DNA of 44,587 bases from the NCBI GenBank assembly GCA_031261965.1, contig JAISIP010000079.1, positions 1 to 44,587 on the forward strand, given 5' to 3'. Below, one piece after another: positions 1 to 44,587 of this stretch; position 1 is the first letter of the stretch, and each line of letters starts with the position of its first letter. Origin of the DNA: Victivallales bacterium. Its GTDB lineage: Bacteria; Verrucomicrobiota; Lentisphaeria; Victivallales; Victivallaceae. The notes under the pieces are model-generated. The model saw only the letters and a list, made by a program, of their open reading frames with translations, ran no database searches and was not told where the DNA came from. The position numbers and the translations under genes were made by a program.

Positions 1-93
1 GACCACCAAAAACGGGGTGGAATGACGATCGGCCTCTTGTCTGATAAGAAGCCAGTCTTCCTTTTTGTAATAGTCCAGAACGTCAATCCGCAT
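1..93 (-). CDS. Partial CDS (5' end only, runs off the window): MRIDVLDYYKKEDWLLIRQEADRHSTPFLVV; N-terminus resembles fold-type III PLP decarboxylases (ornithine/lysine/diaminopimelate type)
   Basis: Open frame from ATG at 93 to the window edge (31 codons); 'RHSTPFLVV' resembles the 'xxxTPfLVxD' N-terminal motif of group IV decarboxylases. Too short for certainty. Confidence 0.4.
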   Translation of the reverse strand, partial: MRIDVLDYYKKEDWLLIRQEADRHSTPFLVV

Positions 94-140
94 TGTTTTT
101 CTTTGACCTTTCTTAATCCCTGATCCTCAAAACGTTCATT

Positions 141-233
141 CCGAATCGCCGCTTTTATGCGGGGGCGACTCGGTATGGTTATATAACCACGATCAGACGA
201 AAATCGGAGGAGCGACTCGACTGTTCCGATTTT
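141..233 (-). promoter_or_regulatory. Structured intergenic leader candidate upstream of the partial decarboxylase-like CDS
   Basis: 10-bp stem CCGAATCGCC(141-150)/GGCGACTCGG(164-173) with one G-U wobble; 14-bp palindrome TGGTTATATAACCA (176-189); 9-bp stem AAAATCGGA(200-208)/TCCGATTTT(225-233); GCGACTCG repeated at 165-172 and 212-219. Confidence 0.45.
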
Positions 234-280
234 TGACACTCGTAAAAAGTAACTCCATTCTCATGAAATTCAACTTTAAA

Positions 281-326
281 AAATAAAAAACCGTTGATTT
301 TTGCGAAAAGGAAATCGCACCAACGG
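281..326 (-). terminator. Rho-independent terminator after the small lipoprotein ORF
   Basis: On the minus strand: CCGTTGgtGCGAtttccttTTCGCaaaaatCAACGG followed by TTTTTTATTTTTT. Confidence 0.7.
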
Positions 327-334
327 CACATTTA

Positions 335-352
335 CTGTTTTTAGAGATACCC
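335..352 (-). repeat. Dispersed repeat half-site directly after the small lipoprotein gene
   Basis: CTGTTTTTAGAGATACCC, the reverse complement of the consensus arm. Confidence 0.75.
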
Positions 353-357
353 TTTAA

Positions 358-519
358 TCAGTTGCGTATCGCTCCATAAGGTTGTAACTCCCAAGACGCG
401 GGGGAATTTTGCGGAATCGGGCTGACTCCCAGTCTCTCGTGCTCCGTACACCCAGAAACGATACAGCAAAACACCGCCGCAAAAACAGCGACGGCGAGCT
501 TTGACCAAAGCTTCCTCAT
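358..519 (-). CDS. Small putative lipoprotein, 53 aa: MRKLWSKLAVAVFAAVFCCIVSGCTEHERLGVSPIPQNSPASWELQPYGAIRN
   Basis: Hydrophobic leader plus lipobox-like IVSGC; ATG overlaps the stop of the upstream 42-aa ORF (ATGA); followed by a terminator. Absent from the supplied ORF track. Confidence 0.75.
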   Translation of the reverse strand: MRKLWSKLAVAVFAAVFCCIVSGCTEHERLGVSPIPQNSPASWELQPYGAIRN

Positions 520-644
520 TTTGCGTTGAACATGGTATGGAAGAGGTTGTACTCTTGAATTTCCAACACTTGAAAAGCCACAGTGGCTCCCATAGCGAGG
601 AAAGTCAGTACAATTACAACTGTGAAAAATTTTGAATTGAACAC
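516..644 (-). CDS. Small single-pass membrane protein, 42 aa: MFNSKFFTVVIVLTFLAMGATVAFQVLEIQEYNLFHTMFNAK (GTG start)
   Basis: AGAGGA Shine-Dalgarno 7 nt before the GTG; one TM segment; ATGA overlap with the downstream lipoprotein; 25 nt after the stop of the 407-aa ORF. Confidence 0.65.
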   Translation of the reverse strand: MFNSKFFTVVIVLTFLAMGATVAFQVLEIQEYNLFHTMFNAK

Positions 645-669
645 TTGCGTATCCTCTTAGGCTATGTGG

Positions 670-1878
670 TTAGTTGAGCTCAAACCAGACTTTGTCGCCG
701 ACTTTGACTTTGCCGTTCTGGTCACCAAAGGGTTCGGCGATCGAGCAAGTTTTGTCAACTTTGGTGATTTTTATTTTGGTGATGAATTCCGAGGTCGGAA
801 TATCGAGGTCTCCGCGGGAGACGACCATTTCCAGACCCGGTGCCATTTCGATATTGATGTTGCCGACCCTTTCTCCGAGCGGTTGCGGAACGGTGGAATC
901 AGTGCCGAGGTCGATCGCGATATAGCCGTATTTGGAACTCACGTCCGCAACCCGACCGACCGCCATCTTGCGTGCTTCGACCGATCCCGCCTTCCAGGGC
1001 ATGGGAATTGGCACATCATCGGCAAGACCGAGTACATCGCGCAGGCTCTCAAGCTGGAAGCTTTTGTCGTCAAGCGTCTTTTTGGTGGAAGCAAGCTGAT
1101 TGTTGACCGTCCCGAGTTGGTTCTTTTGCCGCTGGATCTCTTGATTGCGATTCGCAATGGTGCGGTTAGCTTCGTCCAACTGCGATTTGAGTGTGCTGAC
1201 CACGGCTTTAATTTTAGTGAGACTGCCGGCGAAATAGTTGCCGGAGAAATCCAAATTACCTTGACCGCCGCCTTGTTTATACAGTGTATTGAGCGCGGCC
1301 TCAAACTCCCGGCGTTCATTGCCGTATTGTTTTAAACGGTTGGTGAAGTCATTTAACGTAGCCTGATCGGCGGCCTGAAGTTTTTTGGAGTCGAGCGAGA
1401 GTTTCAGGCTGTCTCGGGCGGCGTTCACCATTCGCTCCACAATTTTGTTGCGCTTGCCGACCAAGTCGCCGGCACCGTTGACCACATCGTCTTTGGCGGT
1501 GGAATAGGTCGTCATATCAGACAGTGACTGATTTGACGGGACATCTTTCATTTCAACAATCGAGGCGATGTTGCGCAGCGAGGCAACCAATTCGTCGCGT
1601 TGTTTGGTCAAATCCCGGCTCTGAGCGGTCAATTTGGCGAGCCGCTGATCCAGCTCGGCGTACTTTTCGTGCGACAAGGTTTCGGTGGTCAATTCTTCGC
1701 CAACTTTTGTGCCGCTGCCTTTGTCCATTTCGGTCGCGCTTTGATTGATCGTAGAGGCCAATTTTCGCCAGCCTTCGATCATTTCGCCGCGTTTCTCGAA
1801 TAAGAAATACGAAAATACGGCGCTGGCGATCGCAAGCAGGAGAATCAGGACACTTAGTATAACGTTGACTACTTTCAT
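670..1878 (-). CDS. Inner-membrane-anchored coiled-coil protein with small C-terminal beta domain, unknown function
   Basis: N-terminal TM (VILSVLILLLAIASAVFSYFLF), long heptad-rich middle, C-terminal GRVADVSSKYGYIAIDLG... domain; start at MKVVNV preferred over the longer ORF. Confidence 0.8.
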   Translation of the reverse strand: MKVVNVILSVLILLLAIASAVFSYFLFEKRGEMIEGWRKLASTINQSATEMDKGSGTKVGEELTTETLSHEKYAELDQRLAKLTAQSRDLTKQRDELVASLRNIASIVEMKDVPSNQSLSDMTTYSTAKDDVVNGAGDLVGKRNKIVERMVNAARDSLKLSLDSKKLQAADQATLNDFTNRLKQYGNERREFEAALNTLYKQGGGQGNLDFSGNYFAGSLTKIKAVVSTLKSQLDEANRTIANRNQEIQRQKNQLGTVNNQLASTKKTLDDKSFQLESLRDVLGLADDVPIPMPWKAGSVEARKMAVGRVADVSSKYGYIAIDLGTDSTVPQPLGERVGNINIEMAPGLEMVVSRGDLDIPTSEFITKIKITKVDKTCSIAEPFGDQNGKVKVGDKVWFELN

Positions 1879-1967
1879 CGGGGCATCTCCCAATTAGTTT
1901 GGTTAAAAATTAAAAATTTAAATTCGATTGACAAATAAAAAGCACACCGCAACAGTGACGCTTGTGA

Positions 1968-1996
1968 ACATTAGCACCGCAAAAATACATTTTCAA
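1968..1996 (-). promoter_or_regulatory. sigma70-like promoter for the coiled-coil/TM/lipoprotein operon
   Basis: TTGAAA - 17 nt - TAATGT on the minus strand. Confidence 0.45.
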
Positions 1997-2074
1997 ATGC
2001 CGAAAAGCATTGAGAAGGAAAAATAATCGATTTTTTTGAAAAAAACTGCATTTTGCGTCATAAACAACATCATT

Positions 2075-2356
2075 TTAAAGCAAAAATTTAACCCCCTCGA
2101 TTTGGGCGAAATTTGCGCTTAGCGTGTCCAAGGTTTTTCGGTCTTGGAGCGTTGTTGCAACTTTCAACGTGACAAAGCGACCGCTGCCGGAGCGATTCCC
2201 GGCGTGAACGTCAGTGTCAAGCTGATGTTTTTTCAGGCATGATTTAATCTCGGTTTTGACTGCGCCTTCCCGATCGGATTCGACGACGATTCGGAACTCC
2301 CAGTCTACTGGAAATTTTAACTCTTTTCCTCTGATTTTCAGCGGGGAACTGCTCAT
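2075..2356 (-). CDS. DUF493 (YbeD-like) family protein, 93 aa (MSSSPLKIRGKELKFPVDWEFRIVVES...)
   Basis: Size and motif (FPVDWEFRIVV... SGRFVTLKVAT... L..IEGVKFLL) resemble YbeD-type ACT-like small proteins; start at 2356 gives an ATGA overlap with the upstream small ORF. Confidence 0.7.
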   Translation of the reverse strand: MSSSPLKIRGKELKFPVDWEFRIVVESDREGAVKTEIKSCLKKHQLDTDVHAGNRSGSGRFVTLKVATTLQDRKTLDTLSANFAQIEGVKFLL

Positions 2357-2475
2357 TTGCCGCATCCTGTTTTTTGGCCCCGCCCGTGGTGAAAGCTTTG
2401 GCACTGGACGCAAATGCCGTGGCGGGGGCAAGTTGAGTTTGGGCACGGACAGCTTGGATTCTTCTTTTCGCTCAT
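2353..2475 (-). CDS. Cys-rich microprotein, 40 aa: MSEKKNPSCPCPNSTCPRHGICVQCQSFHHGRGQKTGCGK
   Basis: ATG overlaps the nifS stop (ATGA at 2475-2472) and its stop overlaps the DUF493 start (ATGA at 2356-2353); CxC-x4-C-x2-H-x2-C-x2-C-x3-HH metal-site pattern. Not in the supplied ORF track. Confidence 0.75.
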   Translation of the reverse strand: MSEKKNPSCPCPNSTCPRHGICVQCQSFHHGRGQKTGCGK

Positions 2476-3668
2476 TTGTCTCTCTCTTCCCAATATGGTG
2501 AAATGGCGCGCAGCCGCTCAATCACCGGCGGCAATGCTTCAATGACAAAATCGATCTCGTCGGCGGAATTGTACTTCGAGAGGCTGAAACGGATCGTGCC
2601 GTGAGCCGCCGTATAAGGCAGATTCATTGCACGCAACACATGCGAGGGTTCAAGACTCCCGGTGGTACACGCCGAGCCGCTTGACGCGCAAATATTCATC
2701 ATATCAAGCAACATAAGAATGGATTCACCCTCGATGTATTCAAAACTGATCGAGGCGGTGTTCGGCAATCTATTTGCCAAATCGCCGTTGATGCGAACAT
2801 GGCTGATACGTTCCCGGACTCCCGCTTCAAGACGGTCGCGCAATTTGGCAAGTTGCACGCTTTCAAGTGCGAGATTGCGTTTAGATAGTTCGCACGCCTT
2901 TCCGAACCCGATCAGCGAGGCGACGTTTTCGGTGCCGCCGCGCCGTCCTTTTTCCTGATGTCCGCCGAAAATCAACGGTTTAAAGCGCGTGCCGCGTCGG
3001 ACGAAGAGTGCGCCGACCCCCTTTGGGGCGTGCAATTTATGCCCGGAGATAGTCAAAAAATCAATTTCGCTGTTTTCGAGGTTGATCGGCACTTTGCCGG
3101 CGGCTTGCACCGCGTCGGAGTGAAACAATGCGCCGTTGGCATGTGCCATTTTTGCGACGGTCTCCACCGGGAAAATCGTGCCGGTCTCATTGTTAGCCCA
3201 CATTATTGAGACCACCGCCACGGAGTTGTCGATCGCCCGCTCGGCGTAATTTAAGTCAAGTCGCCCGTGTTCGTCCACCGGGATGTATTCGATTTCGTAT
3301 CCGCGATGTGAAAGCTCCTTGCAATAGGTCAATACTCCCGGATGCTCCACAGCGGATGTGACGATCTTATTTCGCCCCGGGCGGGCGTTTACTGCGGCAT
3401 TGATCGCGGCGTTGTCGCTTTCGCTGCCGCAGCTGGTGAAGATAATTTCGGTCGCGTTGCCGTCTTTGTCGCGAAAGGATGAGCCGAGTAATTCCGCAAC
3501 TTGCCGCCGGGCGTTTTCAATATCGGCACTGACGCTGCCGCCGAAGCGGTGAATACTCGACGGGTTGCCGTAGCGTTCACAGAGAAACGGACGCATCGCC
3601 TCGAACACTTCGGCGTCGACGGCGGTCGTGGCGTTATTGTCCAAATATATAATTTTGTCACTGTTCAT
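2472..3668 (-). CDS. nifS: Cysteine desulfurase, NifS/IscS family
   Basis: MNSDKIIYLDNNATTAVDAEV..., PLP lysine motif ISGHKLHAPKGVGAL, catalytic Cys loop SSGSACTTGSLEPSHVL. Confidence 0.92.
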   Translation of the reverse strand: MNSDKIIYLDNNATTAVDAEVFEAMRPFLCERYGNPSSIHRFGGSVSADIENARRQVAELLGSSFRDKDGNATEIIFTSCGSESDNAAINAAVNARPGRNKIVTSAVEHPGVLTYCKELSHRGYEIEYIPVDEHGRLDLNYAERAIDNSVAVVSIMWANNETGTIFPVETVAKMAHANGALFHSDAVQAAGKVPINLENSEIDFLTISGHKLHAPKGVGALFVRRGTRFKPLIFGGHQEKGRRGGTENVASLIGFGKACELSKRNLALESVQLAKLRDRLEAGVRERISHVRINGDLANRLPNTASISFEYIEGESILMLLDMMNICASSGSACTTGSLEPSHVLRAMNLPYTAAHGTIRFSLSKYNSADEIDFVIEALPPVIERLRAISPYWEERDK

Positions 3669-3817
3669 GATGTATGGAATCCTTGATCTTAGCTTTACGC
3701 CTTTAAAATAAACCATATTTTTTGAAAAAGTCAATCTTTTTTGTCAATTTAATGATATATTATGGAGCTGAGCGATTAGCTCTGGAGTTAGAAGTAGCGC
3801 AAAAGGGATATTGGCAC

Positions 3818-4918
3818 ATGGTTTATCTGGACTGGGCGGCGGCGGCGCGACCGCGATGCGAAACAATCGAATATTACAATTCGCTCTTGAGCAGGAATTT
3901 TGCCAATCAGGAATCGGCGCATCGTCTCGGCTATGAGGCGCGTAAGGAACTTGACTCCGCGGCGGCGCGGTTGTCAATGGCGTTGTTCGGGAATGACAAT
4001 TACGCCGTGATTTGGGGAACGAGCGGCACCGAGTTGTTTCGGCTCATAGCCGATTCCCCTTTGGCAGCTGACAAAAAAGTGGTGACTTCGCTATTGGAGC
4101 ACCCGGCACTTATGGCGAATTTGCGTCGAACGGCACGCGACGCGAAGTTTTTGGCGGCGAAGTCGGACGGCGAACTTATTCCCGTTAAATCCGAGGCGGA
4201 CCTTGTCGCGTTTCACCTAATTCAAAGCGAGCTTGGGCGGATTCAAGTGCCGGAAAAGCTTTTTGATCAATACCCCAAGGCAATTAAAATACTTGACGCG
4301 ATTCAAGCTGCCGGACGGTTGCCTTTGACCGATCATGTGGCGGATATTGTCGCAATTTCCGGGCATAAGTTCGGCTCGCCGGGAGGAGGAGCGGCGTTAC
4401 TGGTCGATAAACGATCTGTTTGCGCTAAAGTGCTGACGGAGTTCTCCAAAAACTACCGGCAGGTGGATTATCTGATCGGTCGCCCCGAAGTTCCCGCGTT
4501 GCTTGCTCTGGTGTTCGCCGCCGAATTGAGTTGTCGCGATATGGGTGAATCGCTGGGGCGTGTCAGAGAGCTGAACCGATTTTTAAGGCGGGAACTCACT
4601 AATCTTGACCTGCCCGGCGGGAAAAAGATTTTTTGCACGATTCCGGAAGAGCTGTCTTCACCTTATATTTTGCATGTGATGTTGCCCGGAATTGAATCCG
4701 GCGTGATAGTTCGTATGCTCTCGGAATCGGGAGTCATGGTCGCAGCCGGCAGTGCCTGTTCGTCGGAGAGTCGCAAGCCGTCGGCGGCGTTACTCGCCAT
4801 CGGCTGCAAAAAAGCCGATGCCTGGTCGGGACTGCGGATCAGTCTGGGGCAGGACTCTTCACTCAACGACGCTAAAAAGTTGCTTGAAGCATTGCGAAAT
4901 GTGTTGAAAAACTGGTGA
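3818..4918 (+). CDS. Second, divergent cysteine desulfurase-like class V aminotransferase
   Basis: MVYLDWAAAARPRCETIEYY..., ISGHKFGSPGGGAALL, GSACSSESRKPSAAL. Confidence 0.85.
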   Translation: MVYLDWAAAARPRCETIEYYNSLLSRNFANQESAHRLGYEARKELDSAAARLSMALFGNDNYAVIWGTSGTELFRLIADSPLAADKKVVTSLLEHPALMANLRRTARDAKFLAAKSDGELIPVKSEADLVAFHLIQSELGRIQVPEKLFDQYPKAIKILDAIQAAGRLPLTDHVADIVAISGHKFGSPGGGAALLVDKRSVCAKVLTEFSKNYRQVDYLIGRPEVPALLALVFAAELSCRDMGESLGRVRELNRFLRRELTNLDLPGGKKIFCTIPEELSSPYILHVMLPGIESGVIVRMLSESGVMVAAGSACSSESRKPSAALLAIGCKKADAWSGLRISLGQDSSLNDAKKLLEALRNVLKNW

Positions 4919-4966
4919 TTGCACGCTATGTTACAACGAAACTTGTCACTTATAAGGAGTAAAGCC

Positions 4967-6163
4967 ATGCGTCAAATCGCTTTTTCGATCACCGTAGGGT
5001 TGTTTTGTGCCGCAACGGTTGTTTTTGCCGCTCCGCAAACACTGGTAATTACCAAAAGTGTCAGAGCCAACCCGACGCTCTATTTTGCCGGAGTTCCCGG
5101 TGATGCCGAGTTGACCAAGGCGATGACCTCGTTTTTGGCTGCCTGCGGCTGGTTCGACTTGACCAGAGACTCCAAGGCGGAATATGTCCTGACCGGCAGT
5201 CGAAACGGCAACCGCGTTGCTTTTACGATGACTACCGGGGGAGCCCCGGCGGGAAGTTGGGCGGTCGATTTGAACGGAAGCGTGCGACAGGTGGCGCAAC
5301 GGACGGTGGACTCGATTATTCAGCAAAACTTTAAAGAACTCAAAGTCAAGAATTTTTGCTCCACAAAGATCGCTTTTTGCGCCCAAACCGCCCCCGGTGT
5401 CAAGAATATTTACGCTTGTGACATCGACGGCGATGATGTTCAGCAAATTACCAACTACAACGCACTTTGCGTCGAACCGTGTTGGTTTCCCGGCGGTAAA
5501 TCCATAGGTTACTCCAAGTACGGCCGTACCGGCATGGACGTGGTCGAAACCGTGTTGAATCCCAAGCGCAGCCGTGTATTGACCTCGTTTCGCGGCATCA
5601 ACAGCGGCGCGGCGATCAGCCCGAACGGTCGCGAGCTTGCCGTGATCCTAAGCCCGGATCACACGGTGGATCTTTACATTATGCCGGTCGGGAGGCGTGC
5701 CATGCGGCGATTGACCAACAATATCGCGGTGGAGGCCTCGCCGTGCTGGAGTCCAGACGGACGCGAAATCGCCTTTGTCAGTGACGAAACCGGAATGCCG
5801 AAGATTCATGTTATCTCGGTTGACCGCAAGAATCACCGGGTATTGAAGTCACTTGGCTCGGACGCGGTCACTCCGGATTGGTCGAGCGACAACAAAATAG
5901 TTTACGCCACTAAAGTCAACGGAAATTACACGCTTGCGGTGTACGATATGAAAACCGGGAAATCCACCCGTATTACCGAAGAACCCGGCAACTGGGAGTC
6001 ACCGGCGTGGGCGGCGGACAATCGGCAGGTGGTGTGCAAACGCTCCGACGGGCGGCGTTCGGCACTTTATGTGGTGGACAGTTGGACGGGGAAATCCCGG
6101 TTGCTGGTCTCCACCCCCTACAACCTCTCCATGCCGGCGTGGTCGCGAGCCGGGAGTCGTTGA
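4967..6163 (+). CDS. TolB-like periplasmic beta-propeller protein
   Basis: Signal peptide MRQIAFSITVGLFCAATVVFA; repeated WSPDGREIAFVSDE-type WD40/PD40 blades. Confidence 0.85.
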   Translation: MRQIAFSITVGLFCAATVVFAAPQTLVITKSVRANPTLYFAGVPGDAELTKAMTSFLAACGWFDLTRDSKAEYVLTGSRNGNRVAFTMTTGGAPAGSWAVDLNGSVRQVAQRTVDSIIQQNFKELKVKNFCSTKIAFCAQTAPGVKNIYACDIDGDDVQQITNYNALCVEPCWFPGGKSIGYSKYGRTGMDVVETVLNPKRSRVLTSFRGINSGAAISPNGRELAVILSPDHTVDLYIMPVGRRAMRRLTNNIAVEASPCWSPDGREIAFVSDETGMPKIHVISVDRKNHRVLKSLGSDAVTPDWSSDNKIVYATKVNGNYTLAVYDMKTGKSTRITEEPGNWESPAWAADNRQVVCKRSDGRRSALYVVDSWTGKSRLLVSTPYNLSMPAWSRAGSR

Positions 6164-6165
6164 AT

Positions 6166-7464
6166 ATGCCCGACACCGATTACCTCGATAAACTTTCGAT
6201 GTTTGGGATCAAACCGGGGCTGGAAGCTACTGCGGAGCTGTTGCATCGGGTGGGAAATCCCGAGCGTGAACTTGGCTTTATTCATATTGCCGGAACCAAC
6301 GGCAAGGGTTCGACCGGGGCGATGTTGGAGTGCATGTTGCGCGGAGCCGGGTTCACTACCGGGTTTTATTCCTCGCCCCATTTGATTGATATACGCGAAA
6401 GGTTTCGGGTTAACGGCATGGCGGTGTCGGATGAAGATTACCTCGCGCTTTCGGCGGAGTTGGCTTTCGCCGCCCGCGCCGAATCCGATACGGGCAAAAG
6501 CCATACATTTACCTATTTTGAATTTACCACGGTGCTTGCAGCGATGATTTTTGCCCGTGCCGGGGTTGATATTGTAATTTGGGAGACCGGCATGGGGGGG
6601 CGGCTTGACGCGACCAACGTGGTTCGTCCGATAGCTTCGGTCATAACCGGAATCGCACTTGATCATCAGGCGCATTTGGGCAACACGCTTAGTGAGATTG
6701 CTCAAGAAAAAGCCGGAATCATCAAGCCCGAAATCCCGGTTTTTATCGGCGAAATGCCTCAGGAGGTACATTCACTTATTGTGGAACAGGCACATAAGTT
6801 AAATTGCCAATATTACGATTTATCGCCGGAAATCGCCGGAGAAGTTGCGCATCGCACTTTGAATGGAAGAACAGTGCAGGAGTTTGAATACAATGATCGA
6901 AAGATTACTTTGCCTCTGATCGGCGGTATGCAACGGCGCAATTTCCGTCTCGCGGCCAAGGTGATTGAGCAACTTGCACCTAAGCTGGGTATAGATATTG
7001 ATTTGGCGTTTGACGCGTTGCCGCATTGTCGCTGGCCGGGGCGTTGTCAGCAAGTGAACGAGCGTTTGATTGTCGATGGCGGTCATAATCCGGACGGGGC
7101 AGAGGCACTGTCTGAAGCGTTGCTTGAGACGTTTCCAAACGAGAAAATCACCGTGATTTTTGCCGGATTCAAGGACAAAGACATAAGAGGCAATTTGCAG
7201 ATTTTCAGCAAAATCGCGGCGGAATTCGTCTTTGTTCCGCTCCGGGAATCCGATCGCCCAAGTTACAACGGATTGGAGTTGGTTGAATTGGCGAAAAGCT
7301 CTGGTGTAACGTTAAAGTGTTCGGCAACGCCTGATTTGGCGTCGGCACTGAAAGAGGCGTATGCCGGTTCTGAACGCAAGGTTCTGGTGGCGGGTTCGCT
7401 CTATTTGGCAGGGGATGCTCTGAAAGCGACCGTTGACCCTTTTGGGGTACTTAATTTGGTTTAA
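6166..7464 (+). CDS. folC: Folylpolyglutamate synthase/dihydrofolate synthase
   Basis: HIAGTNGKGSTGAMLECML, YSSPHLIDIRERFRVNG, WETGMGGRLDATNVV, DHQAHLGNTLSEIAQEKAGIIKP. Confidence 0.92.
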   Translation: MPDTDYLDKLSMFGIKPGLEATAELLHRVGNPERELGFIHIAGTNGKGSTGAMLECMLRGAGFTTGFYSSPHLIDIRERFRVNGMAVSDEDYLALSAELAFAARAESDTGKSHTFTYFEFTTVLAAMIFARAGVDIVIWETGMGGRLDATNVVRPIASVITGIALDHQAHLGNTLSEIAQEKAGIIKPEIPVFIGEMPQEVHSLIVEQAHKLNCQYYDLSPEIAGEVAHRTLNGRTVQEFEYNDRKITLPLIGGMQRRNFRLAAKVIEQLAPKLGIDIDLAFDALPHCRWPGRCQQVNERLIVDGGHNPDGAEALSEALLETFPNEKITVIFAGFKDKDIRGNLQIFSKIAAEFVFVPLRESDRPSYNGLELVELAKSSGVTLKCSATPDLASALKEAYAGSERKVLVAGSLYLAGDALKATVDPFGVLNLV

Positions 7465-7468
7465 AACA

Positions 7469-7549
7469 GGGTATCTCTAAAAACTATCTTGTGTAAAAAA
7501 ATCGACAGAGTCGCAATTTTTAGCCAAGTTTCCGGTTTTTAGAGGTAGC
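7469..7549. repeat. Dispersed inverted-repeat copy (half-sites 7469-7486 and 7532-7549)
   Basis: GGGTATCTCTAAAAACTA ... CCGGTTTTTAGAGGTAGC between folC and lon. Confidence 0.75.
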
Positions 7550-7582
7550 TATCAGTATTTGTAATATAGATTGGAATATAAC

Positions 7583-10009
7583 ATGGCAGATGATTCAACA
7601 ATTTCGGTTACAGGGATCGGGCAAGCACAATCCGGGCGGACGATTCCGCTTTTTTTAACTCGCGACCCGGTTATTTTTCCGTTCAGCCTCACCCCGTTGG
7701 TAGTCTCGGAGGAGAATCTCCCGGCATTGCGTCTGGCGATGGAGGATGAGCGGTTGTTGGCGATTTTTCCGGAGTCGCCCAACGAAGAGGAGTTGAGCGT
7801 TTTGCCAATGCCAATTTCGTTGCAATATTTCGATTTTCGCGAAAAGCGCCGCAACGGGGTCGGCACTCTGGTGCGGGTGGTCAAAGAGTTGAATTTCCCG
7901 GACGGCTCGGTGCGGATACTCGTCCGCGGACTGAAGCGAATCTTTTGCCGGGGAATTGAGTCGGTCAACGCGGTGACGTCGGCGCGGATTCTAATCTACT
8001 CCGAGCCGCCGGAGGAGAATCTCGATACCGAAAACAAGGCGCGGCAAAAGGGTGCGATCGCGACTTTCCAGGAGCTGGCGAGTTCGTTGCCGGGTTTGCC
8101 CGATGAGTTGCAAGTTGCTGTATGCAATGCGGAGTCTCCCAGTCGTCTCGCCGATCTGATTGCCGACGCACTCAATATCAGTTATTCCGAAAAGATCCTT
8201 TTGCTTTCGACCGTTGAAGTGCGTAAACGGCTTGAGATTTTGGCGATTTTGATGAACCGGGAACTGGAAGTGCTGCATTTGGGCATGAAAATTCAAAACG
8301 AAGTTCATCAGGCAATGGGGCAACAGCAACGCGAATTCTTTTTGCGTGAGCAATTAAAAACAATTCAGCAGGAACTCGGCGAAGACAGCCGCAATCCGGA
8401 CATCATCGAAATCGAGGCGCGTCTGAACAAAACCGAGCTGCCCGCCCACGTCCTTGAAGTTGTACGCAAAGAACTCTCCCGGCTGGAATTGATTCCCCAA
8501 GCCGCGCCGGAATATCATATTTCGTACACCTACATTTGCTGGTTGCTGGATCTGCCGTGGTGTGTTTACACTGCCGAGCGGCTTGAGTGCATCGAAGCGC
8601 AAAAGGTGTTGGACGCCGACCATTACGGGCTTGAAGACGTCAAAAAGCGGATTATCGAATTCCTCGCGGTGTTGCAACTAAAGGCGAACGAAGAACGCAA
8701 GGCACCGATTCTCTGCCTGGTCGGTCCGCCGGGAGTGGGCAAAACCTCGTTGGGCAAATCGATCGCCCGGGCGATGAACCGCAACTTTATCCGCATTTCA
8801 TTGGGCGGGGTACGCGATGAGGCGGAGATTCGCGGACATCGGCGTACCTATGTCGGCGCATTGCCGGGACGAATCATTCAAAATCTCAAAAAAGTACACA
8901 GCAACAACCCGGTGTTTATGCTTGACGAGATCGACAAGTTGGCGAACGATTTTCGCGGAGATCCGGCGTCGGCGTTGTTGGAAGTTCTTGACCCGGCGCA
9001 AAATTTCGCCTTTAACGACCACTATCTCGAAGTCGATTACGATTTGTCCAAGGTGTTCTTTATCGCCACTGCCAATCAGCTTGAGACGATTCCTGGTCCG
9101 TTGCGCGACCGTATGGAGATAATTCGCCTGCCCGGCTACACCTCCTACGAAAAGCGCGAGATCGCCCGGCGTTATCTTGTCGGCCGCCAAATTAAAGAGA
9201 ACGGCTTAAAGGTCAAGCAGATACATTTTTCGCTGGCGGCGGTGGACGAGCTGATCGACCATTATACCCGTGAAGCGGGCGTTCGCGAGTTGGAGCGAAC
9301 CATCGGGCAGGTCTGTCGCCGGATCGCCCGCCGGATCGTGGACAAAGAGATCGCCGAGGGCGAAAAAATTTCGGTCACTCCCAAATTAGTGCAAGAGTTG
9401 CTTGGGGCACGCAAATATATTTTGGACGAAGCCGAGGCGAATCCCGGCGCGGGTTGCGCAATCGGTATGGCGTGGACGAGTTGCGGCGGAGTGATTTTGC
9501 CGGTGGAAGCGATTTCGCTGCCGGGCAAAGGCACTTTGAAGTTGACCGGGTCATTGGGCAAGGTTATGCAGGAGTCGGCGGAGACCGCCTACAGTCTGGT
9601 TCGCGCTCACGCCTCGGAGTGGGGAATTAAGCCGGAGTTTTTCGCCGAACACGATTTTCATATCCATGTACCGGACGGCGCGACCCCCAAAGACGGACCC
9701 TCGGCGGGGGTGACAATCACCATGGCTTTGATTTCACATTTGCGCAATCAGCCATTGAAGTCGCGTCTGGCGATGACCGGCGAAATTACCTTGCGCGGGC
9801 GGGTCACGGCGGTCGGCGGTATTCGTGAAAAGGTCATAGCTGCCCTGCGTGCCGGGGTTGACTCGGTGATGTTGCCGGAAGAGAATCGCAAAGACGCTTT
9901 GGAGTTGCCGGAGCAAATTAAAGAAAAATTGGAATTTTATTTCGTTTCCGACTTTAAAGAGGCGATGAAAATCGCATTCAACTCTGTTCCCCGGAGGAAA
10001 TCAAAGTGA
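7583..10009 (+). CDS. lon: ATP-dependent Lon protease
   Basis: Walker A GPPGVGKTSLGK, AAA+ motifs, catalytic Ser PKDGPSAGVTITMAL and Lys GIREKVIAA. Confidence 0.96.
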   Translation: MADDSTISVTGIGQAQSGRTIPLFLTRDPVIFPFSLTPLVVSEENLPALRLAMEDERLLAIFPESPNEEELSVLPMPISLQYFDFREKRRNGVGTLVRVVKELNFPDGSVRILVRGLKRIFCRGIESVNAVTSARILIYSEPPEENLDTENKARQKGAIATFQELASSLPGLPDELQVAVCNAESPSRLADLIADALNISYSEKILLLSTVEVRKRLEILAILMNRELEVLHLGMKIQNEVHQAMGQQQREFFLREQLKTIQQELGEDSRNPDIIEIEARLNKTELPAHVLEVVRKELSRLELIPQAAPEYHISYTYICWLLDLPWCVYTAERLECIEAQKVLDADHYGLEDVKKRIIEFLAVLQLKANEERKAPILCLVGPPGVGKTSLGKSIARAMNRNFIRISLGGVRDEAEIRGHRRTYVGALPGRIIQNLKKVHSNNPVFMLDEIDKLANDFRGDPASALLEVLDPAQNFAFNDHYLEVDYDLSKVFFIATANQLETIPGPLRDRMEIIRLPGYTSYEKREIARRYLVGRQIKENGLKVKQIHFSLAAVDELIDHYTREAGVRELERTIGQVCRRIARRIVDKEIAEGEKISVTPKLVQELLGARKYILDEAEANPGAGCAIGMAWTSCGGVILPVEAISLPGKGTLKLTGSLGKVMQESAETAYSLVRAHASEWGIKPEFFAEHDFHIHVPDGATPKDGPSAGVTITMALISHLRNQPLKSRLAMTGEITLRGRVTAVGGIREKVIAALRAGVDSVMLPEENRKDALELPEQIKEKLEFYFVSDFKEAMKIAFNSVPRRKSK

Positions 10010-10731
10010 AAAAATGGACTATTTTGCTCTTAACGCTTTTGTTTGCGACCCTTTGGGGAGCTAATGAACTCCCGCTCGAAGAATTTATGCAACGGGTGCG
10101 GGCACCGCACCTGACTTCAACCTATGCGGCGCTGGAGGGGACGATTCAACATCGTCGGACCAATGAAGAACCCAGGAGCGAATCGATCTACTTTGCGGTG
10201 ATTTTGCAGCCGGAACGCATGACCGGGCAAATCATCGTCGGCGGTAAAGAGGGGTATTTGATCGGGCAAACCCGAAACTCCGGCAACTCCGAAACCAGCG
10301 TCGTGCCGATGCGCGGCAGCCGGGAGGGGACAAATCCGCTCCTGGGATATATGGGGGTGCGTCCGTCGGATCTGACTATGAGTTTTATCTTTTACCCGAT
10401 CGTCAAAGAGTTGCCTTCGGGTACAGTCAAGGGCATACCGTGCCGGGTGGTGTTGCTTGAAGCACCGGACAAGAGCGAATTTGTTCAGGTCTATATCGCC
10501 AAAAGTCACTATTTTCCGCTCAAAGCAGTGTTTCTTAAACCGGGCGAAACCACGCCGTATCGCACGCTTGAAGTGAATGCCTTTAAGCAGAAAAACGATC
10601 TTTATTACACCGAAGAGATCAGCTTGTACGGTCCGGGCTGGAGAACCCGGATTAACTTTGACAAGTCGGCTAATGTCGGGGTGTTTGCCCCCGGCGACAA
10701 GGCGACCTCGGTGATTATCCGCAATTTATAG
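10006..10731 (+). CDS. LolA-like / outer-membrane lipoprotein-sorting-like secreted protein
   Basis: Signal peptide MKKWTILLLTLLFATLWGA; LolA-like beta architecture; GTG start overlaps the lon stop (GTGA). Confidence 0.55.
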   Translation: MKKWTILLLTLLFATLWGANELPLEEFMQRVRAPHLTSTYAALEGTIQHRRTNEEPRSESIYFAVILQPERMTGQIIVGGKEGYLIGQTRNSGNSETSVVPMRGSREGTNPLLGYMGVRPSDLTMSFIFYPIVKELPSGTVKGIPCRVVLLEAPDKSEFVQVYIAKSHYFPLKAVFLKPGETTPYRTLEVNAFKQKNDLYYTEEISLYGPGWRTRINFDKSANVGVFAPGDKATSVIIRNL

Positions 10732-10794
10732 GCTATCTCTAAAGGGTATCTCTAAAAACTGATTTTCAGCTAAAATCGGTTTTTAGAGATACCC
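10731..10794. repeat. Dispersed inverted-repeat copy: 23-bp hairpin (10744-10766 / 10772-10794) plus an extra partial left arm at 10731-10743
   Basis: GGGTATCTCTAAAAACTGATTTT-cagct-AAAATCGGTTTTTAGAGATACCC; single G-U wobble. Sits between convergent gene ends. Confidence 0.9.
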
Positions 10795-10806
10795 AATCCG
10801 GAAGCC

Positions 10807-11862
10807 TTACAAGCGCGAGGCGCGGTTTTGCAGCAACATGTCAGCCAACACCAGCGCGGTCATCGCTTCGACCACCGGGACGGCGCGGGGTACAAGGCAG
10901 GGGTCGTGGCGACCGTGAACGCATAAAGTCACGGCGTTGCCGTTTTCGTCGATGGTCTGCTGCTCTTGGGCGATTGAACTGGTGGGTTTCATCGCCACGC
11001 GGAAGACGATCGGTTGCCCGGTCGAAATCCCACCGAGAATCCCCCCGGCGTTATTTGAGCTAAATCCGCCCGGCGTAATCGGGTCGTTGTTGTTTTTACC
11101 GCGCAAATCGGCGGCGGCGAACCCAGCACCGAATTCAACGCCCTTGATTCCGCCGATCGAAAGCATGGCGTGGGCGATCAAAGCATCGAGCTTATCGAAC
11201 ACGACTTCTCCCAGCCCGGCGGGAACGCCGTCGGCGCGGCATTCGATGATTCCGCCGACGCTGTCAAGCTCACTTTGCGCGGTGCGAATCGCCGCAATCA
11301 TCGCATCTGCCACTTCGGGGTCGGCGGAGCGGACGATGTTGGATTCCACTTGTGACAAGTCGAAATTTTTTGCCGAAACTCCGCCAATGCGGATACTGTA
11401 GGCTTGCAAACTAATGCCGTAAAAGGCGAGCAACTGTTTCGCCACCGCTCCGGCGGCGACGCGCATGGCAGTCTCCCTCCCTGAGGAGCGACCGCCACCG
11501 CGATAATCGCGAATGCCGTACTTTTTGAAGTAACCGTAATCGGCGTGACCGGGGCGGAAGCAGTGAGATAGATTTTCATAGTCGGAGCTATGCTGGTCGG
11601 AGTTGCGAATCAGCATGGCAAGGGCGGTTCCGGTAGTGACGCCGGCCATAACGCCGGAGAGAATCTCCACGGAGTCGGATTCGTTGCGCATGGTGCTGAC
11701 TTTGGATTGCCCGGGGCGGCGACGGTCGAGATCGTGTTGAATTTGCGCCGTATCGAGCCTGATTCCGGCGGGAACGCCGTCGATGACGCAACCGATGGCA
11801 ACGCCGTGGGATTCCCCGAAGGTCGTGACCCTGAAAAGGTGTCCAAAGGTGTTTCCGCTCAT
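10807..11862 (-). CDS. aroC: Chorismate synthase
   Basis: [70 protein letters not shown]. Confidence 0.96.
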
Positions 11863-12419
11863 GATTTTACTCCTTTTTCGATAAGATCCGCTATTTTGCC
11901 TGCAACTTCGGCGGCGGGAATTTCCTGTTTTATCGGGAAACGCAGTTCGGCGAAGAGTTGAAAGCGTGCCTCTCTTTGTTTGCAAATTTTTTGAAACTCC
12001 TCTTGCGGATCGGTCGCCGAGGCGAGAAACGGAGGCAATCCGCGCCGGACAATCCGCGCATACGCAATTTCCGGGGCGATGTCAAGCCATATTCCAAACC
12101 CGAGTTTGCGCAATAATTCCATATCGACAAAACGATTATCGACCGCCCCGCCGCCGAGTGCGATCACTTTAAAACCAGGCATATCGGCAAGCACGCCGAT
12201 CACTTTTTCCTCGGCCCGGCGGAATTTCTCCTCACCGACGGCGAGATAAATCTCCCTGATTTTGGCGTGTTGCCCGGTTTGGCGATGAAACTCCTTTTCT
12301 ATTTCTGAGTCGGTATCGACAAAAGGGGCGTGCCAGTGCCGGGCGAGCAGTTGACCTATGGTGCTCTTGCCGCAATGTTTGATTCCGGCTAAAATTATCG
12401 GTCGGGTCGGAATACTCAT
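11859..12419 (-). CDS. aroK: Shikimate kinase (an in-frame GTG at 12422 is also possible)
   Basis: [44 protein letters not shown] overlap with aroC. Confidence 0.85.
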
Positions 12420-13306
12420 CACATAACCGAATCGGGGCGGACAATCTGGGTTCCGACTCCATGGTCGGTAAAAATTTCCAGCAACAACGTATGGTTCACG
12501 CGTCCGTCGATCAAATGTACCTTATTTATGCCGGAATTCAACGCTTCGACGCAACTTTTGATTTTGGGTAACATGCCGCCGGACAGGATTTTTTTCTGCA
12601 CAAGGTCGGCGATTTCGTCGGTGCGGATGGTCGGAATAACCGAGGTCGGGTCGTTGCAGTCGGATAACACTCCCGGCACGTCGGAGAGGAAAACCAGTTT
12701 GCGGGCGTGAATCGCCTCGGCGATTTTGCAGGCGGCTACATCGGCGTTGATATTGTAGATTTGCCCGTCCTGCCCGGTTCCCAGCGGGGTGATTACCGGG
12801 GTCAACCCGGCTTCAAGAGCTTCCATAACCGGGGCGACGTTCACAGCGGAGATTTCACCGACGAATCCGACATCTTCCTGCACGCCGGTGACCGGGTCAA
12901 TTGATTTGGTGCGATTGGCGTGCAAAATTCCTTTGCCGGAGAGTCCGATCATTTTGCCTCCGGCTTCGTTGCCGAGCTTGACTAATTCGGCGTTGACCTG
13001 ATTGTGGAGGACGTCGTCCACGACTTTGATGGTCTCCGCGCAAGTGTAGCGCAACCCGTTTACGAACTTCACCGGGATGTCGCGTTTGCGCAATTCCGCC
13101 GAGATCGCCTTGCCGCCGCCGTGGACGACGATGGGGCGGATTCCGATCGCTTCAAGCAACACCACATCGCGCATGGTGCTTTGAACCAGCCCGGGGTCTT
13201 CCATGGCGCTGCCGCCGAATTTTACCACTACAATGGAGTTGCGAAATTTTTGGATATAGGGCAACGCTTCAATCAAAACTGCGGCTTTGCCGATGAACTC
13301 TTTCAT
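12419..13306 (-). CDS. argB: Acetylglutamate kinase
   Basis: VVVKFGGSAMEDPGL, IVVHGGGKAISAELRK, YNINADVAACKIAEAIHARKLVFLSDVPGVL. Confidence 0.96.
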   Translation of the reverse strand: MKEFIGKAAVLIEALPYIQKFRNSIVVVKFGGSAMEDPGLVQSTMRDVVLLEAIGIRPIVVHGGGKAISAELRKRDIPVKFVNGLRYTCAETIKVVDDVLHNQVNAELVKLGNEAGGKMIGLSGKGILHANRTKSIDPVTGVQEDVGFVGEISAVNVAPVMEALEAGLTPVITPLGTGQDGQIYNINADVAACKIAEAIHARKLVFLSDVPGVLSDCNDPTSVIPTIRTDEIADLVQKKILSGGMLPKIKSCVEALNSGINKVHLIDGRVNHTLLLEIFTDHGVGTQIVRPDSVM

Positions 13307-13413
13307 ATTTCTTCCCGTCGTTTAAGGATTGTCTTCTAACTAATATAGCTTACCGCTCAGGTTATGTCAAAGAACTATTTTTGGCTAAAAAACGAAAAAA
13401 GCAGAAAAAATAG

Positions 13414-13442
13414 TTGCAAATAGCGTTGTAATGTGTTATAAT
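13414..13442 (+). promoter_or_regulatory. Strong sigma70-like promoter upstream of the giant protein
   Basis: TTGCAA - 17 nt - TATAAT. Confidence 0.7.
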
Positions 13443-13500
13443 TATGATTGTAGATATGTGTTTTTAATCTATCAGGAAAGATGAAAGAGGATAATAGTAT

Positions 13501-16500
13501 ATGCTCTACGAATTTATAACGAGTACTCGCGGTGGCAGTATCTCTGCCCACGGCAATTTGGTGTTTTTAGACAAGTCGGATTTTGACACCGGCGGCAGCT
13601 GGTATTATACCTACGGTAGTGACCCGTATTTGTATACGACTGACCCTACTCCGGTTTACAGCCCGATCACCCTGGGAAATGGCAGCCGACTTGTTTTGGG
13701 CAACACCCAGGGCGATTATCGCGGCGATAGCAAAGTCTACAATTTGCGGGTGGACGAGAACAATATTCAAGGTGCGACCAACGCGGTCTTTTTCAATGGC
13801 GACGGGGAGGTTGACTTTACCCCGGTCACCGGCAACGGCAAATTGGGTCAAGTCGATAAAATTTCGCCCAGAACCCAGACTATACGAGTGACGAACCAGG
13901 TCGATTCCTCCGGTTGGACCATCGGTACCGGCACCGCTATTCCGGGATCGCAAAATGGCAGTGCCTACGGGATTAGAAGCACGGGTAAGTTAACCTTATT
14001 AAGCGACATGAGTGCGAATTTCGAGATAGACTCCGATCTTAATCTGATTCCTTATAGAGATACCAGAACTGCGAACGCTCCCCCGTACAATACCTCCTCC
14101 GGCAACCTCATCAATTCGGCGGCATTCCGGGTCGGCAGTATGCAAATCGACAACAACTTCACCGGGGTATTGAATGTTTCGATTCCGCAGCTTGTGATTC
14201 ACCACTACACAGGAGCGGTCGATAATAATGAAATTGGAGCTTACGGAGTTTTGGCGGACGGGGCGTTTACGCTTGGCAGAATATATCGCGGGGTGATCGA
14301 TGCCCAGGTCGGCAACGTGGATCTTTTGTGTGACAATATTAATCTCGCTCCCGCAGGCGTGGATCCAAAAGTTGCGTCGGTAAGCAACAATACTGTCAGC
14401 GCGATCGGCATAAAGGGTTCCGAATTGAATTTCAATGCTTTCAACAGCGAATTTACCAACTCTTGTGAGATTATCACCGACGTGCAAAGCGTCTCGATGG
14501 TTGCCATCTCCAAAGGGGGTGACGGTTCAAGTTCGTCCGCCGCCGACAACGAGATCAACTCAATCGCCATTGATGGCGGCAACGTTACTTTTAACGGTAA
14601 ATTTGAGGCTACGCTCGACAGTACGATTTCCGATATCGCCATCGGGGAATACAATGGTAAGGTTTTCAGTTTTTCAGGGAACTCTTACAATCTTTACGGG
14701 GTCAGGGCCTCGGGGGCTTTTGTCGCCAATAAGAACTTTGACGGCACTATCACATTAAAGTTTGATTCCCCGTATGTCTCCGGCAAACAAGCTTCCGTAA
14801 TAGTAAGCAACGTCGCCGGTATCCGCGGTTCAAGCATAACGGTCACAAATGGTTATCTCCGCAGCAACATAACCATCAACGTGAACGATGATTTGCGTTG
14901 CGCCAGTACCGCGGACTATATTTGCGGTGTGCGGGCAAGCACCATTAACGCGGCGGCGTTCGACGGGGTTATTTCCGTAACCAGCGACCGTACGTCAACC
15001 GTTGCCGCCGGACTTCTGATCACCAATTATTTTGCCAACGGCAACGATGACAGCTTCGATATTGTTGGTAGCATTACGGTAAACGGGCGGCGTGCCGCCG
15101 CAATTTTAGGCAGTACCGGCAGGGATATGAATATCCGTATTTCCGGTCACGTGCAGTCAAACGATTATGCCATATTTGCCGGTACTTACCCCTCCTACAG
15201 CGGCACGATAATTCGCTACAACACCAACGACCGGGTGGAGATCGCCGCCGGAGCTACTGTAATAGGCAATATCGAGCTTTTTAACGGACGTAACTCGATT
15301 ATTATCGACAGCAACGCCAGAGTTGCCGGCAACATCAACGCCGATCTGGGTTCAAACAACGTGGAGATCGTTCTCAATGACTACAGGTTTGGCTCCGGAC
15401 CTTTTCCGGCACTTCTCGGCACGATAATCACCAGCCAAACCCAGATCGATTCCACGGTGCATTTTACTTTGAATTTAAACAGCGTCGATCTCTCCAATGG
15501 TCCGCGGGAATATAAGATTTATTCCGGCAATATGGAGGGGTGGACCAGTCAGATGCTGGCGTTCAAATATCAGGGAGTCAGCGGCGAAGTTCTGGCAGAC
15601 GGCGGCCGATACCTCCAAGACGGGCTGGACGTTTCATCGCGAATCGAAGGCGGAGAAGTTATTTTTACAGTCAACGCGTTGCCGACCGACGTCGCCGAAC
15701 TTAATGCGGTAAAAAACCTTACCGAATCTTACGACCACAACGCCGAAACGGTGACTTTGGGCTGGGATATAACCGGCACTCAGGGCAGTTTTGAGGTGGA
15801 ATACCGCATTACCGGTGGTACTGCACAAGGCGGGACCATAGTGCAACTGGTCTCCGACAGCAAGCGGAGCATTACCTTATCGAATATCGAAGCCGGGCAG
15901 ACCGTTGCGTGGCGAATCCGTCAGAACATCGGCAACGGCGATCGCACCAGCGTTTGGAGCGACGGCAAAGATGTGATTATGCAACCGGTCGATTACGTCT
16001 ATAGCAAAGTAGAGGGTGTCGATTTTGAGTTCAGCGGGTTCTCCGGCGCGTCTGCTGTGGCCAACTTGGAGTGGGATCCCGGCGCGGAGTACAGCGAGGG
16101 ACTCAAAGGGTACGTCGTCCGTTATTTCCAGGTTAAAAATCGGATTGTCGGCGATATTCCCTGGGAAACAACCGCGGTGATGACCAAATATGTCACCGCA
16201 CCCGAGCTTTTGGTATCCGGCTTGACCAACTTGCAGTACTTCTACTGGCAGGTTCAGACGGTGGATAAAATCGACGAAAATGGCGAGTGGGTTATCGACC
16301 CGAATAACTGGGTTGACGGCGAGATCTTTAAGGTATATGATGACGACACCACGCCGCCCTGGTTTGTCGATGGTCAAGGTGCGATTCTTGATTCGGCGGT
16401 CAACTGGGCTGACCCGACCAAGATCGATCCGCTGGAAACCAAGACCATGGATCCGTATCTGGAATGGGCGAGTGCGACCGACGACCGCTCCGGCGTGAGC

Positions 16501-19500
16501 CGTTACACGCTCCGCTTCAGAGTGAGAGGATCGGGTTCGGAGTGGATAAGTTGCGATGTCCCGGTGGAGGACGATACCCAAAAAGTGTTCACATTCCAGC
16601 TTTCGGATTGGATTGCAAAGAATCCGACCGCCGGAGTTCAATTGCTCACCAACGCGACTTACGAGTGGCAGCTCACCGCGGTTGATTACGCCGGGCAGGA
16701 GTCCAGCGCGTTGACCGGTTCGTGGGCGGCGGAGACCAAAAGGCCGGTCTTGGACGCGGCAAGTGTGGTTTCGACGGTGAGTTGGAACACATCAAGAAGT
16801 GCGTTGTCCGTTTCCGTCAAGTGGGATCCGGCAACGACCGAGACGGGTTATTCCAAGGTTTTGCGCTATGAGTTGCAGTATCGGGTCAGCGGCAGCGAAG
16901 ACAGCTGGACGACCCGGGTCTTTTCGGTCAAAGGCGAACCGCTCTCGTGGGCGGGGAATTTGGCGAACAACGACTGGGATTATCGGCTCACGGCTTACAA
17001 CACGGCGGGGAACGCCTCGGTGTCGGTCAACGGCAAGTGGCTCGCCGACAACGTTGCGCCGGTGTATATCGACGAGACCGTCACAAATGTGACCAATACC
17101 TATGATCTTGCCAACAAGCTTAATACATTAAACTTCACCTGGTCGAATGCGACCGACAACTCCGCCACGCGACCGAACTCCGGGATGGATCGGTTTGAGT
17201 TGGCGTATTACGACGAAGAAGGTGTTCGCGTTGTCCTCGGCACTTTTGCTTACGACTCTCGCAAAGCGTTGTACAATTACAGTATAACCGTCGGCAGAGG
17301 CGGCAGACTGGCTTTGCCCGAAGGCATCTATTCGTGGGAAGTTGCTGCTTACGACCGCGCCGGCAACGTCACGGCGGTTTCCGGAAACAGTTTTACGATC
17401 GATACCGAACCTCCGAAAGGTGCATTGTCCAACCTCCAGTTTTACGGATTGGCGACGGGTTATACTATAAATGAACCGAACGGCGATCAACGTAGCTCCG
17501 GGTTCGGACTACCGCCTTACACTCCTTCCTCGTCGTCTGTGGTTGACTTTGTGGTGACGGATATTTATGTGGATTTCATGTTTGACAGCACTTATGCGGA
17601 CAACTCCGGCGAAGTGGTGTATCTTGTCCAGATTTGCGACAGTGCCAAGTTTACCGGCAGCAGGCTTTACGAATTCACCACCACCGACACCACGTTGAGG
17701 TTGGACGACACCAACGGCTACGGTGCCGGGTGTATGGCCAATACTTCAAGTCATGAGGTTTACTGGCGGGTTATGGCGATGGACGGCATGGGCAACGCCA
17801 CCGGCAACTGGTACAACGGCAGTATGTTTTACTTCACCACAGAGGGATACAACATAACCGATATCGACAATCCGACCAATATTGAGAGTACCAATGATTC
17901 GGTCAACCTAAACAGCGTGTATCTGAACTGGTCGGCGTCTTCGGATATTTTCGGTGTCGAAAAATACGAAATAAAATACACCAAAAAAGGCGGCACAACG
18001 ACCACGATTTCGGTTTCCGCCGTTGATATAAGCAAGACACTTACGCTTGCGGACGGCGATTACACCTGGAGCGTTCGCGCCGTGGACTACGTCGGTCATA
18101 CCAGTGCCTGGACTGCGGGCAACGCGTTTACCATTGACGTTACCGCTCCGGTGTGGAACAATGGCGCCGGGTTGGCTATCACCTCAAGTCCCGGCTCGAA
18201 AGACATTGCCTTTGCGTGGCGGGCGGCGAGCGATGCGCATTTGGCGGGTTATGTTCTAATTATCGATAAAAAGACTTCAACCGGCAACGTCAGCACGACT
18301 GTAACTATCCGTGATCCCAAGGCGACCAACTATATTCTCTACAATCAGGATGACGGCGATTATTCGTTTACGCTTTACGCGGCGGACTCTTTTGGGAACG
18401 TATCCAATGCCAGCAACCTTGTGAACACTTCGGTTGATACTTCGGAAGATGCCGGGCAGACCATGGCGACCGCCAAGAATCTGCCGTGGGGAGTGAAAGA
18501 CCAGCAGACGATCGGCGGTTCGGATACGGAAGACTGGTTTACCGCCAGATTCACCGGCGCGGCGACGCTCAATATCACCGTTTCCGGGGTGGCGAATTTG
18601 AACGGCAAGAGTTCCGGGGTCAAGTTGACCGTCTACAGTGCCGACGGCAGAAAAATCAAGAGCTACTCGGTCAAGCCGGGCGATAAAGCTTTGCCGGGAT
18701 TGCTTTGGGACACCGCCAAATACGGCAATAGATACTATCTTAAGGTGGTTTCCGCCAGCAGCAAATCGACCGCGAAGTACGGCGTTGTGGCGCAGCAGGA
18801 TCTGTTTGAAACGGCTACAAAGAACGTCGATTTCGGCAGTGCCGCATCGCTGAAATTAACGTCGGCGGGCTATGGCAGTTTCAAAAACGGCTGGGTCGGT
18901 TTCGGCGACAAGACGGATTATTACAAATTTTCCACCACCGAAGATGGCGCGCTTACAGTGAATCTGACCATGCGTCAGCAAACCGAAAAAACCAAATACA
19001 AAGTTACGCTCTACAACTCGGTCGGCAAAAAGATCAAGAGTGTCACGGTAAAGGGAGAACTCGGCACGCTTAATAATATCTTCAAAAAAGATGTTCTGGC
19101 GTTGAAGGGGACATACTATTTGGCGATCGATGCCGGGGACAAAGGCAAGGGCAAGCACAACGGTTATTACGACTTCACGGTAGACCACGACTATTTCCTT
19201 GACCTGGACGAAGTCAACGACGGCAAGAGCTACACGGTTTCGACCGCGACCAACACTTCGATTTCCGGCTGGGTCGGTTTCGGCGACGCGTCGGATACAT
19301 ATTTGTTGAGAGCCGGAGCCGGAGCATATTCGGTTTCGATCAACGGAGTCAGTGCCAAGCTCAAAGTCACCTTGCGCGATGCTACGACCGGCAAAAAGGT
19401 CAAATCGTGGAGCGTCAGTGAGCCGAATAAGTTATTGCTTGACCATTCGTTGCTTAAGGGCAACACCTATTTGGAGGTCAAAGCGAGCGACAACGGTAAG

Positions 19501-19914
19501 GGCAAACAAAACAGCGATTATTCTGTAAGCATCGTTGCCAACGAGGTTTTCCCGAAAGCGACCAACAACAACGATTTGGCGAGTGCTACAAGCGTGAATT
19601 TTGGCAAAGCAACTTTTGCCACGATGCAGGATGAGTGGGTCGGCTACGGGGATGCCGCCGATTTCTTCAGCTTCCAGCTGGATTCGGCGTCGCGGGTTGA
19701 TTTGAATCTCAATCTTTACAACCGGGCATATCAAGTGGGCAAGGATGTAAAGGTGAAATTCTACAACGTAGCGACCGGGAAAACGGTCAAGCTTGATGCC
19801 GGACTCACCACGCTCGACACGCTTGAAGCCGGTAAGTACGCAGTTTCGGTCTCGATTTCCAAGCCCGAAAAGAAATGGACGGGATACGACTTGAATATCA
19901 CCAAATTAGCGTAA
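13501..19914 (+). CDS. Giant 2137-aa modular surface/secreted-type protein: N-terminal beta-helix-like region, multiple FN3-like modules, about four C-terminal PPC-like beta domains
   Basis: Continuous ORF; repeated 'YTWSVRAVDYVGHTSAWT...FTIDVTAPVW' FN3 signatures; C-terminal repeats WVGFGDKTDYYKF / WVGFGDASDTYLL / WVGYGDAADFFSF; in-frame TAA TAG directly upstream fix the start. Confidence 0.88.
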   Translation: MLYEFITSTRGGSISAHGNLVFLDKSDFDTGGSWYYTYGSDPYLYTTDPTPVYSPITLGNGSRLVLGNTQGDYRGDSKVYNLRVDENNIQGATNAVFFNGDGEVDFTPVTGNGKLGQVDKISPRTQTIRVTNQVDSSGWTIGTGTAIPGSQNGSAYGIRSTGKLTLLSDMSANFEIDSDLNLIPYRDTRTANAPPYNTSSGNLINSAAFRVGSMQIDNNFTGVLNVSIPQLVIHHYTGAVDNNEIGAYGVLADGAFTLGRIYRGVIDAQVGNVDLLCDNINLAPAGVDPKVASVSNNTVSAIGIKGSELNFNAFNSEFTNSCEIITDVQSVSMVAISKGGDGSSSSAADNEINSIAIDGGNVTFNGKFEATLDSTISDIAIGEYNGKVFSFSGNSYNLYGVRASGAFVANKNFDGTITLKFDSPYVSGKQASVIVSNVAGIRGSSITVTNGYLRSNITINVNDDLRCASTADYICGVRASTINAAAFDGVISVTSDRTSTVAAGLLITNYFANGNDDSFDIVGSITVNGRRAAAILGSTGRDMNIRISGHVQSNDYAIFAGTYPSYSGTIIRYNTNDRVEIAAGATVIGNIELFNGRNSIIIDSNARVAGNINADLGSNNVEIVLNDYRFGSGPFPALLGTIITSQTQIDSTVHFTLNLNSVDLSNGPREYKIYSGNMEGWTSQMLAFKYQGVSGEVLADGGRYLQDGLDVSSRIEGGEVIFTVNALPTDVAELNAVKNLTESYDHNAETVTLGWDITGTQGSFEVEYRITGGTAQGGTIVQLVSDSKRSITLSNIEAGQTVAWRIRQNIGNGDRTSVWSDGKDVIMQPVDYVYSKVEGVDFEFSGFSGASAVANLEWDPGAEYSEGLKGYVVRYFQVKNRIVGDIPWETTAVMTKYVTAPELLVSGLTNLQYFYWQVQTVDKIDENGEWVIDPNNWVDGEIFKVYDDDTTPPWFVDGQGAILDSAVNWADPTKIDPLETKTMDPYLEWASATDDRSGVSRYTLRFRVRGSGSEWISCDVPVEDDTQKVFTFQLSDWIAKNPTAGVQLLTNATYEWQLTAVDYAGQESSALTGSWAAETKRPVLDAASVVSTVSWNTSRSALSVSVKWDPATTETGYSKVLRYELQYRVSGSEDSWTTRVFSVKGEPLSWAGNLANNDWDYRLTAYNTAGNASVSVNGKWLADNVAPVYIDETVTNVTNTYDLANKLNTLNFTWSNATDNSATRPNSGMDRFELAYYDEEGVRVVLGTFAYDSRKALYNYSITVGRGGRLALPEGIYSWEVAAYDRAGNVTAVSGNSFTIDTEPPKGALSNLQFYGLATGYTINEPNGDQRSSGFGLPPYTPSSSSVVDFVVTDIYVDFMFDSTYADNSGEVVYLVQICDSAKFTGSRLYEFTTTDTTLRLDDTNGYGAGCMANTSSHEVYWRVMAMDGMGNATGNWYNGSMFYFTTEGYNITDIDNPTNIESTNDSVNLNSVYLNWSASSDIFGVEKYEIKYTKKGGTTTTISVSAVDISKTLTLADGDYTWSVRAVDYVGHTSAWTAGNAFTIDVTAPVWNNGAGLAITSSPGSKDIAFAWRAASDAHLAGYVLIIDKKTSTGNVSTTVTIRDPKATNYILYNQDDGDYSFTLYAADSFGNVSNASNLVNTSVDTSEDAGQTMATAKNLPWGVKDQQTIGGSDTEDWFTARFTGAATLNITVSGVANLNGKSSGVKLTVYSADGRKIKSYSVKPGDKALPGLLWDTAKYGNRYYLKVVSASSKSTAKYGVVAQQDLFETATKNVDFGSAASLKLTSAGYGSFKNGWVGFGDKTDYYKFSTTEDGALTVNLTMRQQTEKTKYKVTLYNSVGKKIKSVTVKGELGTLNNIFKKDVLALKGTYYLAIDAGDKGKGKHNGYYDFTVDHDYFLDLDEVNDGKSYTVSTATNTSISGWVGFGDASDTYLLRAGAGAYSVSINGVSAKLKVTLRDATTGKKVKSWSVSEPNKLLLDHSLLKGNTYLEVKASDNGKGKQNSDYSVSIVANEVFPKATNNNDLASATSVNFGKATFATMQDEWVGYGDAADFFSFQLDSASRVDLNLNLYNRAYQVGKDVKVKFYNVATGKTVKLDAGLTTLDTLEAGKYAVSVSISKPEKKWTGYDLNITKLA

Positions 19915-19937
19915 AATCGACGTTTAACAAAATCATC

Positions 19938-19972
19938 ACCTCCGTTCGGGATGTCCGGGCGGAGGTTTTTTT
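19938..19972 (+). terminator. Rho-independent terminator
   Basis: ACCTCCGttcgggatgtccgggCGGAGGT followed by a T tract. Confidence 0.85.
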
Positions 19973-19990
19973 GTCTGTACGGACGAATAA

Positions 19991-20197
19991 ATGCGGAATG
20001 CGGTCAGCCGAGAGGCAGGAACAAATGGCAGATGCCGCTTTCTAACAGTTGATGCCTACCGTGAGGCACGCGGATTCTATGAGAAAAATGGCTTTGTCAT
20101 TGCCGAACTTCCTAATGAAGAAACCAATGCAAATAGTATGACAATTCCCATGTTTTATGATTTGCGCCGGGTGGATTACCCCAAATCATTGCCGTAA
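19991..20197 (+). pseudogene. C-terminal remnant of a GNAT-family N-acetyltransferase
   Basis: CRFLTVDAYREARGFYEKNGFVIAELPNEE...NSMTIPMFYDL matches GNAT C-terminal motifs; no N-terminal acetyl-CoA-binding part upstream (the preceding DNA is a terminator). Confidence 0.65.
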
Positions 20198-20219
20198 AGA
20201 AGTTCGAGTGGTCTTGAGC

Positions 20220-20582
20220 TTATCTGGGGCAATCGCAAGAGAATACCACGTTAACGCCGGTGTTTTCCACATCGGCAATCAGTACCTCGCCCCGTTTGAC
20301 AGGGATTTTTATTTGCATGGTGTAAAGTCGGTTGAGCAACTGGTCGATATGCCGTTTCGGCAACGGTTCTGAAGTGCGAACCGGGACGCGTGAAATTATT
20401 GCGGAATCACACGCAACCGTGGCAGTCACGACCCGGCGCGGATCGGTGAGTTCATTTTGCGCGTATGTTTCACCCCGCGGACAACGGTTGCCGTTGATTT
20501 CCCATTTGGCGGAATCGGATTCGCGCTTGGCACTCAGGTGACAGCCGATCGGGCAATTTATGCAAATTAGTCTCTTTTCCAT
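20220..20582 (-). CDS. DUF1667 domain protein (Cys-rich redox accessory)
   Basis: MEKRLICINCPIGCHLSAK...NRCPRGETYAQNELTDPRRVVTATV; adjacent to FAD oxidoreductases as expected for this family. Confidence 0.88.
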   Translation of the reverse strand: MEKRLICINCPIGCHLSAKRESDSAKWEINGNRCPRGETYAQNELTDPRRVVTATVACDSAIISRVPVRTSEPLPKRHIDQLLNRLYTMQIKIPVKRGEVLIADVENTGVNVVFSCDCPR

Positions 20583-20587
20583 ATACT

Positions 20588-21844
20588 TTACGCCTCCTCT
20601 TTTAATCTAAAGACGAGTTTTCCGGGAGTCTTCAATATTTCGGCGGGGAGTTCGATTTTTAGCATTTCCGCCGGTTTGACATAGGTGAATTTTCGCTTCC
20701 AAATCACTTTATTGTTTAACTCGGCCTCAAGCAAGGCGACATCGCTGACAATCAGCGGACGAAATGAAAACGTGCATTTTTCCCCGGTGTTGAAACAATT
20801 GGGAATCACGTATTTGAGGTTAGATTCGACAGTTACACAATTATTGTCGCTATGCAGTTTCCCGTCAAGATAACGAACTATCGATTTTCCTGCCTCGGAG
20901 GACTCCTCGGAAACGAAATCAACCAAGTCATGTACGTGCAAGACGTTTCCCCCGGCGAAAACTCCGGGAACAGAGGTCTGCAAATTCGCATCGACCACCG
21001 CTCCGCCGGTCGCGGGATTCAGCTCGACATTCAGTTGGATGGAAAGCTCATTCTCAGGGATCAAGCCGACTGAAAAAAGTACCGTGTCGCATTCGATGCG
21101 AAATTGGCGATCAAGTTGCGCAATCCCGTTTTCAAGTGGTGCAATATCCACGTACTGAACCCGTTCACGCCCGGCGATATTTACCATGGCGTGTTCCAGA
21201 TAAAGCGGAATTCCGAAATCATCCAGACACTGCACCACGTTTCGGGTCAACCCCGACGGATACGGCATGATTTCGACCACCGCTTTGACTTCAACCCCGC
21301 TCCAGCAGAGGCGACGCGCCATGATTAAACCGATGTCGCCGGAGCCGACAATGACCGCGCTTTTGCCCGGCAACATACCTTCGATATTCAGCAATTTTTG
21401 GGCGGCTCCTGCGGTGAATACCCCCGCCGGGCGACTACCCGGAATCGCGAGATTGCCGCGGTTTCGCTCCCGGCAACCCATGCCAAGGAAGATTGCCCGA
21501 ACTCTGATTAGCGAAACTCCGTCATCGGCGGAGTATGCCAAAAGCTCGAAACTTCCGTCCGGCAATCGCTTAAGATCCGATACGGTCGTGTTGGTCTTGC
21601 AATTGATGTTCGGTGATTTTGTCAGAGCTGCCACGCGATCGGCATACTCCGGACCGGTCAACTCCTCTTTGAAGTAACGCAATCCGAAACCGTTGTGAAT
21701 GCACTGACGCAAGATTCCGCCGAGTTGCTCCTCGCGGTCGATAAGGACGACACGGTGAGGGCTTTTGGCGATTTCGGCGGCGGCGGCAAGCCCGGCGGCA
21801 CCCGCTCCGATGACGGCGACATCGTAGTTGAATTCGTGAATCAT
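20588..21844 (-). CDS. FAD/NAD(P)-dependent pyridine nucleotide-disulfide oxidoreductase family protein (partner of GlpA-like)
   Basis: VAVIGAGAAGLAAAAEIAKS; SAVIVGSGDIGLIMARRL; TSVPGVFAGGNVLHVHDLVD. Confidence 0.88.
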   Translation of the reverse strand: MIHEFNYDVAVIGAGAAGLAAAAEIAKSPHRVVLIDREEQLGGILRQCIHNGFGLRYFKEELTGPEYADRVAALTKSPNINCKTNTTVSDLKRLPDGSFELLAYSADDGVSLIRVRAIFLGMGCRERNRGNLAIPGSRPAGVFTAGAAQKLLNIEGMLPGKSAVIVGSGDIGLIMARRLCWSGVEVKAVVEIMPYPSGLTRNVVQCLDDFGIPLYLEHAMVNIAGRERVQYVDIAPLENGIAQLDRQFRIECDTVLFSVGLIPENELSIQLNVELNPATGGAVVDANLQTSVPGVFAGGNVLHVHDLVDFVSEESSEAGKSIVRYLDGKLHSDNNCVTVESNLKYVIPNCFNTGEKCTFSFRPLIVSDVALLEAELNNKVIWKRKFTYVKPAEMLKIELPAEILKTPGKLVFRLKEEA

Positions 21845-23307
21845 TTCGCCGTCTCCCGAGTTGTGTTGACTGTGAGAATTCCGAGTTTACCGCCGAGCAA
21901 GAGGCTTCCCCCCCCTTTTTTGGTCAGCTCTTCCATAGGAATGCCGCTTTCGCGACTGATGATCTTCATGATTTTTGCCGAGCAAAAACCGCCTTGACAG
22001 CATCCCATGCCGGCGCGGGTGTAAAACTTCACCCCGTCTAAAGTGGTATGCCCTTTGCGGACGGCTTCGATGATCTCTGCGGCGGAAATTTTTTCACAGC
22101 GGCAGACCAGGTGAGTGTAGGTCGGATTTTGGGCGTGGAGTTCGTCGAGAGCTTCAGGCGTTTCGTGGCGAAATTCGTGGCGGGGCAAATTGCGGTATGC
22201 GATATGCTCTTTTTCCGTCAACTCAAGACCATCTTGTTTAAGCAGATCTTTGACATATCCGCCGATCGCGGGCGAGGCGGTAAGTCCCGGCGACTGAATT
22301 CCGGCAACTTGGACAAAATGCGGTACTTGTTTGGATAAATCTATATAAAAATCCTCGTCTTCAAGTACCGGGCGCAGCCCCGCAAACGAGGTGATAATAT
22401 CACGGGGTGAAATGCCGTTGATCATACGGCTTACCAAGGTGACTATGTGTTGCATATGATCCGCGCTGGTGGTGGTGTCGAGCTTGTCTTCGGTGGGGTC
22501 GGCGGTGGGTCCGATCATCGTGGTTCCTTCGGCGGTCGGGATGACCAAAATCCCCTTTGACTCCCGGCTCGGCACCGGAAAAATCACCTTTTGGGGTCGC
22601 GCTTTTGAGTTGCGGTCAAGCAGATACTCTTCGCCTTTGCGGGCGTGAATCGCAAACTTTTCCGCGCCGCAGACGGCGGAAACGCGGTCGGCGAAAAGTC
22701 CGGCGGCATTTACAACGAAACGGGCTTTGATTTTTCTCCCGTCATCGGCGGTCAATGTCCAGAGATTGTTGCGGTATTCGCCGGAAATCACCTCAAAATT
22801 GCAAAATAGCTCGCATCCGTTTTTTTGCGCCGACTCAACGAGGCTGAAGACGTAGCGATATGGCTCTATGGTACCGCCGCCGGGAGCGTGGAAACCGCCG
22901 ACGACTTCAGGATTCAGCTTCGGCTCCAGTTGGAGCAACCGATCGCGTCCGCACATTTCAAGGTTACGCACGCCATTGTCAAGGCCCTGCTTGTAAAGCT
23001 TGCGTACCGTGCTCATCTGCTCTTCGGTGAAAGCTACAACCAATATCCCGTTGCGTTGAAACGGAAAATCAAGCTCATATTGCAGCTGGTCAAACATCAA
23101 GTTGCCGAGGATTTCGAGCTTGGCCTTGAGGGTTTTTTTCGCCGAGTGGTGGAATCCGCCGTGGATGATCCCGGAATTCGCTTTTGACACGCCGAAGCCC
23201 ACGTCCGCCCATCGTTCGATTAAGGCGATTTTCAGGTCGTAGCGCGAGAGTTGCCACGCCGTTGACGCGCCGGAAACGCCCGCGCCGACAATGACTACAT
23301 CATACAT
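21841..23307 (-). CDS. GlpA-like FAD-dependent glycerol-3-phosphate dehydrogenase with C-terminal BFD-like [2Fe-2S] domain
   Basis: DVVIVGAGVSGASTAWQLSRY; C-terminal VCRCEKISAAEI...GMGCCQGGFC. Confidence 0.88.
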   Translation of the reverse strand: MYDVVIVGAGVSGASTAWQLSRYDLKIALIERWADVGFGVSKANSGIIHGGFHHSAKKTLKAKLEILGNLMFDQLQYELDFPFQRNGILVVAFTEEQMSTVRKLYKQGLDNGVRNLEMCGRDRLLQLEPKLNPEVVGGFHAPGGGTIEPYRYVFSLVESAQKNGCELFCNFEVISGEYRNNLWTLTADDGRKIKARFVVNAAGLFADRVSAVCGAEKFAIHARKGEEYLLDRNSKARPQKVIFPVPSRESKGILVIPTAEGTTMIGPTADPTEDKLDTTTSADHMQHIVTLVSRMINGISPRDIITSFAGLRPVLEDEDFYIDLSKQVPHFVQVAGIQSPGLTASPAIGGYVKDLLKQDGLELTEKEHIAYRNLPRHEFRHETPEALDELHAQNPTYTHLVCRCEKISAAEIIEAVRKGHTTLDGVKFYTRAGMGCCQGGFCSAKIMKIISRESGIPMEELTKKGGGSLLLGGKLGILTVNTTRETAK

Positions 23308-23451
23308 AGTATTTCCTTTTGTGGCTAATGGTGCAATTGGCTCTATGGAATCTCTAAAAAATCCGCAAAAACATAGCTCTGATTTTGGGAAATGCCAAAT
23401 TTTTAATGAGTGTTTTCTGTTTTTTTGCCGATTTTTTTGGTCAAATCAAAA

Positions 23452-23492
23452 CCATAACTCTTTTTGGAATTTGTACCTAAAAAGAGTTATGG
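23452..23492. repeat. Perfect 14-bp inverted repeat (hairpin) in a divergent intergenic region
   Basis: CCATAACTCTTTTT - 13 nt - AAAAAGAGTTATGG. Confidence 0.8.
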
Positions 23493-23642
23493 AGCTAATG
23501 CCCGATCAAAATATTTCCGCGGCTTAAGTTGATTTCTTCGTTGCCTTGCTGTATCTTAATTGTCATTAACCTGTCGGGTTAGTTTATATGGTTGCTTTTG
23601 TTAATCATAATATACTGCTAACCAGCAGGCTATATAAATTTA

Positions 23643-23673
23643 GGCTACCTCAACCCAGTTTTTGGAGATACCC
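23643..23673. repeat. Internally deleted copy of the dispersed inverted repeat
   Basis: GGCTACCTC|AACCCAGTTTTTGGAGATACCC aligns with both ends of the 54-nt copy at 29801-29854, missing 23 nt. Confidence 0.7.
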
Positions 23674-23725
23674 TTTATTATTGAGTTTTTTAAGTTTTCT
23701 TTACGGAATCGGGAATAGGATAATC

Positions 23726-24994
23726 ATGGAAATTTATGCAGACGTGAGAACTTTTGGTGCTTGTGGTGACGGTGTGGCCAATGACACTGAAGCCATTCAG
23801 AAGGCTATTGATTCAGGTCATGTTGCCTACCTGCCGACAGGGAATTACCGTTCCGGCACAATTTATTTACGCAATCATACCGGAATTGTCCTTGGTTCGG
23901 GTGCGATACTGGTAGCCAGCCCCGACGCGACTGATTACAACACCGATAATTACTGTGAGCAGAACCGGGTGATCACATCCGAACTGGTTTCCGGCCGGCA
24001 TCTGATTTCGGCGGTCGGCGTTGAAGACATCCTCATCGGCGGAGAAGGTGTAATTGATGGTTGCTTTAGTCAATGGATGTCGGAGCCGGATGAATCGCTC
24101 GGCGTAACTCCCCCATTCTTTAAACGAACGCCGGAACGTCTCGGACAGATGATTTTTCTCTGTGAATGTTCCAAAGTTCGCATTCGTGATGTGGAATTGA
24201 CCAATGCCCCCTATTGGCATTGTTATCTTCACGGTTGCGAGGACGTACGCATTTCCGGCGTGCGGATTTTTGCCAATCCCGGAGTAATCAACAATGACGG
24301 CATCGACATCGATAGCTGCCGGTATGTTGTTATTAGCGATTGCATCATCCGAACGGCCGATGACTGCCTGACTTTACGCGGATTAGATGAGCCGTTGAAG
24401 AAAAAACGTGCTTGTGAATATATTACAGTGACGAATTGTATTTTTTCCAGCAGCTTCGCCAACGCGATCCGCATCGGGGTCGGCGGTGGATCGATTCGGC
24501 ATGCGTTGTTCAGCAATATTTCGATTTCCGACAGTCGCACCGGGATTTGCATCGTGTCGCGTTACTGGTCAGAGGAAATTGGCGTAGAGATTTTCGATAT
24601 CTCCTTCGATCATCTTCAAATTCATGCCAGGCGACCATTTAATCTCAAGCTGGACAACTATCGAACACCGGAAGCACCTTGTACTCGTGGAATCAGCGAT
24701 ATCACGTTCAGCAATATCACCGGTTCAGGCGAGCTTTCGATTTTTCTGACAGGAACACTTCCTGGTCAGTTGAAGAACATTCGATTTGTCAATGTGGATT
24801 TTCGATACGGAGGCAAAGGCATCGCGCCGGATCGCGATGAAAACGGGAAATGGGGATGCGCCTCGACAGATGCGGTCTTTGAGCTTGAACACACAACGAA
24901 TGTGCTTTTCGATCACGTGGTGATTCGACACGAAAATGACAATTGGGTCACCGACATCCGCGAAACCGAATGTACCGACACAATTTGGCGTTGA
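23726..24994 (+). CDS. Divergent glycoside hydrolase family 28 (polygalacturonase-like) right-handed beta-helix protein, no signal peptide
   Basis: DVRTFGACGDGVANDTEAIQKAID; NNDGIDIDSCRYVVISDCIIRTADDCLTL. Confidence 0.85.
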   Translation: MEIYADVRTFGACGDGVANDTEAIQKAIDSGHVAYLPTGNYRSGTIYLRNHTGIVLGSGAILVASPDATDYNTDNYCEQNRVITSELVSGRHLISAVGVEDILIGGEGVIDGCFSQWMSEPDESLGVTPPFFKRTPERLGQMIFLCECSKVRIRDVELTNAPYWHCYLHGCEDVRISGVRIFANPGVINNDGIDIDSCRYVVISDCIIRTADDCLTLRGLDEPLKKKRACEYITVTNCIFSSSFANAIRIGVGGGSIRHALFSNISISDSRTGICIVSRYWSEEIGVEIFDISFDHLQIHARRPFNLKLDNYRTPEAPCTRGISDITFSNITGSGELSIFLTGTLPGQLKNIRFVNVDFRYGGKGIAPDRDENGKWGCASTDAVFELEHTTNVLFDHVVIRHENDNWVTDIRETECTDTIWR

Positions 24995-25180
24995 AAAAAT
25001 GCCGTTGGCTTTTGTAAATTGCTTATGAGTACCTCTATACTGTTGGCTTGGATCATTATAATATGTAGTAAATCAACATCTTATACAAATTTTGAAATAT
25101 GGGAATTGTAAAACTACGATTTGCAGAAACATGCATAAAGCGATATATTGCCATCATTACTCGAAAAGGACACTACGGAA

Positions 25181-25870
25181 ATGAGCCGGGAAATTGTTAC
25201 AAACGCGATAAAAGAACCGTTGACATTGGAGAAACTTTATATTGCTGCTAAAAATTTTTGTGTGGAAGCCAGTTCATTGGATTATCCCGAATTAGTAGGC
25301 GTTACCGACGGTAAAGCCGTGGGTACTTTTATCGAGCATAGACTGAAACGTTATTTATCGAGTCGTTTTTTCATAGAAATCGGCAATAGCGCGTCAGGAA
25401 TTGATCTGCCGTCTCCAGAGATAAATACCGATATAAAAGTAACGTCTCATCGGCAACCTCAATCCTCTTGTCCATATAAATCTTCACGGCAGAAAATTTT
25501 CGGTCTCGGGTATAATTTACTTGTGTTGGTCTATGACAAAAAGGATGAAAACAAGACCAGTCGATTGAATTTTATAAATTGCACCTTTATTTCAAAAGAG
25601 CGAACTGCGGATTTTACAACAACCAAGCGTCTGCTTGAGATGATAAAAGACGGGGCAAACAAAGCAGATATTGCCGGATATTTTGCCGATAGAAATATAC
25701 CGGGAGATGAAATAACGTTTGATCAATTGGCGGATGAAGTGCTAAGTCATCATATAGTTCAGGGATATTTAACCATATCCAATGCTTTGCAATGGCGATT
25801 GCAATATCAAAGAGTTATCTCTCTTGAAAATAGCGTTAGTGGAATCGAAAACTATGACTACCGTAAATAG
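25181..25870 (+). CDS. Type II restriction endonuclease, PD-(D/E)XK-like
   Basis: GIDLPSPEINTDIKVTSHRQPQSSCPYKSSRQKIFGLGYNLLVLVYD; C-terminal QGYLTISNALQWRLQYQRVI; overlaps an N6-adenine methyltransferase. Confidence 0.8.
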   Translation: MSREIVTNAIKEPLTLEKLYIAAKNFCVEASSLDYPELVGVTDGKAVGTFIEHRLKRYLSSRFFIEIGNSASGIDLPSPEINTDIKVTSHRQPQSSCPYKSSRQKIFGLGYNLLVLVYDKKDENKTSRLNFINCTFISKERTADFTTTKRLLEMIKDGANKADIAGYFADRNIPGDEITFDQLADEVLSHHIVQGYLTISNALQWRLQYQRVISLENSVSGIENYDYRK

Positions 25871-27413
25871 ACAGTCAAGGCAAGTAGAGTACGGCGATTA
25901 TCAGACACCTGTTGACTTTGCGCATTTAGTATGCAATAAGCTTAGAGAGTTCTACTCTCTCGCCCCTGCAACAGTAATCGAGCCAACTATGGGGACGGGA
26001 AATTTTATAGACAGTGCCATGTCGTCTTTTAATATGGCTCATGCTTTTTACGGCATAGAAATAAATCCAACCTATTATGCCAATGCGCAATCGCGATTGT
26101 CAGATCAAAATAATGTGACGCTCTATAACGCAGATATTTTTTCATTCGATTTTAGCAAAATCAAAGAGTGCATTGACCCAAGCGATGAGTTGCTTATTCT
26201 CGGCAATCCCCCATGGGTAACTAATTCGCAACTATCGACGCTAAACAGTAACAACGTTCCTTCAAAAGGGAACTTCAAGGGATATTCCGGGTTGGATGCA
26301 ATTACCGGCAAAGGTAATTTTGATGTTGCGGAATACATAATACTGCAATTATTGAGTGAATTTGCCAAGTACAAATGTACTCTTGCAATGCTGTGCAAAA
26401 CGATTGTTGCAAAAAACATAATTAGAGATATGAACAGATACAATTTTCAGATCTCCTCGGCCGATATGTTTGTATTTAACGCAACAGAGATATTCAATGT
26501 TAATTGCGATGCCGCCTTGTTTGTTGTCCAACTCGGAAAAAAGCGTTCATTTTTATGCAACGTTTATGATTTCCATACCAATGAAACAATACGACAATTC
26601 GGTTGGGAAAACGGTCTGTTCTATTCTAATATTTGCGATCGAGTTAATCAAATTGAGGGGGTGTCACAATTTGAGTGGCGGCAAGGGGTTAAGCACGATT
26701 GTGCAAAAGTTATGGAGCTATCTCCAATCGGGAATAACTCGTTTCGCAATAACTTGGGCGAAACGGTAAAACTGTCTGTGGGTGAATATGTTTTCCCGTT
26801 ATTTAAGAGTTCCGACATTAAAAGTTACGAGATATGCAACAGTAGAAAATATGTTATTATCCCCCAATGTCAGGTAAATGCCGAAACTTCTGTAATTGAG
26901 TCCAAAGATAACGACGTCTGGCAATATCTTGTATCGCACGAAAATTTACTCAATGCCCGTCGTTCGATAATTTACAAAAACGCCCCAAAATTCTCAATAT
27001 TCGGTATAGGAGATTATTCTTTTACGAAATACAAGGTCGGAATATCCGGATTTTATAAAGAACCGATTTTCGCATTGATTTACAGCAATTACCCCGTGAT
27101 GTTAGATGACACGTGTTATTTTATCGGCTTTAATGAAATTGTTGACGCGATTATTGTTACCGCGCTTCTTAACCATCCTTTATGTACGTCTTTCTTGAAG
27201 TCTATAGCATTTTTGGATTCAAAACGCCCATATACCAAAGAAGTTTTGCAGAGAATTGATATTTGCAAATTAACTCATTGCGTCAACTTTGATTACATAG
27301 CACAATTTGCGGAAAAATTAGGTCAAGGATATTCATTGAAACCCGAAGAATACTTGATTTTTAAAGATAAAATAAGTCATGAAGACGCTTGCCAGCTAAA
27401 GCTCTTTGCGTAG
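25854..27413 (+). CDS. Type II N6-adenine DNA methyltransferase
   Basis: PTMGTGNFIDSAM (SAM motif) and GNPPWVTNSQL (NPPW motif IV); start overlaps the endonuclease stop. Confidence 0.9.
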   Translation: MTTVNRQSRQVEYGDYQTPVDFAHLVCNKLREFYSLAPATVIEPTMGTGNFIDSAMSSFNMAHAFYGIEINPTYYANAQSRLSDQNNVTLYNADIFSFDFSKIKECIDPSDELLILGNPPWVTNSQLSTLNSNNVPSKGNFKGYSGLDAITGKGNFDVAEYIILQLLSEFAKYKCTLAMLCKTIVAKNIIRDMNRYNFQISSADMFVFNATEIFNVNCDAALFVVQLGKKRSFLCNVYDFHTNETIRQFGWENGLFYSNICDRVNQIEGVSQFEWRQGVKHDCAKVMELSPIGNNSFRNNLGETVKLSVGEYVFPLFKSSDIKSYEICNSRKYVIIPQCQVNAETSVIESKDNDVWQYLVSHENLLNARRSIIYKNAPKFSIFGIGDYSFTKYKVGISGFYKEPIFALIYSNYPVMLDDTCYFIGFNEIVDAIIVTALLNHPLCTSFLKSIAFLDSKRPYTKEVLQRIDICKLTHCVNFDYIAQFAEKLGQGYSLKPEEYLIFKDKISHEDACQLKLFA

Positions 27414-27436
27414 AGGCAGCATAAAAAGGCGAAAAT

Positions 27437-28495
27437 ATGCAATTTTGTTTTCTTTATCGCGAAATAGAAAAGATTTATTTGCCGGAAGAATATCCGGCGT
27501 TGTCCGGGCAAATCCAAGAGTGGAAGCGTTCGCGTCCGCTTGAGGGGATGCGCATTTTTGACGCAACCCCGGTTTTTCGCAACACCATGGTGAAATATAT
27601 CGCGCTGCTGGAAGCCGGTGCTACGCTCACTGTGGGTTACGGGCGGGGAATCCCCTATGATTCGCAAACGGTTGAAATTTTGCGTCGCAACGGAGTCGAA
27701 GTTGTCGAGGGGGCGGCTTCCGACCGCCAATATGATGTCGTGCTTGACTGCGCCGGGGCAAATGCCGACCTCAAAGCAAAATACGGCTACGTCGAATTGA
27801 CCCGTTCCGGGATATACCGCTACGACAAATGCACTCAGGCTGTGTTTTTAGCCGACGACGGGCGGATTAAAGAGATCGAAACCGCGTTGGGGACGGGGGA
27901 CGGTTTCAGGCGTGGCATGGCACATTACGGTCATGGCGATTTTGCCGGGAAAAAGATTGTGCTGTTCGGTTGCGGCAAAGTCGGCTCCGGCATTGTCATG
28001 TACGCCACATTCGGCGGCGCAAAAGTGACGGTAATTGACGATACACGACGGATTAAGCCGCCGTTTGGAGCGTCCATCGTCGATTTGTCCGATCGCGCCG
28101 GAATAGAAAAAGAGATCAAGACTGCATGGTGTGTGGTCTCGGCAACCGGAATTCGCAATGCGTTGAGTGGACGGTTTGACCCGGCGATATTGCTTGACGG
28201 CGAAGCGATTATCGCCAATATGGGGGTTGAAGACGAGTTCGGCGCGGCAATTCCGCCGGAACGGGTGTTGAATCGTAAAGAACCGCTGAATTTCGTGTTG
28301 GAGGAGCCAACCCATCTGAAATATATCGACCCGACTATGGCATTGGACAATTACGGCGTGCTTGAAGTTCTGGGCGGCAAGCTTTCTCCTGGGCTGAATC
28401 GTCCTTCTAAAGAGTTGGAAGATAAAATCTTAAACACGGTACGCTCCGCCGGAACAATCACGCTTGAACTCGAACGACTGGAGAAAAATCGATGA
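27437..28495 (+). CDS. S-adenosylhomocysteine hydrolase-like NAD-binding protein (short, 352 aa)
   Basis: Rossmann motif KKIVLFGCGKVGSGIVMYATFGGAKVTVID; overall layout resembles a trimmed SAHH. Confidence 0.7.
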   Translation: MQFCFLYREIEKIYLPEEYPALSGQIQEWKRSRPLEGMRIFDATPVFRNTMVKYIALLEAGATLTVGYGRGIPYDSQTVEILRRNGVEVVEGAASDRQYDVVLDCAGANADLKAKYGYVELTRSGIYRYDKCTQAVFLADDGRIKEIETALGTGDGFRRGMAHYGHGDFAGKKIVLFGCGKVGSGIVMYATFGGAKVTVIDDTRRIKPPFGASIVDLSDRAGIEKEIKTAWCVVSATGIRNALSGRFDPAILLDGEAIIANMGVEDEFGAAIPPERVLNRKEPLNFVLEEPTHLKYIDPTMALDNYGVLEVLGGKLSPGLNRPSKELEDKILNTVRSAGTITLELERLEKNR

Positions 28496-29751
28496 ATCGC
28501 ATACTGATTAAAAATGTAACGCTAAAAGGAGAAATTGTCGATGTCTTGATCGACGGCAATCGTTTTGGCAAAATCGCTTATGGTATAGAAGACCCCGCCG
28601 CCCGGGTGATCGACGGCTCAAACAAGGCGATAATTCCGCCGTTTTACAATACCCACACCCATGCGGCGATGACGCTCCTGCGCGGCTACGCCGACGATAT
28701 GGAGTTGTTTACCTGGCTCAACGATTATATCTGGCCGGCGGAAGCGAAGTTGACCGGCGAAGATGTCTATGCCGGAACACGCCTGGCGTTGCTTGAGATG
28801 ATTCGCTCCGGGACGGTTTTCTTCAACGATATGTATTGGCACTGTTTCGATACGATTCGTGCGGTCGAAGAAATGGGAATGCGCTGTGCCATTGGCTTAT
28901 TGTATATTACCGGGCAGGACGGCGAAGTGCTTGAACACAACCGGCGTTGTCACGCCGAACTTTTGGAGTGGAACGGCGGCGATTCCGGGCGACTGCAAAT
29001 CGCCCACGCCCCCCATGCGGTCTACACGGTTTCAGAACAGGTGCTGCGACAAGTCGCCGACGATGCGTGGCGCGACGGGAGGGTAATTCACATTCACGCC
29101 AGCGAAACCGGCCGTGAAGTGGAAGATTGCCTCAAAGCTCACGGTAAATCGCCGATCGCGTATCTTGATTCACTCGGAATTATCGGGCCGCGAACCGTTC
29201 TTGCCCACGCGGTTCATCTCTCCGATGCGGATATTGAAATAATCGCCGAACGCGGAGCGTATCTCGCCCATTGCCCTTGTTCTAATTTCAAGCTTGCTTC
29301 GGGACAATTTCGCTATCGGGATGCGGTGCAAAAAGGACAATGCCTTTTTACCATCGGCACCGATGGCTGTGCGTCGAACAACAATCTTTCGATGCTCGAA
29401 GAGATGAAATTTGCGGCACTTTCGGCAAAAAGCGAATCAGGCGACCCGACTGTCGGAAAGGATTTTGATATTTTCCGCGGAGCGACCCGAACCGGGGCGG
29501 AAGCGTTCGGAATCGATGCCGGAGCGATCGAAGAAAACGGTCTTGCCGACGCGCTTTTGATCGACCTTGACAATCCGCGCCTTGTGCCGAATTACAATTT
29601 GGTCACAAATATAGTCTGCTCCGCCGACTCGGGTTGCATTGACACGACAATTTGCGACGGGCGAATTTTAATGGAAAATAAAAAAATTCCGGGTGAAGAG
29701 GAGATTCTCGCCGAAGCGCGTCGGGTTTGCGCGAAATTCCGCAGGGATTGA
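28492..29751 (+). CDS. mtaD: Amidohydrolase: 5-methylthioadenosine/S-adenosylhomocysteine deaminase family
   Basis: IPPFYNTHTHAAMTLLRGYADDMELFTWLNDYIWPAE; HASETGREVEDCLKAHG; LAHAVHLSDADIEIIAERGAYLAHCPCSNFKLASG; GTDGCASNNNLSMLEEM; ATGA overlap with the SAHH-like gene. Confidence 0.9.
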   Translation: MNRILIKNVTLKGEIVDVLIDGNRFGKIAYGIEDPAARVIDGSNKAIIPPFYNTHTHAAMTLLRGYADDMELFTWLNDYIWPAEAKLTGEDVYAGTRLALLEMIRSGTVFFNDMYWHCFDTIRAVEEMGMRCAIGLLYITGQDGEVLEHNRRCHAELLEWNGGDSGRLQIAHAPHAVYTVSEQVLRQVADDAWRDGRVIHIHASETGREVEDCLKAHGKSPIAYLDSLGIIGPRTVLAHAVHLSDADIEIIAERGAYLAHCPCSNFKLASGQFRYRDAVQKGQCLFTIGTDGCASNNNLSMLEEMKFAALSAKSESGDPTVGKDFDIFRGATRTGAEAFGIDAGAIEENGLADALLIDLDNPRLVPNYNLVTNIVCSADSGCIDTTICDGRILMENKKIPGEEEILAEARRVCAKFRRD

Positions 29752-29753
29752 TG

Positions 29754-29782
29754 TTGATAATAAGCGATAATCGTGATATATT
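29754..29782 (+). promoter_or_regulatory. sigma70-like promoter upstream of the aconitase gene
   Basis: TTGATA - 17 nt - TATATT; the repeat at 29801-29854 then falls in the predicted 5' UTR. Confidence 0.6.
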
Positions 29783-29800
29783 ATGTATCGCAATTATAAC

Positions 29801-29854
29801 GGCTACCTCTAAAAACTGCTAATCTTCAAACCAACCCAGTTTTTAGAGATACCC
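29801..29854. repeat. Dispersed inverted-repeat copy, 54 nt
   Basis: GGCTACCTCTAAAAACTG ... CAGTTTTTAGAGATACCC. Confidence 0.85.
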
Positions 29855-29882
29855 TAACCTTTTCCGATAGGAGTTCGAGAGC

Positions 29883-31823
29883 ATGGCAAGCGGTACTGTT
29901 GTTCAAAAAATCATCGACGCCCATTTTGTGGAGGGCGAAAAAACTATTGGCAAACCGGTCGCGATTCGGATTGACCAGACTTTGACCCAGGATGCCACCG
30001 GGACGATGGCATATCTGGAGCTTGAGGCGATGAATGTGCCGAGCGTCAAAACCGAGCTGTCGGTTTCGTATGTCGATCACAATATGATGCAAAACGGTCC
30101 GGAGAACCGCAATGACCACATGTACCTGCAAAGCGTCGCCGCCGCCAAAGGGGTGCGTTTTTCTCCTCCCGGCAACGGCATTTGCCATCAGGTACACCTT
30201 GAACGGTTCGGCGTGCCGGGCAAGACGCTGATTGGTTCGGACTCCCATACTCCCACCGGCGGCGGTATCGGTATGCTCGCAATCGGCGCGGGCGGGCTGG
30301 ATGTGGCACTTGCCATGGCGGGCAAGCCGTTTCGGATTCCGTACCCCAAGATCATCGGAGTGAAATTGACCGGCGAACTTGCCCCGTGGTGTGCGGCAAA
30401 AGATGTGATTTTAAAGTTGCTTTCGATTCTCACGACCAAAGGGAATGTCGGGTCGATTGTCGAATATTTCGGCTCAGGGGTGGCTACGCTTACCGTACCT
30501 CAGCGGGCGACGATCACAAATATGGGGGCGGAGCTTGGAGTGACTTGCAGCGTATTTCCCTCCGACGAGTCCACCCGGATTTTCCTAAGGGCGCAAAATC
30601 GCGAAAAGGATTTTATTGCACTGACTGCCGATGCTGATGCCCAATATGACCAAGTTATCGAGATTAAGCTTGACGAAATTGAGCCGTTGGCGGCATGTCC
30701 ATCCAGCCCCGACAACATCAAAACCGTGGGCGAACTTGCCGGCAAAAAAGTTGCGCAAGTGCTGATCGGTTCTTGCACAAACTCCAGCTATCGCGACTTG
30801 GCGATGGTGGCGATGACGCTGAAAAACCGCAAAGTGTGCGATTCGGTCACGTTGTCGATCGCGCCCGGCAGCCGTCAAGTCTTGGAGATGCTCGCCCGCA
30901 ACGGTATGCTTGCAGACATCATCGCGGCCGGGGCGCGTATTCTTGAAACCGGTTGCGGCCCGTGTATCGGGCAGGGGCAAAGTCCCGCCGACGACACCGT
31001 GAGCGTGCGAACCTTTAACCGTAACTTTGCCGGGCGTACCGGGACGAAAGGCGATCAGGCGTATTTAGTCAGCCCCGAGTCCGCCGTGGCGATCGCGTTA
31101 AAAGGGGAATTTGTCGATCCCCGGACAATCGGGATTGAATATCCTAAGGTTGTTGAGCCTGAGATATTTGAGATTAACGACAATATGATTGTAATTCCCG
31201 GCGATGTCCCCGGCGAAATTGTCCGTAAACGCACCATCGGCGCACCACCGGTAAACGGAGCGTTGCCGGATGAACTTGCCGGAGTTGTGGTAATTAAAGT
31301 CGGCGATAAGATCACCACCGACCATATTATGCCGGCGGGGATTCACCTTAAGCACCGCAGTAATATCCCGGTCTACTCCAAGGTGGTGTTTGAGTGCTTC
31401 AGCGAGCCGGGCAAACCGACATTTGCCGAACGTGCGGCAGCTGTTCGCGATTCCGGCAAGGCGGGAATTATCGTTGCTCGTGACAGTTACGGTCAGGGGT
31501 CGAGTCGCGAACACGCGGCGATTTGCCCGATGTTCCTCGGCGTAAAAGTCGTTGCGGCACTGGCGATCGAGCGAATTCACAGCGCGAATTTGGTGAATTT
31601 CGGCATTGTTCCACTGATTTTTGCCGATCCGGCAACTTATGACCAGATCGAGGAGAACGACGCACTTGTTTTTCACAACTTGCGCGAGCAGCTTGAACCC
31701 GGCAAGACCGTAAAAGGCGAATTGGTCAAAGCGAATGGGCAAAAACAGGAAATCCTCTTCAACCATCGGCTTTCGGCGGGAGATATTCGCATTATTTTGG
31801 CCGGAGGAATGTTAAATCTGTAA
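29883..31823 (+). CDS. Aconitate hydratase (short single-chain type, 646 aa)
   Basis: IGSDSHTPTGGGIGMLAIGAGGLDVALAMAG; IGSCTNSSYRDLAMVA; GCGPCIGQGQSP; swivelling domain DSYGQGSSREHAAICPMFLGVKVV. Confidence 0.9.
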   Translation: MASGTVVQKIIDAHFVEGEKTIGKPVAIRIDQTLTQDATGTMAYLELEAMNVPSVKTELSVSYVDHNMMQNGPENRNDHMYLQSVAAAKGVRFSPPGNGICHQVHLERFGVPGKTLIGSDSHTPTGGGIGMLAIGAGGLDVALAMAGKPFRIPYPKIIGVKLTGELAPWCAAKDVILKLLSILTTKGNVGSIVEYFGSGVATLTVPQRATITNMGAELGVTCSVFPSDESTRIFLRAQNREKDFIALTADADAQYDQVIEIKLDEIEPLAACPSSPDNIKTVGELAGKKVAQVLIGSCTNSSYRDLAMVAMTLKNRKVCDSVTLSIAPGSRQVLEMLARNGMLADIIAAGARILETGCGPCIGQGQSPADDTVSVRTFNRNFAGRTGTKGDQAYLVSPESAVAIALKGEFVDPRTIGIEYPKVVEPEIFEINDNMIVIPGDVPGEIVRKRTIGAPPVNGALPDELAGVVVIKVGDKITTDHIMPAGIHLKHRSNIPVYSKVVFECFSEPGKPTFAERAAAVRDSGKAGIIVARDSYGQGSSREHAAICPMFLGVKVVAALAIERIHSANLVNFGIVPLIFADPATYDQIEENDALVFHNLREQLEPGKTVKGELVKANGQKQEILFNHRLSAGDIRIILAGGMLNL

Positions 31824-31833
31824 GGGGCTTAAC

Positions 31834-32490
31834 GTGGAAGAGTTGCCGCAATCTTGGCGCGATTTTATGGGTGCAGCACTTGACGTTGAGGCTTTTGCCG
31901 AAACGCAAAGAAGAGTCGAGGCCGAGCGGGGTCGGGGAGTGAAGGTATTTCCGCCCCAAGGGTGTCTTTTTACCTCATTTTACCTTACTTCGCCGGAGAA
32001 TGTACGAGTGGTGATTCTCGGGCAAGACCCTTATCACGACGACGGACAGGCCGAGGGGTTGGCGTTTTCGGTTGCTCCCGGCGTAAAGTTTCCGCCGAGT
32101 TTGCGCAATATCTTTAAGGAGTACGCCTCCGACCTTAACCGGGGAGTGCCAAAATCCGGATCTTTGCGCAATTGGGCGAAAAACGGAGTGCTGCTGCTTA
32201 ACAGTGTGCTTTCGGTTGAGGCACATCGCGCCGGCAGTCATAAAAAAATGGGGTGGGAAAAGTTTACCGATTCGGTTATCGTCGCGTTGAATCAAAAGGA
32301 GTCGCCGATCGTCTTTTTGCTTTGGGGCAACTTTGCTGCATCGAAACGCGCCTTGATCGATGAATCCAAACACAAAGTATTTGAGAGCGTCCACCCTTCG
32401 CCGTTGTCGGCGCATCGTGGATTTTTCGGCAGTTGCCCGTTTTCCCGGTCGGAGCAGTCACTCGGCAATTGGCACTGGCCGGAACTTTGA
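31834..32490 (+). CDS. ung: Uracil-DNA glycosylase, family 1 (GTG start)
   Basis: VVILGQDPYHDDGQAEGLAFSV; LLLNSVLSVEAHRAGSHKKMGWEKFTD; VHPSPLSAHRGFFGSCPFS. Confidence 0.95.
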   Translation: MEELPQSWRDFMGAALDVEAFAETQRRVEAERGRGVKVFPPQGCLFTSFYLTSPENVRVVILGQDPYHDDGQAEGLAFSVAPGVKFPPSLRNIFKEYASDLNRGVPKSGSLRNWAKNGVLLLNSVLSVEAHRAGSHKKMGWEKFTDSVIVALNQKESPIVFLLWGNFAASKRALIDESKHKVFESVHPSPLSAHRGFFGSCPFSRSEQSLGNWHWPEL

Positions 32491-32515
32491 AAAGAAGAGA
32501 ATTCAGGAGGAGAAT

Positions 32516-33301
32516 ATGAGCTTATTTCGCCCTTGCATAGACTTGCATGAAGGAAGGGTCAAACAGATCGTCGGCGGTACGTTGTCCGACACTTTGGCAG
32601 AGTTGAAAACAAATTTTGTGGCGGAGCATGATTCCGCCTGGTACGCCGAACTCTATCGCAGCGACGAATTGTGTGGCGGACACGTCATCAAGCTCGAACC
32701 GGGTAACGATCAAGCGGCGAAGCGGGCGCTCGCGGCTTGGCGCGGAGGGTTGCAGATCGGCGGCGGAATCAATAACGAAAATGCCCGCGAATGGCTGGAT
32801 GCCGGAGCCGCGCAACTTATTGTGACCAGCTACATCTTTTCCAACGGTCAGCTCCAATTGGATAATCTGAAAAAACTCTTTGCGATCACCGGCAGAAATC
32901 GGCTGGTTCTCGACCTCTCCTGCCGACGCAAAGCGGACGGCAAGTATTATATCGTCACCGATCGCTGGCAAAAATACACTTCAAGCGAAGTTAATGCCGA
33001 GACGTTGAATTTTCTCGCCGACTTCGCTTGTGAGTTTCTGATTCACGCGGTTGATGTCGAGGGCAAACAAGCCGGAATCGACGAAGAATTGCTTATGCTC
33101 TTAGCCCAAAACAGCCCGATTCCCTGCGTTTACGCCGGAGGAATCGCCAACTTCAGCGACATTACAAAAATCGAACGCGCCGGAATGGGAAAAATCGCCT
33201 ACACCGTCGGCTCGGCACTTGATATTTTTGGCGGTAAACTCTCTTATTTTGAACTTGTCACACACGCAAAAAATCTCAAAATTCTACCGCTAATTGATTA
33301 G
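32516..33301 (+). CDS. hisA: Phosphoribosylformimino-AICAR ribotide isomerase, eukaryotic HIS6-like HisA
   Basis: FRPCIDLHEGRVKQIVGGTL...; HVIKLEPGNDQAAKRAL; LQIGGGINNENAREWL; LVLDLSCRRKADGKYYIVTDRWQ; HAVDVEGKQAGID; GSALDIFGGKL. Confidence 0.88.
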   Translation: MSLFRPCIDLHEGRVKQIVGGTLSDTLAELKTNFVAEHDSAWYAELYRSDELCGGHVIKLEPGNDQAAKRALAAWRGGLQIGGGINNENAREWLDAGAAQLIVTSYIFSNGQLQLDNLKKLFAITGRNRLVLDLSCRRKADGKYYIVTDRWQKYTSSEVNAETLNFLADFACEFLIHAVDVEGKQAGIDEELLMLLAQNSPIPCVYAGGIANFSDITKIERAGMGKIAYTVGSALDIFGGKLSYFELVTHAKNLKILPLID

Positions 33302-33357
33302 AGTTAGCACTATCCACAAAAAAAACCGATATTCCTCGGTAAAAGCAGCATAAAAGC

Positions 33358-33386
33358 TTGTCAAAGTTTGCGAATCGCTGTATATT
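33358..33386 (+). promoter_or_regulatory. sigma70-like promoter for the gyrA operon
   Basis: TTGTCA - 17 nt - TATATT, about 50 nt upstream of the gyrA start. Confidence 0.6.
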
Positions 33387-33437
33387 ATTCATTATAATTG
33401 TGTGGTACAACCTGAATTATCGATATAGGGACTATTT

Positions 33438-36116
33438 ATGAGCGACTTGGAAAACAGGGACATTCCGGTAAACATAGAAGACATCATGCATACTGCCTAT
33501 TTGCAGTATTCGTTGAGCGTCAACGTCGGTCGGGCGATCCCGGATGTGCGTGACGGGCTTAAGCCGGTGAACCGCCGCATTCTTTACGCCATGAAAATGC
33601 TCGGATTGGGCAAATCCCACGCCACGGTCAAATGTGCCCGCGTGGTCGGCGAAGTCATGGGTAAATACCACCCGCACGGTGACTCGGCGATTTACGACGC
33701 GCTGGTTCGGCTCGCGCAAGATTTTTCGATGCGCGCACCCTTGATCGAGGGGCAGGGTAACTTCGGCAACATCGACGGCGACCCGGCGGCGGCAAGCCGT
33801 TACACCGAGTGTCGCATGGAGCGGCTTGCCGAAGAGTTGCTTTTTGACATCGAAAAAGACACCGTTGACATGGTTCCGAACTTCGACGAGTCCGAAAAAG
33901 AGCCGGAGGTGCTACCCGCGAGTTTTCCGCAACTTTTGGTCAACGGGACGACCGGCATCGGAGTCGGCATGGCGACCAGCATTCCGCCGCACAATCTCGG
34001 CGAAGTCATCGATGCTACGGTTGGTCTGCTTGACAATCCCAAAGCGACGGTTGACGAGCTTATGGAGTTCTTGCCCGGTCCGGACTTTCCGACCGGAGCG
34101 ATTATCCGCGGTCGTTATTCGTTGCGGCAATTTTATCAAACCGGGCGCGGCAGCGTAAAATTGCGTGCCAAAGCCGACGTGATTGAAAAAGACGGTGCTG
34201 AGCAGATTATCATTACTGAGATTCCTTATGCGGTCAACAAAGGCGTGCTGGTCGAAAAAATCGCCGAGCTGGTCAAAGAAAAACGCATCATGGGCATTTC
34301 GTCCATCACCGACGTGTCGAGTAAACGGGTGGGGCTGCGCATAGAAATCGGGATCAAACGCGGTTTTATGGGCAGTGTGATTTTAAACCAGCTATACAGC
34401 CAAACCCAGCTTGAAACGGTCATGGGCTGCACCATGCTGGTGGTCGATCATAACCGTCCGCGTACGATGAACCTTGTGCAGGTGCTTCAGGCGTATATCG
34501 ATCATCGGCTTGAAGTGGTGTTGCGCCGGGCGATTTTCGATCTGAACAAAGCCGAAGCGCGTTCGCATATCTTGGCCGGGTTACTCAAGGCATTGGCGAA
34601 TATCGATGAGGTTGTCCAGACTATTCGCGAATCGAAAAACCGCGAAGAAGCGCGGGTCAACTTGATCGCACGTTTTGAGTTTTCACAAATTCAAGCCAAT
34701 GCGATTCTTGACATGCGTTTGCACCAGCTTACCGGGTTGGCGGTAGACGAAGTTCAAGCTGAATATGACGCGTTGCAAATCCAAATAGAGTATCTTCGCC
34801 GCCTGGTTGCCAGTCGTGAAATGCGTCTTGGTGTGATTCGCGAGGAGCTAATCGCGATCAAGGAGAAATACAACGACACTCGCAGATCGGAAATCACCGT
34901 TGATGATTCCGATTTGAATATCGCGGACTTGATTCCGCGCCACAGTTGCGTGATTACGGTCTCTAACACCGGGTACATCAAGCGGGTTCCGGCGGATACC
35001 TACCGTACCCAGCACCGTGGCGGCAAAGGGATTATCGGCATGGAGACCAAGGAAGAGGATTATGTCGAACATCTCTTCAATGCCGACAGTCACGACTTGA
35101 TTTTCTTTTTCACCGATCGCGGGTTCATGTATTGGCTTAATGTCTATGAGATCCCTGAAGGTTCGCGTACCGGCAAGGGCAAGGCGATTGTAAATATGAT
35201 CAAAGTCGAGCCGGGCGAAAAGATTTGCGCCATGCTGACTGTTTCCCGCGACGAATTTGACGAGCCGAACAAATATATCGTGATGGCATCTCGGCGCGGC
35301 TATATTAAAAAGAGCGAGTTATCTCTGTTTAAGAACTTGCGCCGCACCGGGTTGCGGGCTTTGGTGATCGAGGAAGACGATGATTTGATCGGTGCCGGGA
35401 TCAGCGAAAACGGCGATGAAATTTTGCTTTCGACCCAGCGGGGTATGGCATGTCTCTTCGATCAAAGCGACGACCAGATCCGCCCGATGGGGCGTACTGC
35501 CCGTGGTGTTACCGGGATGCGCTTTAAGATTGAGGGCGACTCGGTGGTCGGCATGGAGATAATTCGCGAACACGTCTATACCGAAAACGAAATCTCCGGC
35601 GAAGAGACCGAGACCGAAGTGGAAGGCGAAGTTGAGACCGAAGGCGATGAAAACACCCCGGTTTACGGTAGCGGACCGGAAGTTTTGGTAGTTACCGACG
35701 GCGGTATGGGCAAACGCTCTTATGTGAGTACCTACCGCAAGACGAACCGTGGAGCCAAAGGGGTGGTGAACATCAAGTTGCGTGAAAATGAGTGCGTGCT
35801 TGCCGTGGTGCAGATAACCAACGACGATGAGATTTTGCTGACTACCGAACGCGGTCAGTTAGTGCGGATTCCCGCCAGTGAAATTCGCGTGGTCGGTCGA
35901 GCCTCCAAGGGGGTGCGGATTATGAATCTCAACAACGGCGACCGCATTACCGGGGTGGCTAAGTTGATCGAAGTCAAGACTGACAAAGTCACAGGTGCGG
36001 CGAACGAAAATGAAGCCCAGGAAGATCAAGATGAAGTTCCGCAAAGTGAAACAACTCCGATCAACAGTGATGAAACCGGGGAAAATTCGGATAACAACAG
36101 AGAAAGCGAGGAGTAA
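33438..36116 (+). CDS. gyrA: DNA gyrase subunit A
   Basis: [26 protein letters not shown]; catalytic [11 protein letters not shown]; GyrA-box-like QHRGGKG. Confidence 0.96.
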
Positions 36117-36949
36117 TGTCCTCCCGATTAAATGAGATTTTGCGCGAACGAACCCGTCCTTTGCTGATGGGTATAGTCAATGCCACCGGGGACTCGTTTA
36201 GCGACGCGAAAGTCGCCACATCCGGTACGGCACTCGACCGGGCTTTGGCACTTCTGGACGACGGGGCGGATTTGCTGGATATAGGCGGGGAGTCCACCCG
36301 ACCCGGTTCGGCGGTAATCTCGGTGGAAGAGGAATGTCGCCGGGTAGTTTCGCTGGTTCGCGAGTTGCGAAAGTTGCGTCCTGAAGTGATTATTTCGGTG
36401 GACACCCGCAAAGCCGAGGTGGCAAAAGAGGTGCTTGAGCAGGGAGCCAATATCATCAACGATGTTTCGATGTTGCGGTTTTCGCCGAATATGGCGGACG
36501 TTGTCGCGAAATTTAAGGCGGCGTTGGTGGTCGCGCATTCGCGGGGGACTCCGCAAAATATGAAAAACCCGGAGTTTCACGATTACGGCGACGATTTAGT
36601 CGGTACGGTGCTTGCGGAGTTGTCGGAAGCTAAAGAAAAGGCGATACAATCAGGGATCGCCGAGGAGAATATTTTTGTGGACCCGGATTTCGGCTTTGCC
36701 AAGAATTCGGAGCAAGATTGGGAGTTGTTGCGGCGTATTGATGAGTTGCATCAGCTTGGACCGGTGGTCGCCGGAATGTCGCGAAAATCGTTTCTCGGAA
36801 ACTTTCTCGAACAGCCAGACCCGATGCAACGGTTGGGGGGGACTATTGCAGCCGCGCTTTATCTGGCAACCCGGGAAGTTGAAATATTGCGTGTACACGA
36901 TGTGCGGCAAGTGAGAGATGCCTTAAGTGTGTGGGATCTGCTCCGCTAA
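36116..36949 (+). CDS. folP: Dihydropteroate synthase
   Basis: LLMGIVNATGDSFSD; DLLDIGGESTRPGS; SVDTRKAEVAKEVLEQGANIINDVSML; TAATG overlap with gyrA. Confidence 0.94.
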   Translation: MSSRLNEILRERTRPLLMGIVNATGDSFSDAKVATSGTALDRALALLDDGADLLDIGGESTRPGSAVISVEEECRRVVSLVRELRKLRPEVIISVDTRKAEVAKEVLEQGANIINDVSMLRFSPNMADVVAKFKAALVVAHSRGTPQNMKNPEFHDYGDDLVGTVLAELSEAKEKAIQSGIAEENIFVDPDFGFAKNSEQDWELLRRIDELHQLGPVVAGMSRKSFLGNFLEQPDPMQRLGGTIAAALYLATREVEILRVHDVRQVRDALSVWDLLR

Positions 36950-36987
36950 AAAGGTGCGGCAGTTTACGACAGGAGAATGCAAAAAGC

Positions 36988-37842
36988 ATGATGAATACAC
37001 TGCTTTCGATTCCAGGCTCGGTGATCATCAATTACCTGAAGATGGGCTTGGAGATTCTCATCATTACGGTGGTGATCTACAAGACCTTGCATTATTTGCG
37101 CGGGGCTCGCGGCGCGTCGGTGCTGGCCGGGGTCACGATTCTTTTGCTGGTGCTGACCTGGTTGTCCAAACAGTTTCAACTTGACGTGCTCAACTGGTTG
37201 TTAAACGGTATTTGGAGTACCGTGGGGGTGGCGATCGTCATTATTTTTCAACCGGAGTTGCGTCGCGCCTTTGCTCAGCTCGGCAGTTTCAGCTTTTTCC
37301 AGGGCAGACGGCGACGCGAGGTGATCACCGAGATTGTGAATGCATCGGCGAATATGGCACGCCGGAAATGCGGAGCGCTGATGGTCGTGGAGCGGAGAAT
37401 CGGGCTTCAGAATTTGGTGGATGACTCGGTAAAATTGGATATAAAGGTCAACTCCATGGTGTTGGAATCGATCTTTTTCCCAAATTCTCCTTTGCATGAC
37501 GGCGCGGTGATTATCCGTGACGACCGAATTATCGCGGCGCGGGCGATATTGCCTTTGACCCGGGCTGAAAACATCTCAATCCGACTGGGTACCCGGCATC
37601 GCGCCGCACTTGGAATTGCCGAGGAAACCGATGCGGTCACGGTGGTGATTTCGGAGGAGACCGGCACGATAAGCATCGCCTGCCGCGGGGCTTTGCATCG
37701 CGATCTTTCGCCGGAAGAATTGGCGAATTATTTGGAAAAACTTATTATTGAGCAAGACGAATCCGATCTTGAAGAAGTTGCTCAAATGCTTGAAATACAA
37801 GCGGAACAGCGCGAAACCGCCTTGGATATGGAGGATAAGTAA
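36988..37842 (+). CDS. cdaA: Diadenylate cyclase CdaA (DacA)
   Basis: Three N-terminal TM helices, DAC domain with SPLHDGAVII and LGTRHRAALG motifs. Confidence 0.94.
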   Translation: MMNTLLSIPGSVIINYLKMGLEILIITVVIYKTLHYLRGARGASVLAGVTILLLVLTWLSKQFQLDVLNWLLNGIWSTVGVAIVIIFQPELRRAFAQLGSFSFFQGRRRREVITEIVNASANMARRKCGALMVVERRIGLQNLVDDSVKLDIKVNSMVLESIFFPNSPLHDGAVIIRDDRIIAARAILPLTRAENISIRLGTRHRAALGIAEETDAVTVVISEETGTISIACRGALHRDLSPEELANYLEKLIIEQDESDLEEVAQMLEIQAEQRETALDMEDK

Positions 37843-37843
37843 T

Positions 37844-38815
37844 ATGAGAAAGCGACATCGGCCAAGTCCGTTGCTTACCGCTCTTGTGGAGCTTGTCTGC
37901 AACGATTTTTGGCGTAAACTTATCGCGCTGTTTTTTGCGTTGTTGCTCTATTTTTACGTTTACAACGAGATTCGCTCCACACCGCAGAAGATCGACAACG
38001 TACCGGTGGATATTGTTTTGCCGCGGGAACTTATGGATGTGGACCCCAAACCGCATTTTGTCACGCTTGACATCAAGAGCAATCGCGGCGCATCGGTTTC
38101 ATCGTCGATGTTGCGCGGTCACGCCACTGTAGAGTATTCTCGGTATATTCCCGGCAAACCGTATGTGCTGACTTTGAAGCCGGAGTTCTTTACCTCGCCG
38201 CTCGGAGTCAAGATCGTTGGTGCTGATCCGGGTGAAATTACGCTGAATTTACAGCAACGCATGTCCCGGGAAGTGCCGGTGCGTGTGACGTTTTCGAGCC
38301 GACTGTCCAACGATTACAAGAGTTCGTTGGGAAGTTGCATCCCTTCGACAGTGTTGGTGACCGGACCGGAGCAGTTGCTTAGAGATCTGAAATCCGTATC
38401 GACGCGACCGATTCCGCTCTCGGAAAATGTCACCGAGAGTTTTGAGTACGTCGCCACACTTGACGCACCCAACGGAACTACGATTTCGCCGACAAAAGTC
38501 ACTTGTCAAATCGATGTGGTAAAAAATTTCGAGCAACGGACTTTTCAATCTTTGCCGGTGCAGTTGCTGACCCAATCGGGAGGCAAACAGTTTAAAACCG
38601 AATTTTTAAGTCCGACCCGGGTTGAAGTTACCGTTCGCGGTTTGGCGGGGTCGATTTTGGCACTGTCGGCGGCGGAAATCCGCCCGTATTTGGACATATC
38701 GCATATTGACAAACCGGGGATTTATGAAATCACCGTAGGCTGTTATGTAGATGGCGAAGGGTTGGATGTCAAAGAGATACGCCCTGCTTTGCTTAAAATG
38801 AAAATTACAGAGTAA
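37844..38815 (+). CDS. cdaR: YbbR-domain protein, CdaR-like regulator
   Basis: Single N-terminal TM (RKLIALFFALLLYFYVYNE) plus YbbR-like repeats; directly downstream of cdaA. Confidence 0.85.
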   Translation: MRKRHRPSPLLTALVELVCNDFWRKLIALFFALLLYFYVYNEIRSTPQKIDNVPVDIVLPRELMDVDPKPHFVTLDIKSNRGASVSSSMLRGHATVEYSRYIPGKPYVLTLKPEFFTSPLGVKIVGADPGEITLNLQQRMSREVPVRVTFSSRLSNDYKSSLGSCIPSTVLVTGPEQLLRDLKSVSTRPIPLSENVTESFEYVATLDAPNGTTISPTKVTCQIDVVKNFEQRTFQSLPVQLLTQSGGKQFKTEFLSPTRVEVTVRGLAGSILALSAAEIRPYLDISHIDKPGIYEITVGCYVDGEGLDVKEIRPALLKMKITE

Positions 38816-38848
38816 CTCTAATTTCAAATAGAAGGATTTTTCGGGAAA

Positions 38849-40480
38849 ATGATTATTAAGAAACTCAACACCGTGTTTCACAAGCACAGCCGTTGGCTGT
38901 TTGGACTTTTTACGATTGTCATAATTGTTTCATTTATGGGATTTTTGACTCCGGGACAGTTTGGTTGCGAGGGGTTTGGCTCCGGTCTTGACCGCGAAGT
39001 CGGCACGGTTTATGACCAGAGTGTCAAGCTTCGCGATTTGCAAGATCAGATGCAAAACAGCGAGTTGCTCTCTTATGTCGGTATGGGTTTCGGACGCAAT
39101 ATGAGCGTTGAACAGGCTTTTCAGCAATGCGCCTTGCAAATTGCGGCGAAACGGCAGGGGCTTGCGGTCAGTGATGCCGAAGTGGTTAAATTTATGCGTC
39201 GATTGCCGATGCTGCAAGAGAATAACTCTTACAGCCCGGAACGGTACAAGCAAGTCAAAGAGAATTTGTCGCGCATAGGGGTATCCGACGAGCAACTTAT
39301 CAACGCGATTCGCGGAGTTCTTTTGATCGGCAAACTTGAAACGTTGCTCAACGGAGAAGTGATAGTCACCGACAACGAGCTTGAGACGCTTTACCGTCAA
39401 TTCAACGTAAAATACACCGTAAAAGCCGCCGATTTTAAGGCAAGCGATTATCAAAAAGAGGTAAAAAATGATGGCGCGGCGATGAAAAGTTTCTTTGAAA
39501 ACAACCTCAAAAATTACCAGATTTCCGGCAAGATTTCCGGCTTTGTCGTGGAGATTCCCGACTCCGATTTTATCGCACAAGCCACCGCTAAGGCAACGGA
39601 TGAAGCGGTGAAAAATTTCTTCGATACCCACCCCGGACTTTTTGCCAAATACGGGAAAGAGGGTAAGGCACCGGAATTTTCCGCTTGCAAGGCGGAGGCA
39701 AAGAGCGAATTTATTAAAAATACAGCGCGTAATTCAGCGACTCACCGTGCCTATGAATTTGCCACCAAGGCTTATGACGCGGTCAATAGCGAAAAAGGCA
39801 AAAGCGATGAGGTGTTTCAAAAATTAGCGGCAGACGCGAAACTGAAGATCGTGGAAACCGGCATGGTGGATTTCGACGCGGAGTCGATCGGCAAAATCAA
39901 ATCGCCGGAGTTGCTCAAAAATCTGATTGCCGCTCATGAAACCAATATTGTGACCAACCCGGTGCCGGGTGAAACCGCGATGTACGTCGGTTTTGCGCGG
40001 GAGAAGATCCAGCCGCGTCCTGCGAACTTCAACGAAGTTTCAGCGCAAGTTGCCCGCGACTATCGCAACGCCGAAGCACTGAAGCTTGCGTTATCGGCGG
40101 CGACCAAGGCGGAAGAATCTCTTTTGGCGATTGAAGACGGCGCGGCGCGGGTAAAAGCGTTTGGCGAGTTGAAAAATTGTGAACTTAAGGAGTTCAACTT
40201 TGTCTTTGGCAGTGAATTGCCTCCGATGGAATACATCGACTCGGCACTGGCGGCTTCGCGTCTTGACGTGAATGCACTTTCCAATGTAATTCCCACGACT
40301 AACGGGGCTCAAATCGCGATTTTGTTGAAACGGACTCCAGCGGATATGAAAGGTTTCGCCGAAAAGAAGAGTGCGCTTGAAGCGAATTTCGGTGCGATGA
40401 AACGGCAATCTGCGCAAGAGGCGTTTTGGGGTGAGTTAATGTCCCAAAGCCGACTTGACCCTGAGTTATCGCGTCAGTAA
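38849..40480 (+). CDS. PpiD/SurA-like membrane-anchored chaperone/peptidyl-prolyl isomerase-like protein
   Basis: N-terminal TM (WLFGLFTIVIIVSFMGF) plus SurA_N-like helical region (VGTVYDQSVKLRDLQDQMQ...LLIGKLETLLNGEVIVTDNELETLYRQ). Confidence 0.75.
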   Translation: MIIKKLNTVFHKHSRWLFGLFTIVIIVSFMGFLTPGQFGCEGFGSGLDREVGTVYDQSVKLRDLQDQMQNSELLSYVGMGFGRNMSVEQAFQQCALQIAAKRQGLAVSDAEVVKFMRRLPMLQENNSYSPERYKQVKENLSRIGVSDEQLINAIRGVLLIGKLETLLNGEVIVTDNELETLYRQFNVKYTVKAADFKASDYQKEVKNDGAAMKSFFENNLKNYQISGKISGFVVEIPDSDFIAQATAKATDEAVKNFFDTHPGLFAKYGKEGKAPEFSACKAEAKSEFIKNTARNSATHRAYEFATKAYDAVNSEKGKSDEVFQKLAADAKLKIVETGMVDFDAESIGKIKSPELLKNLIAAHETNIVTNPVPGETAMYVGFAREKIQPRPANFNEVSAQVARDYRNAEALKLALSAATKAEESLLAIEDGAARVKAFGELKNCELKEFNFVFGSELPPMEYIDSALAASRLDVNALSNVIPTTNGAQIAILLKRTPADMKGFAEKKSALEANFGAMKRQSAQEAFWGELMSQSRLDPELSRQ

Positions 40481-40504
40481 CGGGGCAAGTTGGAGCGTAT
40501 AAGA

Positions 40505-41338
40505 ATGGATTCCTTACATACATCGAATGAGGAGCGGTGTCAAAAGGGGCATTGTGAAGGCGGTTTTGCCCTCGGTCGTCATATGACCATTGAGTTTTAC
40601 GATTGTGACCCCAAAACGTTGACCGACGCGACTTTAGTTAAAGAGGTGTTTTTGCTTGCGGCGGAGAAATCCGGCGCAACGGTAATTGATGCAAATTTTC
40701 ACAAATTTGACCCTCAGGGAGTGAGTGGAGTGGTGGTGATTTCAGAGTCCCACTTTGCGGTTCACGCCTGGCCGGAGCATGATTATGCGGCGGTGGATCT
40801 TTTCACCTGCGGGGGAAAAATTGATTTTGACGTCGCGATTGAAAATATCGCAAAGGGGTTGTCTTCGGCGCAATGGATCGTTTCAAGTGTGATGAACCGC
40901 GGTATTGTCGGGAATAACGGCGTTGAGCGGCTGGTTCCGGTGATCGAAGGACATGACTGCCGTTTTGCGCTTTCGTGGCAGGAACGGTTTCAGTCGAGTC
41001 ACGCCCATGCGTTTTCCGCATCGATAGATATATACGAGTGCCAAGTTCCGTGGCTTGCTTCCTCGGAGTCTTTGCGCGAATTCGCACTCGCTTTTGCCGA
41101 AGAACTCAAGCTTAAAGCGAACGGGGATTGGCGGATAAACTCCTTCGAATCGGATTCTATCGCCTGGGTTTTGCCGCTTTGCAACGGCGCGTTGACCGGG
41201 CGAATCGATTTCGGACGAAAGGCGGCATATCTGGATTTGTTTGTTTCGGGGTACTTTGACCCGCGTTTGGCGGCGGAGTTCGCGGTCGTTGAACTTCGCG
41301 GAAACTATTATCGCTTACAGCCGCATGTGCGGCAATAA
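40505..41338 (+). CDS. speD: S-adenosylmethionine decarboxylase proenzyme with an extra C-terminal SpeD-like domain
   Basis: LGRHMTIEFYDCDPKTLTD; pyruvoyl-forming ISESHFAVHAWPEHDYAAVDLFTCG; C-terminal half GALTGRIDFGRKAAYLDLFVSGYFDP resembles a second domain. Confidence 0.9.
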   Translation: MDSLHTSNEERCQKGHCEGGFALGRHMTIEFYDCDPKTLTDATLVKEVFLLAAEKSGATVIDANFHKFDPQGVSGVVVISESHFAVHAWPEHDYAAVDLFTCGGKIDFDVAIENIAKGLSSAQWIVSSVMNRGIVGNNGVERLVPVIEGHDCRFALSWQERFQSSHAHAFSASIDIYECQVPWLASSESLREFALAFAEELKLKANGDWRINSFESDSIAWVLPLCNGALTGRIDFGRKAAYLDLFVSGYFDPRLAAEFAVVELRGNYYRLQPHVRQ

Positions 41339-41389
41339 ATTACAGTAATTTTCTATTTTGCATAATCGGCTAATTTAAAGGAATTTTTT

Positions 41390-42487
41390 ATGCCATTTGA
41401 ACGTGGAAGCGTCACATTTACGATGTTTGAGCTAAACGGCGAGTTGCCGGATGATTTTCTTGAACTGTTTTCCGCCAAAAAAGCCGGTACGCTTGATTCG
41501 GTCGATGCCGAACTGCAATTCGGCTGGGTCACCGGGCATCACTTGCTGGATACGACCATTACCGAGGAGTCAACCCAACTTGGCGGTTGCTATTATTTGA
41601 ATTTGCGCCAGGCGGTTCGCAAGATGCCGAGTTCTTTGCTCAACGCGATTTGCAAACGCGAGGAACAGGCGTATATGCGGGCAAACCAGTTGGAATATGT
41701 CTCCTCAAAAATGCGCAAGCAAATTCGCGAAGAGGCGTTTGAAAAACATATCAAGCAAATGCCCCCGGTGCTGTCGGGAATCCCGGTGGTGGTTGACCCC
41801 AACGAAAAATTGCTGTTTGTCGGAGCTTCAAGCCGGACGCAAATTGAGCTTTTTATCGATCACTTTTTTCAGACCGCGAAACTTGAACCGTTGCAACTTA
41901 CTCCGGGATTGTTGCTCGAAAAATTGTTTAAAGTCACCAGCGCGAATTTCCCGGTTCTAAATATCGCGAATTTGCCCGGCGACAACTCCGAACCTTCCAT
42001 CGGTCGCGATTTTCTGATGTGGCTCTGGTTTTACAGCGAAACGACCGGCAAATTAGAGCATCCGCAATACGGTCAATTCGATATTCTCATTGAAGCTCCG
42101 CTGACGTTTGCGGACGAGGGCGAGGCCAAAGGAGCGGGTGAAATCGCGTTGAAAAAAGGCGACTCGCCATTGCGCAGTGCCGAGGCAAAAGCCGCGATTG
42201 CAGTCGGCAAGAAGCTCAAAAAAGCCAAACTGAGCGTGACTCGCGACAAACAAATCTGGAGCGGTACGTTTGACGCGGACACTTTCGCTTTTGGCTCGTT
42301 CAAGTTGCCGGAGGGCGAAGAGCTCAATGCCGATGAAGTGTTTGCCGAACGGGTGCAAAATCTCATCGTTTTCCGCGAGGCGATCAGTTTGTATTTTACA
42401 AAGTTTGCCGAGACGGTTATGGGAATGGAATTCCCGAAATTTGAATCTGAAATCCGGGAGTGGGCGAAGAATCGTGATGCCGTTTAA
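41390..42487 (+). CDS. RdgC-like (recombination-associated) family protein
   Basis: FGWVTGHHLLDTTITEESTQLGGCYYLNLRQAVRKMPSSLLNA...RKQIREEAFEKHIKQMPPVLSGIPVVVD resembles divergent RdgC proteins. Confidence 0.55.
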   Translation: MPFERGSVTFTMFELNGELPDDFLELFSAKKAGTLDSVDAELQFGWVTGHHLLDTTITEESTQLGGCYYLNLRQAVRKMPSSLLNAICKREEQAYMRANQLEYVSSKMRKQIREEAFEKHIKQMPPVLSGIPVVVDPNEKLLFVGASSRTQIELFIDHFFQTAKLEPLQLTPGLLLEKLFKVTSANFPVLNIANLPGDNSEPSIGRDFLMWLWFYSETTGKLEHPQYGQFDILIEAPLTFADEGEAKGAGEIALKKGDSPLRSAEAKAAIAVGKKLKKAKLSVTRDKQIWSGTFDADTFAFGSFKLPEGEELNADEVFAERVQNLIVFREAISLYFTKFAETVMGMEFPKFESEIREWAKNRDAV

Positions 42488-43118
42488 TCCTATGGATAAA
42501 CACCCGGAAGACGCGCAAATTCGTTTTTGCACCGGCGTTTGGGAGTTGTATGACAGTGCGGAGTTGCCGCCAAAGTCCGAAATCGAGCTTGATCTCGGTT
42601 GCGGAGTGGGGTCGTACACCGCACTTCTGGCGCAGAAGTACCCTGAGCGGAAAATTCTTGCCGCCGATGTAATGTTGGGACGATTGCGCAAATTAGTGAA
42701 ACGCACCGTGCGTATGAAGATCGGAAATATGACGATTTTACGCTCCGAGGCGCGTTTCTTGGTCGCGGTGATGTTGCCGGACAATTCGATTGACCGACTG
42801 CATTTGCTCTGCCCCGACCCCTGGCCGAAAGACCGGCATAGCGGTCATCGGCTGTTGACCAGTGATTTTGTTTCGCAATTGCACCGGGTGTTGAAAGAAA
42901 GCGGGGTCTTTCATTTTTCGAGCGATGACGAGCCGTATTACGCGGCGGTACGCCGTGTATTGGCAAGTTCCGGGCTTTTTGTCGAAGAACCGGGTGCGAT
43001 CGCCGATTTGAGTGGAATAAAAAGCGATTTTGAACTCCGCTGGAACGAAGAGGGTAAGGTCGTTCGCCATATCGCTTATCGGAAAATTCCACGCCCGGCG
43101 CATATAGGTGGACATTAA
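42477..43118 (+). CDS. trmB: tRNA (guanine-N7-)-methyltransferase
   Basis: IELDLGCGVGSYTALLAQKYPERKILAADV; DRLHLLCPDPWPKDRHSGHRLLTSDF. Confidence 0.92.
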   Translation: MPFNPMDKHPEDAQIRFCTGVWELYDSAELPPKSEIELDLGCGVGSYTALLAQKYPERKILAADVMLGRLRKLVKRTVRMKIGNMTILRSEARFLVAVMLPDNSIDRLHLLCPDPWPKDRHSGHRLLTSDFVSQLHRVLKESGVFHFSSDDEPYYAAVRRVLASSGLFVEEPGAIADLSGIKSDFELRWNEEGKVVRHIAYRKIPRPAHIGGH

Positions 43119-43148
43119 ACGGTACCTCTAAAGGAAATATGGATAAAG

Positions 43149-44438
43149 ATGAATATTTTTCAGGAACTTAAAGCACGCGGATTTTGCTATCAATCGACCG
43201 GTGAAGAGGCGGTCGAAAAACTCTTGAGTACAGAGCAGGTCAAATTTTACGTCGGCTTCGACCCGACCGGAAACAGTCTTCACGTCGGTCATTTGCTGCC
43301 GGTTATGGCGATGCGCCTTTTGCAAAAAGCGGGGCATATCCCGATTGTGCTGGTCGGCGGGGCGACCGCCCGGATCGGCGATCCTTCCGGCAAGAAGAGT
43401 GCCCGCCCGATGATGACGCTCGAAACCATCGCCGAAAACGTCGCGTGCCTGCAAAAACAGCTGTCGCGTTTTATTCAAACCCAAAATAATAACGCCTACT
43501 ATGTGAACAACGCCGACTGGCTCTGCAAGATCGGTTATATCGATATGTTGCGCGAAGTCGGGACGATTTTCAGTGTCAACCGCATGATGGCGCAAGAGTC
43601 GGTTAAGTCGCGTTTGGAAGATGGGCTGACGTTTTTGGAATTCAACTATTCGATTCTTCAGGCATACGATTTTATGGTGCTTAATCGCGATTACGGATGC
43701 AAACTTGAGTTGGGCGGTCAGGATCAGTGGGGCAATATGGTTGCGGGCACGGAACTTGTCCGGCGCAAACTCGGAGCGGAAGTGCATTGCCTGACCATAC
43801 CGCTTTTGATGGACGGCAACGGCGAAAAATTCGGCAAAACCGCCGGGGGCAACAATGTCTGGCTTGATGTGAATCGCACCAGCGTATTCGATTACTACCA
43901 GTTTTGGCGGAACTCCGAGGATTCGCAGGTTGAAAAACTCATGCTTTACTTCAGCCCGTTACCGATAGAAGAAGTTAAGCGGCTTTGCGACCCGGCGGGC
44001 AATATCAACCGCGCCAAGGAGATTCTCGCGTATGAGGCGACGTGCCTCGCCCACGGCGAAGCGGCGGCGTGCGAGGCGTTTGTGACCGCCGGAACGCGGT
44101 TTGGATTTGCCGACCCGGAGTGCAAGATAGAGACTGGCAGCGGAATCCGGCAAATCAATATGAACAAAATCGAGGTGGCGTTGCCCACATTTACGGTGAC
44201 GGCGGTCGAGCTTGACGACCCGGCGGGGTTGTCAGTACCGAAACTGTTGATGCTTGCCGGACTGTGCAAGACCAACAGCGACGGACGGCGGCTGATTCAG
44301 GGCAACGCGGTCAGTATCGACGATGAAAAAGTCACCGATGTCAATGCCAAAATCACGCGGGATAATTTTCAAAATGGAGCTTTCACACTCCGGGCTGGCA
44401 AGAAAAATTTCCGCCGAATTGAGTTAGTGAATGGCTAA
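43149..44438 (+). CDS. tyrS: Tyrosyl-tRNA synthetase
   Basis: YVGFDPTGNSLHVGHLLPV; GGQDQWGNMVAGTELVRR; GEKFGKTAGGNNVWLD (KMSKS-like KFGKT); C-terminal S4 domain. Confidence 0.96.
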   Translation: MNIFQELKARGFCYQSTGEEAVEKLLSTEQVKFYVGFDPTGNSLHVGHLLPVMAMRLLQKAGHIPIVLVGGATARIGDPSGKKSARPMMTLETIAENVACLQKQLSRFIQTQNNNAYYVNNADWLCKIGYIDMLREVGTIFSVNRMMAQESVKSRLEDGLTFLEFNYSILQAYDFMVLNRDYGCKLELGGQDQWGNMVAGTELVRRKLGAEVHCLTIPLLMDGNGEKFGKTAGGNNVWLDVNRTSVFDYYQFWRNSEDSQVEKLMLYFSPLPIEEVKRLCDPAGNINRAKEILAYEATCLAHGEAAACEAFVTAGTRFGFADPECKIETGSGIRQINMNKIEVALPTFTVTAVELDDPAGLSVPKLLMLAGLCKTNSDGRRLIQGNAVSIDDEKVTDVNAKITRDNFQNGAFTLRAGKKNFRRIELVNG

Positions 44439-44469
44439 TCAGGGCAAGTCAGAGCGTTTTTGTTTATTA

Positions 44470-44487
44470 GGGTACCTCTAAAAACTG
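44470..44487 (+). repeat. Dispersed repeat half-site; partner not visible before the window end
   Basis: GGGTACCTCTAAAAACTG. Confidence 0.7.
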
Positions 44488-44522
44488 GAAATTTGGCTGA
44501 AAATTGCAGCTCATATTCGTAT

Positions 44523-44563
44523 GCGCAACCTTGCGCGTGTCTGGTTAACTCTGTGTTAGCCAG
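44523..44563. other. Two tandem small hairpins downstream of tyrS
   Basis: GCGCAA-cc-TTGCGC (44523-44536) and CTGGTTAAC-tctgt-GTTAGCCAG (44541-44563). Confidence 0.5.
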
Positions 44564-44587
44564 GCATTTGCAAAATCGCGCCTCCAA

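Follow-up and report, generated by a model that had tools for sequence, protein, structure and literature searches.

Bacterial metallothioneins are small, cysteine-rich proteins that employ thiolate ligands. Among other systems relevant to the locus discussed here, Escherichia coli ybeD lies upstream of lipB and has no assigned function (PMC4398509), and the structure of its product is described as allosteric-domain-like (Kozlov 2004, as cited in PMC4398509 and PMC2900299). A literature search for ybeD together with IscS returned nothing that links the two directly, and a search for DUF6485 found no paper. How, then, could one account for a cysteine-rich microprotein encoded between nifS and a DUF493 (YbeD-like) gene in a Victivallales bacterium of the class Lentisphaeria? 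We address this question for a stretch of 44,587 nucleotides, hereinafter the window. The best explanation, to which we assign a probability of about 0.42, is that the microprotein is a metal/thiolate module of a DUF6485-like superfamily that would be accessory to the DUF493 protein in transactions around NifS-derived sulfur.

The gene cassette

The 40-codon open reading frame (MSEKKNPSCPCPNSTCPRHGICVQCQSFHHGRGQKTGCGK; six cysteines and three histidines) lies between nifS and the DUF493 gene exactly as described in the initial annotation, with respect to coordinates, order and sequence, and the two ATGA overlaps reported there are both present (Table 1). Because such overlaps occur at both junctions, translation of the three genes is likely to be coupled. 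The nifS product is, judging by its profile score, a NifS-type cysteine desulfurase of predicted activity (TIGR03402, 583.6 bits against a cut-off of 530.75) and the sole close NifS of its genome (E≤1e-60), which encodes a NifU-type scaffold elsewhere. The DUF493 protein belongs to Pfam PF04359 (41.5 bits against a cut-off of 24, E 2.1e-10) and scores under the cut-off of the NCBIfam HP0495 equivalog model (39.4 against 45).

A direct repeat, AAATGAGC, is found on both sides of the microprotein reading frame (window positions 2351-2358 and 2470-2477), and both the microprotein and the DUF493 protein begin with Met-Ser; the repeat is compatible with insertion of the small gene at the old DUF493 start. 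The divergently transcribed NifS-like paralogue retains the SGHK and SAC motifs and scores far under the cut-offs of all desulfurase equivalog models. In most congeners, a paralogue of this kind adjoins nifS in the divergent orientation.

Table 1. Coordinates of the cassette features in the window, and of related loci elsewhere
Feature	Location	Strand	Remarks
Cysteine desulfurase gene nifS	2472-3668	minus	398 aa; TIGR03402 above cut-off
Cys-rich microprotein gene	2353-2475	minus	40 aa; ORF and translation, homologues, purifying selection, conserved columns
DUF493 (YbeD/HP0495-like) gene	2075-2356	minus	93 aa; Pfam PF04359 above cut-off
ATGA overlap, nifS stop/microprotein start	2472-2475	minus	4 nt
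ATGA overlap, microprotein stop/DUF493 start	2353-2356	minus	4 nt
NifS-like paralogue, divergently transcribed	3722-4918	plus	weak to all desulfurase equivalog models
ars-type loci of the ...PDNGGDKS sub-branch	L055, L091, L092, L097, L114, L129, L151, L286, L287		Clostridia and Spirochaetes
Fusion of Cys-rich module and O6-methylguanine methyltransferase (MGMT)	L109:1543-2172	plus	single case
Fusion of Cys-rich module and ArsC/Spx-family protein	L122:3818-4300	minus	single case
Fusion of Cys-rich module and TrmO-type tRNA methyltransferase	L096:2045-2695	minus	single case

Conservation and predicted structure of the microprotein

The reading frame is almost certainly a real gene and not a chance occurrence, given that a single instance of its Cys/His DNA pattern is present in the window and none in 100 dinucleotide shuffles, that homologues are present in 22 of 100 relatives, and that synonymous divergence exceeds nonsynonymous divergence specifically in this frame. 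Across the four genomes that share the cassette, pS is 0.39-0.93 and pN 0.06-0.32, a contrast that is gone in the other two frames; for the pair G002/G003, dN is 0.07 and dS 0.55. By this measure, the codons are under purifying selection, so that the earlier claim of a real, conserved gene is borne out. In the class as a whole, homologues were detected in 32 of 198 genomes (E≤1e-5), and the matching contigs place the group in Lentisphaeria.

The ligand-type residues C9, C11, C16, C22, C25, H29 and C38 are near-invariant among the homologues, and 99% of 146 sequences retain the last cysteine, which lies outside the search pattern. Of the metal-site pattern originally proposed, CxC-x4-CxxH-xxC-xxC-xxxHH, the six cysteines and His29 thus hold in homologous loci, where their loss had been named as grounds for abandoning the proposal. 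The CxxH and HH elements do not belong to the core since Asn replaces His19 in some members and conservation does not extend to His30. In one congener (G003; L208 / L038), C25 is replaced by Tyr in a gene that is otherwise under purifying selection, which could reflect either natural loss of a ligand or an assembly error.

AlphaFold2, run with 30 sequences, predicts a single helix (residues 22-31; mean pLDDT 81.9) that bears C22, C25 and H29. A Foldseek comparison of this model with the PDB gave no match below E 6.9, and a PDB sequence search yielded no convincing match and hence no biochemically or structurally characterized homologue. PDB matches to knottin peptides and eL37 were rejected on account of cysteine composition and weak E-values; we also reject a Pfam Integrin_B_tail match under the cut-off (E 0.0044), which we attribute to chance similarity in cysteine composition. 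The conservation of the ligand set suggests that the microprotein probably binds metal; the six cysteines and one histidine, distributed over a short loop and the single helix that follows it, would most likely coordinate a soft metal (Zn or Fe).

Probable placement in a DUF6485-like superfamily

The microprotein is recognized by neither Pfam nor NCBIfam: the window protein gives no match to DUF6485 (PF20095) at E≤1, let alone at the 24-bit gathering cut-off, and the DUF6485 matches of its own genome reach only 15.1 bits and lie elsewhere. Nevertheless, when the short Lentisphaeria branch is compared with DUF6485 profile to profile, hhalign reports a probability of 96.7 (E 4.6e-10), and the alignment shows that the DUF6485 cysteine skeleton, C-x-C...C...G-x-C-x2-C-x3-H...C, is present in the microprotein. 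Furthermore, 10 of the 30 representatives of a wider scan match DUF6485 at E≤0.01 (best 1.4e-10). The C-terminal half of DUF6485, F...E.T(Y/W)DRS, is absent, the microprotein ending two residues past the last cysteine. Because of this missing half and the score under the cut-off, the microprotein does not qualify as a DUF6485 member by the Pfam definition; because of the matches among the representatives and the profile-profile alignment, it is, with high likelihood, a short, divergent member of what we define here as a wider DUF6485-like cysteine superfamily, that is, stand-alone small proteins with six cysteines and a histidine at fixed spacing including the last cysteine, features that the microprotein shares.

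The scan in question was a DNA pattern search of 84,980 species genomes. It returned at least 119 stretches, nearly all with a small Cys-rich reading frame; as the pattern fixes five cysteines, one glycine and one histidine by design, independent conservation in this set is confined to the last cysteine and to R/H preferences. The matches listed come mostly from Clostridia, with Spirochaetes, Fibrobacterota, deltaproteobacteria, Omnitrophota and Planctomycetota also represented, along with archaea (Thermoplasmata/Methanomassiliicoccales, DPANN archaea and one Lokiarchaeote); none of those listed are from Actinomycetota or gammaproteobacteria. These lineages are largely anaerobic. The superfamily is thus widespread and almost unrecognized, Pfam DUF6485 being its only named part.

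DUF493 as the steady gene neighbour

The comparison of relatives does not support a conserved desulfurase cassette. The full nifS-microprotein-DUF493 order is found only in G000, G002, G003 and G005, which form a subclade of one genus (NifS identity 85-88% within the subclade, compared with 73-75% for the rest). In the other five congeners, nifS and DUF493 adjoin each other, often through the same ATGA overlap, and the microprotein has left no trace. Of 61 relatives, 43 carry DUF493; in this set, DUF493 directly follows nifS in 23 (four of them with the microprotein in between), follows the microprotein with no nifS in 8, and follows neither in 12; one further genome outside this tally, G039, brings the microprotein-DUF493 arrangements lacking nifS to nine. 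The form of the microprotein that ends in C-G-K adjoins DUF493 (13 genomes from 7 genera and 2 families) or directly follows thiI (three genomes of one genus, g2: G027, G038 and G044) in all 16 Lentisphaeria genomes that carry it.

DUF493 is the steady partner of the microprotein, and the nifS neighbourhood is local to a few related genomes; adjacency to nifS alone should not serve as a basis for naming the protein. From the tally and the congeners that lack the microprotein, nifS-DUF493 looks like the older pair in the bacterial family and microprotein-DUF493 like a second arrangement, spread over seven genera, the window combining both. The microprotein-DUF493 link may be a single ancestral arrangement, so the genomes that share it should not be treated as independent events. 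The nifS-DUF493 pair is conserved in the bacterial family of the window (DUF493 loci L214-L243 and L270-L279). In two genomes, DUF493 is immediately preceded by a tandem array of divergent microprotein genes (three copies in L034 of G017 and two in L031 of G033).

Sulfur, selenium and metals: weighing the alternatives

G077 encodes an in-frame fusion between SelD and a longer relative of the microprotein (L045:1593-2813, minus strand). The fusion has a UGA codon (residue 74) at the catalytic position of SelD (MILYQGKNCPCP...KIRLLDYTKCAG-U-AGKLKPG...) and reaches 332 bits with the selD model (cut-off 125); it would appear to be a selenophosphate synthetase of the selenoprotein type that carries a Cys-rich module. 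Together, nifS, thiI and SelD make three separate links to enzymes of sulfur or selenium delivery in one class, of limited independence as the thiI link comes from one genus and the SelD fusion from one metagenome-assembled genome. A sulfur/selenium role of the Lentisphaeria branch is plausible because relatives follow thiI and one is fused to SelD. DNA glycosylase genes also adjoin relatives, of the HhH-GPD type in L046, L047, L048 and L199 (Lentisphaeria) and of the Tag type in L050, which may point to an additional link with base-excision repair.

Could the position next to nifS be incidental, inherited through linkage to DUF493, with the microprotein acting as a general metal- or metalloid-thiolate protein, loosely metallothionein-like, that serves as a buffer, chaperone or stress sink? 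The wider family speaks for this alternative. It is very widely spread, with highly diverse neighbours and, at 64 of the 119 loci among the matches listed, no close same-strand neighbour at all. In 9 of 11 loci, a sub-branch with the C-terminal tail ...FPDNGGDKS has as neighbours genes for ArsR, ArsP, an ACR3-like permease (SBF), a thioredoxin_3 protein or a P-type ATPase; such genes occur, among the matches listed, only there. In one relative within the wider family, the module is joined to an ArsC/Spx-family protein. The ars-type context of this sister sub-branch and the latter fusion favour soft-metal or metalloid thiolate chemistry of the fold. (Recurrent fusion to MGMT was sought, and none was found beyond the one case.) What makes this alternative rather unlikely is the non-random placement of the C-G-K branch, by DUF493 or thiI in 16 of 16 Lentisphaeria genomes, and the SelD fusion in the same class.

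The idea put forward in the initial annotation, a dedicated acceptor or relay of persulfide through which sulfur from NifS would be passed onward, draws on the conserved cysteines, the overlap with nifS and the links to ThiI and SelD, both users of desulfurase-derived sulfur or selenium. We consider it improbable: five congeners with the same nifS-DUF493 pair lack the microprotein, nine genomes have it beside DUF493 without nifS, and the six cysteines and histidine at fixed spacing resemble ligands, not a single acceptor thiol. Co-occurrence with desulfurases, which had been proposed as a check, is confined to the four genomes of one subclade; among the matches listed, none of the 119 wider loci has NifS, ThiI or SelD nearby within the fetched stretch. 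In Lentisphaeria, relatives do lie behind thiI, and one is fused to SelD. A role as Fe-S cluster carrier or as scaffold adaptor, with assembly by NifS, is still more doubtful, for the six cysteines, the anaerobe-rich distribution of the matches listed, the coupling to nifS and the NifU-type scaffold elsewhere in the genome are set against the lack of any sequence or fold relation to known carriers and the local nature of the nifS link.

The reading of the microprotein as accessory to the DUF493 protein, and not a core part of the desulfurase, appears best able to accommodate these findings. In its favour count purifying selection and the homologues, the 16/16 adjacency to DUF493 or thiI, the nifS-DUF493 pair in 23/43 genomes, the SelD fusion, the DUF6485 profile match, the conserved ligand set with its predicted helix and the ars-type operons of the sister sub-branch; against it count the lack of a PDB or Foldseek homologue, the very diverse neighbours of the wider family with the 0/119 result among the matches listed, the five congeners without the microprotein, the possible non-independence of the genomes, the narrowness of the thiI and SelD links and the fact that the function of DUF493 is not established. 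Under this scenario, a small thiolate-rich protein of the superfamily would, in the C-G-K branch, have come to assist proteins that deal with the sulfur or selenium set free by cysteine desulfurases, chiefly the DUF493 protein and elsewhere ThiI. In the genus subclade, its gene would have been placed inside the older nifS-DUF493 pair, so that three proteins would be made together. The microprotein would then probably dock on or modulate the DUF493 protein and, through it, NifS, without being an obligatory step of desulfuration. This partnership in NifS-linked sulfur handling we propose tentatively.

Comparison with described systems

An unrecognized branch of a widespread small-protein family is now tied to genes of sulfur and selenium delivery, and a family previously without partners gains testable ones. 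A broader and speculative generalization, which we regard as not very likely, is that this large superfamily of six-Cys proteins (40-70 aa) from anaerobic bacteria and archaea, which has hardly been annotated, consists of interchangeable modules for soft-metal and chalcogen handling. In Lentisphaeria, these would be deployed with NifS-DUF493, ThiI and selenocysteine-containing SelD; in Clostridia and Spirochaetes, their partners would be ArsR/ArsP systems.

Like bacterial metallothioneins, the microprotein is small, Cys-rich and of the thiolate-ligand type, but it has fewer cysteines in a single conserved spacing pattern, and none of the Pfam metallothionein models matches it. With DUF6485 it shares the order and spacing C-x-C-x(3-4)-C-x2-(K/H)G-x-C-x2-C-x3-H-x8-C, whereas DUF6485 has an extra N-terminal cysteine and the second half F...E.T(Y/W)DRS. 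Compared with NifS (TIGR03402) operons, the window has a full-scoring NifS, whereas a nifS-coupled Cys-rich microprotein is found only in the four related genomes. Finally, the DUF493 gene of the window follows nifS, unlike E. coli ybeD, which lies upstream of lipB; the nifS-operon context that DUF493/YbeD gains in 23 of 43 genomes may help to place this family.
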